From contig JAEPNP010000005.1 of assembly GCA_017643395.1 (NCBI GenBank), positions 1-64,000 on the forward strand: a stretch of 64,000 bases of DNA. Reading direction: 5' to 3'. The stretch is from Rhodothermales bacterium. Its GTDB lineage: Bacteria; Bacteroidota; Rhodothermia; Rhodothermales; UBA10348. The notes under the pieces were generated by a model that saw only the letters and a program-made list of their open reading frames with translations, had not been told where the DNA came from and searched no databases. Each line of letters begins with the position of its first letter. The first letter of the stretch is position 1. The position numbers and the translations under genes are program-made. Positions 1 through 64,000 of the stretch are shown here, one piece after another.

Positions 1-388
1 TCCCCGACAACTGGGGCTTCCGGATCTAATGCAGCAACCCGCTCAGAGAGCAATTACACAAAAAGGGTTGCAGTCTCCCAGGGAAGCGGAGTGCAATGCG
101 GGGCCCAATTCCACCTACCAGCCCGAAATTTGGGGGTATGGGTGGAAAATGGGGGCATTTTTCCACATGCGGCGCCGGATCGGTCGCCGCGCCGCAAGCC
201 GGCCTCACCCGCACCGCCACACCCGCACCGCCACACCCGAACCGCCTGACCCGCACCGCCGCGCCGGATCGGTCGCCGCGCCGCCAGCCGGCCTCACCCG
301 CACCGCCTGACCCCCACCGCCCCGCTGGACGCGGCCGCCGAGCCACCAGCCACGACCACCGCAGCACCACTCCAACCCCGCGCGCCCG
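1..388. repeat. GC-rich repetitive intergenic spacer (left island)
   Basis: No supportable gene lies here. Several frames stay open only because the DNA is GC-rich and repetitive, and the translations are low-complexity Pro/Arg/Gly. The string GCCGGATCGGTCGCCGCGCC occurs at about 171 and again 91 bp later at about 262, each followed by CACCGCC-type short repeats. Two inverted repeats precede it: TTCCACC (109-115) with GGTGGAA (141-147), and GTGGAAAAT with ATTTTTCCAC (142-166). The same kind of TGGAA/TTCCA pairing recurs in the spacers at 44597-45257 and 62724-63547. The function is unknown; it may be a dispersed extragenic repeat. Confidence 0.65.
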
Positions 389-1174
389 CTACCGCCGCGC
401 GAGCACCTCAACCTCATCGCCAACCCGCACCTCCCCGAGCCCACGTGCGATGGCGTTCTGCCCGAAATAGACCTGGCCGTCCCACCTGCGATAGGTGGAC
501 AGCGTCTTTAGCACGCCCTTCCTGCGCTCTCCGGTGTCCGGATCGGTATCAATCACCACACACCGCGCACAGGGCTTCACGACGTCAAACTCAAGCGCGG
601 CGATACGGACGCGTTTCCAGGTGTCCTCCTCGAACGGGCCGCAACCCGAGAGCACAATGTTCGGCCGGAAACGGCGCATCGGGATAGGTGCGGGGAGCCG
701 CCGGTTCAGATCCTCAAGCGACGCCAAAGAAGCAATCAGATACGGATAGCCGTCCGCGAAACTCACCACATCACCGTCCCGGCCATACGCGTGGTCCACT
801 CGCCGATGAGAAGAGTCGGGCATGTACACCAGGCGTACCGCGGCACCCGCGCGCTCGGATAACCAGGCATTGACCACATCCGGCGCCTCCAGCGCACCCA
901 CGGGATAGTCCCAGATGGTCACATCCACTTCGGCGCCGAGGTCTGCAGGACTGATCGAAGGTCCGTCCACGAACGCCACCCCATCGCCCGAGAGCCGAGG
1001 CTCCACCAGCGCCAGGGCTCCGCTTTCCCGCTGCGTGAAATGCCGGCCGTCCGCATCGACGATCATCCAACGCCGATCGTCCGCAAACCCGCGAGGGCGG
1101 ACCTCAGCCCGCTCCACGGAATGCCCCTTGCACGACTTGACGGGATAGCGCCAGAGCGCTTCAACGCTGATCAT
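389..1174 (-). CDS. MOSC domain protein (YcbX/mARC-like)
   Basis: 261 aa with an N-terminal MOSC beta-barrel domain (about 1-115) followed by a MOSC domain (about 120-258). The segment KPCARC (200-205) followed by DTDPDTG matches the conserved Cys region by which YcbX/mARC-type proteins hold the molybdenum cofactor, so a molybdenum-dependent reductase role (for example N-hydroxylated compounds) is a reasonable inference. The start ATG overlaps the stop of the upstream esterase/peptidase gene in an ATGA, implying translational coupling. Molybdate transporter genes lie about 1.8 kb upstream on the same strand, which fits a molybdenum theme. The physiological substrate cannot be told from sequence. 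Confidence 0.85.
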   Translation of the reverse strand: MISVEALWRYPVKSCKGHSVERAEVRPRGFADDRRWMIVDADGRHFTQRESGALALVEPRLSGDGVAFVDGPSISPADLGAEVDVTIWDYPVGALEAPDVVNAWLSERAGAAVRLVYMPDSSHRRVDHAYGRDGDVVSFADGYPYLIASLASLEDLNRRLPAPIPMRRFRPNIVLSGCGPFEEDTWKRVRIAALEFDVVKPCARCVVIDTDPDTGERRKGVLKTLSTYRRWDGQVYFGQNAIARGLGEVRVGDEVEVLARR

Positions 1175-2877
1175 CGCGGGGGCACACGTCCTTGCAACTC
1201 CCGGTCCAGGACACGCAGTAACTGGTGGATGCTCTCAACCGCTTCCAGGAAGAAGGCCGGGGTGGTGTCTTCCAGATCATCTGAAGGCTGGTGATAGCCG
1301 TCGTGGTCCTCCACGCCGAAGTAGACAAACGGGATGCCCGCCTCGTGAAAGGGCGCGTGGTCCGAGCTGGACGTCCAGTCCTGCTGGGAACTGTCGGCGC
1401 CGTCGTGCCCGAACGCAAGCGACACGGGAAGTCCGGATACCTCCGGCTCGATGATGTCCCGCAGGCCAGGCCATCGGTGCGTGCCGGCCGCCCACAGCAA
1501 TCCCTCGTCACTGCGCGAGATCATGTCCATGTTCACATTGAGCACGACCTCCTCAAGGTCGAAGGGCGCATCCGCCACCAGCGCACGCGCTCCGCGCAGA
1601 CCGGACTCCTCTCCGTCAAGCGCGGCAAAAACCACGTCGTGCCGCAGCGGCTGGGCACGGATCACGCGCGCGAACTCAACCAGTGCGGCCGTGCCTGATG
1701 CATTGTCGTCGGCCCCGTTGTAGACATCTCCGCTTTGCACGCCCATGTGGTCGTAGTGCGCAGTAATGACGATCGTTCCGCGACCGGGCTCGCTGCCTGG
1801 AACGGTGAGCAGCAGGTTCACTCCGTCCCGCCCCGCGTGGGAAAACGCATGCTCGCTGGAGCCGGGAAGACGCTCCGCCAGGTAGCGACGTGCTTGCTCG
1901 GCACCGTCGGTGCCGAACTGCCGACCCTGCATGTCCTCCGCGGACAACGCGGCCTGGTGCGCGATAAGACGCTCCGCGTCGACCGAACTCGTGATCTCCG
2001 GACCAAGCAGCCACGCCAGGACGACCGGCATGCGTCGCTGCCAGGCGCGCTCGGAGTGATCATGTCCTTCAAACTCACGCGTCAGCCAGTCCGCCTCGCT
2101 CCAACCCCTCGACTCCATGAGCGCATCCACGCGCGCCTGCCACGGCGCATATCGCGCGTCCAGTGTTTCGGTACCGAAGTCGAACCAGATCCGGTTGTTG
2201 CCGGGCTCAGGCAGAGCCTCCCGCAGGTAGGTCAGCGCCCCGTTTTCCGCGGCCGGCCAATGGGTGGAGATGGCCCCCGCAGCTCCGAACACGTCGGGAT
2301 ACTCGGTCAGGGCATACAGCGAAATAAGCCCGCCCATTGACGACCCCATGACCATGGTCTGGTCTCGCGCCGGCCGTGTGCGATACTGCTCATCCACCCA
2401 GGGCTTGAGCTCCTCGACCAGAAACCGGAGGTACTCATCGGACTCGTTGTCCTCGAGCGGCCCATAATCGGCGACCTCATCGTGCTGCTCCGCGCTCCAG
2501 TGCTCGGCCATCCCACGTGGCATGTACTCGGGGAATCGTTTCGGCGTATTCCAGACCCCCACCACGATGGCCGCCTTGCCGGTTTCCTCAAAGAGCGCGG
2601 TCATCGCCTCGTCCACGCCCCAATCCACACCGATGTAGCTCTTGTCCGGGTCGAACAGGTTCTGTCCGTCGTGCATGTATAGCACGGGGTAGCGCGTATC
2701 TGTGCTGTCGTAATCGGGCGGCAGCCAGACATCCACATTGCGCGCATCGACGTGCTCAGACGCCATCGAAGCATGATGAATGATGGTGCCCGTTACCGTT
2801 CCGGGCCCGGACACGGCCTCTTCCTGGGCACAGGCGACAAGCAGCAAACAGGCTGCCAGGGGAATTCTGGACATCAT
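1171..2877 (-). CDS. Lipoprotein fusing an esterase domain to an M28 metallopeptidase
   Basis: 568 aa from the ATG at 2877; an in-frame GTG lies three codons upstream. A lipobox ending LLVAC puts the lipid Cys at about residue 16, so export and membrane anchoring are expected. Residues about 25-295 are an alpha/beta-hydrolase of the esterase D/enterochelin-esterase type, with the GSSMGG nucleophile elbow (Ser about 180). Residues about 300-568 are an M28-type zinc aminopeptidase: TAHYDH, GADDNASG, DGEESG, NMDMISR and a late His in GYHQPSDD supply the usual two-zinc ligand set. Both halves keep their catalytic residues. No fusion partner or pathway is evident. The stop overlaps the start of the MOSC gene. 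Confidence 0.85.
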   Translation of the reverse strand: MMSRIPLAACLLLVACAQEEAVSGPGTVTGTIIHHASMASEHVDARNVDVWLPPDYDSTDTRYPVLYMHDGQNLFDPDKSYIGVDWGVDEAMTALFEETGKAAIVVGVWNTPKRFPEYMPRGMAEHWSAEQHDEVADYGPLEDNESDEYLRFLVEELKPWVDEQYRTRPARDQTMVMGSSMGGLISLYALTEYPDVFGAAGAISTHWPAAENGALTYLREALPEPGNNRIWFDFGTETLDARYAPWQARVDALMESRGWSEADWLTREFEGHDHSERAWQRRMPVVLAWLLGPEITSSVDAERLIAHQAALSAEDMQGRQFGTDGAEQARRYLAERLPGSSEHAFSHAGRDGVNLLLTVPGSEPGRGTIVITAHYDHMGVQSGDVYNGADDNASGTAALVEFARVIRAQPLRHDVVFAALDGEESGLRGARALVADAPFDLEEVVLNVNMDMISRSDEGLLWAAGTHRWPGLRDIIEPEVSGLPVSLAFGHDGADSSQQDWTSSSDHAPFHEAGIPFVYFGVEDHDGYHQPSDDLEDTTPAFFLEAVESIHQLLRVLDRELQGRVPPR

Positions 2878-3002
2878 GAGGACCACGGATTACATCCCTG
2901 CACCGACGTACGGAGGCGGCTCGTGTTTCAGAAATCTTGCCGATCGGGCAATCGACGCTAACCTAGCACTCCCTCGACAGACGCGCCCGAGCCCCAAGGC
3001 GG

Positions 3003-4040
3003 CTACGCCAGCACGGCCACACTCTTGATCTGAGCAAACACCTCCCGCCCGGGCTCCAGCGCCAGGGCCTCCCGGGACGCGTGACTGACGTGGGCGACGA
3101 TTTGAGCGTCGCCCACGCTCAGTCTCACCGACACCCGGGCCCCACCCTGATCACGCACATCCATGACGGTCGCCGGCAGAATGTTGAGGATGCTGGTCAT
3201 CGACTGCCGTTCCAGCGTGAGAGACACATCCCGGGCGCGTATTCGCACCCGCACGGGTTGGTTACGGGCGATGGGGTCCGAGACTGCCTTCACCGAACCA
3301 GCCTCCGTCGCCACCTCCAGCAGGCGATAGTGTTCGTCCCACGCCACCGCTGACCCGCGCAGCAGGGATTCGGCGTCCTCCCGCACCCCCAGTGGGCCGA
3401 CGAGCATGTCTTCCAGCTTGCCGGACGCCGTGGTGCGTCCATCCTCCAGAAGTACAAGTCGGTCCGCAAGGCGGGCGACCTCATCCAGATCATGCGTGAC
3501 ATAGACCACCGGCACCTGAGCGCGACTGCACACTTTCGCCAGGGTCTGCAGGACCTCTGCGCGGGCATCGCGGTCCAGGGCAGAGACCGGCTCATCGAAC
3601 AGAAGCACCCGAGCATCCGTGAGCAGGGCCCGTGCGATGGCCACGCGCTGCGCCTCACCACCGGACAGCCGCTGCACACTCCGGTCCAGGAGGCCGGAGA
3701 CACCAACGGCATCGGCAGCCTCTTCCACAGACGGCCCCGTGCTACGTCTCCGGGAGGCTGCAAACTGCAGGTTGCCGCGCACGTCCAGGTGCTCGAACAG
3801 CCTGGGAGACTGAAATACCATGCCGACGCCTCGCTCGTGCACAGGCACCGATTGATCCTTGTCGAGCCAGACAGTCTCTTCCAGAGCCACGCGACCGCGC
3901 GCAGACTCCAGTCCGGCGATGCATCTCAGCAGAAGCGTCTTGCCCGCACCGGAGGGGCCCATGACCGCCGTGACCATGCCGGCAGGTGCCTCGAGGGACG
4001 CCTGAAGCAGTCTGTCCAGGGAAACCGTGGCGGTCAGCAT
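3003..4040 (-). CDS. modC: Molybdate ABC transporter ATP-binding protein ModC
   Basis: 345 aa. Walker A GPSGAGKT (28-35), ABC signature LSGGE (about 125-129) and Walker B VLLFDE (about 145-150) define an importer-class ATPase. The extra C-terminal part (about 225-345) has the length and position of the molybdate/TOBE-type regulatory domain of ModC. It is the last gene of the modABC unit, and its ATG overlaps the modB stop (ATGA). Sulfate or tungstate transport ATPases are related, but the adjacent ModA and ModB and the C-terminal domain favour molybdate/tungstate. A 125-bp spacer to the next minus-strand gene holds no convincing terminator. Confidence 0.9.
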   Translation of the reverse strand: MLTATVSLDRLLQASLEAPAGMVTAVMGPSGAGKTLLLRCIAGLESARGRVALEETVWLDKDQSVPVHERGVGMVFQSPRLFEHLDVRGNLQFAASRRRSTGPSVEEAADAVGVSGLLDRSVQRLSGGEAQRVAIARALLTDARVLLFDEPVSALDRDARAEVLQTLAKVCSRAQVPVVYVTHDLDEVARLADRLVLLEDGRTTASGKLEDMLVGPLGVREDAESLLRGSAVAWDEHYRLLEVATEAGSVKAVSDPIARNQPVRVRIRARDVSLTLERQSMTSILNILPATVMDVRDQGGARVSVRLSVGDAQIVAHVSHASREALALEPGREVFAQIKSVAVLA

Positions 4041-4684
4041 CAGCGCAGGCGGAGCCCTGGCCGCTTCCAGTACACGGCCAGCAGCATGACAAAGGACACC
4101 ACCATGAGTCCGCCAGCAACCAGATGAGCGCGCGCGAACTCCAGGCTCTCCGCATGCTCATAGATCGCGATCGACAATACGCGGGTTTCCCCGGGGATGG
4201 ACCCGCCGATCATCAGGACGACGCCAAACTCGCCGACGGTATGTGCAAAGCCGAGCACCGCTGCCGTGATAAATCCCTGGCGGGCGAGCGGCAGCACGAC
4301 GTGCCGGAACCGGTCCAGGGGACCCGCGCCCAGCGTCGCCGCCACTTCCTGAGGACCCTGCCCCACGCGCAGGAACGCGTCCTGGATAGGCTGCACCACG
4401 AACGGCATCGAATACAGCACAGAGCCGATCACAAGTCCGGAGAATGTGAATGCCAGACCGCCGCCAAAGGGGCCTTGGGCACCCAGGAGGAGCAGCAGGT
4501 AGAAACCGAGCACCGTCGGAGGCAGAACCAGCGGCAGGGCCACGAGCGCGTCGACCACGGGGCGAATCCGGCTACGCGTACGACTCAGCCACCAGGCCAG
4601 CGGAGTCGCAATCACGAGCAGCACGAGCGTGGTCACCAGCGCGAGGCGAAGCGTGACCAGGGCGGCCTGCAGGTCAGGGTTCAT
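4040..4684 (-). CDS. modB: Molybdate ABC transporter permease ModB
   Basis: 214 aa, starting at the ATG at 4684 that overlaps the modA stop (ATGA); the frame stays open upstream but that stretch is Arg-rich antisense-like sequence, not an N-terminus. It has about five hydrophobic segments with short loops and an EAA-type cytoplasmic loop near [20 protein letters not shown], the contact site for ModC. The length is typical for ModB. It sits between ModA and ModC with 4-nt overlaps on both sides, so the three are almost certainly co-translated. Confidence 0.9.
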
Positions 4685-5391
4685 TCGGGAGCCAGGTATC
4701 CGGAGCGTTCGATCATACGCGCGGCGTCCGGGGAGGCCAAATAATCCCAGAACCGGCGCGCCTCCGGCTTGTCGCTGAGCAGCACGGCGCCTTGCACGAT
4801 GGGCGAGTAGAGCGAGTCGGGCACCCGCCAGGCTGCGGCGCGCTCGCCGGCCGACAACTGTGCCCAACTCACCAGCGCCACATCAACACCCCCTGCACGT
4901 GCAAACTGATAGGCCTGGGCCACGTTTTCGCCGAACACCCGCTGGCCCGGGGCTCGGAGCGCCGTCAGAGCCTGCTCTGCGGCCGTGCCGTATGGGGCGA
5001 GATCCGGGTTGGCGAGGGCGATGCGGGAATCCGGAGATGCGAGCGCGGTGCGTGCATCAGCGCTCGGTGACCATGCCGCCAGGATGCCACGCGCATAAAT
5101 CCGGCGCGGGCCTTCCAGCACACGATACCGCACGGTATCCGCGGCCAGCAGCACGTCGTACGGCGCCCCCGCAAGAACCTGCGCCACGTGCTTGCCCGTC
5201 GAGCCCGGAATGACTTCTGCCCCGGGAAAGCCAACCGCGAGCTCTCGCGCAGCCTCGTGGAAATTGGAAGCAACCGCGATGCGCAGCGGCGCCGGCTCCC
5301 CGCCGCAGGAGGCCAACACCAAGGCGGCCATCACGACACCGACGAAGGACCTGCCCCACGGATAGGCTCTGAGCGCCCGCGCCCTACGCAT
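4681..5391 (-). CDS. modA: Molybdate-binding lipoprotein ModA
   Basis: 236 aa from the ATG at 5391 (a TTG two codons upstream is possible). The N-terminus has basic residues, a hydrophobic stretch and a lipobox LASC (Cys 29), so this is a lipid-anchored solute-binding protein. The mature part begins with [18 protein letters not shown], the usual ModA opening, and later shows VALVSWAQL and [20 protein letters not shown] as in the family. The start lies inside the end of the upstream ureohydrolase gene (8-nt overlap), and the stop overlaps modB. Tungstate is an alternative ligand. Confidence 0.9.
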
Positions 5392-6217
5392 CCGCAAGCA
5401 GCCGCCCCAGCAACTCCTTGGCCAGTCTGGCCGCGGCCATCGCGGAAATCCCGCCTACGTCGCGGCGTGGATTCAACTCAACCAGATCCGCACCCACCAG
5501 CGTGCCCGGCACCGCGTGCAGCAAATCCAGCACCTGCCGAGTGCTGAGCCCTCCAGGTTCATGATGCGACACGCCCGGCGCAAACGCTGGGTCGAGCACG
5601 TCCAGATCCAGAGACACATAAACCGGTCCCTCGACGGCAGGCCACGCAGGTTGTCCGTCTTTCAGCTCCTGCGTCTCGACGCCGAATCTGTCACGCTGAT
5701 CCGCCTGGTGCCCCGTCATGGTGCGCACGCCCACTTGCACCAGCCGGGCCGCCAGTCCGCCTTCCATGATGCGCGCGAATGGGCAGGCGTGGGAGAAGCG
5801 ATCACCCTCGAACTCGTCATACAGGTCCGCATGGGCATCCAGATGCAGGATAGTCAGCCCGGGCCAGGCACTGGCGTATGCGCGCATGATGGGATACGTA
5901 ATGCTGTGGTCGCCCCCCAGTGTCAGGAGCCGGTTCCCTGCTTCGACTTCTCGGGCAACGCGCTCCGTGATCGCGTCTCGATGAGGCTCTCCAAGTGAAC
6001 CTGCCGCCCATCCCGGGCCCTCCGTCGCCGCTTCCGTCTGCGGAAACACCACATCGCCTGCATCATCCCAGGCAGCCGCGGCCAGATCCAGCCCGCCCTC
6101 GGTCCACGTATTGGCGCTCGGGCTGCGCATCGCCTCCCGGATCGCCGCCGGGCCCTGCGCCGCACCCTGCATGAAACTCGACGCGGCATCGAACGGAATG
6201 CCGAGCAGACGGATCAT
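5384..6217 (-). CDS. Ureohydrolase family enzyme, probable agmatinase
   Basis: 277 aa. The arginase-fold metal ligands are all present: GGDHS (His 104), LDAHAD (Asp 127, His 129, Asp 131) and SLDLDVLDP (Asp 204, Asp 206). The family splits Mn-dependent C-N bonds in agmatine, arginine, formimidoylglutamate or guanidinobutyrate; overall motif spacing and length suit agmatinase best, which would make putrescine and urea. No other polyamine gene is nearby, so the substrate is not proven. The start overlaps the Ddl stop in an ATGA and the end overlaps modA, placing it in the middle of the minus-strand operon. Confidence 0.85.
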   Translation of the reverse strand: MIRLLGIPFDAASSFMQGAAQGPAAIREAMRSPSANTWTEGGLDLAAAAWDDAGDVVFPQTEAATEGPGWAAGSLGEPHRDAITERVAREVEAGNRLLTLGGDHSITYPIMRAYASAWPGLTILHLDAHADLYDEFEGDRFSHACPFARIMEGGLAARLVQVGVRTMTGHQADQRDRFGVETQELKDGQPAWPAVEGPVYVSLDLDVLDPAFAPGVSHHEPGGLSTRQVLDLLHAVPGTLVGADLVELNPRRDVGGISAMAAARLAKELLGRLLADA

Positions 6218-7434
6218 CCCTTTGCGCCCTTCAGCCCCCCGAGGTCGCGCTCGGAAAGCAGGTTGACGTCATAGGTCCGGATGCGGCCCTGCGCCTGCCG
6301 GTGGCGCTCCAGGCCAAGCTCCAGGACACGATCGAGCAGCTTGGGAAACGGCACACCGGATGGCTCCCAGAGGTAGAAACTCAGCGATCCAGGCATGGTG
6401 TTGATCTCGTTGAAGTACACCGATCCGTCTGAGCCGTCCAGCAGGAAGTCGATGCGCACCACGCCCTGACAATCAAACGCCTCGAACAGCTTCACCGCCA
6501 GGGCGCGCACTTCAGTGGTCATGGACTCCGAGACGGGCGCCGGGATTTTGCGGTCAAGCGACGCCATGCCCTGTGCGGCCGGCGTCTTGGCACCTTTGGC
6601 CCCCGTCCCGCCGCCGTCGCCGCGCATGTACTTGTCCTTGAAGCTCAGGAGTTCATCGCCGGAGAGAGGCTCCTCCAGCACAGATGCCCGGGCATCTCCC
6701 CGCCGACCCAGCACGCTGCAATTCAGTTCACGAAGCTGCTGGACGGCCTTCTCGACGACTACCAGGCCGTCGTAGCGCAGGGCCTCTTCGACCGCTGCGT
6801 CGAGCTCCTCGCGCGTTGCGGCTTTTGAAATGCCGATCGACGAACCCAGCCGCGCCGGCTTGACGATGCAAGGCAATCCGGGCTCGGCAACCAGAGCATC
6901 GAGCATGCGCTCCTCGGATCCGGCCCACTCTGCCTCGTCGAACACCGCGAAGGGCACCTGTGGCACATCGAACGACCCTGCCCAGCGCTTGGCCGCAGCC
7001 TTGTCCATCGCCAGCGCGGCGGCCATGGGCCCGCTTCCTGCATAGGCCACGCCGGCGGTCTCGAAGAGACCCTGCAGGTTGCCGTTCTCTCCCGCCCCGC
7101 CGTGCATCACGGGCAAGGCGATATCGATTTCGATGGGGTCCTGCCGCCGACCCCATCGCCCGTGAGACTGCTCGAGAACCAGACGTCCGCCATGCGTCGG
7201 CAGCAAGCGCACGCGCGTCACGTCGGACGCCTCTTCCACGCCCTGCTTGAACGTCTCGGTCCTGCGCAGGCCGTCACCGCACCACCAGGAGCCGTCCTTG
7301 CCCACGTAGACCGGAACGGGCACCCACCGTGTTGTGTCGAGTGCCGCCATGGCCTGCAGCGCCGAGATGATGCTCACCTCGTGCTCCGGCGAAACGCCGC
7401 CGAAGAACACACCGACCCGTTTCCGGGGGGTCAT
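6214..7434 (-). CDS. ddl: D-alanine--D-alanine ligase-like ATP-grasp enzyme
   Basis: 406 aa. The N-terminus KRVGVFFGGVSPEHEVSIIS is the classic Ddl opening, with the following ATP-grasp core containing CIVKPARLGSSIGI and a C-terminal INTMPG loop. It would join two D-alanines for peptidoglycan in the cytoplasm; alanine racemase is encoded on the other strand at 10388. The segment after INTMPG reads SLSFYLWEPSG rather than the TSxS form of well-studied Ddl enzymes, and the protein is about 90 residues longer than E. coli DdlB, partly through an insertion near residues 260-300. A second-substrate difference is possible. Both ends overlap neighbouring genes by 4 nt. Confidence 0.85.
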   Translation of the reverse strand: MTPRKRVGVFFGGVSPEHEVSIISALQAMAALDTTRWVPVPVYVGKDGSWWCGDGLRRTETFKQGVEEASDVTRVRLLPTHGGRLVLEQSHGRWGRRQDPIEIDIALPVMHGGAGENGNLQGLFETAGVAYAGSGPMAAALAMDKAAAKRWAGSFDVPQVPFAVFDEAEWAGSEERMLDALVAEPGLPCIVKPARLGSSIGISKAATREELDAAVEEALRYDGLVVVEKAVQQLRELNCSVLGRRGDARASVLEEPLSGDELLSFKDKYMRGDGGGTGAKGAKTPAAQGMASLDRKIPAPVSESMTTEVRALAVKLFEAFDCQGVVRIDFLLDGSDGSVYFNEINTMPGSLSFYLWEPSGVPFPKLLDRVLELGLERHRQAQGRIRTYDVNLLSERDLGGLKGAKG

Positions 7435-8720
7435 GCCTCGTTTCGCACCAGGCGGCCCCGGTTGTAGATGGCCCAGGCACGACCCTTCATGGCAGCACCA
7501 ACAAAGGGCGTATTGCGGCTCTTTGACTTGATGTGACCGGCTTCAAACGTCCACTCCGAGCTGTCGTCGAAGATGGTGAGGTTGGCTTGGGCGCCCTCCT
7601 CTATCACCGGCTGTTCGAGACCGAGGATGCGGCGCGGCTCGATGGTCAGCTTGCGCACGGCCTCGGCGGTGGACAGCACGCCGGGCTCAATCAATTCGCG
7701 TCCGGTCAAGCCCCAGGCAGTTTCAAGGCCCAGAATGCCGAACGGCGCGGCAATGAACTCGACCTCCTTCTCGAAGCTGGCGTGGGGGGCGTGGTCGGTA
7801 CAAATGGCGTCGATCGTGCCGTCGCGCAGCCCCTCTTTCATGGCCTCCACATCCGCGGCGGTGCGCAGCGGCGGGTGCATCTTGTAGTGCGTGTCGTACT
7901 CGGACGTGGCCACACTTTCGTCCGTCAGTGTGAAGTGGTGGGCGCAGACCTCCGTCGTCACGTTGATACCGCGGGCCTTGCCGTCCCGCACGAGTTCGAC
8001 CGCGCGAGCCGTCGAGATGTGCGCCACATGCACATGGCCGCCAGTCGCCTCGGCGATCAGGATGTCGCGTGCGATCATCACCTCCTCCGCGAGGCCCGGA
8101 ATGCCCGGCAGGCCCAGTCGGACCGACACCTCGCCCTCATGCATGTGCCCGTGCGGATTCAGCGTCAGGTCCTCCTCATGGTTGATCACCGGCTTGCCGA
8201 GCATCGCCGAGTACTCGAGGGCCGTGCGCATCATGCCGGCGTCCCACACGGGGGAGCCGTCGTCGCTGAAGGCTACCGCGCCGCCGTCGGCAAGGTCACC
8301 CATCTCGGTGAGCTTCTTGCCCGCACGATCCATGGAGACCGCTGCGATCGGGTGCACATCAACCGGCGTCGCGTTGCCCCGCTCGATGATGAACTCGACC
8401 ACATCGCGCGTGTGAATGGCCGGCTCTGTGTTCGGCATGCAGGCCACCGCTGTGAAGCCGCCAAACGCCGCCGCTTTGCACCCGTTGGCGATGGTCTCCT
8501 TGTGCTCCTGACCCGGCTCGCGGAGGTGGACGTGCATGTCCATCCACCCCGGCGAGACGTACCTGCCCGTGGCGTCGTAGACCTCGACACCCTCAGCATC
8601 GATGTCGGTCCCGATCTGTGCGATGCGGCCCTGCCTGATCAGGACATCGGCGCGGGTTTCGCGCCCGGTCTCCGGATTCAGCAGGGTGCCGCCGCGGATG
8701 AGCAGGTCAGGCTGGGTCAT
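7431..8720 (-). CDS. pyrC: Dihydroorotase
   Basis: 429 aa amidohydrolase. The metal motif DMHVHLREPG (about 61-70), MPNTEP, NHEED, VAHIST and CTDHAPH follow the class I dihydroorotase pattern, so it should close carbamoyl-aspartate to dihydroorotate in pyrimidine synthesis. The C-terminus has the usual FVGAAMKGRAWAIYNRG form. Some class I homologues are inactive partners of aspartate transcarbamoylase, but here the His and Asp ligands look intact. It follows the helix-hairpin-helix lipoprotein gene by 5 bp and overlaps ddl by 4 nt. Confidence 0.9.
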   Translation of the reverse strand: MTQPDLLIRGGTLLNPETGRETRADVLIRQGRIAQIGTDIDAEGVEVYDATGRYVSPGWMDMHVHLREPGQEHKETIANGCKAAAFGGFTAVACMPNTEPAIHTRDVVEFIIERGNATPVDVHPIAAVSMDRAGKKLTEMGDLADGGAVAFSDDGSPVWDAGMMRTALEYSAMLGKPVINHEEDLTLNPHGHMHEGEVSVRLGLPGIPGLAEEVMIARDILIAEATGGHVHVAHISTARAVELVRDGKARGINVTTEVCAHHFTLTDESVATSEYDTHYKMHPPLRTAADVEAMKEGLRDGTIDAICTDHAPHASFEKEVEFIAAPFGILGLETAWGLTGRELIEPGVLSTAEAVRKLTIEPRRILGLEQPVIEEGAQANLTIFDDSSEWTFEAGHIKSKSRNTPFVGAAMKGRAWAIYNRGRLVRNEA

Positions 8721-8725
8721 GGGAT

Positions 8726-9214
8726 CTAGCGGATTTCCACGTACATGGCGAGCCGCTCGAGCTCGGTATTGTCCACGTACTTGCCGATTTCGGTGTAGAA
8801 ACGGTCCATCGAGTCGTACGGACGGTACTCCTCGAACTCGTGGTGCATGTGGTCAGTCATGCCCGGGATGAGCATGATGGCCTCTTTGGTTGCACTGTTC
8901 AGTTCGATGGGCACGAACACGGAGGCATACAGCTCTGCGCGGTCGCTGTCGGGAGCGGTGGCCTCCACGACGGCTTCCAGACCCGTCGCATCGTCGAACG
9001 GTCGGGCGGCGACGATGGCAGCGGCCAGATCGGCGCCGACGGCGGTCGCCAGCTCCTCTTCAGTCGCGGAATTGGCATTCAGCAGCGCGGCGGGCGCCTC
9101 GGTCATTTCCTCCATGGGTTCGTCTGCGGCTGCCTCGGCGGGAGCTTCAGCTTCCGGCTGGGCGCAGGCGGTCACGAGGAAGAGCAGGGCAAACAGGGTG
9201 AGCAGACGGCTCAT
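8726..9214 (-). CDS. Lipoprotein with helix-hairpin-helix (ComEA/PsbU-like) repeats
   Basis: 162 aa. A signal with lipobox VTAC (Cys 17) is followed by an acidic Ala/Glu/Pro linker and two copies of a helix-hairpin-helix type unit: LNANSATEEELATAVGAD near residue 44 and ELNSATKEAIMLIPGM near 103. In ComEA this fold binds DNA outside the cytoplasm; in PsbU and others it only binds protein. It is the first gene of the minus-strand operon, 5 bp ahead of dihydroorotase. DNA uptake genes are not seen in the window, so its function stays open. Confidence 0.7.
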   Translation of the reverse strand: MSRLLTLFALLFLVTACAQPEAEAPAEAAADEPMEEMTEAPAALLNANSATEEELATAVGADLAAAIVAARPFDDATGLEAVVEATAPDSDRAELYASVFVPIELNSATKEAIMLIPGMTDHMHHEFEEYRPYDSMDRFYTEIGKYVDNTELERLAMYVEIR

Positions 9215-9357
9215 CGGAGTGTATACAGGTGGGTTTGGGTGGGTTCAACCCGCAAGATCGCACATACAGACGACGCCCGAGACCGCTGGGATCGTTGCAC
9301 AGAACAAGAAGCTGTGAGAAGTTACTTTCGCGCTGAGGGTCCGAGTTCGCTGATGCA

Positions 9358-10398
9358 ATGCAATCCACACAGATCATGCTTCGTTCTTGCCTCGCCCTGC
9401 TGACTCTCCTCCTCATGGCCGCGGATCAACCGGCAGAGGCCCAGCGCGCTGCCGAAAGCCGGGATGGCACCCGGTTCTTCTTCTCGGCGGGCACGCACAT
9501 CAGGGCGAGCTATTCCGACCGGCAGGAACGACAGGTGGCCGACTTCCACGTACGCCGGGCCCGATTCCGCATGCGAGCTGAAATGGACAGCGGGGCCGGT
9601 CTCTACATGCAGATTGATGGCGCACGCGGTGACGTGGGTGTCCTGGATTTCTTCGCCTTCTATGACATCTCGCCACAGCTCAGGATACGGGCCGGCCGCA
9701 TGGCCAGCGCCCAACCGCGGTCCCTCATCCGAACCAGCATGTTTCAGATCGACGGCGTGGAGCGCGCGGCCATCGCAAATCACTGGGGTTCGCTATCCAC
9801 GTATTCCGGCCGGGACGAAGGTGTCGATCTAACCCTGACCAAGGGCAGCGCCGAGTATCAGATTTTCCTGCACGACGGAGGTCCCCGGCTCAACCAAACG
9901 ACCGAAGCCCGGTTAGCCATTACCGGTGCAGCTTCAGTACGGCCGACGAGCCTGGAGGGCATCGAAATGGGCGTCTTCGCCGGCTACAACCCGCACGGCT
10001 CTGCCGGCAACGCTCCGTCTCCCCGATTTGTATCCGGCGGCGCGCACCTGTACTACGGAGCCCGTCCAGGCTCGCAGCCGATCAGGTTCAAACTGGACCT
10101 GATCGCCGTGGATGAGGCAAACAGCGATTCGGGCGGTGAGCGGACCTCTTTGGGCGTCTCCCTTCTCGGCGCCGCCAGGGCCAGTCGCGGCAGCGAGTTG
10201 TATGCGCGCGGCGAAACGCTGGGATTCAAGGACATGGATGACGCCCGCTACTATTCGGCGGGGTTTAGCTTCTCCCCATCCGCGCGTCGGGGAGATCCCT
10301 ATCACCAGGAGCGCATCACACTCGAGCTAGGTCGCGTCGAGCCTGCCAACGGCGTCGCTTACACCACCCTCATTCTCCAACTACAGCTTGCCATCTGA
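9358..10398 (+). CDS. Porin-like outer-membrane beta-barrel protein
   Basis: 346 aa (ATG at 9358; a second ATG at 9376 gives a more compact signal peptide). The leader ends near PAEAQ. The mature protein alternates aromatic and polar residues and has runs such as FHVRRARFRMRAEM and LRIRAGRM, similar to the start of OprO/OprP-type phosphate-selective porins, and ends in LILQLQLAI. It is divergent from the helix-hairpin-helix lipoprotein (143-bp gap) and its stop overlaps the alanine racemase start. The solute is unknown. Confidence 0.65.
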   Translation: MQSTQIMLRSCLALLTLLLMAADQPAEAQRAAESRDGTRFFFSAGTHIRASYSDRQERQVADFHVRRARFRMRAEMDSGAGLYMQIDGARGDVGVLDFFAFYDISPQLRIRAGRMASAQPRSLIRTSMFQIDGVERAAIANHWGSLSTYSGRDEGVDLTLTKGSAEYQIFLHDGGPRLNQTTEARLAITGAASVRPTSLEGIEMGVFAGYNPHGSAGNAPSPRFVSGGAHLYYGARPGSQPIRFKLDLIAVDEANSDSGGERTSLGVSLLGAARASRGSELYARGETLGFKDMDDARYYSAGFSFSPSARRGDPYHQERITLELGRVEPANGVAYTTLILQLQLAI

Positions 10399-11476
10399 CC
10401 CGCAGCACGCCCCGGTCCGTGCCCATGTTCACCTTGAGGCGCTGACGCACAACCTGCAGGAGATCCGGCGGAGAACGTCGGCCCGCGTGATGGGGGTGGT
10501 CAAGGCGAATGCCTACGGGCACGGCGCGGTGCCCATCGCCCGTCATCTGGTGGCTCACGGGGTGGATGTGCTGGCGGTGGCTACCGTGCCCGAGGCGCTT
10601 CAGCTGCGTGAGGCGGGCCTGGAGGAACGCATTCTGGTGTTCGGTGCCGCCACCGAAGCCGATCTGGCGGTGTGCTCAGCCCGCGACATCGAACTCACCG
10701 TCGCCTCGCAGGAGTTGCTGGAGCAGGTGCTGGCCTCCCGGCTGGCGCTCCGACTGCACCTGCAGGTGGATACCGGCATGCTGCGGCTCGGCCTGGTCCC
10801 CGAATACGCCCATGAGCAGGTGGCCCGCATCGCGCGAAAGCCGAATCTCGAGCTCGCCGGCGTCTTCACGCATCTGGCGGCGGGCGATGGCGTGCGAACT
10901 CCGCAGATGGACAGCCAGATGGAGCGCTGGCAGGGCTTCCTTACTCGATGCGGCCCGCTGGACTGCCTCAAGCATGTTTCCGCTACCGGTGCCCTGTTCA
11001 ACAGCCCGCATGTGCTCGAAGGCACTGATTATGTCCGCCCGGGCATCGCGCTATATGGCCTTTTTGAGCGCGATTCGCCGCTTCGACCACTGATGCGCGT
11101 CACCAGCCGCGTGGCTCGGGTGGCAGACGTGACGAGGGGCACTCCCGTTTCCTACGGCGGTCGCTGGACCGCCCCTCGCGACACCCGCATCGTCACCGTC
11201 GCTGCCGGCTACGCGGACGGCGTGCCCCGGATCATGTCCGGAGGTCCCTGGATGGGCGTCCGGGGTATTCAGGCGCCCATCGTCGGTACGATCTGCATGG
11301 ACATGTGCATGCTGGATGCCGGGCCGGGCGCGGAGGTGAACGTGGGCGATGAGGTCGTGCTGTTCGGCGAAGGTGGTCCCTCCTGCTTCGACGTGGCAGG
11401 CTGGGCAAATACAATCACGTACGATGTGGTCTGCGGCCTCTCTTCGAGGGTCGCGAGGGTCTACGCAGGCCAGTGA
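10388..11476 (+). CDS. alr: Alanine racemase
   Basis: 362 aa PLP enzyme making D-alanine for peptidoglycan. The PLP lysine is in VVKANAYGHG (Lys 39) and the second catalytic tyrosine in PVSYGG, followed by VAAGYADGVPR and GTICMDMCM as in the family. The only usable start is a TTG at 10388 that overlaps the upstream porin gene by 11 nt, since no ATG or GTG occurs before conserved sequence. A D-Ala-D-Ala ligase-like gene lies about 3 kb away on the opposite strand. Confidence 0.92.
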   Translation: MPSDPQHAPVRAHVHLEALTHNLQEIRRRTSARVMGVVKANAYGHGAVPIARHLVAHGVDVLAVATVPEALQLREAGLEERILVFGAATEADLAVCSARDIELTVASQELLEQVLASRLALRLHLQVDTGMLRLGLVPEYAHEQVARIARKPNLELAGVFTHLAAGDGVRTPQMDSQMERWQGFLTRCGPLDCLKHVSATGALFNSPHVLEGTDYVRPGIALYGLFERDSPLRPLMRVTSRVARVADVTRGTPVSYGGRWTAPRDTRIVTVAAGYADGVPRIMSGGPWMGVRGIQAPIVGTICMDMCMLDAGPGAEVNVGDEVVLFGEGGPSCFDVAGWANTITYDVVCGLSSRVARVYAGQ

Positions 11477-11608
11477 TTGCAACCCTATTGTGAAGTCACG
11501 TATTTTTTGCGGCTTCGTCACATTTCGGAGCCCGCCAAAAACGGTCGAGCGCGTTAGACAAAGTCTGTTCGCTTCAATCGGCCCACACGCCACTTACATA
11601 TAGAGATC

Positions 11609-12319
11609 ATGGCCAGCACTTTCGACCCTTCCGAGCTGCACATTCTCGTCGTCGACGACGAAGAAGACGTAGCAGAGGTCGTTTCCCATTTCCTTCGCCA
11701 GGAAGGGTTCAATGTCCAGGTGGCGCATGAGGGCAATGAAGCCCTCGAGAAGGCCACGCCGGAAGTCGACCTGATTGTGCTCGACATCATGCTTCCGGGC
11801 GTGGACGGTTACGAAATCTGCCGCCGCCTCCGCAGCCGTGTGGAGACCGAGACCATTCCAATCATCTTCCTGTCCGCGAAAGGCGAAGAGGATGACCAGG
11901 TGCGTGGCCTCATGCTGGGCGCGGATGCCTACCTGACCAAGCCGGTCTCGCCGCAGGTCATCGTGGCCCACGTGAAGGCGGTCCTTCGTCGCGCAGGTAT
12001 CGAGGAGTCCCGCACGCTGCAGGTGCGCAATCTCACCATCTACGAAGACGAGTATCGCGCGTCTCTCGACGGCAAGGACCTGGGTCTGACACTGACCGAG
12101 TTCGAACTCGTTCGCTATCTGGTCCGTCACCCGCGCAAGGCGTTCACGCGCCAGCAGCTTCTGGAGACCATCTGGAAGGACGCGATGATGGTAACCGAGC
12201 GCACGGTGGACGCCCACATCAAGAACCTCCGGGAGAAACTGGGTGCCTTTGCCCAGCACATCCAGACGGTTCGTGGCGTCGGCTACCGGTTCGTCGAGGA
12301 AGAGACCGTTCAGGGCTGA
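11609..12319 (+). CDS. OmpR/PhoB-family response regulator
   Basis: 236 aa. Receiver domain about 11-128 with the acidic pocket VDDEED, phospho-acceptor Asp 59 in LIVLDIMLPG and Lys in YLTKPVS; winged-helix DNA-binding domain about 140-232 ending in the family signature VRGVGYRFVEE. It is followed after 25 bp by its sensor kinase, so the two form one two-component system. The 132-bp leader contains the short inverted repeat AGAC-AAA-GTCT (11556-11566), which could be an autoregulatory site but is too short to assert. PhoB is a possible identity given the order and domain make-up; the signal is not identified. Confidence 0.92.
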   Translation: MASTFDPSELHILVVDDEEDVAEVVSHFLRQEGFNVQVAHEGNEALEKATPEVDLIVLDIMLPGVDGYEICRRLRSRVETETIPIIFLSAKGEEDDQVRGLMLGADAYLTKPVSPQVIVAHVKAVLRRAGIEESRTLQVRNLTIYEDEYRASLDGKDLGLTLTEFELVRYLVRHPRKAFTRQQLLETIWKDAMMVTERTVDAHIKNLREKLGAFAQHIQTVRGVGYRFVEEETVQG

Positions 12320-12344
12320 GCCCACTCCGGGACAACCCATCTGA

Positions 12345-13814
12345 ATGGAAGCTGAAGGTCCTGCACCTGTGAGCACCGGCCGCGGGCTGGCCGGTCTCGT
12401 ATTCCCGTCCCGCGCCTCCACGCAGACGTGGATGATCCTCACGTTCGTGCTGTTCGTGGGCATCGCCGTGGTTGCGGTGGGTCTGTACGTCACGTTTGTG
12501 GTCGGCTCTGAAATCCAGAGCACGATCCGGCAGACGCTGTACCAGCAGACCGTGCGCATGGCGGAACGGGTGGAAGATGCGTCGCCGGAAGACCGGGAGC
12601 GCGTGGTCGCAGAGGTGGCCCGTCTCACCGATCTCCGCATCACGGTCGTTCTGTCCGATGGCGGGATCATCGACTACGACGGACGGCGTCCGGTGGAAGT
12701 CTCCGGCGTGCTTACCGCCCCGGAGGTAGCCGGACTGACCGATGGCGAGGCCCGCTACGAGCAGCGGATCGAAGGCTCCCAGTCCATGTTGTTCGCCGCG
12801 ATGCACCGGCCTGCATCCGGCATGATTGTGCGCGTGGGCCAGATCCGCCCTCCGCTGATCATCCTCCTGGAACGCATGCGGGCCGCCCTCATCGTGGCGA
12901 TGGTGATGGCACTCATCCTGACCCTGCTCGGTAGTTGGATTGCTGCGAAACGCGTCACGCAGCCCCTGGAGTCCATTCGGCGCAGCGCACGGTCCATCAG
13001 CGAAGGCGACCTGGACGAGCCGATTCTTGTGGACTCCCGCGCTTCGGAGTTCCAGGACCTGGCAGACAGTCTCAACAAGATGACGGAGACCTACCGGGAC
13101 CAGATCGTCGAGCTCAAGCGCATGGCCGCCCTGCAGAATGAGTTCATCGGCAACGTCTCCCATGAGGTTCGTAACCCGATCTTCTCGGTGGGCGGCTACC
13201 TGGAAGCGCTGGCGTCGGCCTCCCTCACAGACCAGCAGCGCAAGTTCTACGCGGAGAAGGGCCTCACCAACCTGGAGCGGCTGAACAATCTGTTCAACGA
13301 CCTGATCGAGATTGCCCGGCTCGAGTACCGCGAAGACCTCATCCGCACAGAGCCGTTCGATCTGCAGGAGCTGGTGGACGAAATCGCCGAGCAACTGGCG
13401 CCCAAGGCCCACGAAAAGGGCCTGGAGCTCATTGCCAGCAACCCGCGTCATTTTGTGCGCGCAGACCGAGCCCGCATCCGCCAGGTACTCATCAATCTGG
13501 TCGACAACGCGATCGCCTACTCGGATGAGGGCACCGTGCGGTGTCGCTTCCGCCGGCACCTGGACAAGGTGCGCATAGAAGTGGTCGATACGGGGCGTGG
13601 CATCCCCGAGGACCACCTGGAACACATCTTTGAGCGGTTCTACCGGGTGGACCCCGACCGGTCGCGCAAGTCCGGCGGAACCGGGCTGGGCCTGAGCATC
13701 GTCAAGCAGATTCTGCATGCGCACGGCGAACCGGTGCACGTAGAATCCACGGCCGGCCGCAGCACACGCTTCTGGTTCGAACTGCCCTACGTATCCCAGG
13801 AGGAGGAAGCGTAG
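12345..13814 (+). CDS. Membrane sensor histidine kinase
   Basis: 489 aa. A transmembrane helix at about 29-53, a periplasmic sensor of roughly 120 residues, a second helix at about 175-198, HAMP (about 200-255), a dimerisation/phosphoacceptor domain with NVSHEVRNP (His 273) and an ATPase domain with N, G1 (VVDTGRGIPE) and G2 (GGTGLGLSIV) boxes. It pairs with the response regulator immediately upstream. A GTG eight codons downstream is an alternative start. Composition resembles PhoR-type kinases but the ligand is unknown. Confidence 0.9.
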   Translation: MEAEGPAPVSTGRGLAGLVFPSRASTQTWMILTFVLFVGIAVVAVGLYVTFVVGSEIQSTIRQTLYQQTVRMAERVEDASPEDRERVVAEVARLTDLRITVVLSDGGIIDYDGRRPVEVSGVLTAPEVAGLTDGEARYEQRIEGSQSMLFAAMHRPASGMIVRVGQIRPPLIILLERMRAALIVAMVMALILTLLGSWIAAKRVTQPLESIRRSARSISEGDLDEPILVDSRASEFQDLADSLNKMTETYRDQIVELKRMAALQNEFIGNVSHEVRNPIFSVGGYLEALASASLTDQQRKFYAEKGLTNLERLNNLFNDLIEIARLEYREDLIRTEPFDLQELVDEIAEQLAPKAHEKGLELIASNPRHFVRADRARIRQVLINLVDNAIAYSDEGTVRCRFRRHLDKVRIEVVDTGRGIPEDHLEHIFERFYRVDPDRSRKSGGTGLGLSIVKQILHAHGEPVHVESTAGRSTRFWFELPYVSQEEEA

Positions 13815-14011
13815 ACCCGGGCCGGTTCGTGAAGCTCAATTCACTGGCGGCGCCCAAACCTGCAGGCCCGATTGCGCGTAGACTTGAATTGCTGCCGTAG
13901 AGGTGCGACCATGCGTTGGGCCCGGGCAGCAGAGGCACTCAGCGTGCCCGGCAGGACGGCCGGTGCCCCCAAGCCTCATGCGACATTTTCGGACACGTAA
14001 ATCTGCCGTTT

Positions 14012-16144
14012 ATGCCTAGAGCCGCCCAGAAGAAGAGAAAGACATCGGAAGCGCTTCCAGGAGGGGATGGTGCCGCTGCGGTCCATGTACCGGACGCAGT
14101 AGTTCCGAATTTCGAGGGCGACTTCAACGTAGCTCCCGCCAAACCGGGTGACTTCGACCGCGAGGACCTGCTCGGCGTGTACCGCCGCATGCTCACTTCC
14201 CGGCGCCTGGACGAAAAGATGCTGACCCTGCTGAAGCAGGGCAAAGGCTTCTTCCACATCGGGTGTGCCGGGCATGAGGCCGCCCAGGCCGCGATCAGCA
14301 GCCTGTGCCGGCCGGGACATGACTGGTTCAGCCTGTACTACCGGGACCTGTCGATGTACCTGGGGCTCGGAGCCACCGAAAAGGATGTGCTCCTGCACCA
14401 CATGGCCAAGGCCGACGATCCGAATTCGGGCGGCCGCCAGATGGCCGAGCACTACTCCTGGCCTGAGCGCAACATTCTTCCCGTGTCCTCCTCGGTCGGT
14501 GCCCAGTTCCTTCCGGGCGTAGGCGTCGCCCTGGCCCTCCAGAAGGACGGCAGCGACGCATTTTGCTATGTCTCGTGCGGCGACGGGGCAACCAGCCAGG
14601 GCGACTTTCACGAAGCACTGAACTGGGCAGCCCGCTCCAAGGCGCCGGTGCTGTTTGTGGTGCAGGACAACAAGTACGCCATCTCCGTCCCGGTATCCGA
14701 GCAAACCGCAGGCGGCACGGCATTCAAGTTGGCCCGTGGATACGAGGGTCTGAAGCGCGTTCGCGTGGATGGCACGGACTTCTTCGCCACGTACGCCGTC
14801 GCGAAGGCCGCCATCGAGAGTCTGCGCGCGGGAGAAGGTCCGGTCTGCCTGGTAGCAGACACGGTGCGGCTGCTCCCCCACTCCTCCTCGGACAACCACA
14901 CCAAGTACCGCACGCCGGAAGAACTGGATCAGGAAAAGACGCAGGATCCCATTTCACGGTTTGAGCAGACGCTGCTGGACGCCGGAATTCTGGAGGCTGC
15001 AGAAATCAAGTCGATCCGTGCCGAGGTGGCCAAGACCGTTGACGCCGCAGCAGCGTGGGCGGCCAAACAACCCGACCCGGAGTCTGATACTGCGCTGAAG
15101 CACGTCTACTTCGAGGGCGACGACGGCCTGGAGTATGAGGCCTCCACCCCGGCCGGTGAGCCGGTGGTGATGGTCGATGCGATCAATCATGCGCTGCATG
15201 AGGAGATGGAGCGCAACGACCGCATGCTGGTCTACGGCGAGGATGTCGCCGGGGGCAAAGGTGGGGTGTTCACCGCTACCCGTGACCTGACCTCCAAGTT
15301 TGGTCGCGACCGGTGCTTCAACTCGCCCTTGGCCGAAGCCTCCATCATCGGCACCGCCGTCGGGTTCGCCTCGAAGGGCTACATGCCGGTCGTGGAAATC
15401 CAGTTCGGCGACTACATCTGGCCTGCCCTGCAGCAGATCCGCAACCAGGTGGCCTCGTACCGCTATCGGTCCAATGGGACCTGGGGCTGCCCCATGGTCA
15501 TCCGCGTACCCGTCGGCGGCTACATCCATGGCGGACTCTGCCATTCGCAGAACATCGAGGCGTTCTTTGGGCATATGCCCGGCCTCCTGGTTGCCCTGCC
15601 GTCCAACGCGGCCGACGCCAAGGGTTTGCTCAAGACGGCCATTCGTGGGCAGGATCCCGTGCTGTTCATGGAGCACAAGGCGCTTTACCGCGCTGCCTCC
15701 GCGCGGAGACCGGAGCCCGATGCAGACTACCTGCTTCCGTTCGGCAAGGCAGCAATCACGCGGGAAGGCTCGGACCTGACCATCGTCACCTATGGTGCCA
15801 TGGTAGCGAAGGCCGTCAATGCTGCCCGTCAGTTGGACAATGAAGGGGTTTCGGTCGAAATCATCGATCTGCGCACTATCATGCCGCTGGACATGGACAC
15901 CGTGCTGAACTCGGTCCGCAAGACCAACCGGGCCCTGGTGCTCTATGAGGATCACGAGTTCCTGGGCTTCGGAGCGGAAATCGCTGCCCAGCTGGCCGAC
16001 AAGGCCTTTGGTGATCTGGATGCCCCGGTGCGCCGGGTGGCAGGCAAGTTTGCCCCGATCGCTTTTGCCGACCCGCTGGAGCGCGCGCTGCTGCCCAATG
16101 ACGACGACGTGCTGACGGCGGCTCGCGAGCTGGCCGGCTGGTAG
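14012..16144 (+). CDS. 2-oxoacid dehydrogenase E1, fused alpha and beta subunits
   Basis: 710 aa from the ATG at 14012; the open frame begins earlier but that stretch is unlike a protein N-terminus. Residues about 35-370 are the E1 alpha half, with the thiamine diphosphate motif starting GDGATSQGDFHEALN and ending near QDNKYAISVP; residues about 390-710 are the beta half (LVYGEDVAGGKGGVF, FNSPLAEASIIGTAVG). Such fusions act in branched-chain 2-oxoacid or pyruvate dehydrogenase complexes, decarboxylating the acid and acylating the E2 lipoyl arm. The E2 subunit in this window is 35 kb away at 50930. A perfect GGAAGCGCTTCC palindrome sits at codons 12-16. Confidence 0.9.
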   Translation: MPRAAQKKRKTSEALPGGDGAAAVHVPDAVVPNFEGDFNVAPAKPGDFDREDLLGVYRRMLTSRRLDEKMLTLLKQGKGFFHIGCAGHEAAQAAISSLCRPGHDWFSLYYRDLSMYLGLGATEKDVLLHHMAKADDPNSGGRQMAEHYSWPERNILPVSSSVGAQFLPGVGVALALQKDGSDAFCYVSCGDGATSQGDFHEALNWAARSKAPVLFVVQDNKYAISVPVSEQTAGGTAFKLARGYEGLKRVRVDGTDFFATYAVAKAAIESLRAGEGPVCLVADTVRLLPHSSSDNHTKYRTPEELDQEKTQDPISRFEQTLLDAGILEAAEIKSIRAEVAKTVDAAAAWAAKQPDPESDTALKHVYFEGDDGLEYEASTPAGEPVVMVDAINHALHEEMERNDRMLVYGEDVAGGKGGVFTATRDLTSKFGRDRCFNSPLAEASIIGTAVGFASKGYMPVVEIQFGDYIWPALQQIRNQVASYRYRSNGTWGCPMVIRVPVGGYIHGGLCHSQNIEAFFGHMPGLLVALPSNAADAKGLLKTAIRGQDPVLFMEHKALYRAASARRPEPDADYLLPFGKAAITREGSDLTIVTYGAMVAKAVNAARQLDNEGVSVEIIDLRTIMPLDMDTVLNSVRKTNRALVLYEDHEFLGFGAEIAAQLADKAFGDLDAPVRRVAGKFAPIAFADPLERALLPNDDDVLTAARELAGW
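14047..14058. promoter_or_regulatory. Candidate LacI-type operator inside the E1 5' coding end
   Basis: Perfect 12-bp palindrome GGAAGCGCTTCC, 35 bp after the E1 start codon. The same 12-mer occurs at 20007 and 56407, with a one-mismatch relative at 55061. LacI-family operators have this form (CG-centred even palindromes such as the CelR box). In this frame the bases also encode Glu-Ala-Leu-Pro, so a coding coincidence is possible. Confidence 0.35.
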
Positions 16145-16150
16145 GCGGTC

Positions 16151-17044
16151 GTGCGCCGCTGGGCGTTGGCGTGCACGCTCTGCGCGTTCACCGGCGCGGC
16201 CTCAGGGCAAGCCTGGACTCAATCCGCCGGGAGCGCCTACGTCAAGGTCAGCAGTCAGTGGACCGGCGCCACAGAGCAGTACCGCGAGGACGGCACCAGG
16301 GCCCCGTACGCGGCAGGCCTGGAGGCCAACGGGTTTGAGGACCGGTCCCGGTACCTGTATGCCGAATACGGGGTGACCGGCAACGGCACGCTGGTCGTGC
16401 AGCTCGCCTTCAAGGACATGCTCGTGCGCACACCGCATCCGCAGGCATCCTCCGGCCTGCCGGGCACCGAGGTGCCTGTTGAACGCGGCGCATCCGGCTT
16501 CCAGCAAGTGGCCCTGGGGTGGCGCCAGGGTCTTTGGAGGCGCGGACCCCATCGTCTGGCCCTCAATACGTCCGTTCGCATTCCGCTGGCCTACAGCCGG
16601 GATGAAATGCCCGCTCTGGGCAGTGGGCAAGCAGATGTCGATGCGATGCTGCACTACGGAGCCAGCCTGTGGCCCTTCCCGGGGTATGCGCAGGCGGGCT
16701 TGGGCTACAGGCTACGATCGGGTTATCGTGCGCTGTCCTCGGGCGATGCCCCCCTGCCCGAGTACGGAAACGAGTGGCTGTTGCACGCCGAAGGCGGGGC
16801 GAACCTGGGGCCGGTGCTGCTGCAGGCACTTCTCTTCGCCACACTGTCCAATCAGGCTCCGGCTACAGAGTTCGACCCGCAGAATCCGGTGCCGACGCAC
16901 CAGCGCTACATCAAGACAGGGTTGGGCGCGACCGCTTATCCCGTCTCGTCGATCGGAGTCTCGCTTCAGGTGTTTACCACCCCCTATGGCGCAAGCACGG
17001 TGCGGTCTGTCGACTGGTTCGCAGGGCTTGAAGCCCGATTTTAG
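16151..17044 (+). CDS. Secreted outer-membrane protein of unknown function
   Basis: 297 aa with a GTG start 6 bp after the E1 stop. A signal peptide ending GAASGQ is followed by a beta-rich, aromatic/Gly pattern typical of an outer-membrane barrel (for example YLYAEYGVTGNGTLVVQLAF and YAQAGLGYRLRSGY), and the C-terminus ends in FAGLEARF, with a terminal Phe as in many barrel proteins. It resembles the uncharacterised transporter-like barrels seen in Bacteroidota. Its closeness to E1 suggests co-transcription but gives no function. Confidence 0.65.
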   Translation: MRRWALACTLCAFTGAASGQAWTQSAGSAYVKVSSQWTGATEQYREDGTRAPYAAGLEANGFEDRSRYLYAEYGVTGNGTLVVQLAFKDMLVRTPHPQASSGLPGTEVPVERGASGFQQVALGWRQGLWRRGPHRLALNTSVRIPLAYSRDEMPALGSGQADVDAMLHYGASLWPFPGYAQAGLGYRLRSGYRALSSGDAPLPEYGNEWLLHAEGGANLGPVLLQALLFATLSNQAPATEFDPQNPVPTHQRYIKTGLGATAYPVSSIGVSLQVFTTPYGASTVRSVDWFAGLEARF

Positions 17045-17054
17045 CGCCGGGGTG

Positions 17055-18209
17055 CTACCGGAGCGCCTGTTCCAGATCCTCCAGCAGATCGTCGATGTCT
17101 TCGACCCCGACCGACAACCGGATCAGACTGTCCTCAAGGCCCGCCGCAATACGCTCCTCTCGCGGAATGGACGCGTGGGTCATCGTCGCCGGATGATTGA
17201 TGAGGCTTTCCACGCCGCCGAGACTCTCGGCCAGCGTGAAGACGTTGGTACCGGAGAGCACCTTCAGGGCGGCATCCATCGAGGTGTCCTTCAGGAGGAA
17301 GCTCAACATGCCGCCGAAGTCCCGCATCTGCCGACGGGCCAGTTCATGCTGCGGATGGCTCGGCAGCCCCGGGTAGTAGACCGGCCCCACCGAAGCGTGG
17401 CCCTCCAGGTATTCCGCGATTCGTTGGGCATTTGAACAATGGCGCTGCATGCGCAGGTGCAGTGTCTTGGTGCCGCGCACGGCCAGGAAGCAGTCCATGG
17501 GTCCTGGAACGGCACCGGCGCTCTTGATCAGGAAACGCAGCTTGTCGGCCCACGCGTCGCTGTTCGTGCACACCGCGCCGCCCACCACGTCGGAATGACC
17601 ACCCAGGTACTTGGTGGTGGAGTGCACGACCAGGTCGGCACCCTGCATCAGCGGCTGCTGCAGATACGGCGTGGCGAACGTGTTGTCGACAGCCACGGTG
17701 ATGCCTCGGGATCTGGCCAGGGCGACCATGGCCTCGATGTCGACCAGGCGAACGAGGGGGTTGGTGGGCGTCTCGACCCAGAGCAGCTTCGTCTCGGGTC
17801 TGAGCGCCGCTTCGACCACCGCGGCATCCCGCATGTCGACGAAACTGGACGCTATGCCGAACGGCCCAAAGACCTGGCGCATGAGCCGGTAGGTGCCCCC
17901 GTAGAGATCGTTTGAGGCGACCACGTGGTCACCGGGCCGCAGGCATCGAATGATGGCGTCGGTCGCAGCAACTCCGGACGAGAAGGCAATGCCGTGTGCG
18001 GCACCCTCCAGCGCGGCCAGGTTGCCCTCGAGCGCGCTCCGAGTGGGATTGGTCACCCGGGCATATTCATGGCCCTGGTGCTCGCCCGGCGCCGACTGGG
18101 CGTACGTGGACGTCTGGTAGATGGGTGGCATGACGGCCCCCGTGGAGGGGTCCGGGTGTTGGCCGGCATGCACGGCCAGGGTGCCGAATCGGCGGTTCTC
18201 GTTGCTCAT
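17055..18209 (-). CDS. Cystathionine gamma-synthase/lyase family PLP enzyme
   Basis: 384 aa from the ATG at 18209 (a TTG at 18218 lies within the U-tract of the terminator behind the TPR gene and is unlikely). The PLP lysine is Lys 200 in HSTTKYLGGHSD; SSGVAATDAI, ETPTNP and VDNTFATPYLQQP are family hallmarks. It could make cystathionine from an activated homoserine (trans-sulfuration) or cleave it; the sequence does not settle which. It ends 10 bp from the convergent outer-membrane protein gene. A second, more divergent paralogue is at 55093. Confidence 0.85.
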   Translation of the reverse strand: MSNENRRFGTLAVHAGQHPDPSTGAVMPPIYQTSTYAQSAPGEHQGHEYARVTNPTRSALEGNLAALEGAAHGIAFSSGVAATDAIIRCLRPGDHVVASNDLYGGTYRLMRQVFGPFGIASSFVDMRDAAVVEAALRPETKLLWVETPTNPLVRLVDIEAMVALARSRGITVAVDNTFATPYLQQPLMQGADLVVHSTTKYLGGHSDVVGGAVCTNSDAWADKLRFLIKSAGAVPGPMDCFLAVRGTKTLHLRMQRHCSNAQRIAEYLEGHASVGPVYYPGLPSHPQHELARRQMRDFGGMLSFLLKDTSMDAALKVLSGTNVFTLAESLGGVESLINHPATMTHASIPREERIAAGLEDSLIRLSVGVEDIDDLLEDLEQALR

Positions 18210-18224
18210 GTCGATCAAAAACGG

Positions 18225-18257
18225 AAAAGGCCCGGATTCAGCGAACCCGGGCCTTTT
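18225..18257 (-). terminator. Rho-independent terminator behind the TPR lipoprotein gene
   Basis: An 11-bp perfect stem AAAAGGCCCGG/CCGGGCCTTTT with an 11-nt loop, followed on the minus strand by CCG and five Ts. It lies 21 bp after the TPR gene stop and only 15 bp before the start codon of the PLP enzyme gene on the same strand, so it separates the two genes or attenuates read-through into the second. Confidence 0.8.
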
Positions 18258-18278
18258 CTGATAGTGGTCACCGAGTGA

Positions 18279-19484
18279 TCAGGAATCGTTCGTTCCGGCA
18301 CACTCAGATACTTCCTCGGCCTGGTCCAGCATGTTGTTCTGCACGTAGGACTGGAACAGGGCCAGGCAAATGGCCGTGGCGTCTTCGCCTTCGGATTCAA
18401 CCAGTGTGCGGGCGGCCTCCAGCGGAGCGATGGCAGCGGCAAACAGGCTTCGGCGTTCCTCAGCGAGTGCGTCGATCTCGGCCTCGCGGGTCGCGATCTC
18501 GTCTGAGGAAAGACTGGAGCGGTTCTCCCGCAGCTCGTCATCCTTGGTGTTGATCTGGTCGTTGACCGCCACCGCCTTGTTGATGTACGCAGCGCCGAGG
18601 TTGTACTGGGCGTTGGCGTATTCGGCGTCCAGGGCTACGGCCGCGCTCAGCTGCTCGATGGCGTCGTCATAGCGCTCAACCGACACCAGCAACGAGCCGT
18701 AGTTGTAGCGGAACAGCTTGTTGTCCGGGCTGTCCGCAACCGCACGCGCGTACGTGTCCAGAGCACGATCCGTCTGACCCGCCAACTGATAGGCGTTGAG
18801 CAGCTCGGCCTGTACGTCGATGTTCTCGGGGTACAGCTCGGCGGCCGTCTCGAGCGTGGTCACAGCTTCAGCTGCACGGTCGTTGTTCAGGTAGATGCGA
18901 GACAGAAAACGGAAGCTCTCCACATCCGTATCGCCAAGCTCGATGGCCATCTCGAACGGTTCGGCAGCGGAGGTTTCCATGCCGCCGTTGAGGAAGGCGT
19001 AGGCCTGATTGGTGTAGGCATCTGCCGAGTCTGGCTGGATAACCGCAGCGGTACCGAAGTAGAGCGCAGACGCTTCGAACTCCGAGGCGTCATTCGCGCC
19101 CCTGTTGAAGGCCTGGATCCCCCGCTCGAACTCGCGCACATAGGCAATGGCCTTGTTGCGCTGCACGGTCTCCAGGAGAAGCGGGTCGATTTCGACGGCC
19201 CGGTCAAAGGCTGCGACCATTTCCTGAATCAGAGCGGCGTGCTCGGCCGGATCTTCGGTCTCGAACGCCTTCTCGGTGAGAACGCGACCTTTGAGCTCCA
19301 GAGCTTCGGCATTGTCCGGGTTGTTGCTTAGGGCCGTTTCCAGGTTCTGGAGGGCTCGATCATAGTCCTTGTTGCGCAGATCGAGCTTGGCTCCTTCCAC
19401 ATTCGGGTCGCTGGAGCAGCCGTCCGCACCCATGAGGAGAAGTCCACCGAGTACGATGCAGAGAAGGGCGGGAATGCGCTTCAT
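18279..19484 (-). CDS. Tetratricopeptide-repeat lipoprotein
   Basis: 401 aa. Hydrophobic signal with a Cys in MGADGCSS (about residue 23) as likely lipid anchor. The rest is built of TPR-like helical pairs, for example KDYDRALQNLETALSNNPDN, DRALDTYARAVADSPDN and DDAIEQLSAAVALDAEYANA, with a coiled-coil/acidic stretch near 310-350 (EIATREAEIDALAEERRS). TPR lipoproteins commonly scaffold envelope complexes; no partner is evident. It is transcribed alone and ends at a strong terminator. Confidence 0.8.
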   Translation of the reverse strand: MKRIPALLCIVLGGLLLMGADGCSSDPNVEGAKLDLRNKDYDRALQNLETALSNNPDNAEALELKGRVLTEKAFETEDPAEHAALIQEMVAAFDRAVEIDPLLLETVQRNKAIAYVREFERGIQAFNRGANDASEFEASALYFGTAAVIQPDSADAYTNQAYAFLNGGMETSAAEPFEMAIELGDTDVESFRFLSRIYLNNDRAAEAVTTLETAAELYPENIDVQAELLNAYQLAGQTDRALDTYARAVADSPDNKLFRYNYGSLLVSVERYDDAIEQLSAAVALDAEYANAQYNLGAAYINKAVAVNDQINTKDDELRENRSSLSSDEIATREAEIDALAEERRSLFAAAIAPLEAARTLVESEGEDATAICLALFQSYVQNNMLDQAEEVSECAGTNDS

Positions 19485-19709
19485 GTCGGGGGTTCAGATG
19501 GTGATATTATGCGTCTTTCGAGGTGGGGAGCAGTCCTCTGAGCAGCGATTGCGGCCCAAAAAACCAGCTTCGGAAGGTAAAGCGGCTTCTGCCGACCACC
19601 AATAGTTAATCCAGAGTTCTCAAATTGGTTTCGTATCCTCGCGGCCCGCGCGGTCCCGTGGTTTGACCCGGTACCCGCGATGCGCCAGAAGAGGATCCCC
19701 TGCCTACGC

Positions 19710-20618
19710 ATGCGCCACGTTCTGCTCAACAATCTGATCGACTACGCCGGCCTGTTTCCGCCGGCCCGGCTCGACATGGAGCCCGCCGTGCGCGAGTATC
19801 ACGCACACCTGGCGGACCCTGAGGCGTGGATGTTGGGGCGCTTTATCTGCCCTGAGACCCGCCTCGCGGAGTTGAAGCCGTTCGGCGGCCTTTTTCCGGA
19901 CTCCTCGCCCTTGCGTCTGTCTGTTCTCCCGGCGGGCGGCGCATCCATCGGCAAGCGCATAGCCCACGCAGTGCAAACCAGTGATGGCTTTGAACGCGGC
20001 TTTTCCGGAAGCGCTTCCGTTGAAGTCTTCGAGGCCCGGGTTGCAGACCGACTGGATGCCGGTGCCCTGGCTGACACGCATCAGGCTGCCGGTCGCCGCA
20101 TGGCGTACCTGGAATGGGACCCCGGGCGGGCCGATCTGCGCAGTTGCCTCGAGGCCGTCATGACGGCGCGCGTTTCGGGCCGCACGAAGCTGGGGGTCAA
20201 GATTCGTTGCGGCGGCACCGAGGCAGATGCATTCCCCTCGGTGGCGTCCGTAGCCCGCTTCCTCCACTGGTGCCGGGAGTTTTCGCTGCCGTTCAAGGCG
20301 ACGGCCGGCCTGCACCACCCCGTCCGGCACCAACGGGGCCCGTTCATCATGCATGGCTTCCTCAACGTGTTCGTGGCCTACGCCCTGGACGTTGTGCTGA
20401 ACGTGGACCTGGAGACCATGGAGCACATCGTCGGGGAAACCGATCCGAACGCGTTTTCTCTTGCAGAAGGCGGCGTGCGCTGGCGGGATCTGGAAGCCTC
20501 CGCCCAACAACTTCGCAGTGTTTCGGTGCTCGGAAACGCGTACGGAAGCTGCAGTTTCAAGGAACCGGTAGACGACCTCAATGAGGCTGCCTGGTTCGGA
20601 GCCCCTGACTCAGTCTGA
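19710..20618 (+). CDS. Conserved-looking unknown protein coupled to fumarylacetoacetase
   Basis: 302 aa from the ATG at 19710, which puts [11 protein letters not shown] near the N-terminus; an ATG at 19680 would add 10 residues. I do not recognise a named family. The sequence has alternating beta/alpha character with [23 protein letters not shown] and [12 protein letters not shown], which suggests a TIM-barrel-like fold, and has no signal or membrane segment. It ends 7 bp before the fumarylacetoacetase start on the same strand, so a role beside tyrosine/homogentisate catabolism is a reasonable guess. A perfect CGGAAGCGCTTCCG palindrome lies inside it. Confidence 0.75.
20006..20019. promoter_or_regulatory. 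Candidate LacI-type operator, intragenic
   Basis: Perfect 14-bp palindrome CGGAAGCGCTTCCG inside the unknown gene at 19710, about 300 bp after its start. It shares its 12-bp core with sites at 14047 and 56407. An intragenic position makes direct repression less likely; it may be an auxiliary site or a chance match in coding DNA. Confidence 0.25.
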
Positions 20619-20625
20619 TTTATCT

Positions 20626-21888
20626 ATGCAGCGCTCGTTCCTGGACATTCCCAGTGACCACGATTTCCCCATTCAAAACCTGCCGTACGGAGTCTTCCGG
20701 CCGCAGGGTCAAACGGCCCGCGTAGGCGTCGCCCTCGGCGATTTTGTGGTGGACCTTGCCGCACTGGCCAACGCCGGCCTCTTTCATGTGCGTGACTTCG
20801 ATGCGCGCCGCGCGTTTGACTCGCCTTCGCTGAACCGTTTCATGGCGGCCGGGCACGACGTCTGGCGGGCGGTACGCAAACGACTGCAGGAGCTGTTCGA
20901 CGAACACACGGCAGTCCTGCGCGACGACCCGGCACTGCGTTCCCGCGCCTTCCACAGGCACGACGATGTGCGCATGGAGATGCCGTCCGAGATCGGGGAC
21001 TACACGGACTTCTACTCGTCCCGCCAGCACGCGACGAACGTGGGTACCATGTTCCGTGACCCCGACAACGCCCTCCTCCCGAATTGGCTGCACCTTCCGG
21101 TAGGCTATCACGGCCGTGCAAGCTCGGTCGTTGTCAGTGGCACCCCCGTGCGGCGGCCGGTGGGCCAGACCAAACCGGGAGACGGTCCCCCCGTTTTCGG
21201 ACCAAGCCGTTTGCTCGATTTCGAGCTCGAGGTGGGGTTCTTCACCGGCCCGGGCAACCCGCTCGGTAGTCCAATCGACATCTCGACCGCTCGCGAGCAC
21301 ATCTTCGGCATTGTGCTCGTCAACGATTGGAGCGCGCGCGATATCCAGAAATGGGAGTATGTGCCGCTGGGTCCGTTTCTGGCGAAGAGTTTCGCGACGA
21401 CCATCTCGCCGTGGGTCGTGCCCATGGACGCGCTGGAGCCTTTCCTCGTCGAGCCGGAGCCGCAGGACCCGGAGCCCCTGGCCTACTTGCGCAATGACCC
21501 GCTGGGCCTTGTGAACGTGGATCTGGAAGTTGCAATCCGAGGGGAAGGCATGAAAGCCTACCACACCGTGTGCCGCTCGAACATGCGCCACCTCTACTGG
21601 TCGATGGCGCAGCAGCTGGCCCATCACACCGTCAACGGCTGCAACGTGCGTCCGGGGGACCTGATGGCCTCAGGTACGATCTCGGGACCCGAGCCGGAAA
21701 GCTTCGGCAGCATGCTCGAACTGAGCTGGCGCGGCACCAAACCCATCGCAATGCCCGACGGGTCCGAGCGCAAGTTCCTGCTGGACGGAGACTCGGTCAT
21801 CATGCGCGGGGTGGCGCAGGGAGACGGATATCGAATCGGGTTTGGGGAGGCCGAGGGCACCATCCTGCCGGCTCGTCAGGTGGGCTGA
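20626..21888 (+). CDS. fahA: Fumarylacetoacetase
   Basis: 420 aa from the ATG at 20626, the normal length for the family. The N-terminal SH3-like domain (about 1-115) carries [20 protein letters not shown], and the catalytic domain has [31 protein letters not shown], a metal-binding [12 protein letters not shown] and [13 protein letters not shown]. It hydrolyses fumarylacetoacetate to fumarate and acetoacetate, the last step of tyrosine breakdown. The upstream unknown gene is probably co-transcribed. No other genes of this pathway are in the window. Confidence 0.93.
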
Positions 21889-21900
21889 CAATTCTGTCAG
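21885..21900. promoter_or_regulatory. Inverted repeat CTGACA-N4-TGTCAG upstream of hsp20
   Basis: A perfect 6-bp inverted repeat with a 4-bp spacer overlapping the end of fahA, about 190 bp before the Hsp20 start. A further TGTCAG half-site lies at about 21930, and TTGACA is present twice at 21950-21963. The same half-sites with a 3-bp spacer occur upstream of secA at 33992. It is not a CIRCE or HAIR element. Whether it is an operator is unproven. Confidence 0.3.
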
Positions 21901-22087
21901 GCGCACGGTCACTCCTCATTTTCGGCGACTGTCAGGATTACGGAGTCGATTGACATTTTGACAACCAAATCGGCCTAAATGCGCCAATTTGGCTGTTTTC
22001 ATGGAGTGGCACAGGGGTTGTATCTGGTGATGATGCCTTCGGGCAACAGATTTCAAATCATCACCAACAACCATTTTGCGCACACCC

Positions 22088-22525
22088 ATGACCAAACTCG
22101 TCCGCTTCTCGCCGACGGTCGACTCGCGCACGTTTCAGAACGAGTTCGACCGCCTGTTCGACACGTTCTTCCCCACTCTCCAGACTGACAACGGCTCGGT
22201 GAGCTGGGCCCCGCGCATCGACTTCATCGAGCGCGAGGACAGCTATGAGATCCGCATGGACGCACCGGGGATGGAGAAGAGCGACATCTCACTCGATTTC
22301 CATGACGGTGCACTCACGGTCAGTGGCGAGCGCCGCATGCCGGAGCGCCTGGAGAACGATGTGCATCTGCGCAGCGAACGGCGCTGGGGAAGCTTCTCCC
22401 GCACGTTCGCGCTGCCGCGCACGATCGTCGACAAAAACATTGCTGCGACCTACGAGGACGGCGTGCTCACCGTGAGCATTCCGAAATCAGAGGAAAGCAA
22501 ACCGCGTCGTATTCAGATTTCCTAG
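22088..22525 (+). CDS. Small heat-shock protein, Hsp20 family
   Basis: 145 aa from the ATG at 22088. The alpha-crystallin domain spans about 35-130, opening with PRIDFIEREDSYEIRMDAPGM and ending with the EDGVLTVSIPK beta-strand; the C-terminal RRIQIS holds an I-x-I motif used in oligomer assembly. It is an ATP-independent holdase in the cytoplasm. The gene stands alone between fahA and a strong terminator. The 199-bp leader has TTGACA boxes at 21950 and 21958 but no clear -10 match at normal spacing. Confidence 0.93.
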   Translation: MTKLVRFSPTVDSRTFQNEFDRLFDTFFPTLQTDNGSVSWAPRIDFIEREDSYEIRMDAPGMEKSDISLDFHDGALTVSGERRMPERLENDVHLRSERRWGSFSRTFALPRTIVDKNIAATYEDGVLTVSIPKSEESKPRRIQIS

Positions 22526-22585
22526 TTCTCGTGCATTGATCCTCCTGGGGGAAGAATCCTTCTCCTCCACTCAGGGAGACGCGGG

Positions 22586-22617
22586 GGGCCCGTTCCGAAA
22601 GGAGCGGGCCCTTTTTT
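22586..22617 (+). terminator. Rho-independent terminator after hsp20
   Basis: Stem GGGCCCGTTCC/GGAGCGGGCCC (one G-T pair) with a GAAA loop, followed by six Ts. It lies 60 bp after the Hsp20 stop and separates it from the convergent histidine kinase gene. Confidence 0.9.
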
Positions 22618-22676
22618 GTGCCGTGCACGGCGCGTTTGCGCGGCTCGCGATCGCCGATCCGGACCCTCTGCCTGAG

Positions 22677-24260
22677 TCAGTCGCCTGTCGGAATCCGGAT
22701 GACGAAGAGGGCGCCGGGCAGCCCTTCCCGATTGCTGCCGATGAGGTCTCCGCCATGCGCCTGCACGGCGGCCTTGGAAATTGCCAGTCCAAGCCCCGTG
22801 CCGCTGCTCATCCTGGTGCGGGCGTCCGTTCCGCGATAGTACCGCTCAAACAGGTGTTTGAGTTGGGCTCCATCGAGCCCGGGGCCCGTGTCTGTAACCC
22901 GAATTTCCACGCCGCCGTCGTCGGTCGGCACGGCCTCTATGGAAATCACGCCACCGTCCGGCGTGTGCCGATCGGCATTGGAGAGCAGATTGTTCAGAAC
23001 GCGGAGCAGTCGGACCCCATCGCCATGAACAATGGGCGTTTCGGGATGCACGTCAACGCCCAGACCCACGCCCCGCGCTGCTAGCGGGTCGCGGTACTGC
23101 TCGGCAGCCTCGTAAACCAACTCCGCAACAGGAATAGGCTCTCTCCTGAGTGGAGGACTTGGAGAATCCAGCACACTGAGTTCAAACAGGTCTTCCACCA
23201 GGCGCGACAGATAGGCCGCCTGTCTGCGCGCGCCTTCCAGCTGTTGCAGCGCCTCCTCTTCACGCCCCTCGGAAAACATGCGTCCCGCCTCATCCACACG
23301 TCCGGCCATGGCCGTGAGCGGAGTGCGCAGGTCATGACCCACGTTGGCCACCAGTTCGCGGCGCATGCGGTCGGTCTCGCGGAGCCGCTCGATGCTGTGG
23401 GAAACGTGGTCGGCCATGTCGTTGATGGTCTCCGCCAGCACGCCAAACTCATCGGTGCCCTGGTAATCGACCCGTCTCGAATAATCACCCTCGCCGATGG
23501 CCTCCACCTGGCGGGTCATAAACCGCAGGGGACGCACCAGGCGCAGCGTTACCGTCGCGGCAAGCGCCAGGGCAAGGAGCAGCACCACCCCCGCCGAAAT
23601 CAGAAGGGCCTGGAGAAGCGCCGCTCGGGCCGGTTCGAGCTCCCGGTCCAGGGAATTGGCGATGGGCTCGATGACGAGTCCACCGGCCAGAAAACCGACA
23701 TCGTCGTACACGGGTGCTGCCATCCAACCCTCCTGGCGGGAGGTGACGATAACTCCGGAGTCGAGCGTCGCGGCGAGGTCGTCCGGCATCGTGATATCCA
23801 GAGCGCCCGTCTCGTAGGTGCCGTCCGGGCGTGCGATCAGCAACGGCAGACCGTTGGCATCGGTCACGATCAGGGGGTCAGGAAACCGCGACGACAGATC
23901 CAGAACCAGCGGACCGGGCAAATCGGCCAGGCCGCTGCCGTCCCAGTCTGCCCGCAGCTCCAGCTCCTCGGCCACTGCATCCAGCCGCAAGCGCACGCCC
24001 TCTGCCGCCAGGTCCAGCGCGCTGTCGTTCGCGGCAAAAGCCGATAGCCCGAACGACACTGCCACCGCGGCCAGCTGCACAAATACCAGGACGGCGGCCA
24101 CCCGCCAGAACACCGAGCCTCGCCAGCCCAGCCCGGGCGATTCCTCCCGGGGTCGCGTGCCCGGCTCAGTAAGGCCGCTGGCCGGCGGCGATGTGCCCGT
24201 GCCGGACAAGGTCTCCGGCGGCGATGTGCCCGTGCCGGACAAGGTCTCCGGCGGCTCCAT
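22677..24260 (-). CDS. Membrane sensor histidine kinase
   Basis: 527 aa from the ATG at 24260, which overlaps the response regulator stop (ATGA). A Pro/Thr-rich cytoplasmic N-tail with a duplicated 11-residue unit precedes a transmembrane helix at about 50-72; a periplasmic domain of about 145 residues, a second helix (about 218-240), HAMP, a phosphoacceptor domain with NVGHDLRTP (His 309) and an ATPase domain (VTDTGPGLDG, SSGTGLGLAIS) follow. It forms a two-component system with the regulator at 24260-24961. The signal is unknown. Confidence 0.9.
   Translation of the reverse strand: MEPPETLSGTGTSPPETLSGTGTSPPASGLTEPGTRPREESPGLGWRGSVFWRVAAVLVFVQLAAVAVSFGLSAFAANDSALDLAAEGVRLRLDAVAEELELRADWDGSGLADLPGPLVLDLSSRFPDPLIVTDANGLPLLIARPDGTYETGALDITMPDDLAATLDSGVIVTSRQEGWMAAPVYDDVGFLAGGLVIEPIANSLDRELEPARAALLQALLISAGVVLLLALALAATVTLRLVRPLRFMTRQVEAIGEGDYSRRVDYQGTDEFGVLAETINDMADHVSHSIERLRETDRMRRELVANVGHDLRTPLTAMAGRVDEAGRMFSEGREEEALQQLEGARRQAAYLSRLVEDLFELSVLDSPSPPLRREPIPVAELVYEAAEQYRDPLAARGVGLGVDVHPETPIVHGDGVRLLRVLNNLLSNADRHTPDGGVISIEAVPTDDGGVEIRVTDTGPGLDGAQLKHLFERYYRGTDARTRMSSGTGLGLAISKAAVQAHGGDLIGSNREGLPGALFVIRIPTGD
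24190..24255. repeat. Perfect 33-bp tandem duplication in the kinase 5' end
   Basis: Two identical 33-bp copies back to back, encoding two copies of an 11-residue PPETLSGTGTS-like unit in the cytoplasmic N-tail of the histidine kinase. The copies have no base differences, so the duplication is recent or kept uniform; being a multiple of three it preserves the frame. Confidence 0.9.
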
Positions 24261-24961
24261 CAGCGAGCGTCCTCCCTGGACAACTTGTAGCCCACACCCC
24301 ACACCGTGCGCACATACCGTGGACGGGCTGGATCCTCCTCGATTTTGGCCCTCAGGCGCTGCACATGCGAATCTACCGTGCGGTCATAGCCCTCGTAGTG
24401 GATGTCCCACACATCTGCCAGCAGCTGTAGCCGCGTGAACGGCCTGTCGGGCTGGCGCGCCAGAAAGTGCAGCAGGTCGAACTCCCGGACGGTCAGGTGC
24501 ACCAGGGTTCCGCCCACTCTGACCTCACGGCGCATCGGATCCAGTTCCAGCTCCCCGATACGAATGGCCTTCTCGGACGTCCCGCTCTCGGTGGTCACCG
24601 CCACCCGGCGCATGGCGGCGCGAATCCGGGCGACCAGCTCTTCCAGGCTGAACGGTTTCGTGACGTAGTCATCCGCTCCCACCTCCAGCCCCACGACGCG
24701 GTCGATCTCACTGGACTTGGCGGTGAGCATAATGATGTAGAGCGCCGGATGGGCGGCTCGCAGCCTGCGGCACACCTCCAGTCCGTCCACTCTCGGCAAC
24801 ATCAGGTCCAGCAGCACCACGTCGGGAAGGGAATCTGCCACCAGGTCGAGGGCAGACTGTCCATCGGCCGCGTGACGCACGCGATAGCTCGCGTCTTCAA
24901 GTCTTCGCAGAACCAATTCAGCCAGTTCTGCGTCATCTTCCACCAACAGAATGTCTGCCAT
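24260..24961 (-). CDS. OmpR/PhoB-family response regulator
   Basis: 233 aa from the ATG at 24961 (MADILLVEDD); the open frame continues upstream for another 200 codons, but that part overlaps the divergent gene at 25013 and is not protein-like. Receiver domain about 2-118 with Asp 52 in LLDLMLPRVDG and YVTKPFS; winged-helix domain about 135-228 with the VWGVGYKL ending. It is the first gene of the regulator-kinase pair. The promoter should lie in the 51-bp gap to the divergent gene. Confidence 0.92.
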   Translation of the reverse strand: MADILLVEDDAELAELVLRRLEDASYRVRHAADGQSALDLVADSLPDVVLLDLMLPRVDGLEVCRRLRAAHPALYIIMLTAKSSEIDRVVGLEVGADDYVTKPFSLEELVARIRAAMRRVAVTTESGTSEKAIRIGELELDPMRREVRVGGTLVHLTVREFDLLHFLARQPDRPFTRLQLLADVWDIHYEGYDRTVDSHVQRLRAKIEEDPARPRYVRTVWGVGYKLSREDAR

Positions 24962-25012
24962 GACCTTGCGTCTACCGGTACAAACGGGGCGCGGGATGCC
25001 GATCTTTACTCC

Positions 25013-25762
25013 ATGACTCCGCGACGAAAGTATACGACAGGCGGCCGCCGGCTTGGTATGGCGGTTGTGTGTGCATTCGTCGTTGGAACGGTTCGTCCGG
25101 TTGACGGACAGACCATGGAAAACACGCTCGTCGCCTGGCGAACGGGCCAGACGGCGGCGGCACAGTCGGTGGGTGCGCTCCCCATGCGCGAGACCTCGGA
25201 GTTGATCACGGAGACGGCCCGCGGCAAACGTACATGGCGCATCGTGTCCGGAATGCGACTGCAGGTCATGCAAGGACGCGCAGAGCGCAGGATGGAAGCC
25301 ATGCGCGTCGGGGATCGAGACATCGACCTGAACAGCGGTGAGGATCCGCAACGGCGCCCGAGGCGACCGATACGGTCGGATCTTGAGCGCGCGGCCGACG
25401 CGCTGCTGGCGCCCCACACTCTGGTCGACCTGCTGGAGCCCATCGGCGATCCCTCCATGGAGACGTACGAGGGCATCCAGGTAGTTCGGATTCACACTGT
25501 TGCAAAGGAGGACACCACCGTCGACCACATTACGTGGGATTTCGACGCGGCATCGGGGCGCCTGGTGCACCTTCGCGGCGTCGTGCGCGCCGGAGATCGC
25601 GGCACCCTCGCGGTCGAGGTGGGATTCCGCAGAGAGGGCAGCGCGGACCTCCCCGTGTGGAGCCGATCTGACGGTTCCTTCCAGTTCCGGCGCAGGACCC
25701 GCACGTACACCGTGCTGGTGGAGAGTGAAGCACGGTACGAGTTGGCGGGCGATACGCTCTGA
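25013..25762 (+). CDS. Secreted protein of unknown function
   Basis: 249 aa from the ATG at 25013. A twin-Arg-free signal-like stretch RLGMAVVCAFVVGTVRPVDG suggests export. The remainder is soluble, beta-rich and charged, with a basic run QRRPRRPIRSDLER; no family recognised, though the size and pattern (DHITWDFDAASGRLVHLRG, FRRRTRTYTVLVE) faintly recall LolA-type lipoprotein-binding sandwiches. It diverges from the response regulator 51 bp away, so it may be a target of that system, and its stop overlaps the Nudix start by one base. Confidence 0.65.
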   Translation: MTPRRKYTTGGRRLGMAVVCAFVVGTVRPVDGQTMENTLVAWRTGQTAAAQSVGALPMRETSELITETARGKRTWRIVSGMRLQVMQGRAERRMEAMRVGDRDIDLNSGEDPQRRPRRPIRSDLERAADALLAPHTLVDLLEPIGDPSMETYEGIQVVRIHTVAKEDTTVDHITWDFDAASGRLVHLRGVVRAGDRGTLAVEVGFRREGSADLPVWSRSDGSFQFRRRTRTYTVLVESEARYELAGDTL

Positions 25763-26376
25763 TGCATTTCCCGGACCTGCTCCAGGACCGACTGTCTCAG
25801 CGGCTGCCCGGACCCGATGCCCAGCTTGTCATGTCTCCCCGCGGGAGGCCTCGAATTGATGACCTGGACAACAACCCGTGCCGGGAAGCCGGTGTGCTCG
25901 CCCTGCTGCACGCGTCTGAAGGGGGACCGTGTGTGGTGCTGATCGAACGGCCAGGACACCTGAAGAAACATGCCGGCCAGGTGGCATTTCCGGGGGGCCG
26001 CCGGGAGGGAGAGGAATCGAGACGGGATGCTGCACTCCGCGAGACCTGGGAGGAGATCGGCGTGCGACCAGAGACCATTGCGCCACTCGGGGCCCTGACG
26101 CCGCTCTTTGTGCCGCCGAGCGGCTTCTGCGTCTACCCGTTTGTCGGCTGGATAGAAGCCCTGCCCCCGCTGCGACTTGAACCCGGCGAGGTGGCCTCGG
26201 CCTTCTCCGTGCCGCTGGCGCGGTTTGTCGACGGACCCCGTGAGCTCGTGGACATGCCCCGCCTCAGCCGCCAGGTGCCCGCGTTCCGACACGACGAGTA
26301 CGTAATCTGGGGTGCCACGGCCATGATGCTGGCCGAACTCGCAGCGGTTGCGGAGCCGGTTCTGCCCCGCGGCTGA
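25762..26376 (+). CDS. Nudix hydrolase, CoA pyrophosphatase-like
   Basis: 204 aa. The Nudix box runs from about residue 77 (GGRREGEESRRDAALRETWE then EIGV), with the REtWEEiG metal site intact. It is preceded by LIERPGHLKKHAGQVAFPGG, the NuCoA-type signature of enzymes that cleave coenzyme A and its derivatives to acyl-phosphopantetheine and 3',5'-ADP. The start codon shares a base with the stop of the upstream gene (TGATG). It ends 8 bp from the convergent phosphohexomutase gene. Confidence 0.88.
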   Translation: MHFPDLLQDRLSQRLPGPDAQLVMSPRGRPRIDDLDNNPCREAGVLALLHASEGGPCVVLIERPGHLKKHAGQVAFPGGRREGEESRRDAALRETWEEIGVRPETIAPLGALTPLFVPPSGFCVYPFVGWIEALPPLRLEPGEVASAFSVPLARFVDGPRELVDMPRLSRQVPAFRHDEYVIWGATAMMLAELAAVAEPVLPRG

Positions 26377-26384
26377 GGCCTGCG

Positions 26385-27785
26385 CTATACCCCCAGCTGT
26401 GCAACGGCGTCCCGCACCATGGCCTCCGCACTCTCCGGCGTAGGCGCCTCGGCGTACACACGCAGAACAGGCTCGGTCCCGGACGGCCGGACCAGCAGCC
26501 ACCCCGTGTCCGTGCGGTGCTTGTACCCGTCCAGATCCTCGAGTCCGCGCACGGGCTGACCGGCAATCTCTTTCAGCCCGCCGCCCTTGCCCAGTCGGTC
26601 CAGGGCCGCGGCCTTGCGATCCTCTGACGTATGCGCGTCGATGCGGAAGTAGGCGTGATGCCCGAAACGATCGAAGAGCATATCGACCAGATCCGAAAGG
26701 GAACGGCCGGACTTCACGATCATCTCCAGAACCAGCAGGCCCACATAAATGCCGTCCCGCTCCGGGAGGTGCCCCTTGACGGCAATCCCTCCGCTCTCCT
26801 CCCCTCCCACGACGACGTCCTCGCGGATGAAGTACTCACACACATACTTGAAGCCGATCGGCGTGGTATGCAGCGTGAGGCCGTAGTGCTCACACATGCG
26901 ATCGAGCATGTCGGTTGTCGAGAAGGTCTTGACCACGCTGCCCTGAAGTCCACGCTCCTCATGGAGATACCACAGGAGCAGCGCCAGCAGGCGATGTGAA
27001 TCCACGAACCGGCCGCGGTCATCCACCATGCCAATTCGGTCTGCGTCGCCGTCGTTGGCCACGGCCGCGGCGGCACCTGCATCAAACACCGCGGCAGGCA
27101 GATCGGCCAGATTCCGTTCGATGGGCTCCGGAGGCACGCCCTGGAATCCCGGATTGAACTCGCTGCGCAGTTCTACCACCGCGTCCGCGCCGAGCACCGC
27201 TGAGAGCAGTCCCTGACCGGCGCCGAACATCGCGTCGTGCACCACGGTGATGCCCGACCCGCGTATGGCCTGCACATCGATCACCTCGCCCAACATCTTC
27301 AGATAGTCCCCCTTGACGTCCCGCTGCGTGATGCGCGCGTCGTCCAGGGATACCGGCTGCACGGCCACCTCCTCGGGGATGCGGCGTTCGACCTCGGCAA
27401 TCTGCGCCGGCACGGCCGGTCCTCCGTTGGCGGCCTTGATCTTGAACCCGTTCCAGGCGGGTGGATTGTGACTGGCCGTCAGGACCACCCCGGCATCGCA
27501 CCCATAGGCCTTCGTCGCCCAGCTGATGGCGGGTGTTGCCGTGAACTCGGTTGCAAATACGACCTCTATGCCCAGGGCTGCCAGCACGCCGGCCGCATGT
27601 TCTGCGAACGCGCGTCCTTCAAAGCGCGTGTCGTGCCCCAAGACCACCCTGGGCGTGCCGTCACAGGTGTCGTGCAACCACTGCGCGGTGGCGGCAGCCA
27701 CCCGCGCCACGTTGGCGAACGTGTAGGTATCGCCGATGACGGCGCGCCAGCCGTCCGTACCAAACTTGAGAACCGGAGGGGTCAT
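26385..27785 (-). CDS. Phosphoglucomutase/phosphomannomutase
   Basis: 466 aa alpha-D-phosphohexomutase. Phosphoserine loop TASHNPP (Ser 105), metal loop NDGDADRIG, sugar-specificity loop region GGEESGG and phosphate-binding RPSGTEP near the C-terminus are all present. It interconverts hexose 1- and 6-phosphates for polysaccharide and envelope precursor synthesis. GGEESGG suits glucose/mannose substrates more than glucosamine. It is the last gene of the secA-recN minus-strand run, 30 bp after recN. Confidence 0.88.
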   Translation of the reverse strand: MTPPVLKFGTDGWRAVIGDTYTFANVARVAAATAQWLHDTCDGTPRVVLGHDTRFEGRAFAEHAAGVLAALGIEVVFATEFTATPAISWATKAYGCDAGVVLTASHNPPAWNGFKIKAANGGPAVPAQIAEVERRIPEEVAVQPVSLDDARITQRDVKGDYLKMLGEVIDVQAIRGSGITVVHDAMFGAGQGLLSAVLGADAVVELRSEFNPGFQGVPPEPIERNLADLPAAVFDAGAAAAVANDGDADRIGMVDDRGRFVDSHRLLALLLWYLHEERGLQGSVVKTFSTTDMLDRMCEHYGLTLHTTPIGFKYVCEYFIREDVVVGGEESGGIAVKGHLPERDGIYVGLLVLEMIVKSGRSLSDLVDMLFDRFGHHAYFRIDAHTSEDRKAAALDRLGKGGGLKEIAGQPVRGLEDLDGYKHRTDTGWLLVRPSGTEPVLRVYAEAPTPESAEAMVRDAVAQLGV

Positions 27786-27815
27786 GAATCCTGGATTGTG
27801 GCCCCGCCGGGCCGG

Positions 27816-29516
27816 TCAAACAGTCTGAATAATCAGTTCGCGGGCACTCTCAATGGCGGCATCGGTGACCTGGGCCCCGCTCATGAGGGCCGCCACTTCG
27901 GCTACGCGTTCATCTTCCGACAACAAGCGCATGCCGGTCCGCGTGCGGTCCCCCACTACATCCTTGGCGACCCTGAAGTGGGCCTCACCCTGGGCGGCCA
28001 CCTGGGGCAGGTGGGTAATCGTGATGATCTGGTGGTAGCGGGCCAGGTCCCGCATGCGGGCGCCCACCGACTGGGCCACACTGCCGGAGACACCCACATC
28101 GATCTCGTCAAACACCAGCATCGGCAGCCGGTCACTCTTGGCCAGGATGGACTTCATGGCCAGCATGATGCGACTGATTTCTCCGCCGGAGGCGATGCGC
28201 GCCAGGGCCCGCGGGGGTTCTCCGGGGTTGGTCGAGATGAAGAACTCCACGCGGTCGGTGCCGTCCGGGTGGGCCACCAGGCGCCGACCGTCGGGCATGA
28301 CGGCCAGTCCATCGTGCGACACATCCTGCTCGAACGCCACCTCAAAGCGGCTCCGCGGCATGCCCAGTCCGTGCAACTCGCTTACCACGGCTTCCTCAAC
28401 CCGAGCGGCGATCTCGCGTCGCTTGGTCGACAGCCGTTCTGCCGCCTCTCCCAGCGTACGGGAGGCAGCCGCAATCTCATCGGCCAGACGGGTCAGCGCG
28501 CCTGAAAAATCCCGGGCCAGATCCACCTGCTCGCCGATTTCGGCTCTGTAGGCCAGCACCGCTTCCAGGGAACCGCCGTAGCGGCGCTTCAGACGATCCA
28601 GTTCACCGATGCGCTCCCGGATGGCCTCAAGGCGCTCCGGATTGAATTCGATGCGCGCATTGTAATCCTGCAGAAACGAGGCGATCTCGGAGATGGCGAT
28701 TTGCGCGGACTCAAGCTCGGAAAGCGACGGTGCGAACTCCGGGTCGATGCGGGCCAGGTCGCGCATTTCGTTGCGCGCCACGGTCAAACGGTCATACACG
28801 GCCGACTCGGACTCGTAGAGTACCTCGAACAGGGAGTTCGTGGACTCGTGTAGACGTTCCGCGTTTTCGAGCACGCGCCGCTCGGCCTCCAGCCGCTCTT
28901 CTTCGCCGTCGACTGGTGAGGTGCGATCGATCTCTTCAATCTGGAACTCCCAGAGCTCACGCTGACGGGCCAGCTCCGCTTCGCGCGCGGCGAGGTCGTC
29001 CCGCTTGCGCACGAGCGCACGTACAGTCTCCAACGCCTCCGAGTACGCCTGCACCAGGGCGGCCAGGCCCCCGTACCCGTCCAGCATGCCCACGTGTGTC
29101 TCCACCCGGAGCAGCGACTGGTGATCGTGCTGCCCATGCAGATCCACCAGATGGGTGGCTACCTGCTTGAGCACGTGCACCGTGGCCGGCGAGTCGTTGA
29201 TGAACGCACGACTTTGCGATCCGGTGATCTCCCGCCGCAGGATGAGTTCCGGCAACCAGTCCAGACCGGCCTCTTCCAGGAGCGGCCGTACCCGCGGCTC
29301 GTCCACACCCTCGAATACGCCTTCTACGATCGCCTTTCGGGCCCCGGTGCGCACGACTTCCGTGGAGGCACGCTCTCCCAGAATCATCTTCAGCGCGCCC
29401 ACCACAATCGATTTTCCGGCGCCCGTTTCTCCTGTGACCACGTTCAGGCCGGGCTGAAACTCGACCTCCAGGCGCTCGATCAGCGCATAGTCACGAATGG
29501 AAAGGGATCTCAGCAC
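27816..29516 (-). CDS. recN: DNA repair protein RecN
   Basis: 566 aa SMC-like ATPase with GTG start. The N-terminus LSIRDYALIERLEVEF and Walker A GETGAGKS (29-36) are followed by a long coiled-coil region (about 150-380) and the C-terminal half with LARIASGGEISRIMLA, VFDEIDVGVSG and ITHLPQVAAQG. It acts in recombinational repair of double-strand breaks. It lies between the DUF1080 lipoprotein and phosphohexomutase genes on the same strand, with gaps of 55 and 30 bp. Confidence 0.95.
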   Translation of the reverse strand: MLRSLSIRDYALIERLEVEFQPGLNVVTGETGAGKSIVVGALKMILGERASTEVVRTGARKAIVEGVFEGVDEPRVRPLLEEAGLDWLPELILRREITGSQSRAFINDSPATVHVLKQVATHLVDLHGQHDHQSLLRVETHVGMLDGYGGLAALVQAYSEALETVRALVRKRDDLAAREAELARQRELWEFQIEEIDRTSPVDGEEERLEAERRVLENAERLHESTNSLFEVLYESESAVYDRLTVARNEMRDLARIDPEFAPSLSELESAQIAISEIASFLQDYNARIEFNPERLEAIRERIGELDRLKRRYGGSLEAVLAYRAEIGEQVDLARDFSGALTRLADEIAAASRTLGEAAERLSTKRREIAARVEEAVVSELHGLGMPRSRFEVAFEQDVSHDGLAVMPDGRRLVAHPDGTDRVEFFISTNPGEPPRALARIASGGEISRIMLAMKSILAKSDRLPMLVFDEIDVGVSGSVAQSVGARMRDLARYHQIITITHLPQVAAQGEAHFRVAKDVVGDRTRTGMRLLSEDERVAEVAALMSGAQVTDAAIESARELIIQTV

Positions 29517-29571
29517 GCAGTCGGTGGAGTGTTCTACAACTGGAGGCGCTCACCTCCGGAAGTGCAACAAG

Positions 29572-30435
29572 TTAGTCGTCGTAGACGCACGCGGCGCGGT
29601 TGTCGTGCTCATACCACCACCGAAAATTTGCCGCCCCGGGATCCATGCAACCGGAGAGATTGAGCAGCTCCACCCGCCGGAATTCAACCGGGTGGCTTTC
29701 GCTCTGCAGCGCGATGTAGCCAGCACCCAGCAGCTCGCCGTCCCGCTTTTCGGCAGGGTCGAATCCGTCCACTACACCGCCGCCGACTTGCGGACGGTAG
29801 TAGCCCAGGACCGGCTCCCCCTCCACGGCGTGGGCAATGAGCGAATCACCCAGGACCACCACCTCTACCTCCACCCAGTCGTCGCCGTGAAAGGTCGGGC
29901 TTTGGGCATTGATGCAGTGGTCAGTGACCAGTTCGCCGTCCATCTCAACGTGCGTGCCTGGCGTACACAGGTTGGCGGTGGGGCGTTCATCCACCCCGTT
30001 TCCGCCCAGGAACTGGACCTCGATGGAGATCGGGAAGTCCTGGTCCAGGCCCATCGAAGAGGCGGACTGGCTATGAACCATCACGCCTGAATTGCGGAAT
30101 GCCCAGCCGGGCCCGCCCTCGGCCTGGTCCCCGGTGAATCGGTACAGGATGTTCAGACGGTAGTGGGAGTACGGCGTCTCGTAAAACAGATGACCGAATC
30201 GCTCATCGAACGCGCCGTAACCGTCGTAGGCCACCTTGATGACGCCGTCCTCCACCCGGAAGGTGTTGGACGAGTCCTGGCCGACAGCTTCTCCGCGAAT
30301 CTTGGGGGTCCAGCCGGTGAGATCCTGCCCGTTGAAGAGCTGGACCCACTGCTCAGCCTCCTGGTCGTTGGTGACCTCCAGGCGTGCGCCGCCGCAGCCG
30401 GCCACGAGCACGGCGGCCAGAATGAGGCCCCTCAT
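29572..30435 (-). CDS. DUF1080 (3-keto-disaccharide hydrolase-like) lipoprotein
   Basis: 287 aa from the ATG at 30435 that overlaps the secA stop (ATGA). Lipobox LVAGC (Cys about 14). The body opens with WVQLFNGQDLTGWTPKIRGE and has FRNSGVMVHSQS and SIEVQFLGG, the DUF1080 concanavalin-like pattern associated with glycoside breakdown. The last about 25 residues, GCMDPGAANFRWWYEHDN and two Cys, resemble the GCxDPxAxNY unit repeated in Bacteroidota surface proteins. Being translationally coupled to secA is odd and probably reflects operon fusion rather than shared function. Confidence 0.82.
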   Translation of the reverse strand: MRGLILAAVLVAGCGGARLEVTNDQEAEQWVQLFNGQDLTGWTPKIRGEAVGQDSSNTFRVEDGVIKVAYDGYGAFDERFGHLFYETPYSHYRLNILYRFTGDQAEGGPGWAFRNSGVMVHSQSASSMGLDQDFPISIEVQFLGGNGVDERPTANLCTPGTHVEMDGELVTDHCINAQSPTFHGDDWVEVEVVVLGDSLIAHAVEGEPVLGYYRPQVGGGVVDGFDPAEKRDGELLGAGYIALQSESHPVEFRRVELLNLSGCMDPGAANFRWWYEHDNRAACVYDD

Positions 30436-33400
30436 CGTCCGTGGCAGTGCTTGTACTTCTTGCCGGAGCCGCACGGGCACGGATCATTTCGACCAACGCG
30501 CTCCTCCACCACCACCGGCGCCGATTTGGCCGTCGGGTCCTGACGCTGCTGCTGTCCGCCACCGGAGCCGGAGACGCCATAGTTGGGCTGGGCACTTTCG
30601 TGCGTCGAGCGGGCCCGCCGCGGATCGAGACGGCGCGTCTGCTGGCGTTTGGGCGCACGACCTTCGGTCTGCCTGGACACCATCGGCCCCGAACGCATCA
30701 CGAAGGACACCACGTCCTCATCCACCTGCTCCACCAGTTCCTTGAACAGGCGGAAGGCATCCATTTTGTATTCGATCACCGGATCGCGCTGACCGTACGC
30801 TCGCAGTCCGATGCCTTCTTTGAGCTCGTCCAGCTTGCGCAGGTGCTCCGTCCAGGCCGTGTCGATCATCGAGAGCACGGTGACGCGCTCCAGCGCATCG
30901 TTCACTTCCTGTCCGTCCGATTCCACGGCATCCTGGATAGCCAGCGTGGCCCGCAACGCCTTGCGACCGTCGGTGAAGTCCACGTAGACCTTCTCCGGCT
31001 TTTTCTCCTGGTCCGACTCCAGGATTTGCCGCATCGACTCTGCAAACGGTCGAGCAAGCGCGTCACGTTTGCGCTTGTAGAAGTCGACGGCCGCCTGGTA
31101 GGCCCGCTCAGCCACGCCGTCCTCGCCCAGGGCGTAGAACGCCTCCCGATCCAACTCGAAGTCCACGGCGAACTTGCGCAGCATGTCCTCGCGCAACTCG
31201 TCCAGATTGCCGTCTCCGTGGTGCATCTCCACCACGCGGTCGATGCTCTGGCGCAGCGCGTCCAGGATATCGCCACGCAGCCGCTCCCCTTTGAGGGCGT
31301 GAATGCGCCGGTCATAAATCACATGCCGCTGGGCGTTGAGCACATCGTCGTACTCAAGCTGCCGCTTTCGAATGGCGAAGTTGTTCTGCTCCACCTTCTT
31401 CTGGGCACGCTCGATGGACTTGTTGACCCACGGGTGGGTAATCACCTCGCCCTCGGCCATGTTGAGCTTGTCCATCACCTTCGCCACACGGTCGCTGGCG
31501 AAGAGGCGCATCAGGTTGTCGTCCAGCGAGATATAGAACTGGCTCTCGCCGGGATCCCCCTGACGACCGCTTCGACCACGCAGCTGCAGGTCGATGCGGC
31601 GGGATTCATGACGCTCCGTACCCACAATGGCCAGACCACCCAACTCTAGCACACCGGGTGCCAGCTTGATGTCGGTACCGCGACCGGCCATGTTCGTGGC
31701 GATGGTCACCGCGCCTTTCTGGCCGGCTTCGGCCACAATCAGGGATTCCTCCTTGGCGCGGTCACGCTTGGCGTTCAGCACGTTGTGCTTGATGCCGCCT
31801 CGCGTCAGCATGCGGGACAGCGTCTCCGAGACCTCCACGGTCGTGGTGCCGACCAGCACCGGCTGTCCTTTTTCGTGGTACTCGCGGATTTTGTCGATGA
31901 CCGCGTTGTACTTCTCGCGCTTGGTGCGGAAGACGAGGTCGTCCAGGTCCTGACGGGCGATGGGCTTGTTGGTGGGCACCACCACCACGTCCATCTTGTA
32001 GGTCTTGAAGAACTCCTCCGCTTCCGTCTCCGCCGTACCGGTCATACCGGCCAGCTTGTGGTACATGCGGAAGTAGTTCTGCAGGGTAATAGTGGCGTAC
32101 GTCTGCGTGGACGCCTGGATCTTCACCCCTTCCTTGGCCTCGATGGCCTGGTGCAGACCGTCCGAGTACCGCCGCCCTTCGAGTACACGTCCCGTGTGCT
32201 CGTCCACGATCATGATGCGACCATCCTGGACAATGTACTCGGCATCCTTTTCGAAGAGGATGTAGGCCTTCTGGAGCTGCTCGATGGCATGCAGGCGGGC
32301 CGCGCGCTCTGAGTACGTGGTGTACAGGTTGCGCTTCTTGTCCTCGAGTTCGTTGCGCAGCACCCGGCGGTCGTTTTCCCGCTTGGCTTCGCGCTTTTCC
32401 TCGGTCAGGGAAGCGTCGGCGTCCAATTTCTCATCGAGGTCGAGCAGGCCGTCCTCATGCTCCTTCTCAAAGCGCGCCACCTCCTCGCCCAGGTCGGGCA
32501 GGATGAAGAGGTCCGTATCCTGGTTGGCCGACTTGGCAATGAACGAGCGACCTTTTTCGGTCATCTCGATGGCGCGCTGCTTCTCGTCGTAGGCAAAGAA
32601 CAGCTCGTCATCCACGAACGGCATGTTCTTGGCGTTGTCCTGCAGATAGAAGAACTCGGTCTTCTGCCTGAGGGCCTCCACGCCGGGCTCCTGAAGAAGC
32701 TTGCGCAGGCGTTTGCTGCGCGGGTAGCCGCGGTAGGCACGGAGCAGGGCCAGGCCGGCCTCCTCCTCCGCCTCGGCAGCCTTTTTGTTTTCGTCCTTGC
32801 TCAGCCAATCATCCCGTCGGGCCAGCGCTTTTTCCGCATCGCCCACCAGATTGGCCACCAGCTTCTGCTGCGAATAGACCAGCTTCTCAACGCCCGGCTT
32901 CAGCTCCTCGAACTGGCTTTCGTCGCTCTGCGGCACCGGACCCGAGATGATGAGTGGCGTACGGGCCTCATCGATGAGCACGGAGTCCACCTCATCCACA
33001 ATGGCAAAGTGGTGGTTGCGCTGCATCAACTGCTCCGGATCTACCACGAACGAGTTGTCGCGCAGATAGTCGAAACCGAACTCGTTGTTGGTCCCGTAGG
33101 TGATGTCTGCCTCGTAGGCGGCTTTGCGCCCCGGAGAATGCGGCTCGTGGCGGTCGATGACGTCCACGGTCAGCCCCAGGAACTCGTAGACCTTGCCCAT
33201 CCACTCGGAGTCACGCTGGGCCAGGTACGGGTTGACCGTCACGAGATGCACACCGCGACCGACGAGGGCGTTCAGGTACACCGGAGCCACAGCGACGAGG
33301 GTCTTGCCCTCACCCGTCTTCATTTCGGCGATGTCCCCGTTGTGCAGTGCCATGCCGCCCAGCATCTGGACATCGTAGGGGATCATTTCCCAGTGGATCT

Positions 33401-33845
33401 TCGCACCACCTGCAATCCACTCCCTGCCCACCATGCGGCGACAGGCGTCCTTGGCAACGGCGAAGGCCTCCGGCAGGATCTCGTCGAGGGTCTGCTCGAC
33501 CGTGCGGTGCCATTCGTCTTCGAGGTCGTCGTACTCCTCGTAGAGGGCCTGCCGCTCCTCGAGCGTCATTTCCCGCATGGCGCCGGGCAGCCCGTCTCCG
33601 CCCACCTCGTTGTCGGGCGTCACGCCGGCCTTCAGCTGGGCCTGGATATCCCGCATGTCCTTTTCGATGTCGGCAAGCGAATCGGCGATGCGTTGCCGAA
33701 ACTCCGGCGTCTTGGCCTGGAGCTCTTCATCGGTGAGGGATTGCAGCTTCTCGTACTCGGCGTTGATCGCATCAACCCGGGGCCACAGCTTCTTGAGCGC
33801 CCGTTCGTTCTTGTCGCCGAATAACTTCTTTATCGTATCGAACAT
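30432..33845 (-). CDS. secA: Preprotein translocase ATPase SecA
   Basis: 1137 aa, longer than the roughly 900 of E. coli because of an insertion in the first nucleotide-binding domain (about 300-500) typical of Bacteroidota SecA. It has GMALHNGDIAEMKTGEGKT (Walker A), DEVDSVLIDEARTPLIISG, GRGTDIKL, LQLRGRSGRQGDPG and a C-terminal zinc SEC-C motif NDPCPCGSGKKYKHC. It drives Sec-dependent export at the inner membrane. It heads a minus-strand run with DUF1080, recN and phosphohexomutase. The palindrome CTGACA-CGC-TGTCAG lies about 150 bp upstream. Confidence 0.97.
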   Translation of the reverse strand: MFDTIKKLFGDKNERALKKLWPRVDAINAEYEKLQSLTDEELQAKTPEFRQRIADSLADIEKDMRDIQAQLKAGVTPDNEVGGDGLPGAMREMTLEERQALYEEYDDLEDEWHRTVEQTLDEILPEAFAVAKDACRRMVGREWIAGGAKIHWEMIPYDVQMLGGMALHNGDIAEMKTGEGKTLVAVAPVYLNALVGRGVHLVTVNPYLAQRDSEWMGKVYEFLGLTVDVIDRHEPHSPGRKAAYEADITYGTNNEFGFDYLRDNSFVVDPEQLMQRNHHFAIVDEVDSVLIDEARTPLIISGPVPQSDESQFEELKPGVEKLVYSQQKLVANLVGDAEKALARRDDWLSKDENKKAAEAEEEAGLALLRAYRGYPRSKRLRKLLQEPGVEALRQKTEFFYLQDNAKNMPFVDDELFFAYDEKQRAIEMTEKGRSFIAKSANQDTDLFILPDLGEEVARFEKEHEDGLLDLDEKLDADASLTEEKREAKRENDRRVLRNELEDKKRNLYTTYSERAARLHAIEQLQKAYILFEKDAEYIVQDGRIMIVDEHTGRVLEGRRYSDGLHQAIEAKEGVKIQASTQTYATITLQNYFRMYHKLAGMTGTAETEAEEFFKTYKMDVVVVPTNKPIARQDLDDLVFRTKREKYNAVIDKIREYHEKGQPVLVGTTTVEVSETLSRMLTRGGIKHNVLNAKRDRAKEESLIVAEAGQKGAVTIATNMAGRGTDIKLAPGVLELGGLAIVGTERHESRRIDLQLRGRSGRQGDPGESQFYISLDDNLMRLFASDRVAKVMDKLNMAEGEVITHPWVNKSIERAQKKVEQNNFAIRKRQLEYDDVLNAQRHVIYDRRIHALKGERLRGDILDALRQSIDRVVEMHHGDGNLDELREDMLRKFAVDFELDREAFYALGEDGVAERAYQAAVDFYKRKRDALARPFAESMRQILESDQEKKPEKVYVDFTDGRKALRATLAIQDAVESDGQEVNDALERVTVLSMIDTAWTEHLRKLDELKEGIGLRAYGQRDPVIEYKMDAFRLFKELVEQVDEDVVSFVMRSGPMVSRQTEGRAPKRQQTRRLDPRRARSTHESAQPNYGVSGSGGGQQQRQDPTAKSAPVVVEERVGRNDPCPCGSGKKYKHCHGR

Positions 33846-33991
33846 AGAGGTGTCCGCGGGTCAGCCGCGGATGCGCTGCCAAGGCAGCGTATGTGGAGGT
33901 ACGCAAGCCGCGCCTGCGTGCAAAATGTCTGAAACAGAGCCCGTTCGGGCCGGTGCGCGCCTGCACAATTCGCGTGCCAGACACAGCCAAT

Positions 33992-34006
33992 CTGACACGC
34001 TGTCAG
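33992..34006. promoter_or_regulatory. Inverted repeat CTGACA-N3-TGTCAG between secA and susC
   Basis: A perfect 6-bp inverted repeat with spacer CGC in the 344-bp divergent region 33846-34189. It shares half-sites with the repeat at 21885 upstream of hsp20. Apart from this, the susC leader hairpins at 34113-34151 and a run of seven Ts at about 34100, I see no other clear element in this divergent region. Confidence 0.3.
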
Positions 34007-34112
34007 GCTGCTGATCGTTCCCCCTGCCACGGCCGGGATCGGGCTGCCGGGGCGCTGTCCCGACACCCACGTTTGACCTGTGCCGAGGAAGCGATTATGT
34101 TTTTTTGATTAA

Positions 34113-34151
34113 GGGGTCCACACAACCCCTTTCGGGGTCCCCACAAACCCC
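34113..34151 (+). promoter_or_regulatory. Duplicated hairpin unit in the susC leader
   Basis: Two near-identical units, GGGGTCCACACAACCCC (34113-34129) and GGGGTCCCCACAAACCCC (34134-34151), each able to fold as GGGG/CCCC. The distal CCCC of the first can also pair with the GGGG of the second (ACCCC-TTTC-GGGGT), so mutually exclusive structures are possible 39 nt before the susC start. This could be RNA-level control or a tandem operator; nothing in the sequence decides between them. Confidence 0.45.
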
Positions 34152-34189
34152 ATCGACTCTCCCTTTTCCCCCAACCACAGGCACCCACT

Positions 34190-37100
34190 ATGCTTCGAGC
34201 CCTTCGAGCAGCCTTCGTGGTTTCCTTATTGATGCTTCCGCTTCAGGTCGCTGCCCAGGGAACCATTGAGGGCACCGTCACAGACGCCACCTCAGACGAG
34301 CCGCTAATCGGCGCGCAGGTGGTCATCCCCGCGCTGGGAATCGGCGCCGTCACCGACTTCGACGGCAACTATTCGATTTCGAATGTCCCAGCCGGAGATC
34401 ACACCGTGGAAGCACGATTTATAGGCTTCCGCACCCAGACCTTCCAGACATCTGTTGCCGACGGCCAGACCGTTGAGCTGGATGTGCGGCTGGACATGTC
34501 CGCCATCAACCTCGATGAGGTGGTGGTGACCGGAGCCGGAGGACCCGTAGAGAAGCGCAAGCTTGGCAACTCGATTGCCACCATTGACGCTTCGACGCTG
34601 GAGACCGCTCCGATTGCCACCTTCTCAGACGTGCTGCAGGGCCGCGAGCCCGGCCTCGTGGGACTGCCTTCCGGCGGACAGACCGGTGAAGGCGCGCGGA
34701 TTCGCATTCGGGGATCGGCGTCGCTCTCGCAGAGCAACGAACCGATTCTGTACATCGACGGCGTACGGGCCAACAACGACGGCGGCCTGACCTTCAATGG
34801 GGGTGGATCTCCCTCTCGACTCGACGACATCAATCCGGAGTCCATCGATCGGGTGGAAATCCTGAAAGGTGCTGCTGCGGCTACGCTGTATGGATCCGAG
34901 GCTTCCAACGGTGTGATCCAGGTCTTCACCAAACGTGGCAACGTGGGCCCACCGCGGTTTACGATGCAGATCCAGCAGACCGGCATCGCCTATCCCAAGG
35001 TGTACGATGCGAACACAGGTTTTGCACGCAACCAGGCCCAGGCGGACACCATGTCCAAATGGCTCGGCGTGGGCGGCCTCAAGCCGTATCAGCTGGTGGA
35101 GCGCGAGTTCATGGAGGACCTCTATGAAACCGGATATGGCCAGACCTACTCGGCCTCGGTCTCCGGCGGCTCTCCGGGTATCACCTACTTCGCGAGCGCT
35201 CGGTGGTTTGATGAGGACGGCGGATTCGGCGGCAACGATCGCCGGTATCCCCAGGGCGTCTCGACGGTGGTGGAGGACATCGCGCAGCGGGCCCAGGCCA
35301 CGGCCAGTCTCAACATCTTCCCGACCGACAAGCTGCAGTTCCGGATCACGTCCAACTACACGCAGGGCTATCTGCAGACGATGGACTCCAACAACAACAT
35401 CTACGGAGTGCCTTCGCTTGCCCAGTTCTCCAAGCCTGAACTGGTCCGGTACAACAACGAGACCGGCACCATTGCCTTCTCGACGGTCAATGAGGCCATG
35501 CAGCAGGTGCTCGAGCAGAGCGTCAAGCGGTATGTCGGCAGTGTGGGCACCAACTACCGCCCACTGGATGCGCTGACCATCGACGGCACGATCGGCGTGG
35601 ACTTCACCAGTCAGAAGGACACCGACGTACGTGCTTTCGGATGGAACATCGACGGGTTCTCCGGCTCCGAGCCGGACGGCTCACGTGACTACCGGAATAC
35701 CAACCGGCTCGAGGTGACCTACGATGTGAAGGGCACCCTGCTGAATCAGATCACGGACGACATCGAAAGCACGCTGCTGTTCGGATCGCAGGGCTTCATC
35801 ACCAATACGGACATCCTGCAGGGCAGCGGCGTCGCATTCCCCGGCCCGGGGTTCAACGTGACCGGTGCGGCCGCCAACGAGGATGTCTTTGAGGCCTTCC
35901 TGGAAGTCGCCAACGTCGGCGTCTTCTTCCAGGAGCAGATCGGCTTCCGCAACTTCCTGTACGTAACGGCCGGCGGTCGTCTGGACGCTTCGTCAGCGTT
36001 CGGCTCCGACTTCTCGACGGTGTTCTATCCGAAGATCTCGGCGTCCTTCATTCCGAGCGATGCGCCCTTCTGGCAGCCCATCGGCCCGATCTCTTCGCTG
36101 CGCTTCCGCGCGGCACTGGGTCAGTCCGGTCTGCAGCCAGGCGCTTTTGACGCCCTGACCACCTACACGTCCCTGTCGTCGTCCAACGGCCCTGGCGTGG
36201 CTCCGGACAACCTCGGTAATCCGAATCTCAAGCCGGAGATTTCCACCGAATGGGAGTTTGGCGTTGAGTCCGGACTGATGTCGGACCGCCTTGGCTTCGA
36301 GGCGACGTACTGGAACCGTGTGGTGAAAGACGCGCTCATCGACCGTCAATTCCCGGTCTCCGGTGGTTTCCGCTCCCGGCAGCTGGACAACATCGGCGAG
36401 TTGAAGGGACAGGGTGTCGAGATCGGCGTCAATGCGCTGGTCTACAACCGCGCGAACACGTCGGTCAACCTGTTTGCCAACACGGCCTACCTGTGGGAGC
36501 AGATCTCCGACATGGGCGGTGCACCTCCGATCAAAGTCGGCGGCAGCTACCCGCGGTATCGCAACTACCTTGTCGAAGGGTACGCCCCAGGCACGCACTT
36601 CGGTGCGAAGCTCCTGGACGTGCCCTCCGGTTCGCTTCCAGTGGACCTGAACGGCGACGGCAGCCCGGACACGGAAGCGCAGTTGCTTGCGCTCCTGGGC
36701 GGCACGGATCTCATGACGCTGCCCTCCAACACCACGCTCGTTCTGTTGGCAGATGACCCGAATCCGGATGACCTGCTTTCGGGCAACCTGACCCACTACC
36801 TGGGCAAGCCGACGCCTGACTTCGCCGGCTCCTTCGGTGGCACGGTCAAGTTCATGCGCAACTTCACGGTGTCGACCCTCTTTGAGTACAAGGCGGGCAA
36901 CTACTACGTGAACAACCTGACGGGAGCATTCCGCCAGTCCAACCGGTCCATCGGCCGCAACACACCAGATGCGGCGCGCGTGGAGCGGGACTACATGACC
37001 GGCGGCATCGACGCCAACGGCAACCCGCAGAACAACGCCCAGGTGCGCCTGGACGCGCTGAACGATTGGCTCTACAGCCAGCTCGCGCTCTCTCCGTTCT

Positions 37101-37390
37101 CAGGGCTCAACACCATCAAGAAGGCGGACTTCCTGCGCTGGCGGGAAATCAGCCTGACGTACCGCGTGCCGCGCGTGCAGGCCGAGCGTCTGCGCCTGCG
37201 CAGCCTGCAGTTCACGCTCGCCGGACGCAATCTGGCCATGTGGACCAAGTACGATGGGGTGGATCCTGAGCTCAACGCCATCGGTCGTGGCGGCGGAAAC
37301 TCGCTGTCCGACAACTACCTGGACGGCGTGGAGGCCTTTGGTTGGGCCATCCCGCGTCGGGTGGTGTTCACGATGCGCATGGGCTTCTAG
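34190..37390 (+). CDS. SusC/RagA-family TonB-dependent outer-membrane receptor
   Basis: 1066 aa. Signal peptide to about VAAQG (23), a carboxypeptidase-regulatory-like domain (about 25-108, GTIEGTVTDATSDEPLIGAQ), the SusC signature LDEVVVTGAG, plug domain (about 120-235, IRIRGSASL and ILYIDGVRAN) and a 22-strand-type barrel to the C-terminal RRVVFTMRMGF. Together with the SusD partner just downstream it imports a large nutrient, usually glycans or peptides, powered by TonB. No glycosidase follows directly, so the substrate is unclear. Confidence 0.93.
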   Translation: MLRALRAAFVVSLLMLPLQVAAQGTIEGTVTDATSDEPLIGAQVVIPALGIGAVTDFDGNYSISNVPAGDHTVEARFIGFRTQTFQTSVADGQTVELDVRLDMSAINLDEVVVTGAGGPVEKRKLGNSIATIDASTLETAPIATFSDVLQGREPGLVGLPSGGQTGEGARIRIRGSASLSQSNEPILYIDGVRANNDGGLTFNGGGSPSRLDDINPESIDRVEILKGAAAATLYGSEASNGVIQVFTKRGNVGPPRFTMQIQQTGIAYPKVYDANTGFARNQAQADTMSKWLGVGGLKPYQLVEREFMEDLYETGYGQTYSASVSGGSPGITYFASARWFDEDGGFGGNDRRYPQGVSTVVEDIAQRAQATASLNIFPTDKLQFRITSNYTQGYLQTMDSNNNIYGVPSLAQFSKPELVRYNNETGTIAFSTVNEAMQQVLEQSVKRYVGSVGTNYRPLDALTIDGTIGVDFTSQKDTDVRAFGWNIDGFSGSEPDGSRDYRNTNRLEVTYDVKGTLLNQITDDIESTLLFGSQGFITNTDILQGSGVAFPGPGFNVTGAAANEDVFEAFLEVANVGVFFQEQIGFRNFLYVTAGGRLDASSAFGSDFSTVFYPKISASFIPSDAPFWQPIGPISSLRFRAALGQSGLQPGAFDALTTYTSLSSSNGPGVAPDNLGNPNLKPEISTEWEFGVESGLMSDRLGFEATYWNRVVKDALIDRQFPVSGGFRSRQLDNIGELKGQGVEIGVNALVYNRANTSVNLFANTAYLWEQISDMGGAPPIKVGGSYPRYRNYLVEGYAPGTHFGAKLLDVPSGSLPVDLNGDGSPDTEAQLLALLGGTDLMTLPSNTTLVLLADDPNPDDLLSGNLTHYLGKPTPDFAGSFGGTVKFMRNFTVSTLFEYKAGNYYVNNLTGAFRQSNRSIGRNTPDAARVERDYMTGGIDANGNPQNNAQVRLDALNDWLYSQLALSPFSGLNTIKKADFLRWREISLTYRVPRVQAERLRLRSLQFTLAGRNLAMWTKYDGVDPELNAIGRGGGNSLSDNYLDGVEAFGWAIPRRVVFTMRMGF

Positions 37391-37413
37391 CCCGAACCCA
37401 ATTGAGAACGATC

Positions 37414-38679
37414 ATGACTACACAAAGAAACTTCGCGACCTTCCTGGTCGCGCTACTGGTGGTCGGGTTCACGGGATGCGGAGTCCTGGACGTTGAGAAC
37501 CCGAACAACCTGATTGAAGAGGACCTGGGCAACCCGGCTGCGGCCGAGCCCATGGCAAACGGCGCCGAAGCCGCGGTCACCCGCGCGCTCGGATTCGTGC
37601 TGGCTCCGTACTCGGTCGCCACGGACGAATGCACCTGGGTGGGCTCGCGCGATGCGTGGGGCCAGCTGGACGATGGGGCCATCGAGTTCTCGGGCAACGA
37701 GTTCTCGGACCAGGCCTATCCGTTCGTGGGTGAAGCCCGCTGGATGACGGACAACTTCAAGAATCGCCTTGAGGAGTTCGGCAATTCCGGCGAGTCCATG
37801 GCCCGGATCTACCTGTACAACGCCATCATCTACACGACGATTGCGGACGTCTTCGACGACTTCACCATCTCGGATCGCACCGAGGCGGGTCCGGCCATCG
37901 GCCCGGGCAACATGTCGCAGCTGTACGACACGGCGCTGGATGCCGCCAACAAGGGCATCGCCCTGAACGTGGGCGGCGATATCGGCATCGCGCTCAAGGC
38001 CATGAAGGCCCGCATCGCCTTCAGCAAGGCCGTCTGGGGCAAGGTCAATCCGGTCAACACGGGCAGCCCGCTCGTGAATGCCGGGGTGGCCGAGGCGCAG
38101 GCTGCGCTTGCCGACATGGGACCGGACTGGAGCTTCAGCATGGTGACCGACGCAGGTTTCCAGCTGAGCAACTACATGGCCGGCCAGATCAACAATCGGC
38201 TTGAGTTCACCTTCGGAGACACCTTTGTCAAGCGCATCGCCGCGGGCAACAAGGTGGAGGAGGTGACCTATGCGGACCTGATTACGGGCGATGTGCATCC
38301 GCACCTGGCCTCCGTGATCAATGCATTCGTCTCGGACCGCGAGTATGCCGACATCCCGGTCGTCTCTGCTCGCGAGATGCACCTGATCATCGCCGAGGGC
38401 GGCCTGGCTTCCGGAAATGGCGGCCAGTTCACGAGCGCAATCAACAACCTGCGTTCGCTGGACGGCCTGCCCGACTACAGCGGCCAGGTCGACTCGCGCG
38501 AGCTGTTGATCAATTCGCGCGCCGTGAACCTGTTCATCCAGGGGCGTCGCCTTGCGGATCTGTACCGCTTTGGCATGCGCAGCCCGGAATGGCAGTCATC
38601 CACGTCTGCAGTCACTTCTCCGGGTACGTTCCTGCCCATCACCAAATCGGAAATCGAGTCCAACCCACTGGTTGGCTGA
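37414..38679 (+). CDS. SusD/RagB-family nutrient-binding lipoprotein
   Basis: 421 aa from the ATG at 37414, 23 bp after the susC stop. Lipobox VGFTGC (Cys 22) then VLDVENPNNLIEEDL, the usual SusD opening. Helical TPR-like scaffold segments and a C-terminal RAVNLFIQGRRLADLYRFGM match the family. It forms the surface lid on the SusC barrel. Somewhat shorter than typical SusD proteins (about 500). A strong terminator follows. Confidence 0.9.
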   Translation: MTTQRNFATFLVALLVVGFTGCGVLDVENPNNLIEEDLGNPAAAEPMANGAEAAVTRALGFVLAPYSVATDECTWVGSRDAWGQLDDGAIEFSGNEFSDQAYPFVGEARWMTDNFKNRLEEFGNSGESMARIYLYNAIIYTTIADVFDDFTISDRTEAGPAIGPGNMSQLYDTALDAANKGIALNVGGDIGIALKAMKARIAFSKAVWGKVNPVNTGSPLVNAGVAEAQAALADMGPDWSFSMVTDAGFQLSNYMAGQINNRLEFTFGDTFVKRIAAGNKVEEVTYADLITGDVHPHLASVINAFVSDREYADIPVVSAREMHLIIAEGGLASGNGGQFTSAINNLRSLDGLPDYSGQVDSRELLINSRAVNLFIQGRRLADLYRFGMRSPEWQSSTSAVTSPGTFLPITKSEIESNPLVG

Positions 38680-38699
38680 TCCGTGCCGGAACCTCCCGG

Positions 38700-38741
38700 G
38701 AGGGTCGCCCCGTTGTTCGGGGCGGCCCTCTCTTGGGTTTT
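38700..38741 (+). terminator. Terminator after the susCD pair
   Basis: A 13-bp stem GAGGGTCGCCCCG/CGGGGCGGCCCTC (one T-G pair) with a 5-nt loop, 20 bp after the susD stop, followed by a weak T-rich tail TCTTGGGTTTT. It separates susCD from the lipoprotein and GWxTD genes. Confidence 0.75.
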
Positions 38742-38786
38742 GGCCCCCGGGGTCTCATGAGGCGCCTCTAAACTGATTGAACCTCC

Positions 38787-39236
38787 ATGGCTCGATTTGT
38801 CCTGATCGGAATGCTCCTGTGCACCGTCTCGGGCTGCAACCTGCTCGGCAGTGACGGTCCAGCCGAGGTGCGCATCCTGATTGACGGTGCCGACGGCCAG
38901 CAACTCAGGCTGGTTACGACCACCAATTTCCTTGCACAGCGACAGCCCGTCTTTTCCGATGAGGGCATCTACCTGCAGGACACGACTCTCGTACGCGTCC
39001 TGGACGCCGACACGATTGTGGTAAACACCCCGTACGACGAGCTCTACGATATTGCGATTGCGCAGCGCTTTCTGGCTCGTGTACTCATAGGGAGCCCCCG
39101 CTCGGGTCTGAGGGTCCGCGCATGGGTCGATGGGGAGAACCGTCTGGACCGGGCCGCCTCCGCAGATTCGGTGGTCCAGTTCCTGTATTACTACCTCAAC
39201 TCGGACATCCCGCTCGACGAACCAACCGAGGTATGA
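38787..39236 (+). CDS. Small lipoprotein of unknown function
   Basis: 149 aa. Lipobox TVSGC (Cys about 17), then about 130 residues of mixed beta character (EVRILIDGADGQQLRLVTTT, LVRVLDADTIVVNTP). No family recognised. Its stop overlaps the start of the next small lipoprotein gene (ATGA), and the GWxTD protein follows, so the three are probably one operon. Confidence 0.7.
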   Translation: MARFVLIGMLLCTVSGCNLLGSDGPAEVRILIDGADGQQLRLVTTTNFLAQRQPVFSDEGIYLQDTTLVRVLDADTIVVNTPYDELYDIAIAQRFLARVLIGSPRSGLRVRAWVDGENRLDRAASADSVVQFLYYYLNSDIPLDEPTEV

Positions 39237-39376
39237 CTCGCATGAAACGACTGGTTTTGTTTCTGGGGCTTGTGGTTCTGATGATGGTCGGCGGCTGTGA
39301 TTTTGTCGGCCCCGACGGCGGGGACGGCGACCCGCCGCCGCCCACTGGTGATCAGTCGCTCGCCCCTCCTGCCTGA
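39233..39376 (+). CDS. Very small lipoprotein
   Basis: 47 aa from the ATG at 39233 (or 44 aa from 39242). A positively charged start, a hydrophobic stretch LVLFLGLVVLMMV and lipobox GGC precede a short Gly/Asp/Pro-rich tail. Translationally coupled to the preceding lipoprotein and ends 2 bp before the GTG start of the GWxTD gene. Function unknown; it may only be a coupling peptide. Confidence 0.6.
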   Translation: MTRMKRLVLFLGLVVLMMVGGCDFVGPDGGDGDPPPPTGDQSLAPPA

Positions 39377-39378
39377 AC

Positions 39379-42300
39379 GTGCCGCTCCGCGCCTGCCTAT
39401 TTCTGCTGCTGTTTTCGACGATCCTGACGCACAGGGTCTCAGCCCGGCAGGCTCACGTCACGGGCACGGTTACCCGTGCGGATACCGCTGGGCCCGTGCC
39501 CGGCGCGCATGTATTCCTGACCGGCACGCGCCTGGGCGACGTTACCCGTGACGACGGATCGTTCGACATCGCCGATGTGCCTTCGGGCACACACGAACTG
39601 GTTGTCAGCCACGTTGGATACGAAACGGAAGCGCGCTCTGTCCGAATCACGACGACGGACGCGTTTGAACTGACCGTCGTATTGACGCCGCGATCCCTGG
39701 GTGAGATCGAGGTGGTCGCAGAGACCCCGCGTGCCCGGCGCAGAAATCTTGCACGCTTCGAGAAGTACTTCCTGGGCGTGTCCCTGTTTGCCGACGACTG
39801 TGTAATCCTCAATCCGGAGGTGTTGCGGTTTGAGGTGAATCCGAGATCGGGCGTCTTCTCTGCTTCGGCCACAGAGCCCCTGCTCATCGAGAACATGGCG
39901 CTGGGATACGAACTCCGCTTCGTGCTCGACGAGTTCCGACTGCACGAAGACCGCCGCGCAGTGCAGTATAGCGGCAAGCCTTCATTCCGCGAGCTGGATG
40001 CACGCGACGATCGTCAGGCCCGGGCCTGGCAGCGCAACCGGGAGCGCGCCTACCTGGGCTCGCGCCGACATTTCCTTACCGCCCTGGCCGCCGACCGGCT
40101 TCACGAAGAAGGATTCATGCTGCTGGAGGAGAGCATGCAGGGTGGATCGGGGTTTCGCGGCGTGCCTGGAGGACGTCCGGGAAACAGGGTCCGGGGTGTA
40201 TCGCCCCATCAGATTCTGGTGGCCGGCGAACTTCCCTTTGAGCGCAAGCTCTCGTTCCCCGGGTTCCTCAAGGTGCTCTACTTCCGGGAGGTGCCGGACG
40301 GTCCCTACGAGCAGTTTCGCGAGTTCATGGACCGCGGTCTGCGCGCCGACGAGGACGCCCAGGTAAGCTGGATTTCACTCACGCAGCCCAACGTGACGTT
40401 CACGACCGACGGCATTCTGCAGGAGTCGTTTGCCATGACACGGTTCGGGTACTGGTTCTTTGAGCGCGTGGCAGAACTGCTCCCGGCCGACTACCGGCCT
40501 TCCGGCGCGCGCGATCCGCGTGCGCCTCCGGGTGAGGCACCCATGGTGGACGCAGCCGAGCTGGAACGGCTGCTGACGCAAGGCCGCGCCCTGATCGAGC
40601 AGGGAGACCGGCAGGCCGGAATTGCGGATCTGCTTCGCGTTCACCGCGACAATCCCGGCTACCAGGGTGGAGAACTCGGCCATGTGCTCGGACTCGCCTA
40701 TCAGGCCGAGCAGAAAGCGGACTCGGCGGCCTGGGTCTGGGTACGAACGCTTGCCGCGCTGATCGATCAGGAGCAGTTCCACATTCCGACCGCGGACGCG
40801 CTGACGCGTAACATCTTTGTGCGTCAGGACGTGGACCTGTACGAGGTGGGCAGCGATGCCTTTCTGAGGCTTCTAGAGCACATGGATCTGGCTGCCGAGC
40901 ACCGACAGCTGGCCTTGCGACACGTGGCCCAGTCGCTTCTGCTTTGGTCGCCGGCGGACGCCGATACACTGCATACGCGGCCACCGGGCAACCTGAACAG
41001 GCGGTTTGAGGTCGCGCGGGGCACCGGTGAAGTCCTGGCCGCGTGGTGGCGTGCCCAGGACCCCCTGCCTGCCACTACCCTGAATGAGCGACTGGCCGAG
41101 CATCTGGCGCGAGTAGCGCATGCTGAGGACAACTATCGATTCCGCGGGGACTTGCTGGGCTTCGACGACCGTGGCAAAGCCTACGTGCGATTTGGCGCTC
41201 CCGACAACAGCGTGCGGGTGCCGGTCAACGTCAATCGCGCGCTGCAGGTGCTAAGGGAAAACTCCTACGCCCTGCCCGGCCCGGTCGTGCCTCCGACGAA
41301 CGAGGTATGGACGTTCCGGCACGTGGACGATCTGGTGTACCACGTATTCGTGCTCCGTGGAGGCCGATTTCAGGAGGGTTCGGCCGAGGATCTGGTACCC
41401 GAGGCGCTCCAGACGGCCTACCGACGTGTGGGTGAGGGCCACTCCAACGTGCGCACCATTGCCAATCCCACCGGCAACAACATGCCGGCCAACCAGGCAC
41501 TTGCTGAAGCCCTGTACAATGTATGGCAGGGCCTCTACACCACCCTCGCCGCAGTGCACCCCGACTTTGAGAGTCACCTCCTGGAGCTGGAATCGTACGA
41601 GTCGGATGTGCGGGCCACGCAGTTGGGCGGCGGCACGCTGAGCGCATCGTCCCTCTCTTTCGTGACGGCAGCCCAAACAAGATTCAGGGAGATGGCGCGC
41701 GAGGCGCAGGCCCGACGGGAAGAAGATGCGCCGCGCACGTACTCGCGGGTGGCATCAGCCATCGAGCGCTTTGAAGTTTTTCCCAGGTATGCCCGTTTCC
41801 TGGATGAAGACGGCTCTACCAGAACGGAAGTCTTCTGGAATCACCTTCCGGGCACGCTCACACCGGGGCGACGGCAGTTGCGGCGAGCCCTGGAGGAGGA
41901 CGAGCAGCCGCCGGAGCGCTACCTGATGGACCTCGTCGCCACCGTTCAGAATGCCGGGCACAGCCGCCGGGAAGCCACACCGGTCAGCTACCTCGCGGCC
42001 GACATGGACTCACTGGACCTGAGGGCGACTCAGGTCCTTGACATCACCGGAAGCCGGGAGCCGTTCGCCGTTGCGATGCAGTGGGACCAGTTCCTGCCGC
42101 TGGAGAGTCCGGACGGCCCCGAGCGCCGGGAGTACCTGCGCACCGCGGTGCACGAATTCGGATTGCTGGATCCCCTGTCGGCGGACCCGGCCTCGCTGGA
42201 GATGAGCGACCTGAAACCGGTTGTTGCGCTGGACGCGCTGTTCTCGGGCGATGGGCTCGCGACGCCCTACGCCGGACCCTCGCTGATGGCCGGCGTGCCC

Positions 42301-42579
42301 ATCGGGCTGGTTTTTGAAGTCTATCATCTGCGATTCGGTGACGACGACCAGACCCGATACACGACGGAGGTCATCGTCACCCGGGACCCGGATGGACGAC
42401 GTCAACAAAGCACCTCCTCGAGCAGCGAGGGTACCGGCAGTTCGTCCCGCGCTTCCGAGTTGCTTGCTGTGGACCTCGGCGACCTGAGAGGTGCAAGTGA
42501 GGTGGAGATTCGGGTGGTGATTACGGACGTCGTGAGCGGGCAGCGGCGGGAGCGTGCCGTGCGGTTTGGCGTGCAGTAG
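39379..42579 (+). CDS. Large GWxTD-domain protein with N-terminal regulatory-like domain
   Basis: 1066 aa with a GTG start and signal peptide ending near RVSA. Residues about 25-108 are a carboxypeptidase-regulatory-like Ig fold (HVTGTVTRADTAGPVPGAHV). The middle (about 380-470) has TPR-like helical pairs. At about 540-640 a segment with WWRAQDPLPATTLNERLAEH and GDLLGFDDRGKAYVRFGAPD matches the GWxTD domain pattern of Bacteroidota proteins, although the motif itself reads GFDDRG. A Ser-rich stretch lies near 1010-1025. Secreted or outer-membrane function is likely but unknown. PorQ follows after 77 bp. Confidence 0.7.
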   Translation: MPLRACLFLLLFSTILTHRVSARQAHVTGTVTRADTAGPVPGAHVFLTGTRLGDVTRDDGSFDIADVPSGTHELVVSHVGYETEARSVRITTTDAFELTVVLTPRSLGEIEVVAETPRARRRNLARFEKYFLGVSLFADDCVILNPEVLRFEVNPRSGVFSASATEPLLIENMALGYELRFVLDEFRLHEDRRAVQYSGKPSFRELDARDDRQARAWQRNRERAYLGSRRHFLTALAADRLHEEGFMLLEESMQGGSGFRGVPGGRPGNRVRGVSPHQILVAGELPFERKLSFPGFLKVLYFREVPDGPYEQFREFMDRGLRADEDAQVSWISLTQPNVTFTTDGILQESFAMTRFGYWFFERVAELLPADYRPSGARDPRAPPGEAPMVDAAELERLLTQGRALIEQGDRQAGIADLLRVHRDNPGYQGGELGHVLGLAYQAEQKADSAAWVWVRTLAALIDQEQFHIPTADALTRNIFVRQDVDLYEVGSDAFLRLLEHMDLAAEHRQLALRHVAQSLLLWSPADADTLHTRPPGNLNRRFEVARGTGEVLAAWWRAQDPLPATTLNERLAEHLARVAHAEDNYRFRGDLLGFDDRGKAYVRFGAPDNSVRVPVNVNRALQVLRENSYALPGPVVPPTNEVWTFRHVDDLVYHVFVLRGGRFQEGSAEDLVPEALQTAYRRVGEGHSNVRTIANPTGNNMPANQALAEALYNVWQGLYTTLAAVHPDFESHLLELESYESDVRATQLGGGTLSASSLSFVTAAQTRFREMAREAQARREEDAPRTYSRVASAIERFEVFPRYARFLDEDGSTRTEVFWNHLPGTLTPGRRQLRRALEEDEQPPERYLMDLVATVQNAGHSRREATPVSYLAADMDSLDLRATQVLDITGSREPFAVAMQWDQFLPLESPDGPERREYLRTAVHEFGLLDPLSADPASLEMSDLKPVVALDALFSGDGLATPYAGPSLMAGVPIGLVFEVYHLRFGDDDQTRYTTEVIVTRDPDGRRQQSTSSSSEGTGSSSRASELLAVDLGDLRGASEVEIRVVITDVVSGQRRERAVRFGVQ

Positions 42580-42656
42580 CTGCGGTTAAGGCGGGCGTGG
42601 CGGCGGCCGACACCACCGGTAGGGCCAACGCGAGAACCCAGCCCTCGGGGTCCAGT

Positions 42657-43652
42657 ATGAGCGGCGGCCCAACAAACCACCCCGCGCGCGTGACGCGATT
42701 TCTCCCCTGCATTCTGGCGTTTTTCCTGGTTCTGCCCGCTTCGGGGCAGCCCGTGGACGCGACCGTGTTCTCGCTGACCACGCTCGACGCGTCGGCTCGG
42801 GGAGCCGGGTTCGCGGGGTCGTCCTCGGCATTGCCGAGCCAGGGCGTCTTGAGCTTCCTGGAGAATCCCGCACACTTGCGGGCGGAGGCCCACGGGCAGT
42901 TGGGCCTGTCCCTGCTCAATCACGTGTCTGCGCTGCAAACGGGCACCGTCGCCTACAGCCGACATCTGGAAGGCATCGGTTCAGTGGGGGCCGGGCTCCG
43001 CTTCCTGGGCTGGGGGGAGATCGACCGCGCCGACGCTCTCGGCGAGAAGCAGGGCACGTTTTCCGCGGGAGAGTTTGCTCTTTCGGCCGGCCTGTCGCGC
43101 GTACTCAATCCCACGACCCGGTATGGTGCCAACGTGCATTGGCTGAGGAGCAGCATCGACGGTCAGGCCGCGAACGCCCTGGCCCTGGACGCCGGAATCT
43201 TCCGATACAACCCGGATTCGAGGCTGGGCCTCAGTGCCAGCATACACAGCCTCGGCGCGGTGATTTCGTCCATTGGAGAAGAATCGAACCGCCTGCCGGT
43301 TGACCTGCGCCTGGGCATCAGTAAACGACTCCTCCACCTGCCGTTCTTGTTCTCGGTGACTGCCTGGGACCTGACCGATTTCTCTGGCACCGACGACGAC
43401 GACACCGTGCTCGACAATCTCCTGTACCACCTGAAACTGGGAGGCGCCTTCCAGTTCAGCGAGCACTTCGAGATTCGGTTCGGTTACGATCACCGCCGCC
43501 ACAACGCGCTCAAGGTGAAGAGTCGACTGGACCTCGCCGGCGTGTCCTTCGGCACCGGTATTGTTGTGAAGTGGGTGGCCGTGGACTACGGCTACAACTC
43601 ATGGTCCAGCTTCGGAGGCATGCACCGTTTTGCGGTGACAACCAGGCTTTAG
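42657..43652 (+). CDS. porQ: Type IX secretion system protein PorQ-like
   Basis: 331 aa from the ATG at 42657; an ATG at 42597 would add 20 residues without signal-peptide character. The signal ends near PASGQ, and FSLTTLDASARGAGFAGSSS with FLENPAHL is the PorV/PorQ (PorP/SprF-like) barrel opening. These outer-membrane barrels take T9SS substrates as they emerge. A GH5 enzyme with a T9SS-type C-terminal domain is encoded at 48917. Its stop overlaps that of the convergent recombinase gene. Confidence 0.8.
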   Translation: MSGGPTNHPARVTRFLPCILAFFLVLPASGQPVDATVFSLTTLDASARGAGFAGSSSALPSQGVLSFLENPAHLRAEAHGQLGLSLLNHVSALQTGTVAYSRHLEGIGSVGAGLRFLGWGEIDRADALGEKQGTFSAGEFALSAGLSRVLNPTTRYGANVHWLRSSIDGQAANALALDAGIFRYNPDSRLGLSASIHSLGAVISSIGEESNRLPVDLRLGISKRLLHLPFLFSVTAWDLTDFSGTDDDDTVLDNLLYHLKLGGAFQFSEHFEIRFGYDHRRHNALKVKSRLDLAGVSFGTGIVVKWVAVDYGYNSWSSFGGMHRFAVTTRL

Positions 43653-44596
43653 GCAGGTTTCTCGGCTGACCCCGTGAGCAACCCCTGCTGGCGGTAGTAG
43701 ATCATGGTGGTATCGAGAGTGCCGTGGCGCATGCGCTCTTTCACCTCGTCGATGTCCATGCCGTCATTCAGCCAGATTAGCGCCGCGGTATGAGTCAGGC
43801 TGTGGGGGGTGATGCCGGGCTTCTTGACTCCCGACTCCTTCAACAGCTCGTTGATGCGACTGCGGATCGATCGGGTATTGAGTCGATCCCCCTGACTGCG
43901 GTGCCCGTGGCTCACAAATAACGGCATCTCCGGACGAATGCGGCCCCGGGCATCCAGATACAGCCGGATGGCGTCCATCACTGGGGGGTCGATGGGCACA
44001 TGCTGGTCTTTGGCCGTGCGGCCCTTGCCCTGCACCCGCAGATACCAGCCCATGAGTGTCTGCTCCAGATCCTGAACGTCGGCGCGCACGATCTCGATCT
44101 CGGAGAGCCCTGCAAAGAGCATGGAGAAGACGATCGCCCGATCCCGGCGAGCAATCTCATCGTCAGTGGATAGCACGGTCAGCAGCGTATCTACCTCCTC
44201 TTGCGTCAGCACCTTGCGCGAGTGCGTGGCAGGACGTCGGTTGCCCTTCACGCCTTGCGCAGGGTTCTCACTGAGCAGCCCCACATCGACCAAGTACTGA
44301 CAGAAGCGCCGGACGGCTGTCAGGTAGGTGGAGACAGAAACCTGATGCAGCTCCCGCTCCTCCATCAGGTAGGTCTTGTACGCCTCTACGTCGTCCTGTC
44401 GAAAGCGAAATCGACCTTTCTCACGCACGAACCAGCGCTCGAATTCGTTCAGGGACCGTCGGTAGGTACCTACCGTTTCCGGGCTGCGATCCTTCAGGTA
44501 CTCACGCAGGAAGTCCTGTACGCGAAGGCGCAGTTCCGGTAGAGAAAGGCTGAGTCCAAGGGCCTCTTCCAGGGAGGACGATTGTTCTGTTGCCAC
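43649..44596 (-). CDS. Tyrosine recombinase-like protein lacking both catalytic arginines
   Basis: 315 aa with a GTG start. An N-terminal SAM-like core-binding domain (about 20-110, VQDFLREYLKDRSPETVGTY) and a C-terminal phage-integrase fold. Box I reads FAGLSEIEIVRADV where active enzymes have GLRxxEL, and box II reads HSLTHTAALIWL where active enzymes have HxLRHT. Lys (QGKGRTAK), both His and the Tyr (MIYYRQQ) are kept. It may be inactive, regulatory or use other residues. It is not flanked by phage or IS genes; a repetitive GC-rich spacer lies directly upstream. Confidence 0.8.
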   Translation of the reverse strand: MATEQSSSLEEALGLSLSLPELRLRVQDFLREYLKDRSPETVGTYRRSLNEFERWFVREKGRFRFRQDDVEAYKTYLMEERELHQVSVSTYLTAVRRFCQYLVDVGLLSENPAQGVKGNRRPATHSRKVLTQEEVDTLLTVLSTDDEIARRDRAIVFSMLFAGLSEIEIVRADVQDLEQTLMGWYLRVQGKGRTAKDQHVPIDPPVMDAIRLYLDARGRIRPEMPLFVSHGHRSQGDRLNTRSIRSRINELLKESGVKKPGITPHSLTHTAALIWLNDGMDIDEVKERMRHGTLDTTMIYYRQQGLLTGSAEKPA

Positions 44597-45257
44597 GGGC
44601 GTTCTGGTGTGCTGACGGCATGGCGCATAACGGACCTGCGCCTCACACCCCCAAAAAAGCGGCGGTGACGGCGATTGTCAATAACGGTTGTAGGAAAGGA
44701 GGGGTGGTGCTTGGCCTCGGGCCCTGGAGGCGGGCTCGGCGGCGCTCGGGCCCGCGGCGGGGCGGCGCTCGGCGGAGGCGGCGCTCGGACCCGCGGTGGC
44801 GGGGCGGCCCCCGGCCCCGGCGAAGGCAGCCCACCCCTCGCCACACCGGGCCGCCAGGTGGAATACGGCGGCCATAGTCCACCTATCATCCGTTTCCAAC
44901 GGGCCACATGTGGAGTCAGCCTCGATATTCCATGTCTGGCGCTCTCAGGGCGCCCGAAGATGGAATGGCGGTCGGCTATTCCACGTTTGGGGCCGCGAGG
45001 GTAAGAAGCGCCGGCCCGCGGAGCCGCCCCGGCACGCCCGTCGAAGCGCCGGCCCGCGGAGCCGCCCCGGCACGCCCGTCGAAGCGCCGGCCCGCAGAGC
45101 CGCCCCGGCACGCCCGTCGAAGCGCCGGCCCGGGGAGCCGCAGCGCGGAGCCGGCCCGACTCGCCACCTCGCAGCCCCCCCCCACCCCTCACTCGACCAG
45201 CGGCGCATCCTGCCGTCCCGCGCCCCGTACGGACACGCACCCTCAGCCCCCCAGCCC
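44597..45257. repeat. GC-rich repetitive intergenic spacer (middle island)
   Basis: 661 bp without a supportable gene. The first part is purine/GC-rich low-complexity sequence (44690-44840). It then carries several TGGAA/TTCCA inverted repeats: GTGGAATA with TAGTCCAC (44858-44882), CCACATGTGG (44904-44913) and a perfect TGGAAT/ATTCCA pair (44961-44983). A 38-bp tandem array follows at 45005-45140. Long frames across it are GC artefacts. The pattern is shared with the spacers at 1-388 and 62724-63547. Confidence 0.65.
45005..45140. repeat. 38-bp tandem repeat, about 3.5 copies
   Basis: Copies start at 45005, 45043, 45081 and (partial) 45119, each opening with GAAGCGCCGGCCCGC and differing by only one or two bases. 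The 38-bp period is not a multiple of three, so it does not encode a uniform peptide repeat, which supports a non-coding nature. Confidence 0.9.
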
Positions 45258-45770
45258 ATGTCAGCCATCGTCCACGACCCCATCGGAGTGATTCACCTTA
45301 TCGCGGCGGTCGTTGCGCTGGTCGCCGGCACCTCCGTGTTGTTCATGCGCAAGGGCACCATGCGGCATCGGCAGGTAGGCTATGCCTACGTGGCCTCGAT
45401 GGTCGTCATGCTGGTGACCGCGTTCATGATCTACCGCCTGTTCGACGGCTGGGGCGTGTTCCACTACGCGGCGGTGATCAGCACGGTAACGCTGGTCGGC
45501 GGCATGGTCCCCGTGTTTCGACGCAAGAGCCCGAAGTGGGTCGTCTCCCACTTCGCCTTCATGTACTGGTCGGTTTTTGGCCTCTACGCCGCGTTCGCCT
45601 CAGAAATCATCACCCGCATTCCGGGATTCCAGTTCTTTCACCTGGTCGGCTGGGCCACAGGCGGCGTGATGCTCGCGGGCGGCGTCATCTGGAGCTTCAA
45701 CAAGAAGAAGTGGCACACTCAGTTCGTGCGGGAACGCGTCAAACCCCGCAAACCACTGTTCGGGCGATAG
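45258..45770 (+). CDS. Small multi-pass membrane protein (DUF2306-like)
   Basis: 170 aa from the ATG at 45258; upstream open frame is repeat DNA. About five hydrophobic helices (for example VIHLIAAVVALVAGTSVLF, VVMLVTAFMIYRLF, VISTVTLVGGMV, GVMLAGGVIWSF), starting with the short IHDPIGVIHLIAA-type entry usual for DUF2306-like proteins. A His-rich conserved loop GTMRHRQVGY follows the first helix. Function unknown. It lies between the repeat island and the convergent zinc-finger gene. Confidence 0.72.
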   Translation: MSAIVHDPIGVIHLIAAVVALVAGTSVLFMRKGTMRHRQVGYAYVASMVVMLVTAFMIYRLFDGWGVFHYAAVISTVTLVGGMVPVFRRKSPKWVVSHFAFMYWSVFGLYAAFASEIITRIPGFQFFHLVGWATGGVMLAGGVIWSFNKKKWHTQFVRERVKPRKPLFGR

Positions 45771-45785
45771 GCTCTTCGCCCTGGA

Positions 45786-46313
45786 TCAGGCTTCAATCAG
45801 TCCCCCCAACTCTGCGAGTTCGGCCTCGCTGAGGTCCAGGTTGAAGTGCCGGATGCGCTCGATGGCCGTATCGGTTGTATCGGCGTAGGCCTCCACACAA
45901 CCAGCATGAATGTAGCCGGCGGGATTCAGGTAGCCGTCCTCGAAAAACACTACCGAGACGCGCCAGTCGTCCTTTTCGATCAGCTCGCGGCACGCTCGAC
46001 AGGTGGCTCGCGCAGACGGCGACACGTGGGCGCGGTGCAGCCTGGCGATGCGGGGATGCGCCTCCCCGGTCGCCGCAAGCCTCCGCAGCGATTCGGCATC
46101 ATCCAACTCGCCGCCCTCGCCAAGAAACACGGTGATGGCCTCGGGCCGTTTGTAGGCCGCACAGAGCGGGTGATACCAGAAGGTGGTCTCACGATCCGCG
46201 CGCGGGTTCATCATGGTCTCCCCAAATCGGATCTCACCCTTCCCGATGAGCCGTTCGCAGCCTCGACACTTGGCGCGTCCGGATGAAGCCGTTTCGGTGT
46301 GATACGTCGCCAT
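45786..46313 (-). CDS. Protein with two PARP-type zinc fingers
   Basis: 175 aa. Two copies of a C-x2-C-x27/28-H-x2-C zinc site: Cys16, Cys19, His48, Cys51 and Cys105, Cys108, His136, Cys139. Around them, AKCRGCERLIGKGEIRFG...WYHPLC and ATCRACRELIEKDDWRV...YIHAGC follow the PARP1/DNA ligase III zinc-finger pattern, which in eukaryotes recognises DNA breaks. No catalytic domain is attached; a short acidic helix ends the protein. It begins 3 bp after the stop of the MutS-like ATPase gene on the same strand, so the pair is surely co-transcribed. DNA-end or nick sensing is inferred only from the fold. Confidence 0.8.
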   Translation of the reverse strand: MATYHTETASSGRAKCRGCERLIGKGEIRFGETMMNPRADRETTFWYHPLCAAYKRPEAITVFLGEGGELDDAESLRRLAATGEAHPRIARLHRAHVSPSARATCRACRELIEKDDWRVSVVFFEDGYLNPAGYIHAGCVEAYADTTDTAIERIRHFNLDLSEAELAELGGLIEA

Positions 46314-46316
46314 GCC

Positions 46317-48110
46317 TCAATCTACCACGGGAAGACCCTCCATCGCCATGATCTTGAGCGCGTTCGTCGTGGGACACGGGCCAGTTCGAAGCAGGTAGTC
46401 GAACACCATGCGGCCGCCCGACACGTCCTCGCGAAAGTGCAGGTTGCGTGCCGAGGGGTGCTGCTCGGTCAGGCGCACAAGATCAAGGTCGTGGGTGGCG
46501 ACCAGGCCCAGCGCACCGCGGCGAATCACTTCCTCAATCAAGGCCCTGCTGCCAAGCAGACGCTCTCTGTTGTTTGTGCCACGGAAGATCTCGTCGATGA
46601 GCACCAGCACTCTTCCTGGCTCGGCCCCTCGGACGGCCTCCATCAGCCGGGCCAGCCGACGCACCTCGGCGTAGAAAAACGAGATGCCGTCGGTGACCGA
46701 ATCCGTCACACCCATACTCGTGAAGACGCGCAGGTCGGACAGGCGCAGCGAGAGCGCATCGACCGGACCCCCGGCACGGGCCATCACAACGGCAAGACCC
46801 ACCGAACGCAGATAGGTGCTCTTGCCGGACATGTTGGAGCCGGTGACGATGGCCAGCGTGCCAGGGTCAGTCAGCTCAAGGTCGTTCCGAACGAGATCCT
46901 CCCTGGGCACCAGCGGATGGCCAAGCCCTGTTGCCTCGAGTCCGGGCCCGTCCGCCAGCAGGTCCGGAAAGCTCGCATCGGGGTTGAGAGCCGCGTAGGT
47001 CGCCAGCGATCCGGCTGCCTCCAGTGTGAACACGGTCGTCAACCAGGCCGGAAGCTCCTCCCGGAGAGCATCCTTGAGGCGCTCGAGTCGGGAGGCAAAG
47101 TGCAGGTCCCAGGGCACAAGCACGTTGAACACCAGTCGCAGGATTTCGCTCTTCTGGGCACTGGCGGCCACGGCCAGCCACATCACCCGCCTGAGCTCTC
47201 GCGATGGGCGATCCCGACGAATTCCCTGAAGCAGGTTCTCCAGAGCCTGCGCCCTGGGGAATCGGCGGGATTCCAGCAACCGCAGCACGGGCCGCAGCTT
47301 CTCGAGCTCATAGTGTAGCCGCTCGGCCTCATCGAACAGGTGATTGTAGTAGCGCCCGTTCATGAGGTAGACGGCAGCATAGACGACCAGAGAGAACGCC
47401 CAAAGTGGACCGGTCAGTCCGGCGATGTGCAGTGCAACGAGGAGCACGTTGACGGCAGCCAGTGCCCACAGAACGGCCAGAATGCGCCGCATCATCCGCG
47501 CGTCGGGGCTGGCTCCAAGCCAGCTCAAGAGAACGTCGCCGTCAAAGCGCCTGGCGGACGGTCCGCTGAAGACGGTCGATTCCAGGGCAATACGGTCACA
47601 GAACGCAGGTCGCGGCACCAGATCGCGGACCAAAAGCTGACGATCCGCCGCCGGGCCGCTGCCGGTCTCCAGCAGCCAGGAGGCGAGCTTGCGCGCGCCG
47701 CCCGTTGAGAAGGACGTGTCCAGCAGTCTGTGCAGTCCCCGAGCACCCATTATGTCGAGGTCGGCCGAAAACGCGTGAGTCTCCCCCGCATCAACGCCAA
47801 ACGCAGGCGGAAGCGCCTCCCAGTCCCGAGCCCGGCGGGCAATCCTCATCGCCTTGATGCGGCGAAGCGTTGCGGTTCGCAGGATGCCACGAGCCAGTTC
47901 CTCATGCACACGCACCACGGCCAGAAATACCACGAGGCCGAGGACGGCAGGAGCCCATCGCCCGTCTGTTTCCCACCAAAGAATGGTGCCCAGTGCCGAG
48001 ACTGAAAAAATGCCTACACGCAGCCAGGACAGCCGCTTGCTGCGGGCCTCCAGCCGTTCGCTGCGGCGGTCGAGGCGTGCGAGGAATCGTTGGAGATGGA
48101 CGTCCGTCAT
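46317..48110 (-). CDS. Membrane-anchored MutS-family ATPase
   Basis: 597 aa. The C-terminal third is a MutS-type ATPase with Walker A TGSNMSGKST (about residue 425), Walker B VLVLIDEIFRGTNNRE and VATHDLDL. The N-terminus has two hydrophobic helices (about 28-65) and another pair lies at about 212-250, so it is probably membrane-bound. The mismatch-recognition domain of MutS is absent, and there is no Smr nuclease domain as in MutS2. The role is unknown; it is divergent from AMP nucleosidase (43-bp gap) and co-transcribed with the double PARP-finger protein. Confidence 0.85.
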   Translation of the reverse strand: MTDVHLQRFLARLDRRSERLEARSKRLSWLRVGIFSVSALGTILWWETDGRWAPAVLGLVVFLAVVRVHEELARGILRTATLRRIKAMRIARRARDWEALPPAFGVDAGETHAFSADLDIMGARGLHRLLDTSFSTGGARKLASWLLETGSGPAADRQLLVRDLVPRPAFCDRIALESTVFSGPSARRFDGDVLLSWLGASPDARMMRRILAVLWALAAVNVLLVALHIAGLTGPLWAFSLVVYAAVYLMNGRYYNHLFDEAERLHYELEKLRPVLRLLESRRFPRAQALENLLQGIRRDRPSRELRRVMWLAVAASAQKSEILRLVFNVLVPWDLHFASRLERLKDALREELPAWLTTVFTLEAAGSLATYAALNPDASFPDLLADGPGLEATGLGHPLVPREDLVRNDLELTDPGTLAIVTGSNMSGKSTYLRSVGLAVVMARAGGPVDALSLRLSDLRVFTSMGVTDSVTDGISFFYAEVRRLARLMEAVRGAEPGRVLVLIDEIFRGTNNRERLLGSRALIEEVIRRGALGLVATHDLDLVRLTEQHPSARNLHFREDVSGGRMVFDYLLRTGPCPTTNALKIMAMEGLPVVD

Positions 48111-48153
48111 GTGGCCGTGAATCTAACCCGCGTGTCGGGCGGTATCTTGGCGC

Positions 48154-48927
48154 ATGAAAGAACGACTTGAGATTGCCCGGGACTGGCTACCTCGCTACAC
48201 GGGCATGCCGATCGATGAGTTCGGCGACTACGTGCTGCTGACGAATTTCCACAACTATGTGGAGATGTTCGCCGAGAAGTTCGGCTGCAACGTTTACGGT
48301 CGAGGTCGACCGATGCAGGCCGCTACGAACAACGACGGCCTGTCCATCATCAACTTCGGCATCGGCTCCCCGAACGCGGCGACCGTCATGGACCTCCTTG
48401 CAGCCAGAGAGCCGGAGGGCGTGCTCTTTCTGGGCAAGTGCGGTGGCCTGAAGCACTCCACGGAGATCGGGCACTTCATTCTGCCCATCGCGGCCATCCG
48501 CGGCGAGGGCACGAGTGACGACTACATGCTGCCGCAGGTGCCTGCGCTGCCGTCCTTCAAACTGCACAAATTTGTCTCCGAAAAGATTGTCTCGCGCAAT
48601 CTGGAGTACCGCACCGGAGTGGTCTACACCACCAATCGCAGGCTCTGGGAGCACGATGAGCTGTTCCTTGAGAAGCTGAAGGTGATGCGCACGCTGGCGA
48701 TCGACATGGAGACGGCGACCATCTTCGTGGTGGGGCACCACAACAACATCAGCCGCGGCGCGCTGCTTCTGGTCTCGGACGTGCCGATCACACCCGAGGG
48801 GGTGAAGACCGAAAAATCAGACGCCGAGGTGACTGCCATGTGGGCCCAGGTGCACCTGGATATCGGCATCGAGTCCATGTCGGACATCGATCACATGGGC
48901 GAGCAGATCAAGCACTTCACCTATTGA
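48154..48927 (+). CDS. amn: AMP nucleosidase
   Basis: 257 aa, the short form found in Bacteroidota, lacking the long N-terminal domain of E. coli Amn. It has the nucleoside phosphorylase/nucleosidase fold with INFGIGSPNAATVMDLLA, FLGKCGGLKHSTEIGHFILP and the catalytic-region IDMETATIF. It splits AMP to adenine and ribose 5-phosphate. Its last 11 bp overlap the end of the convergent GH5 gene. Confidence 0.9.
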   Translation: MKERLEIARDWLPRYTGMPIDEFGDYVLLTNFHNYVEMFAEKFGCNVYGRGRPMQAATNNDGLSIINFGIGSPNAATVMDLLAAREPEGVLFLGKCGGLKHSTEIGHFILPIAAIRGEGTSDDYMLPQVPALPSFKLHKFVSEKIVSRNLEYRTGVVYTTNRRLWEHDELFLEKLKVMRTLAIDMETATIFVVGHHNNISRGALLLVSDVPITPEGVKTEKSDAEVTAMWAQVHLDIGIESMSDIDHMGEQIKHFTY

Positions 48928-50893
48928 TGAACGTGCGGCTCCACGTGCGTTCGCCCTGGATGACACGCAGCAGATAGGCACCCGGTGGCAGGTCGTTTGA
49001 CACGATGTCGAGCCGGTTTTCGCCCACCACCGGTGTGGTTGTTGATCGCCGCACGCGGCGCCCGAGCATGTCCAGGATCTCCATGACGATGGGGTCCGAG
49101 CCGGCGGAGACAAACGTGGCTGCCGCCGAGCCGGAGACCGGATTCGGGAAAACCGGTCTCAGTTCCGCGATCTCCGGAGGCATTTCGCCGGTCACGGACG
49201 TGCCGCCGGCAAACCGAAAGGTCATGCGGTTGACGTTGTAACCGCCTGTACGGCCCACCGTCATGCGGAGAACTCCTGTCCCCTTCTCCAGCGCAACACC
49301 GGGTATGGTGACGGTGCGCCAGTTCTGCCAGCCACCGGTGCCCGGCATGGTCAACGAGCCGAGACGCTCGCCGTCCAGATAGAGGATCATGCTTCCGCCG
49401 CTGGACAGGCTGGCGATGCGCACATCGATGTCATAGACCGACGTGCTGTCGACGGTTACAGAGAACTCAAGCCACTCGAGAGGTTCGATCCAGCCGACGT
49501 TGAAAGGCCCGCCCAAGGGGTCCGTTGACGGCTCGATGTCCACACCGTCATTGCGCAAATAGGTACCGTTGTTTCCGCCGCCGGGCGAGCCGGATATCGC
49601 GGCGATTCCGGTATCCCGGTAGGTCACGCCAGCATTGCCCAAATCATAGTCCACGGCATCGATCGAGCCCGGAATCCGGTGATCGGCCATGGGCTGGCGC
49701 ATGGTGCCGAACTCCGGGTTGAACAGAGAGGCCATGACCCCCTGATTCACGCGCGTAGAATCCAGATCGAGGTTGGCCACCATCTCGAACAAGGCCGCGT
49801 GGGCCGCCTGCGGAGAGGGTCTTGCGGCCTGTCCATTCCAGTAGTCCACCAGCCGCTGGAAGCCTTCCGGCATCGGCGCCGACACCGGCGATGTGGTGCT
49901 ACGCAGTTTCTTGTGGGTCCAGAAATTCCATCCGATGTCGTTGTCCGCCATCAGCTTGACCATATCGTAGAACCAGGGATTCGAGTTCTCCCCCGTCTCC
50001 CCCAGCCACAGCGGCCGCTGATAGGTCTCCCGGATGTCTATCAGATAGTTGATGGTGCCCTGCGTGGCCGGATTCCAGTACTTGTGGAAGGCGTACACCA
50101 TCTGGTCGTCCCACGGCGGATAGAGCTTGTCGAACGTGGTGGCGAAGTAGTTGCCCTCTATGAACAGAATGTGGTTCGTGTCATGGGCGCGGATGGCGGA
50201 GGTGATGCGCTCGTAAAGGTCACGCAAGGCCTGAGCGCCGTCCGGAATCGAATTCGGAGTGACCGGCTCGTTGATCAGGTCATATCCGATGATGCGGGTG
50301 TCGTCCTTGTAGCGCCGCGCAAACTCTTCCCAGAGGGCGACGGTCAGGTCCTGGTACGGATCCGGTTCGGTCCACAGGCGGGCCACCCCGTCGCTGTCTG
50401 CAATGGCGCCGTCCGACTGGGCGCCTGGCGCGGCGTGCAGGTCGAGAATGACCGGGATGTCATAGGTCTCGCACCACCCGAGGAAGGTGTCGAGGATTGT
50501 GAACCCCTCCTCCAGGAAATTGCCCTGAAGGTCCATAAAGAACTCATAGTGGAACGGAAGGCGAATGTGGTCAAACCCCCAGTCCTTGATGGCTGCAACG
50601 TCCTTCTCAGCAAGGAACTCCGCTCGGTACGCCTCCCAGAGTCGCTCTCCCTCCGCAGCACCGATCAGCTCCTCGACCTTTTCCTGCATCTCCGTCCAGG
50701 AGCCACCCATGTGCATCATGTAGCCCTCTGGCATGAGCCACCCGCCCACCCCGACGCCCTTGATCATGGAGGGCTGACCGTCGGGACCGAGGATTCGGGT
50801 GCCCTCCACGCGGTGGAACTGGGCGCTGGTCGCGGTGGCCGTCAGGAAGATGAGCGCCAGAAAACCTGAAAACCTTTTCAAACAGCGGGCCAT
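48917..50893 (-). CDS. GH5 endoglucanase-like enzyme with CBM6 and T9SS sorting domain
   Basis: 658 aa from the ATG at 50893 (an ATG at 50914 is also possible). Signal peptide ends near TSAQF. GH5 catalytic domain about 30-390 with acid/base Glu 209 in DLINEP and nucleophile Glu 299 in WLGETGEN. A CBM6-like carbohydrate-binding module follows (about 410-560: YDLGNAGVTYRDTG, WLEFSVTVDSTSVYDIDVRI). The last about 80 residues (FPNPVSGSAAATFVS, ILDMLGRRV, GAYLLRVIQG) form a T9SS-type C-terminal signal. It should cut beta-glucan or related polymers outside the cell. It is 36 bp behind the E2 gene. Confidence 0.88.
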   Translation of the reverse strand: MARCLKRFSGFLALIFLTATATSAQFHRVEGTRILGPDGQPSMIKGVGVGGWLMPEGYMMHMGGSWTEMQEKVEELIGAAEGERLWEAYRAEFLAEKDVAAIKDWGFDHIRLPFHYEFFMDLQGNFLEEGFTILDTFLGWCETYDIPVILDLHAAPGAQSDGAIADSDGVARLWTEPDPYQDLTVALWEEFARRYKDDTRIIGYDLINEPVTPNSIPDGAQALRDLYERITSAIRAHDTNHILFIEGNYFATTFDKLYPPWDDQMVYAFHKYWNPATQGTINYLIDIRETYQRPLWLGETGENSNPWFYDMVKLMADNDIGWNFWTHKKLRSTTSPVSAPMPEGFQRLVDYWNGQAARPSPQAAHAALFEMVANLDLDSTRVNQGVMASLFNPEFGTMRQPMADHRIPGSIDAVDYDLGNAGVTYRDTGIAAISGSPGGGNNGTYLRNDGVDIEPSTDPLGGPFNVGWIEPLEWLEFSVTVDSTSVYDIDVRIASLSSGGSMILYLDGERLGSLTMPGTGGWQNWRTVTIPGVALEKGTGVLRMTVGRTGGYNVNRMTFRFAGGTSVTGEMPPEIAELRPVFPNPVSGSAAATFVSAGSDPIVMEILDMLGRRVRRSTTTPVVGENRLDIVSNDLPPGAYLLRVIQGERTWSRTFINR

Positions 50894-50929
50894 AATGGTT
50901 CCTTGGTGCTTCATACAGGACGGGCGCGC

Positions 50930-52633
50930 CTAGAGCTCGTAGCCGGGGGAGAAGCCTTCCAGTGCTTCGCGGTAGCGCTGCAGGAAGGACGCGGCCATCG
51001 CGCCGTCGATGATGCGGTGATCATACGACAGCGACACGTACATCATGTGCCGGATACCGATAACGTCGCCGATGTTCGGGTCCTCGATGACCACCGGACG
51101 CTTCGTGATCGCACCGGGCGCCAGGATGGCCACCTGGGGCTGGTTGATGATCGGCGTACCCATAATAGACCCCAGCGAACCCACGTTGGTCACTGTGAAG
51201 GTGCCGCCCTGCAATTCCTCGGGCTGCAGCTGCTTGCTGCGCGCGCGAGCCGCAAGGTCGGCCGCCGCGTGCGCCAGTCCGGCGATGTTCTTCTGCCCCG
51301 CGTAGCGAATGACAGGCACCACGAGGCCGGTCTTGGCGATGGCAACCGCGATGCCGATATGGAAATCCTTCTTGACGACGATCTCCTTCTCCTGCACGGA
51401 GCCGTTCATCAGAGGGTGGTCCTTGAGCGCGTCAATGGCCGCATGCACAAAGAACGGCGTGTAGGTCAGCTTGACCCCCTCCCGCTGCATGAAGCCGGCT
51501 TTCTCGGACTCGCGCAGACGGACGAGATTGGTCACATCGATCTCAGCGAACGAGGTAACGTGTGCGCTGGTGGCCTTGGACCGCGTCATGTGGTCGGCAA
51601 TGATCTGCCGCATGCGGTCCATCTTGATGATTTCCACGCGACCGTCTCCGGTAGCCACGACGGGGGCCGGAGCGGGACGGGACGGGGTCGGGGCTGCCGG
51701 GGCCGCTGCGGGAGCGGCCGGAGTCGGAGCCGGCGTGGTCGAACGGTTCCTCAGGTAGCCCATCAGATCCGCCTTGGTCACTCTGCCGTCCCTGCCGGAT
51801 CCCTGGATGGTCTTGAGCTGGGCCAGGCTGACACCCTCTTTCTCGGCGATTGAACGCACCAGGGGCGTGTAGAAACTGCCCTCGTCGTCGTGACGAGGAA
51901 TCGGACCTGCCGTGCCGTCTCCGCTGGGTGCAGGGGTGGGCGCGGGCGTCGCCGGAGCCTGTGCCGGTGCGGCGGGGGCCTGGGGAGCGGCTGGTGCGAC
52001 TGCGGCCCCATCGCCCGTAGCGATTATGGCAATCGGAGCACCGACCTCGACGGTCGCGCCTTCCTCGTGGAGAAGCTGGACCACGACTCCGGCTGCCGGA
52101 GACGGGACTTCCGTATCCACCTTGTCGGTGGCTATCTCGAGCAGGGTCTCGTCCAGCTCGATGGAATCGCCCGGCTGCTTGGCCCACGTGATGATGGTGC
52201 CTTCCATGATAGACTCGCCCATCTTGGGCATGACCACCTGCACCGGTTCGCCTGCGGCCATCGTGGCCACGGCGGCTCCGCCCGAAGACGGGGCCGCGGC
52301 GGGCTCGGCGGCAGGAGCGGCTGCGGCCGGTTCGGGTTCTGCGGCTGCGGCTGGAGGCGCTTCCGAAGGAGCGTCGGAAACGGCTGCCTCCGCATCGGTC
52401 TCCAGGCGGGCAATCACCGAGTTGACCTCGACGGTCTCCCCCTCCTCCACCAGGATTTCTGCCAGCACACCTGCGGCCGGAGATGGCACCTCGGTATCCA
52501 CCTTGTCCGTGCCGATTTCCAGGAGCGGCTCGTCGAGTTCGACGGCTTCACCCGGCTTCTTGAGCCAGACGATTACAGTCCCTTCCGTAATCGACTCGCC
52601 CATCTTGGGCATCGTGACATCAATTTTGGCCAT
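50930..52633 (-). CDS. 2-oxoacid dehydrogenase E2 (dihydrolipoamide acyltransferase)
   Basis: 567 aa. Two lipoyl domains (about 3-80 and 130-205), each with [14 protein letters not shown] around the lipoyl lysine (Lys 44 in the first), Ala/Pro-rich flexible linkers, an E1/E3-binding domain (about 255-295) and the acyltransferase core with catalytic His 539 in DHRIIDG. It transfers acyl groups to CoA in a pyruvate or branched-chain complex; the fused E1 at 14012 is the likely partner. No E3 gene is in the window. It lies between the pyrophosphatase and GH5 genes. Confidence 0.93.
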
Positions 52634-52701
52634 GGCGGAGTGGCAGAAGTGGTTCGGCAGAGAAAAGGTACGGCCCAGTGCGGGCGTGGTTCGGAAACAC
52701 A

Positions 52702-52739
52702 GATCGGCCGCCCCTCCGGCTCCGGAAGGACGGCCGATC
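52702..52739 (-). terminator. Hairpin between the pyrophosphatase and E2 genes
   Basis: A perfect 9-bp stem GATCGGCCG/CGGCCGATC with an inner TCCGG/CCGGA stem, 15 bp after the pyrophosphatase stop. The T-tract on the minus strand is weak (TGTGTTTCC), so it could be a partial terminator or an RNA-stabilising hairpin. Confidence 0.5.
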
Positions 52740-52753
52740 AGAATCAGGGCGAT

Positions 52754-54835
52754 CTACGCAATCAGCGGCGCAATCACGAGAGCCACGACGGCAATCAGCT
52801 TGATCAGGATGTTGAGGCTCGGACCGGAGGTGTCCTTCAGCGGGTCACCGACGGTGTCGCCAACCACGGAAGCCTTGTGGGCGTCAGAGCCCTTTCCGTA
52901 GGACACGCCGTCCACCGAAAGGCCACTCTCGATCGTCTTCTTGGCGTTGTCCCAGGCGCCTCCGGAGTTGGACTGGAAGATGGCGAAGAGCACGCCCGAC
53001 ACCGTCACTCCAGCCAGGAGACCACCCAGCATGCTCTTGTCAATGAAGCCGATGACGACCGGAACGATCACGGCCAGAAGCCCCGGCGCGATCATTTCGC
53101 GAATGGCGGCCTTGGTGGAGATCTCCACACAGCGGGTTGCGTCCGGCTTGGCCGTTCCCTCACGCAGACCGGGGATCTCGGCGAACTGACGACCGACCTC
53201 CTTGATCATGTCGGCGGCAGCGCGGCCCACGGCGCCCATGGCCATCGCGCTGAACACGTAGGGCAGCATGGCCCCAAGTAGCAGGCCGGCCAGGATGGTC
53301 GGGTTGGCCACGTCGATATTCTCCACGCCTGCCTGCTGCATGAACGCAGCAAACAGACCGAGGGCCGTCAAAGCGGCGGAACCGATGGCGAAGCCCTTGC
53401 CAATGGCGGCCGTAGTGTTGCCGACGGCATCGAGCTTGTCAGTGCGGTCACGCACTTCCGGGGGCAGCTCGGACATCTCGGCAATGCCTCCGGCGTTGTC
53501 GGAGATCGGGCCGTAGGCGTCGACCGCCAGCTGGATGCCTGTCACCGACAGCATGCCGACGGCGGCGATGGCGATGCCGTAGAGGCCGGCAAACTGGAAG
53601 GCGAAGATGATGCCGAGGGCCAGCACGACGGCCGGAAGTCCGGTCGAGTACATGCCCACGCCGAGGCCGGCAATGATGTTGGTGGCCGAGCCCGTCAGAG
53701 ACTGCTTGGCGATGCCGTTGACCGGGCCTTTGCCCGTGGCGGTGTAGTGCTCGGTGATGAGACCGATGGCCGTACCGGCAACCAGACCGATAACCACCGC
53801 CCAGAAGACGCCGACTGCGCTGTAGTCGAATCCGCCGACGCTCCAGGTCTCGGGCAGCATGCTGGTGATGATGAAGTACGACAGCACGGCCATGAGGCCG
53901 GCCGCACCAAACTCACCGATGTTCAGGGCCGCCTGCGGGTTGCCGCCTTCTTTCACCTTGACGAAGAACGAACCGGCAATCGAAACAAGGATGCCGACGC
54001 CCGCAAGCGCCAGCGGCAGCAGAATGGCCGAGAGTTCGCCGAAGGGCGCATCGGCCATGACACCCAGGAAAGCGGCGCCGAGCACCATGGTACCGATGAT
54101 GGAGCCGACGTACGACTCGAACAGGTCGGCGCCCATGCCGGCGACGTCACCCACGTTGTCACCGACGTTGTCGGCGATCGTGGCGGGGTTGCGCGGGTCG
54201 TCCTCAGGAATGCCTTCGTAAACCTTGCCGGCCAGGTCAGCGCCCACATCGGCTGCTTTCGTGTAGATACCGCCGCCGACGCGTGCGAAGAGTGCGATTG
54301 AGGAAGCGCCGAGTGAGAAGCCGGAGATCACGGAAATGACCTTCACAATGCTCCAGTCGGTCATCCCGGTGTAGGCCAGAAAAAGGCCACCGAGGCCGAT
54401 CACGCCGAGACCGACCACCGCGAGGCCCATCACCAGGCCGCCGGAGAAGGCGACGTTGAGGGCGGGTCCGAGGCCGGTGGTGGCGGCCTGCGTGGTGCGC
54501 ACGTTGGCTTTGGTGGCTACGGTCATGCCGATGAAGCCGGCCAGTCCGGAGCAGAGCGCACCGACCACAAAGGAGACGGCGATCATCCAGGATGAATTCT
54601 CGAGGCCGGCGTTGGCAAAGGCCAGCAGGGCCGCAACAACGACCACGAAGATGAACAGCACGCGGTACTCCTGGCGGAGAAATGCGCGGGCGCCGTCAGC
54701 GATGGCCTGCGCGATCTCGGCCATGGCGTCGGTGCCGACGTCCTGTTTCCCGACCCACTGGGCACGCATGAAGGCGTACGCAAGCGCCACCAGGCCGGCA
54801 GCGGGTACGAGATAGGTAACTAGGGAAGCATCCAT
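52754..54835 (-). CDS. hppA: Membrane-bound ion-translocating pyrophosphatase
   Basis: 693 aa, about 16 membrane helices. Substrate site motifs [20 protein letters not shown] and [20 protein letters not shown] are intact, with a second Asp cluster near the C-terminus ([16 protein letters not shown]). It couples pyrophosphate hydrolysis to outward pumping of protons or sodium. In [10 protein letters not shown] the position that is Lys in potassium-independent enzymes is Ala, so a potassium-dependent type is inferred; ion choice is not settled. A one-mismatch LacI-like palindrome lies about 230 bp upstream. Confidence 0.93.
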
Positions 54836-55060
54836 GGATACTCGAAAAGGGAAGAATTGCAGTGATCTGAGTGGGTCCCGCCAGTGCAGAACCGGGAGGC
54901 TCGGGCAGTCCAGGATCGGACAGCCGTCGGGAGGCCACAGAAGTAGCCTCAGACAAGCGAAACTAGGCCGCTGGAATGGCTTTTTCGGCCCGTTAACGCA
55001 TTATTCGATTCGGCGGGCGATGGGGGGCGCGACTGTGTAGGCGAGGTCGTGCTGGGTTGC

Positions 55061-55076
55061 CCGAAAGCGCTTCCGG
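55061..55076. promoter_or_regulatory. Imperfect LacI-type palindrome upstream of hppA
   Basis: CCGAAAGCGCTTCCGG, a 16-bp palindrome with one mismatched pair, in the 257-bp region between the second Cys/Met PLP gene and hppA (same strand). It matches the family at 14047, 20006 and 56405. I see nothing else distinctive in this spacer. Confidence 0.35.
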
Positions 55077-55092
55077 TCAGGGTGTCCAGGAC

Positions 55093-56376
55093 TCAAGCCT
55101 GCTCAAGCGCCTGCCGCAGATCGGCGATGACATCCTCCGGGTGCTCGATGCCCACCGAGAGACGGATCAAGCCGTCGGTGATGCCCATGTTGCGCTGCTC
55201 CTCCGGTGGCACATCCGAATGCGTCATCGTGCCCGGGTGCTCTGCGAGAGATTCGGTCCCCCCAAGGCTGACGGCCAGCTTGACTAGTTGCAGGGCGTTG
55301 AGGAGCCGGAACGCGGCCTCCCGACCGCCTTCAACCTCGAACGCAATCATGCTGCCCGGGGAAAGGCACTGGCGTCGAAACAGTTCAAAGTCGGGATGCT
55401 CCGCTGTCATCAACCCGAGATATCGGACCGTGGACACCTTGGGGTGCCCCTCCAGAAAGTCCGCCACATATCCGGCGTTCTTCATCTGCGAAGTCATGCG
55501 CAGCTTCAGCGTCTCGAGGCTTCGCAAGAGCAACCAGGATGTCCAGGGATCCGCCATGCTGCCGGTAATCGTGCGAAAGCCCTTCAGTTGGCTGATCAGT
55601 TCCTCGCTGCCCAGGCAGGCGCCAGCAATCACGTCGGAGTGCCCACCTACGAACTTCGTCAGAGAATAGATAACCAAGTCCGCGCCATGCTTGAGAGGAT
55701 GCTGCCATAGCGGCCCGAGGAAGGTGTTGTCGACGGCTACGAGCACCTTGCGCTCCCGGCCAGCCGCGGCCGCCATGTCTGCGCAATGGCGGATGTCCAC
55801 CAGATCCAGCGTCGGGTTGGCGGGGGACTCGAGGTAGATCATCCGTACTGATTCCGCCACGCCGGGCTGTACCATGACGGCCTCCAGCCCCTCCCTGCCG
55901 CTGGACGCATTCCAGCGGGCAATCCTAATGCCGAACTGAGGCAAGATCTTGTGGAAGAGGTACTCCGTACCGCCATAGATCGGCTCATTGAAGACCAGCG
56001 TGTCTCCGGGTCGGAGAAAAGTCAGACACATGGTTGTGATGGCCGCCATGCCGCTTTCATAGGCAGAGGCTGCCTCCGCGCCGTCCCAAAGGGTCAGCCT
56101 GTCTTCAAGAATCTCCAGACCCGGATTGTTCAGCCTGGAATAGATGGCGCCAGCGGTTTCGTCAGCGCGCGGCTCACGCAACCCGTACGCCAGTTCGAAA
56201 AATTCCTTGCCCTCCTCCGCAGACCGGAACGCGAACGTCGACGTCTGGAAGATGGGCGGCTTGACCGCACCTTCGGACCACTCCGGGCGGTAGCCGTAGC
56301 TCATCATTAGGCTCTCCGGCCGCAGATCATGGTCTCCGATTCGGCGGTGGTGGTATTCGGTCTTCTTTTTCGTCAT
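55093..56376 (-). CDS. Cys/Met-metabolism PLP enzyme (methionine gamma-lyase-like)
   Basis: 427 aa. PLP lysine Lys 241 in YSLTKFVGGHSD, with YESGMAAITTMCLTF, ESPANPTLDLVDI and VSLGGTESLAEHPGTMTH. It is longer at the N-terminus than the paralogue at 17055 (about 40 extra residues with HHRRIGDHDLRPESLMM). This subgroup includes cystathionine gamma-synthase-like and methionine gamma-lyase-like enzymes; substrate not assigned. It is divergent from the beta-helix gene, with a perfect 16-bp palindrome between them. Confidence 0.85.
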   Translation of the reverse strand: MTKKKTEYHHRRIGDHDLRPESLMMSYGYRPEWSEGAVKPPIFQTSTFAFRSAEEGKEFFELAYGLREPRADETAGAIYSRLNNPGLEILEDRLTLWDGAEAASAYESGMAAITTMCLTFLRPGDTLVFNEPIYGGTEYLFHKILPQFGIRIARWNASSGREGLEAVMVQPGVAESVRMIYLESPANPTLDLVDIRHCADMAAAAGRERKVLVAVDNTFLGPLWQHPLKHGADLVIYSLTKFVGGHSDVIAGACLGSEELISQLKGFRTITGSMADPWTSWLLLRSLETLKLRMTSQMKNAGYVADFLEGHPKVSTVRYLGLMTAEHPDFELFRRQCLSPGSMIAFEVEGGREAAFRLLNALQLVKLAVSLGGTESLAEHPGTMTHSDVPPEEQRNMGITDGLIRLSVGIEHPEDVIADLRQALEQA

Positions 56377-56404
56377 ACTGCTCTAGGTTGCCCTGCAACT
56401 TAAT

Positions 56405-56420
56405 TCGGAAGCGCTTCCGA
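56405..56420. promoter_or_regulatory. Perfect LacI-type operator palindrome
   Basis: TCGGAAGCGCTTCCGA, a perfect 16-bp palindrome in the 76-bp divergent region between the PLP enzyme (start 56376) and the beta-helix protein (start 56453). Position and form fit a LacI-family repressor site controlling one or both genes. It is the longest of four related palindromes in the window. No LacI-family regulator gene is in the window. Confidence 0.6.
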
Positions 56421-56452
56421 CCCGGTGAAGTGATCGGGGAAACCACCCTCTC

Positions 56453-58606
56453 ATGAGCCCAATGCGACCGGTCCACTTCGTGCTCCTGCTTGCCGCGACC
56501 CCCGCGCTGGCGCAGGACCCCATCGCCCTTACCCCAGGCCTGGTCATCACGGAGTCCGTGCGGATCGAGCCCGGCACTTACCACCTGCCCGGAGACTCGC
56601 TGGGTGCGGTGCGCGTTCAGGGAAGCGGCATCACGGTGGATTTCACGGGCGCCGTGCTGGTGGGATCGACCGACGTCGAGAACCCGGATCGCTTTGAGGG
56701 CACGGGCATTTTTGTGCTGCCCGGTTCGAATGACGTCACGGTGATCGGCGCCACGGCGCGCGGTTACAAGGTGGCTCTGAGGGCGCTCGACACGCCCGGA
56801 CTGACGATCACCGACTCCGACTTCAGCTACAACTGGCGGCAGCGGCTCAAGTCCACCATCGAACGGGAGCACATCGACGACTGGATGAGCTACCACCACA
56901 ACGAGGAGGACGAGTGGCTGCGGTACGGCGCGGCGGTTTACCTGCGCGGCTGCGACGGCTGCCGGGTCGAGCGCGTCACAGTGACGGGCGGCCAGAACGG
57001 CCTGATGCTCACCGAGGTGAACGACGGCATCTTCCGCGACAATACGATCACGTTCAATTCGTCACTGGGCATCGGCATGTATCGGTCCAGCCGCAACCGT
57101 GTGGTGCACAACACGCTGGACTTCAACGTGCGCGGATACAGCCACGGCGTGTACAACCGGGGACAGGATTCGGCGGCAATTCTGGTATACGAGCAGTGCA
57201 ACGACAACGAGTTCAGCTACAACTCGGCCACCCACTCGGGCGATGGGTTCTTCCTCTGGGCCGGCCAGACCACCATGGATACCGGGCAAGGCGGAGCCAA
57301 CGGCAACCTGATCTGGCGCAACGATTTCAGTTTCGCGCCCACCAACGGAATCGAGATCACGTTCTCCAGCAACCGCGTCGAGGAGAACTATATCGAGGGG
57401 TGCTGGCACGGCATCTGGGGCGGGTACTCGTGGGATACCGTGATAAGCGGAAACACCTTTGTTGACAATGACGAGCACATCGCCATCGAGCATGGCCAGG
57501 ACGTGCGGATCGAGCGCAACGCCTTCCTCGGCGGAGACATGGGCGTGCGGCTGTGGGAGCGGGACTCGCAGCCGGCAGACTGGGGCTACTCGCGCGAGCG
57601 GGACGTGCGCAGTCGGGACTTCGACGTGGAGCGAAACGAATTCCGGGGCGTCGATCGACCCATTGTGATCAACGGGGCCACCGGTCTGCGCGTGCAGCGC
57701 AACGCGTTCGAGGCAACAGGTGACTGGGTCCTGGAGGGCGTGACCGGGGCACTCACGCATGGGAACGAATTCTCGGGCGATGCGGTCATGCCCATCTCGA
57801 CCGGCGAGCGGCTTGGGGAGGCGTTGCGCTTTGGCGCCGGGGTGGACCGCTCTCATCCGCGGGGTCGGGAATACATCCTGGTCGACGAGTGGGGGCCGCA
57901 TGATTTCCGAAGCCCGGCGCTGTGGCCACGGAGTGCACGGCGAAGCTCCAAGCAGTGGTTTGAAGTGGTCGGTCCTCCGGGCTCTTGGGAGTTCACTTCG
58001 TTGACGGGCGTGGACTCAGTTTCGGCGATGTCAGGGGCGGTCGGTGACTCCGTGCGCGTCTGGCGGTCGCAGGCTCCGACTGTGGACATGCGCATCGTGG
58101 CCGCGTTCTCCGGCGGCGAAGTAGTGGATCGGTTCGGCCGGAGGTTCGAAGCCGGGAAGCCCGTTGCATTCGAGTACCGCTACTGGTTTGCGCCCATTGC
58201 CTGGACTGTGGACTTCTGGCAATGGGAAGCCGGCGTCAGCGATCCGCGCGAACAGCCAGAGGCGTTCGCGGCTGTGCTCGAGGGACCTCCTCTGCATTCG
58301 CTGGAGACCGAGGACCTGGGATTCGGCTGGTATCGCTCCCCTGCTCGCGGCGTGTCGGACAACTACTTCGCGACGCGGTCCGTGGGTACCGTGGAGGTGC
58401 CTCCCGGGCGGTACATCCTCGACCTCACATCAGACGACGGGGTGCGGGTCTGGGTGGACGATGAGCTGGTGCACGAAGACTGGACGTGGCATCCGCCGAA
58501 GCAGGAGCTGATCGAGTTGGAGCTGGGCGGGCGACACACGATCCGCATCGATCATTTCGAGATCGATGGCTTTGCGACGGTTGTGGCGGGGCTCCGGAGA
58601 CGGTAA
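56453..58606 (+). CDS. Secreted right-handed parallel beta-helix protein with PA14-like C-terminus
   Basis: 717 aa. Signal peptide ends near ALAQ. Residues about 60-440 are beta-helix repeats (for example GIGMYRSSRNRVVHNTLDFN, NGIEITFSSNRVEENYIEGC, HIAIEHGQDVRIERNAFLGG), a fold used by polysaccharide lyases and hydrolases. The C-terminal about 80 residues (GRYILDLTSDDGVRVWVDDE then GRHTIRIDHFEIDG) look like a PA14-type carbohydrate-binding module. A polysaccharide-active enzyme or adhesin is likely; the catalytic residues cannot be named. A LacI-like palindrome sits 32 bp upstream of the start. Confidence 0.75.
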   Translation: MSPMRPVHFVLLLAATPALAQDPIALTPGLVITESVRIEPGTYHLPGDSLGAVRVQGSGITVDFTGAVLVGSTDVENPDRFEGTGIFVLPGSNDVTVIGATARGYKVALRALDTPGLTITDSDFSYNWRQRLKSTIEREHIDDWMSYHHNEEDEWLRYGAAVYLRGCDGCRVERVTVTGGQNGLMLTEVNDGIFRDNTITFNSSLGIGMYRSSRNRVVHNTLDFNVRGYSHGVYNRGQDSAAILVYEQCNDNEFSYNSATHSGDGFFLWAGQTTMDTGQGGANGNLIWRNDFSFAPTNGIEITFSSNRVEENYIEGCWHGIWGGYSWDTVISGNTFVDNDEHIAIEHGQDVRIERNAFLGGDMGVRLWERDSQPADWGYSRERDVRSRDFDVERNEFRGVDRPIVINGATGLRVQRNAFEATGDWVLEGVTGALTHGNEFSGDAVMPISTGERLGEALRFGAGVDRSHPRGREYILVDEWGPHDFRSPALWPRSARRSSKQWFEVVGPPGSWEFTSLTGVDSVSAMSGAVGDSVRVWRSQAPTVDMRIVAAFSGGEVVDRFGRRFEAGKPVAFEYRYWFAPIAWTVDFWQWEAGVSDPREQPEAFAAVLEGPPLHSLETEDLGFGWYRSPARGVSDNYFATRSVGTVEVPPGRYILDLTSDDGVRVWVDDELVHEDWTWHPPKQELIELELGGRHTIRIDHFEIDGFATVVAGLRRR

Positions 58607-58621
58607 GGCGTCCTGCTCTGA

Positions 58622-58661
58622 TAGCACGATCAAACCCGAAACGTGCTACCCATATAGCACG
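58622..58661. repeat. Alternating TAGCACG/CGTGCTA inverted repeats
   Basis: TAGCACG at 58622, its complement CGTGCTA at 58642 and TAGCACG again at 58655. The middle copy can pair with either neighbour. They lie in the short gap between the convergent beta-helix and unknown genes, and may act as a bidirectional 3' hairpin, though no T-tract follows. Confidence 0.55.
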
Positions 58662-58666
58662 AAGCC

Positions 58667-59131
58667 CTACGAGGAATTGCGCGCCTGCCTCCTCCACATC
58701 AGAGCGGCAAACCAGAAGCAGGTCAGCTGCACCAACTCGGGGATGTGGTCCTCGCACGTTAGCACCGCCTTCCGGGAGAATGCGTGTCTCGGCTTGATCG
58801 TGCCGACCAGAAGCCCGTTTTGCTCCATTTCGTAGGCCCTGCGAAACGTCGACTGTGCCTTGATGACCAGGTCGATTTCCGGGGTGCCGATCTCGAACGT
58901 GCGCTTGAAGGCGCTGACCTTTTGCGCATCGACAAAGAACTCGTCTCCGATGCGCACTGCCCAGTATCCGCTCGTCACTCCGTGCTTGTCGACCTCGTAC
59001 TCTGTGCCGCCGAGCACAATGGTGCCCTCCTCCCGCATGGGCTTGATCCAGATGTCCGCAAACTCACCAAGGCCAATCACGCGCCAGTGAGACGAAAAGA
59101 TCGAGCGAGGTTTGAAGGTCAGCGTTTTCAT
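58667..59131 (-). CDS. Unknown small protein
   Basis: 154 aa from the ATG at 59131, overlapping the SnoaL-like stop (ATGA). The sequence reads as a soluble beta-sheet protein (GTIVLGGTEYEVDKHGVTSG, EFFVDAQKVSAFKRTFEI) with a hydrophobic C-terminal segment ELVQLTCFWFAALMW that may touch the membrane. The pattern resembles the scramblase-like LURP/Tubby fold, but only weakly. Co-translated with the upstream SnoaL-like gene. Confidence 0.65.
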   Translation of the reverse strand: MKTLTFKPRSIFSSHWRVIGLGEFADIWIKPMREEGTIVLGGTEYEVDKHGVTSGYWAVRIGDEFFVDAQKVSAFKRTFEIGTPEIDLVIKAQSTFRRAYEMEQNGLLVGTIKPRHAFSRKAVLTCEDHIPELVQLTCFWFAALMWRRQARNSS

Positions 59132-59466
59132 TCGAGACCACCAAGTCCGCGCGGGTCGTAGAACGATTGGATGGACACGATCTGGTCTTCCCGGACCCGG
59201 AGCCAGTCCACGGTCTTGACAACCTGCTCCCCGGAGTCCATCTCGAACCAGATCGCGGCTTCGTCCTCGCCACCCAGTACGCTGACTACGCGCAATTCGG
59301 CCACATTCTTGGCTGCGAGCGGCTTCACCCAGTCCAGATACTTCCGCCGTCCGGCGACCGTGCCGTAGGGACTCGTATGCGTGAAGTCGTCTGCGAGCGG
59401 AATGTCGTCCGGAGTGCCGGCGTTCCATCCCTCAATCCAGGCGCGGGCCAGATCTGCTGCGGTCAT
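59128..59466 (-). CDS. SnoaL/NTF2-like protein
   Basis: 112 aa from the ATG at 59466. DLARAWIEGWNAGTPDDIPL and FTHTSPYGTVAGRRKYLDWV at the N-terminus and beta-strands ending VKTVDWLRVREDQIVSIQSF have the cone-shaped SnoaL-like fold pattern. Members bind small hydrophobic ligands or catalyse simple isomerisations; no substrate can be assigned. First gene of a two-gene unit with the unknown protein downstream. Confidence 0.72.
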   Translation of the reverse strand: MTAADLARAWIEGWNAGTPDDIPLADDFTHTSPYGTVAGRRKYLDWVKPLAAKNVAELRVVSVLGGEDEAAIWFEMDSGEQVVKTVDWLRVREDQIVSIQSFYDPRGLGGLE

Positions 59467-59529
59467 GGGTCGAGCGGTGCTTGCGAGTCCCCTACGACCC
59501 AACTCCTCACCGCCCGGTTTCCGGCCGCG

Positions 59530-59868
59530 TTATTTTGCGGGCAGCGCCTTGTCCAGGAACGCGCGCACGCGATGCTCAGGCAGCGCCCCGGTGAACTCAT
59601 CAATCACCTCACCATCCACAAACAGTTTGACAGCAGGAATGCCCTGGATGCGAAAGCGGGCGGCAAGGGTGGGGTGCGCGTCGGTATTGATCTTCACGAG
59701 GCGGAAGCGCCCCTCTGCCTCATGAGCGATGCGCTGTAGCGTGGGCCCCAGGACTCTGCACGGACCACACCATGGGGCCCAGAAGTCAACCAGCACCGGC
59801 TTCTCAAAGCTCTTCCTTACGACTTCCTGTTCGAACTTCTCGTTCATTGACTCTGTGATACTTGTCAT
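59530..59868 (-). CDS. Thioredoxin
   Basis: 112 aa from the ATG at 59868 (ATG 59847 also possible). Active site WAPWCGPC (Cys 34, Cys 37), conserved cis-Pro in [10 protein letters not shown] and the usual length. No signal peptide, so a cytoplasmic disulfide reductase. Divergent from the cytochrome c gene with a 63-bp AT-richer gap that must hold both promoters. Confidence 0.92.
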
Positions 59869-59931
59869 ATCATGTAACGCCGTGTTATACATAAAGTGTT
59901 CCCGAGATAAAGCGGCCCACGGTCTCAACCC

Positions 59932-60435
59932 ATGAAATTGGCAGCCCCCGTTTCAATTCTGGCACTGGCATTGATCTCCGCTCCCGCACAGTCACCTCCA
60001 AGCAGCCTGGACGCTTCGGCCTCCGATTCGCTTTCCTTTGGCCAGCGGGTGTTCGAGACATCCTGCGCCTCATGCCACTCCGTAGACCCGCCGCCCAACC
60101 TGGCGCCGCCCATGCGCATGGTCTTGAAGCACTATCTCGAAGCAGAGATTGAAGATCCCTGGGGCGCCATCAAGGCGTGGGTGACTGCGCCAGACTCGGC
60201 GCGCTCAGCCCTCCCTGCCCACGCCATCGAGCGATTCGGTCTCATGCCACCGCTCCCGTGGCCGGAGTCCCATCTCGACTCTCTGATCGTCTACCTCCAG
60301 CAGGTAGCGGCCGAACCAATGCCGCAGCACGGCGGACATGGCCCGGGGATGCGCCATGGAGACGGTCAGGGAATGCAGCACGGCACGCCCCCGGACAGCA
60401 CCCGTGGCACCATGCGGCATCACAAGAACAGCTAG
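59932..60435 (+). CDS. c-type cytochrome with His/Met-rich tail
   Basis: 167 aa. Signal peptide to about SAPAQ (20). Haem-binding CASCH (Cys 45, Cys 48, His 49) and a likely axial Met 105 in GLMPPLPW. From about 129 the tail has eight Met/His-rich clusters ([20 protein letters not shown] then QHG...MRHHKNS), a composition known to bind copper or other soft metals. It is a periplasmic electron carrier; partner unknown. It converges on pth 8 bp away. Confidence 0.85.
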
Positions 60436-60442
60436 GCCTGCT

Positions 60443-61009
60443 CTAGTTGTTGAACCGGTTCATGGCCACGTTTATCCCGTCGGTGACAAACGTGAGCGCA
60501 GCGTTCATGCTCTGCGTGAGCACATCGTCCAGCAAGTCCTTCTCTTCCGCGTCGAACGGACTGAGCACGTAGTCAGACTGGCTGCCCTCGTCGAACTCCT
60601 TGCCGACACCAATGCGCAGGCGCGGAAATTCCTGCGTGTCCAGCCAGTCGATGATATCCTGGATGCCGTTGTGGCCGCCTGAGCCGCCCTTGGGACGCAT
60701 GCGCAGCTTGCCGAGCGGCAGGTGGATGTCGTCAACGATCACGAGGAGCTCGCTGGGCTCAACCTTCCACTTGCGCACAAACACCTCGAGCGCCGTGCCG
60801 CTGCGGTTCATGTAGGTCTGGGGCATGGCCAGACCGAGTTCACGGCCGCGCCACTTGCCCCAGCCGAACAGCATCTCGTCCCGCCTGCGTGTAACCTTGG
60901 TGCGCGTGCGCTCAGCGAGCGCATCGATCACCCGGAATCCCACGTTGTGGCGCGTCTCTGCGTATTCCTCCCCGGGATTCCCGAGGCCTACCAGCAGTCG
61001 CTTGGCCAA
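60443..61009 (-). CDS. pth: Peptidyl-tRNA hydrolase
   Basis: 188 aa with a TTG start at 61009, needed to give the standard MAKRLLVGLGNPG opening. Catalytic His 21 in ETRHNVGF and the RPKGGSGGHNGIQDI and RLRIGVG motifs are intact. It recycles peptidyl-tRNA released from stalled ribosomes. It lies 9 bp after the L25 gene in the prs-rplY-pth order common in bacteria. Confidence 0.95.
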   Translation of the reverse strand: MAKRLLVGLGNPGEEYAETRHNVGFRVIDALAERTRTKVTRRRDEMLFGWGKWRGRELGLAMPQTYMNRSGTALEVFVRKWKVEPSELLVIVDDIHLPLGKLRMRPKGGSGGHNGIQDIIDWLDTQEFPRLRIGVGKEFDEGSQSDYVLSPFDAEEKDLLDDVLTQSMNAALTFVTDGINVAMNRFNN

Positions 61010-61018
61010 AACCCGAGC

Positions 61019-61657
61019 CTACTCTTCCGCGTCGTCGCCTTCGGCAGACGGGGCCTCTTCGCCAGCCTCTGCCATGGTGTCGCCCATGAGATCGTCCTCT
61101 TCCTCTTCCACTTCCGCGCGGGCGGCCTGGACAAAGAACAGGGTGGAGTTCATCGGGAGACCGAACTCAAACTTCTCGTCTTCGAGTATTTCCAGATGGA
61201 TGGTGTCGCCGACATCAATGTCGGTCACATCGATCGAGAAGTGATCCGGAATGTCCTTGGGCAGACAGGTGACCTCGAGTTCGTTGAAGCGCTGCACCGG
61301 GCGACCGCCATTGCGCTGACCAAGGGACGTGCCAACCAGCTGAAGCGGAACCGTGAGCGTGATCTTCTCGCCGGCCTGCAGCACCTGGAAGTCGGCGTGC
61401 ATCGGGCGATCCGACACGGGGTGGAAATCCACGTGCTTCAGGATGCAGTCGTAGGTATTGCCGGAAACGGCCACCTCAACGCGGTGAAACTCGTCGGTGT
61501 AGATCAGGGGGCGCAGATCCAGCTCGCCTACCTGGAAGGCGACGGGCTCCTGGCTATGTCCGTAGAGGATGCAGGGAACCTCTTCATTGCGACGCGCGGC
61601 GCGCGCAGCTCCCTTACCCGCTTCACGGGTCTTGGCGTCCAGTTTGATTACGTCCAT
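61019..61657 (-). CDS. rplY: Ribosomal protein bL25 (Ctc/TL5 type)
   Basis: 212 aa from the ATG at 61657; the frame extends upstream into the prs gap but that part is not conserved. N-terminal 5S rRNA-binding L25 domain (about 1-95) with AARAARRNEEVPCILYG, then the TL5 C-terminal beta domain and a long acidic tail (VEEEEDDLMGDTMAEAGEEA). It binds 5S rRNA on the large subunit. Second gene of the prs-rplY-pth group. Confidence 0.93.
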   Translation of the reverse strand: MDVIKLDAKTREAGKGAARAARRNEEVPCILYGHSQEPVAFQVGELDLRPLIYTDEFHRVEVAVSGNTYDCILKHVDFHPVSDRPMHADFQVLQAGEKITLTVPLQLVGTSLGQRNGGRPVQRFNELEVTCLPKDIPDHFSIDVTDIDVGDTIHLEILEDEKFEFGLPMNSTLFFVQAARAEVEEEEDDLMGDTMAEAGEEAPSAEGDDAEE

Positions 61658-61691
61658 GGTTGGTAGGCTTTCAGCAAATAGATAACCCGCG

Positions 61692-62624
61692 CTACGGCGT
61701 AAACAGCGTAGACACGGATTCGTCGGTGTAGATGCGGCGGATGGCGTCGGCAAAGTGGTCGGCCGTGCTGACCACGGTCACCTTGCTCGACGGCCGTCTG
61801 AGCGGAATGGTATCGGTCACGATCACCTCCGTCAGCGCGGACGATTCGATGCGCTCGAATGCGGGCCCCGACAGCAGAGGGTGCGTACACGCGGCCCGAA
61901 TCTCCAGCGCACCGGCCGCTTTCAACGCATTGGCTGCGTTCGTCAGCGTGCCCGCCGTATCAATCATGTCGTCAATGAGCAGGACATTCTTGCCCTCAAC
62001 GTCGCCGATGATGTTCATCACTTCGGCAACGTTCTGAGTCGGCCGTCGCTTGTCGATCAGGGCCAGATCCGAGCGCATGCGCTTGGCGTGGGCTCTTGCC
62101 ATCTTGATGCCACCCACATCGGGTGCCACCACGACCAGATTCGACAGGTCCAGCTTTTTCAGGTAGCTGATGAACACCGCGGATCCATACAGATGATCCA
62201 CTGGAACGTCGAAGAAACCCTGAATCTGAGAGGCGTGCAGATCCATGGTCAGCACCCGGTCTACCCCCGCCGTCGTCAGCAGATTCGCAACCAACTTGGC
62301 CGCGATCGACACCCTGGGCTGATCCTTGCGCTCCTGTCGGGCGTATCCGAAGTACGGAATGACCGCAGTGATGCGCGCCGCGGAGGCCCTCTTGGCCGCA
62401 TCGATCAGCAGCAGCAGCTCCAACAGGTTGTCGGCGTTCGGCTGCGTGGACTGAATCAGGAAAACGTCACACCCGCGGATCGACTCCTCGTAGTGCACAT
62501 AGATCTCTCCGTCGGAGAAATTCTTGATCTCCACCGTGCCCAGATCCTGGCCGAACGAACGGGCGATGGACTGGGCCAGCGCCGGATTGGACCGGCCGGC
62601 AAATATGCTGATAGGATTCGTCAT
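61692..62624 (-). CDS. prs: Ribose-phosphate pyrophosphokinase
   Basis: 310 aa. FAGRSNPALAQSIARSFGQD opening, ATP-binding FGYARQERKD, VVAPDVGGIKMARAHAKRM and the PRPP loop VLLIDDMIDTAGT are typical. It makes PRPP from ribose 5-phosphate and ATP for purine, pyrimidine, His and Trp synthesis. It is preceded on the same strand by tRNA-Gln (29 bp) and followed by rplY (34 bp). Confidence 0.96.
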   Translation of the reverse strand: MTNPISIFAGRSNPALAQSIARSFGQDLGTVEIKNFSDGEIYVHYEESIRGCDVFLIQSTQPNADNLLELLLLIDAAKRASAARITAVIPYFGYARQERKDQPRVSIAAKLVANLLTTAGVDRVLTMDLHASQIQGFFDVPVDHLYGSAVFISYLKKLDLSNLVVVAPDVGGIKMARAHAKRMRSDLALIDKRRPTQNVAEVMNIIGDVEGKNVLLIDDMIDTAGTLTNAANALKAAGALEIRAACTHPLLSGPAFERIESSALTEVIVTDTIPLRRPSSKVTVVSTADHFADAIRRIYTDESVSTLFTP

Positions 62625-62652
62625 CTGCGGTGGGTCGCAGGGGTGGGGTAAG

Positions 62653-62723
62653 TTGCCCGAGAAGGACTCGAACCTTCACCGACGGCTCCAAAGGCCGCTG
62701 TCCTGCCATTAGACGATCGGGCA
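62653..62723 (-). tRNA. tRNA-Gln (anticodon TTG)
   Basis: On the minus strand a cloverleaf with acceptor stem TGCCCGA/TCGGGCA, the TTCGAGTC T-loop and anticodon loop CTTTGGA gives anticodon TTG, reading CAA (and CAG by wobble). Discriminator base A; the CCA end is not encoded. It lies 29 bp upstream of prs. Confidence 0.93.
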
Positions 62724-62881
62724 AAGGCTGGCTAAGTTAGTCCGCCCTACCCGGGATTATCAACGCACGCGTCAGCCTTCACGCGGAATGGACGGGCGAT
62801 GGGGTTGCGGGGCCCGCGGCGGGCCGCGGCGGTGGCGTATGCGAGCTGTCGCGCCGGCGTGCCGGGGAGCCGGCCCGCGGA

Positions 62882-62953
62882 GGCAGTGCCGGCCGCGTGG
62901 CAGTGCCGGCCCGGGGCGGCAGTGCCGGCCGCGTGGCAGTGCCGGCCCGGGGC
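62882..62953. repeat. 36-bp tandem repeat, two copies
   Basis: Each copy is a 17-bp unit GGCAGTGCCGGCCGCGT followed by a 19-bp unit GGCAGTGCCGGCCCGGGGC, so the array can also be read as four GGCAGTGCCGGC-headed units. The core GCCGGCCCG is shared with the 38-bp repeat at 45005. Confidence 0.85.
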
Positions 62954-63010
62954 GGCGACCTGTCGCCCCGCACCACCGGCCCCGGGGCTGTGCTAGCCCG
63001 TGGCACCGCC

Positions 63011-63468
63011 GGCCCCGGGGCGCCCCGCCGGCAGACGTGGAAAACCGACGCCACTTCCCACGTATCAGCTGGCGGCGCGGGACCAGGCGTGGAATAGTGG
63101 CACGGGTTTACACCTAAACCCCCTCGAAAAACGGCCAAACATGTAAAGAGGGGGGCGTTTTCCATGATCGGGCCCTGCGCCGGCGGGATTCACGGCAGCT
63201 GGTTCGGCGACGCCGCCACGCCCCGGGCCCCGCGGCGGCGGCCCCGGGGCGCCCCGCCGGCAGACGTGGAAAACCGACGCCACTTCCCACGTATCAGCTG
63301 GCGGCGCGGGACCAGGCGTGGAAAAGTGGTACGGGTTTACACCTCCACCCCCTCGGAAAACGGCCAAACATGTAAAGAGGGGGGCGTTTTCCACGATCGG
63401 GCCCCGCGGCGGCGGGATTCACGGCAGCTGGTTCGGCGACGCCGCCACGCCCCGGGCCCCGCGGCGGC
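63011..63468. repeat. 229-bp direct tandem duplication plus partial third copy
   Basis: Copy 1 is 63011-63239 and copy 2 is 63240-63468, nearly identical with scattered substitutions; about 28 bp of a third copy (GATTCACGGCAACTGGCTCC and onward) follow from 63470. Each copy contains a CATGTAAAGAGGGGGGCG run and paired GTGGAA/TTCCA motifs. Copy differences show the duplication is not an assembly double of one read. Confidence 0.9.
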
Positions 63469-63547
63469 GAGATTCACGGCAACTGGCTCCGCGACGCCCC
63501 CCAGCGCCACGAACCCAAGCACCGCCACACCCACCAAAGCGCGACCT

Positions 63548-64000
63548 TCACTCCCGCCCGTACTTCCTCAGCACCTCCCGCACGGCGTCGATATCGATCG
63601 CCTCCACCGTTCCGCGGTGCCCGGTCACCGTAGTCGCCTTGAACAACGCGTTCAGAATCGCCTCCTCCGCCGACTCTACGGCAGCCTGAAAGAGTGGGCT
63701 CATGCGGTCATTCGGCAGCATCGCCATTGCAGCCAGACCCGCGCGGCGCTCCGGCGTGCGACGCACCGATTCCGCCGTAGAAAAGGCCACTGCGTAGTCG
63801 CCGCTGCCGTTTGTTGCCGGGCTGCCTGTCCTGGCGATGGCCATTAACGCGCGCCGCGCCAGACGCTCCAGATTCCGGTCCGACAGCGGAGCATCAGTCG
63901 CCACCACGAGAATCACCGAGCCGTCCGCATCTCCGTTGTCCACCACGCTGCGCAAATAGTATTGCCCGAGCTCCTCACCGACAGGGACCCCATCGACCGA
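63548..64000 (-). CDS. P1-family (DmpA/BapA-type) peptidase, partial
   Basis: 150 residues, open through the right edge, so this is the C-terminal part of a gene continuing beyond 64000. It reads VDGVPVGEELGQYYLRSVV then ADGSVILVVATDAPLSDRNL, where the Gly-Ser bond matches the self-cleavage site of DmpA-type aminopeptidases (the Ser becomes the N-terminal nucleophile). ARTGSPATNGSGDYAVAFST also fits the family. It would hydrolyse N-terminal D- or beta-amino-acid peptides. The usual homologues are about 350-380 aa, so more than half is missing. Confidence 0.85.
   Translation of the reverse strand, partial: SVDGVPVGEELGQYYLRSVVDNGDADGSVILVVATDAPLSDRNLERLARRALMAIARTGSPATNGSGDYAVAFSTAESVRRTPERRAGLAAMAMLPNDRMSPLFQAAVESAEEAILNALFKATTVTGHRGTVEAIDIDAVREVLRKYGRE

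Follow-up and report, generated by a model that had tools for sequence, protein, structure and literature searches.

The locus and its two genes

In the current study, we analysed a window of 64,000 nucleotides (positions 1 to 64,000 of contig JAEPNP010000005.1, assembly GCA_017643395.1, from a Rhodothermales bacterium), in which a gene encoding a small zinc-finger protein follows a gene encoding a MutS-like ATPase. The features of this gene pair, in window positions, are as follows.

45786..46313, minus strand: 175-aa tandem PARP-type zinc-finger protein (ATG start; profile matches, AlphaFold2 model and structure matches)
46083..46295, minus strand: finger 1, residues 7-77 (C16, C19, H48, C51; PF00645, 50 bits)
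45882..46025, minus strand: finger 2 (C105, C108, H136, C139; PF00645, 27.9 bits, E=1.5e-5)
46317..48110, minus strand: 597-aa MutS-like ATPase with membrane-type segments, the upstream neighbour (ORF, PF00488)
46329..46850, minus strand: MutS domain V ATPase part, residues 421-594 of the MutS-like protein (PF00488, 99.8 bits)
47361..47495, minus strand: strongly hydrophobic segment, residues 206-250 of the MutS-like protein (Kyte-Doolittle, 19-residue windows >1.6)
47892..47963, minus strand: hydrophobic segment, residues 50-73 of the MutS-like protein (Kyte-Doolittle, 19-residue windows)

Three bases (GGC) separate the stop codon of the MutS-like gene from the ATG of the finger gene on the same strand and, judged by strand and spacing, co-transcription of the two genes is plausible. 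An earlier, sequence-only reading of this locus had described a 597-aa MutS-family ATPase with hydrophobic helices, located 3 bp upstream of a protein with two C-x2-C-x27/28-H-x2-C sites. This description was borne out, as the ORFs and the PF00488 match agree, the membrane-type segments were located at residues 50-73 and 206-250, and the zinc-ligand residues are exactly those that it had written, namely C16-x2-C19-x28-H48-x2-C51 in finger 1 and C105-x2-C108-x27-H136-x2-C139 in finger 2.

The MutS-like protein retains the Walker A (GSNMSGKST) and Walker B (LVLIDE) motifs and shares the domain V ATPase with MutS1 and MutS2, the alignment with MutS1 covering approximately 250 C-terminal residues. 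In contrast to MutS1 and MutS2, it carries membrane-type segments in its N-terminal half, and by hmmscan (E<=1) it matched no MutS domain other than MutS_V, with domain I and connector domain II among those without a match; its scores against the NCBIfam MutS1 and MutS2 models lie far under their cut-offs. An AlphaFold2 model of the MutS-like protein, built from two rows, was of low quality (pLDDT 38) and was set aside, while the PADLOC defence search returned weak ATPase matches only. In the MutS-subfamily literature available to us, including PMC3166940, we identified no membrane MutS-like family of this kind.

A stand-alone tandem of PARP-type fingers

The sequence-only reading had likened the surroundings of the two zinc sites to those of PARP1 and DNA ligase III, an identity that is now substantiated by profile and sequence searches. 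Using hmmscan, PF00645 (zf-PARP) matched the whole 175-aa protein in two stretches with 75.6 bits (E=5.2e-21), clearly exceeding the curated cut-off of 39.3, finger 1 lying above and finger 2 below this cut-off when scored by themselves. The protein also matched the F1F2 fragment of PARP1 at E=1.9e-13 when compared to PDB sequences by phmmer, and finger 1 was alignable to both PARP1 fingers. Given these two E values, the two-finger match is not a product of chance, and the 175-aa protein is confirmed as a genuine stand-alone tandem of PARP-type fingers, with neither the PARP catalytic domain nor any further PARP domain detected in it by Pfam hmmscan. Two other profile matches were discarded as sub-threshold, these being DUF7576 (21.2 bits versus a cut-off of 27) and ECs_2282 (17 bits versus a cut-off of 37).

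The PARP-finger fold is likewise predicted by structural modelling, the AlphaFold2 model of the finger protein, built from six aligned sequences, having a mean pLDDT of 92.7 and a pTM of 0.85. A Foldseek search with this model yielded 26 matches at E<=0.001, all of which are PARP1 fingers or ligase III, while VIA structure comparison gave a Z score of 8.8 over 80 residues for PARP1 Zn1 and of 6.2 for ligase III, the first row outside the PARP1/ligase III family scoring 4.4. The linker between the two fingers is composed of helices in the model, as a prediction.

In the part of PMC8150716 available to us, R18 of Zn1 and R122 of Zn2 of PARP1 are described as touching the phosphate backbone, forming a backbone grip, whereas F44 and L161/I164 form a base-stacking loop. 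R13 of finger 1 aligns with both R18 and R122, and R29 aligns with R34 (Zn1) and R138 (Zn2), while in finger 2 the positions of R13 and R29 are occupied by R102 and R118, respectively. R34 and R138 of PARP1 are likewise DNA-gripping residues. The eight zinc ligands, R13, R29 and R118 are invariant across 39 double-finger rows (39/39), and R102 is an arginine in 34 of these and a glutamine in five, although the rows were partly selected by a pattern with R-x2-C-x2-C and H/C-x2-C and the conservation of R13, R102 and the ligands is biased because the pattern contains these positions, R29 and R118 being the only bias-free ones. At the places of M43, F44 and V48 in PARP1 Zn1, the window protein carries R38, A39 and T43 in finger 1, where F44 is thus not retained and the base-stacking contact would be altered. 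Among the 27 members of the clade to which the window protein belongs (see below), 23 have F or Y at position 38, and position 129 of finger 2 is hydrophobic in 27/27 members of this clade versus 0/12 of the other rows, in a gapped stretch where the alignment is uncertain. Judging from its sequence and its predicted fold, the finger protein most likely binds DNA strand breaks, be they ends, nicks or gaps.

Distribution and phylogeny of bacterial PARP fingers

Using a profile (A1) built from six finger proteins, we searched 80 relatives of the window genome, nine of which carry the finger gene: all three genomes of g1, the genus of the window genome, and all six sampled genomes of f56, another family of the same order, as opposed to none of the remaining 71. 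When 394 genomes of the phylum were searched with PF00645, the window genome was the single match. Loci L003 and L004 correspond to genomes G394 and G395, respectively, and each pair was counted once because the contigs are identical. Elsewhere, PF00645 matched 18/282 genomes (17 above cut-off) in the phylum of G437, the Polyangiaceae genome of locus L007, and 14/247 genomes (13 above cut-off) in the phylum of G435, the genome of L005, while in the order of G436, a Pseudomonadales MAG (L006), A1 matched 2/244 genomes, one match being weak and partial. Double fingers occur in Rhodothermota, Myxococcota and one Pseudomonadota MAG in addition to the phylum of G435, that is, in at least three phyla. 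Most of the bacterial PARP-finger proteins found are stand-alone double fingers.

A tree of the 39 double-finger rows, which was built alongside the Ku search of the relatives and before Ku was searched in the phyla of G437 and G435, places the window protein in a supported clade (100/99) with 27 rows, hereafter termed the window-like clade. The tree and the conservation analysis omit the single-finger proteins of L042, L055, L056 and L058, those of L048 and L057, which were not caught by the pattern, and that of L072; among these, L048 (genome G605) has two finger matches and L072 is a weak partial match.

Two further possibilities concerning the finger protein were considered and rejected. 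A phage or plasmid origin found no backing, as tblastn gave no match in phages or plasmids and none of the 58 matches from a pattern scan of a viral collection is a relative, while a role in a defence system was set aside as PADLOC returned nothing for the finger protein.

Association of the finger gene with Ku and LigD

Ku (PF02735) was detected in 10 of the 80 relatives, these being all nine finger genomes and G235, the latter with a partial match. The resulting distribution of 9/9 genomes with the finger versus 1/71 without it corresponds to a Fisher value of 4e-11, which, as for the other Fisher values given here, ignores descent and is best taken as descriptive, since the 80 relatives may hold only two gains (g1 and f56) and relatedness consequently inflates the significance. 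When only relatives of at least 3.6 Mb are considered, a bound that was chosen afterwards as the size of the smallest finger genome, Ku is present in 9/9 finger genomes versus 0/29 others; genome size was controlled among the relatives alone. Ku is also enriched in finger genomes of the phylum of G437 (9/18 versus 29/264 others, p=1e-4) and of the phylum of G435 (11/14 versus 71/233 others, p=5e-4).

This association is concentrated in one part of the tree. Within the window-like clade, Ku was found in 26/26 genomes examined (all but G436), as compared to 3/11 genomes of the other double-finger clades, one of these three, G435, also having a window-like copy. The tree does not include five finger-bearing genomes from the phylum of G437 (G586, G596, G605, G648 and G671), of which one carries Ku. 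As double fingers of the other clades reside mostly in Ku-less genomes, not every bacterial PARP finger functions in end joining. Furthermore, the finger is absent from most Ku-bearing genomes (29/38 in the phylum of G437 and 71/82 in the phylum of G435), and it is therefore at most optional for end joining.

In the window genome, LigD and Ku are located on L097. LigD contains polymerase, phosphoesterase and ligase domains in this genome as well as in G394 and G422, and in all three a gene for a small TPR protein comes after Ku. In the draft assemblies of the nine finger-bearing relatives, the finger gene never shares a contig with Ku, and in G1020 approximately 2.8 Mb separate the two on one contig. 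Linkage of the finger gene to Ku and LigD was observed in 3/26 genomes of the window-like clade, all from one subclade: in G1080 the three genes lie within approximately 5 kb, while in G980 and G1089 the Ku-LigD pair is located approximately 7-11 kb from the finger gene, LigD of G1089 being identified by domain scan. In both G980 and G1089 the finger start codon overlaps the stop codon of a gene with RNase_H_2, AAA_11 and AAA_12 domains (identified by domain scan in G980), and in G1098 such a gene is located upstream of the finger gene with one gene between them. The product of this gene combines a RecB-like nuclease and an SF1 helicase, which is reminiscent of Dna2. As G1080, G980, G1089 and G1098 belong to one tree subclade, they do not represent four independent observations.

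Based on the predicted fold, the zinc ligands, the grip arginines, the co-occurrence with Ku and the Ku/LigD linkage in three genomes, the finger protein is, on balance, probably an accessory DNA-break-binding protein for Ku/LigD non-homologous end joining. The alternative that fares best against this proposal is that the fingers fulfil a general nucleic-acid- or protein-binding role, for instance by assisting a nuclease-helicase or by acting as a DNA-binding adaptor, and that they accompany Ku by virtue of large, slow-growing genomes or shared transfer. The accessible part of PMC7719229 reports that Ku correlates with genome size and is often transferred, and the rows of f56 and of the phylum of G435 are intermixed in the tree, with weak support. 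A general role would also be in keeping with the occurrence of PARP fingers in Ku-less genomes and in other architectures, fused to ankyrin repeats in L060, joined to parts without a Pfam match in L042 (for which Pfam gives the finger alone), L055 and L058, and joined to a hydrophobic segment, as judged by eye, in L056. However, the restriction to relatives of at least 3.6 Mb leaves the Ku contrast intact, the disparity between the window-like clade and the other clades would not be expected from genome size alone, and Ku and LigD are physically linked to the finger gene in three genomes; we consequently regard a general role as rather unlikely, even if it deserves serious consideration.

The MutS-like neighbour is probably a separate protein

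The sequence-only reading had proposed that the two genes form a DNA-damage or DNA-end sensing pair at the membrane, for which conservation of the gene pair across Rhodothermota would be anticipated. Such conservation was not observed, as adjacency is limited to the three g1 genomes (the window genome, G394 and G395), where the genes are separated by gaps of 3, 26 and 115 bp, the MutS-like gene of G395 being split across two contigs. Among the matches listed, a long MutS-like gene, defined as a strong match extending well past the ATPase part, was found in 22 of the 80 relatives; the long-form match of G419 is cut by a contig end and those of G395, G085, G235 and G403 are in two pieces. Matches of the remaining relatives, again among those listed, fall in the ATPase part and resemble ordinary MutS. 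The long gene occurs in 3/9 finger genomes versus 19/71 others and thus displays no association with the finger gene in the 80 relatives (p=0.70).

These data weigh against the proposal that the two proteins constitute a single sensing unit for DNA damage or DNA ends at the membrane. The shared strand, the 3-bp gap and the retention of adjacency in all three g1 genomes are what such a unit would call for; however, the gap widens in the other two g1 genomes, none of the six finger-bearing f56 genomes has a long MutS-like match and 19 relatives possess the long gene without the finger (both among the matches listed), and the finger gene follows in two (L022, from the window, and L023) of the 18 long-MutS loci with a callable ORF out of 20 examined. 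Moreover, among 27 loci of the window-like clade, a MutS-like gene is near the finger gene solely at the three g1 loci, and nothing was found that would place the finger protein at the membrane. We conclude that the MutS-like protein is a separate entity with a broader distribution and that the position of its gene next to the finger gene is a trait of a single genus, and a joint membrane unit is considered improbable. The finger gene tracks Ku rather than the MutS-like gene, which is a statement of co-occurrence and not of function. What endures of the proposed sensing pair is the link to DNA-end repair, via Ku and LigD, which the earlier reading had not named, while the conserved pairing with the MutS-like protein does not.

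Relation to known systems and proposed role

Since the fingers are PARP1-like and PARP homologues are sporadically present in bacteria (as stated in the available part of PMC4245714), the finger protein could be envisaged as part of a bacterial poly(ADP-ribose) system in which it presents breaks to a PARP enzyme, but this is highly improbable, and nearly refuted for the window genome barring a highly diverged transferase, as the PARP catalytic domain (PF00644) was matched in 2/29 finger-bearing genomes, a count that excludes 13 finger genomes found later, and was unmatched in the other 27, including the window genome, g1 and six f56 genomes.

The closest known counterpart is the F1F2 fragment of PARP1 (PDB 2n8a, 4av1, 3oda, 3odc and 9mi8), with which the finger protein shares the tandem of fingers, the fold, the ligand pattern and the arginines equivalent to R18 and R122, and from which it differs by the absence of other PARP domains and by its predicted helical linker. 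The zinc finger of DNA ligase III (PDB 1uw0), which aids the ligase in locating nicks, has the same fold, whereas the finger protein is a separate protein with two fingers that is unfused to a ligase.

Returning to the role as an accessory end-joining factor, the finger protein would bind a strand break, whether an end, a nick or a gap, and may then recognise the break on behalf of Ku/LigD, hold or bridge both of its sides, or pass processed ends to LigD. It would do so without ADP-ribose, in a task perhaps equivalent to that of the PARP1 or ligase III fingers. We infer zinc binding, DNA binding, specificity for breaks and contact with Ku or LigD. A bolder proposal, which we advance tentatively as quite possible yet short of probable, is that a free-standing equivalent of PARP1 F1F2 exists in at least three bacterial phyla as a dedicated break sensor that operates with Ku, LigD and, in some lineages, the nuclease-helicase, and that it may relate to a prokaryotic source of the eukaryotic fingers.

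In those parts of the literature available to us, bacterial end joining tends to be presented as a system of Ku and LigD. The accessible text of two papers on the subject mentions neither zinc nor PARP (PMC7719229) and neither 'zinc finger' nor PARP (PMC8656161), and among the papers listed by our searches of open-licence literature we recognised none on a bacterial PARP-finger protein of this kind. If tied to end joining, the finger protein would represent a new component with a testable role in the recognition of nicks, gaps or ends. If the above proposals are true, the PARP finger would have a bacterial function independent of ADP-ribosylation, and a recognition module regarded as eukaryotic would also contribute to break repair in bacteria in the absence of ADP-ribose, which would in turn bear on the origin of the break-sensing fingers of eukaryotic PARP1 and ligase III.

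Other genes in the vicinity of the finger gene

Neighbouring genes were sought by eye in f56 and, at the 27 window-like loci, by comparing with blastp the ORFs located up to 6 kb from the finger gene, close to which several contigs end. Among the 14 largest groups of this blastp comparison, no gene family is present near the finger gene at more than four of the 27 loci. Two groups that appear kinase-like by eye are present at four loci each, DUF72-like and nuclease-helicase genes are found at three loci each, and recombinase-like genes accompany the MutS-like genes at the three g1 loci.

Genes near the finger gene and Ku

In three genomes a gene upstream of the finger gene encodes a RecB-like nuclease with an SF1 helicase (domains RNase_H_2, AAA_11 and AAA_12), and in two of the three its stop codon overlaps the start codon of the finger gene. 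A DUF72 gene is located between the finger gene and the Ku-LigD genes in three genomes, the family having been assigned by domain scan for locus L089 only and by blastp for L088 and L087. Directly behind Ku, a gene for a small TPR protein of 203–206 aa was observed in all three Ku loci examined in the window's order, including that of the window genome itself, and this gene is a second candidate accessory gene for bacterial end joining.

Genes neighbouring the finger gene or Ku (locus coordinates)
L088, end at 14849: RecB-like nuclease and SF1 helicase, upstream of finger gene
L089 10753-14211: RecB-like nuclease and SF1 helicase, upstream of finger gene
L091 1362-4850: RecB-like nuclease and SF1 helicase, upstream of finger gene
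L089 10034-10765: DUF72 (domain scan)
L088 10690-11394: DUF72 (blastp)
L087 10127-11536: DUF72 (blastp)
L097 7941-8552: TPR protein, directly after Ku (window genome)
L098 6092-6703: TPR protein, directly after Ku
L104 3712-4332: TPR protein, directly after Ku

Other bacterial PARP-finger proteins

In genomes of the phylum that includes the Polyangiaceae genome G437, the partner to which PARP fingers are fused varies: ankyrin repeats in L060, a hydrophobic segment (judged by eye) in L056 and, in L042, L055 and L058, parts that no Pfam profile matches. Genome G435 carries a second finger gene (L067 7033-8046) directly 3′ of a ClpB-type AAA ATPase gene.

Surroundings of the finger gene in the window

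A tyrosine-recombinase family gene (window 43649-44596; PF00589, 73.6 bits) is found near the finger gene, as is also the case in the genus' other two finger loci (L003 and L004). Between the two genes, a GC-rich unit of 38 bases is repeated in tandem (window 45005-45141; 3.6 copies, 96%). The gene at window 48917-50914 belongs to the GH5 cellulase family and also matches CBM6/CBM35; its match to the Por secretion tail falls just short of the threshold (26.8 bits against a cut-off of 27).
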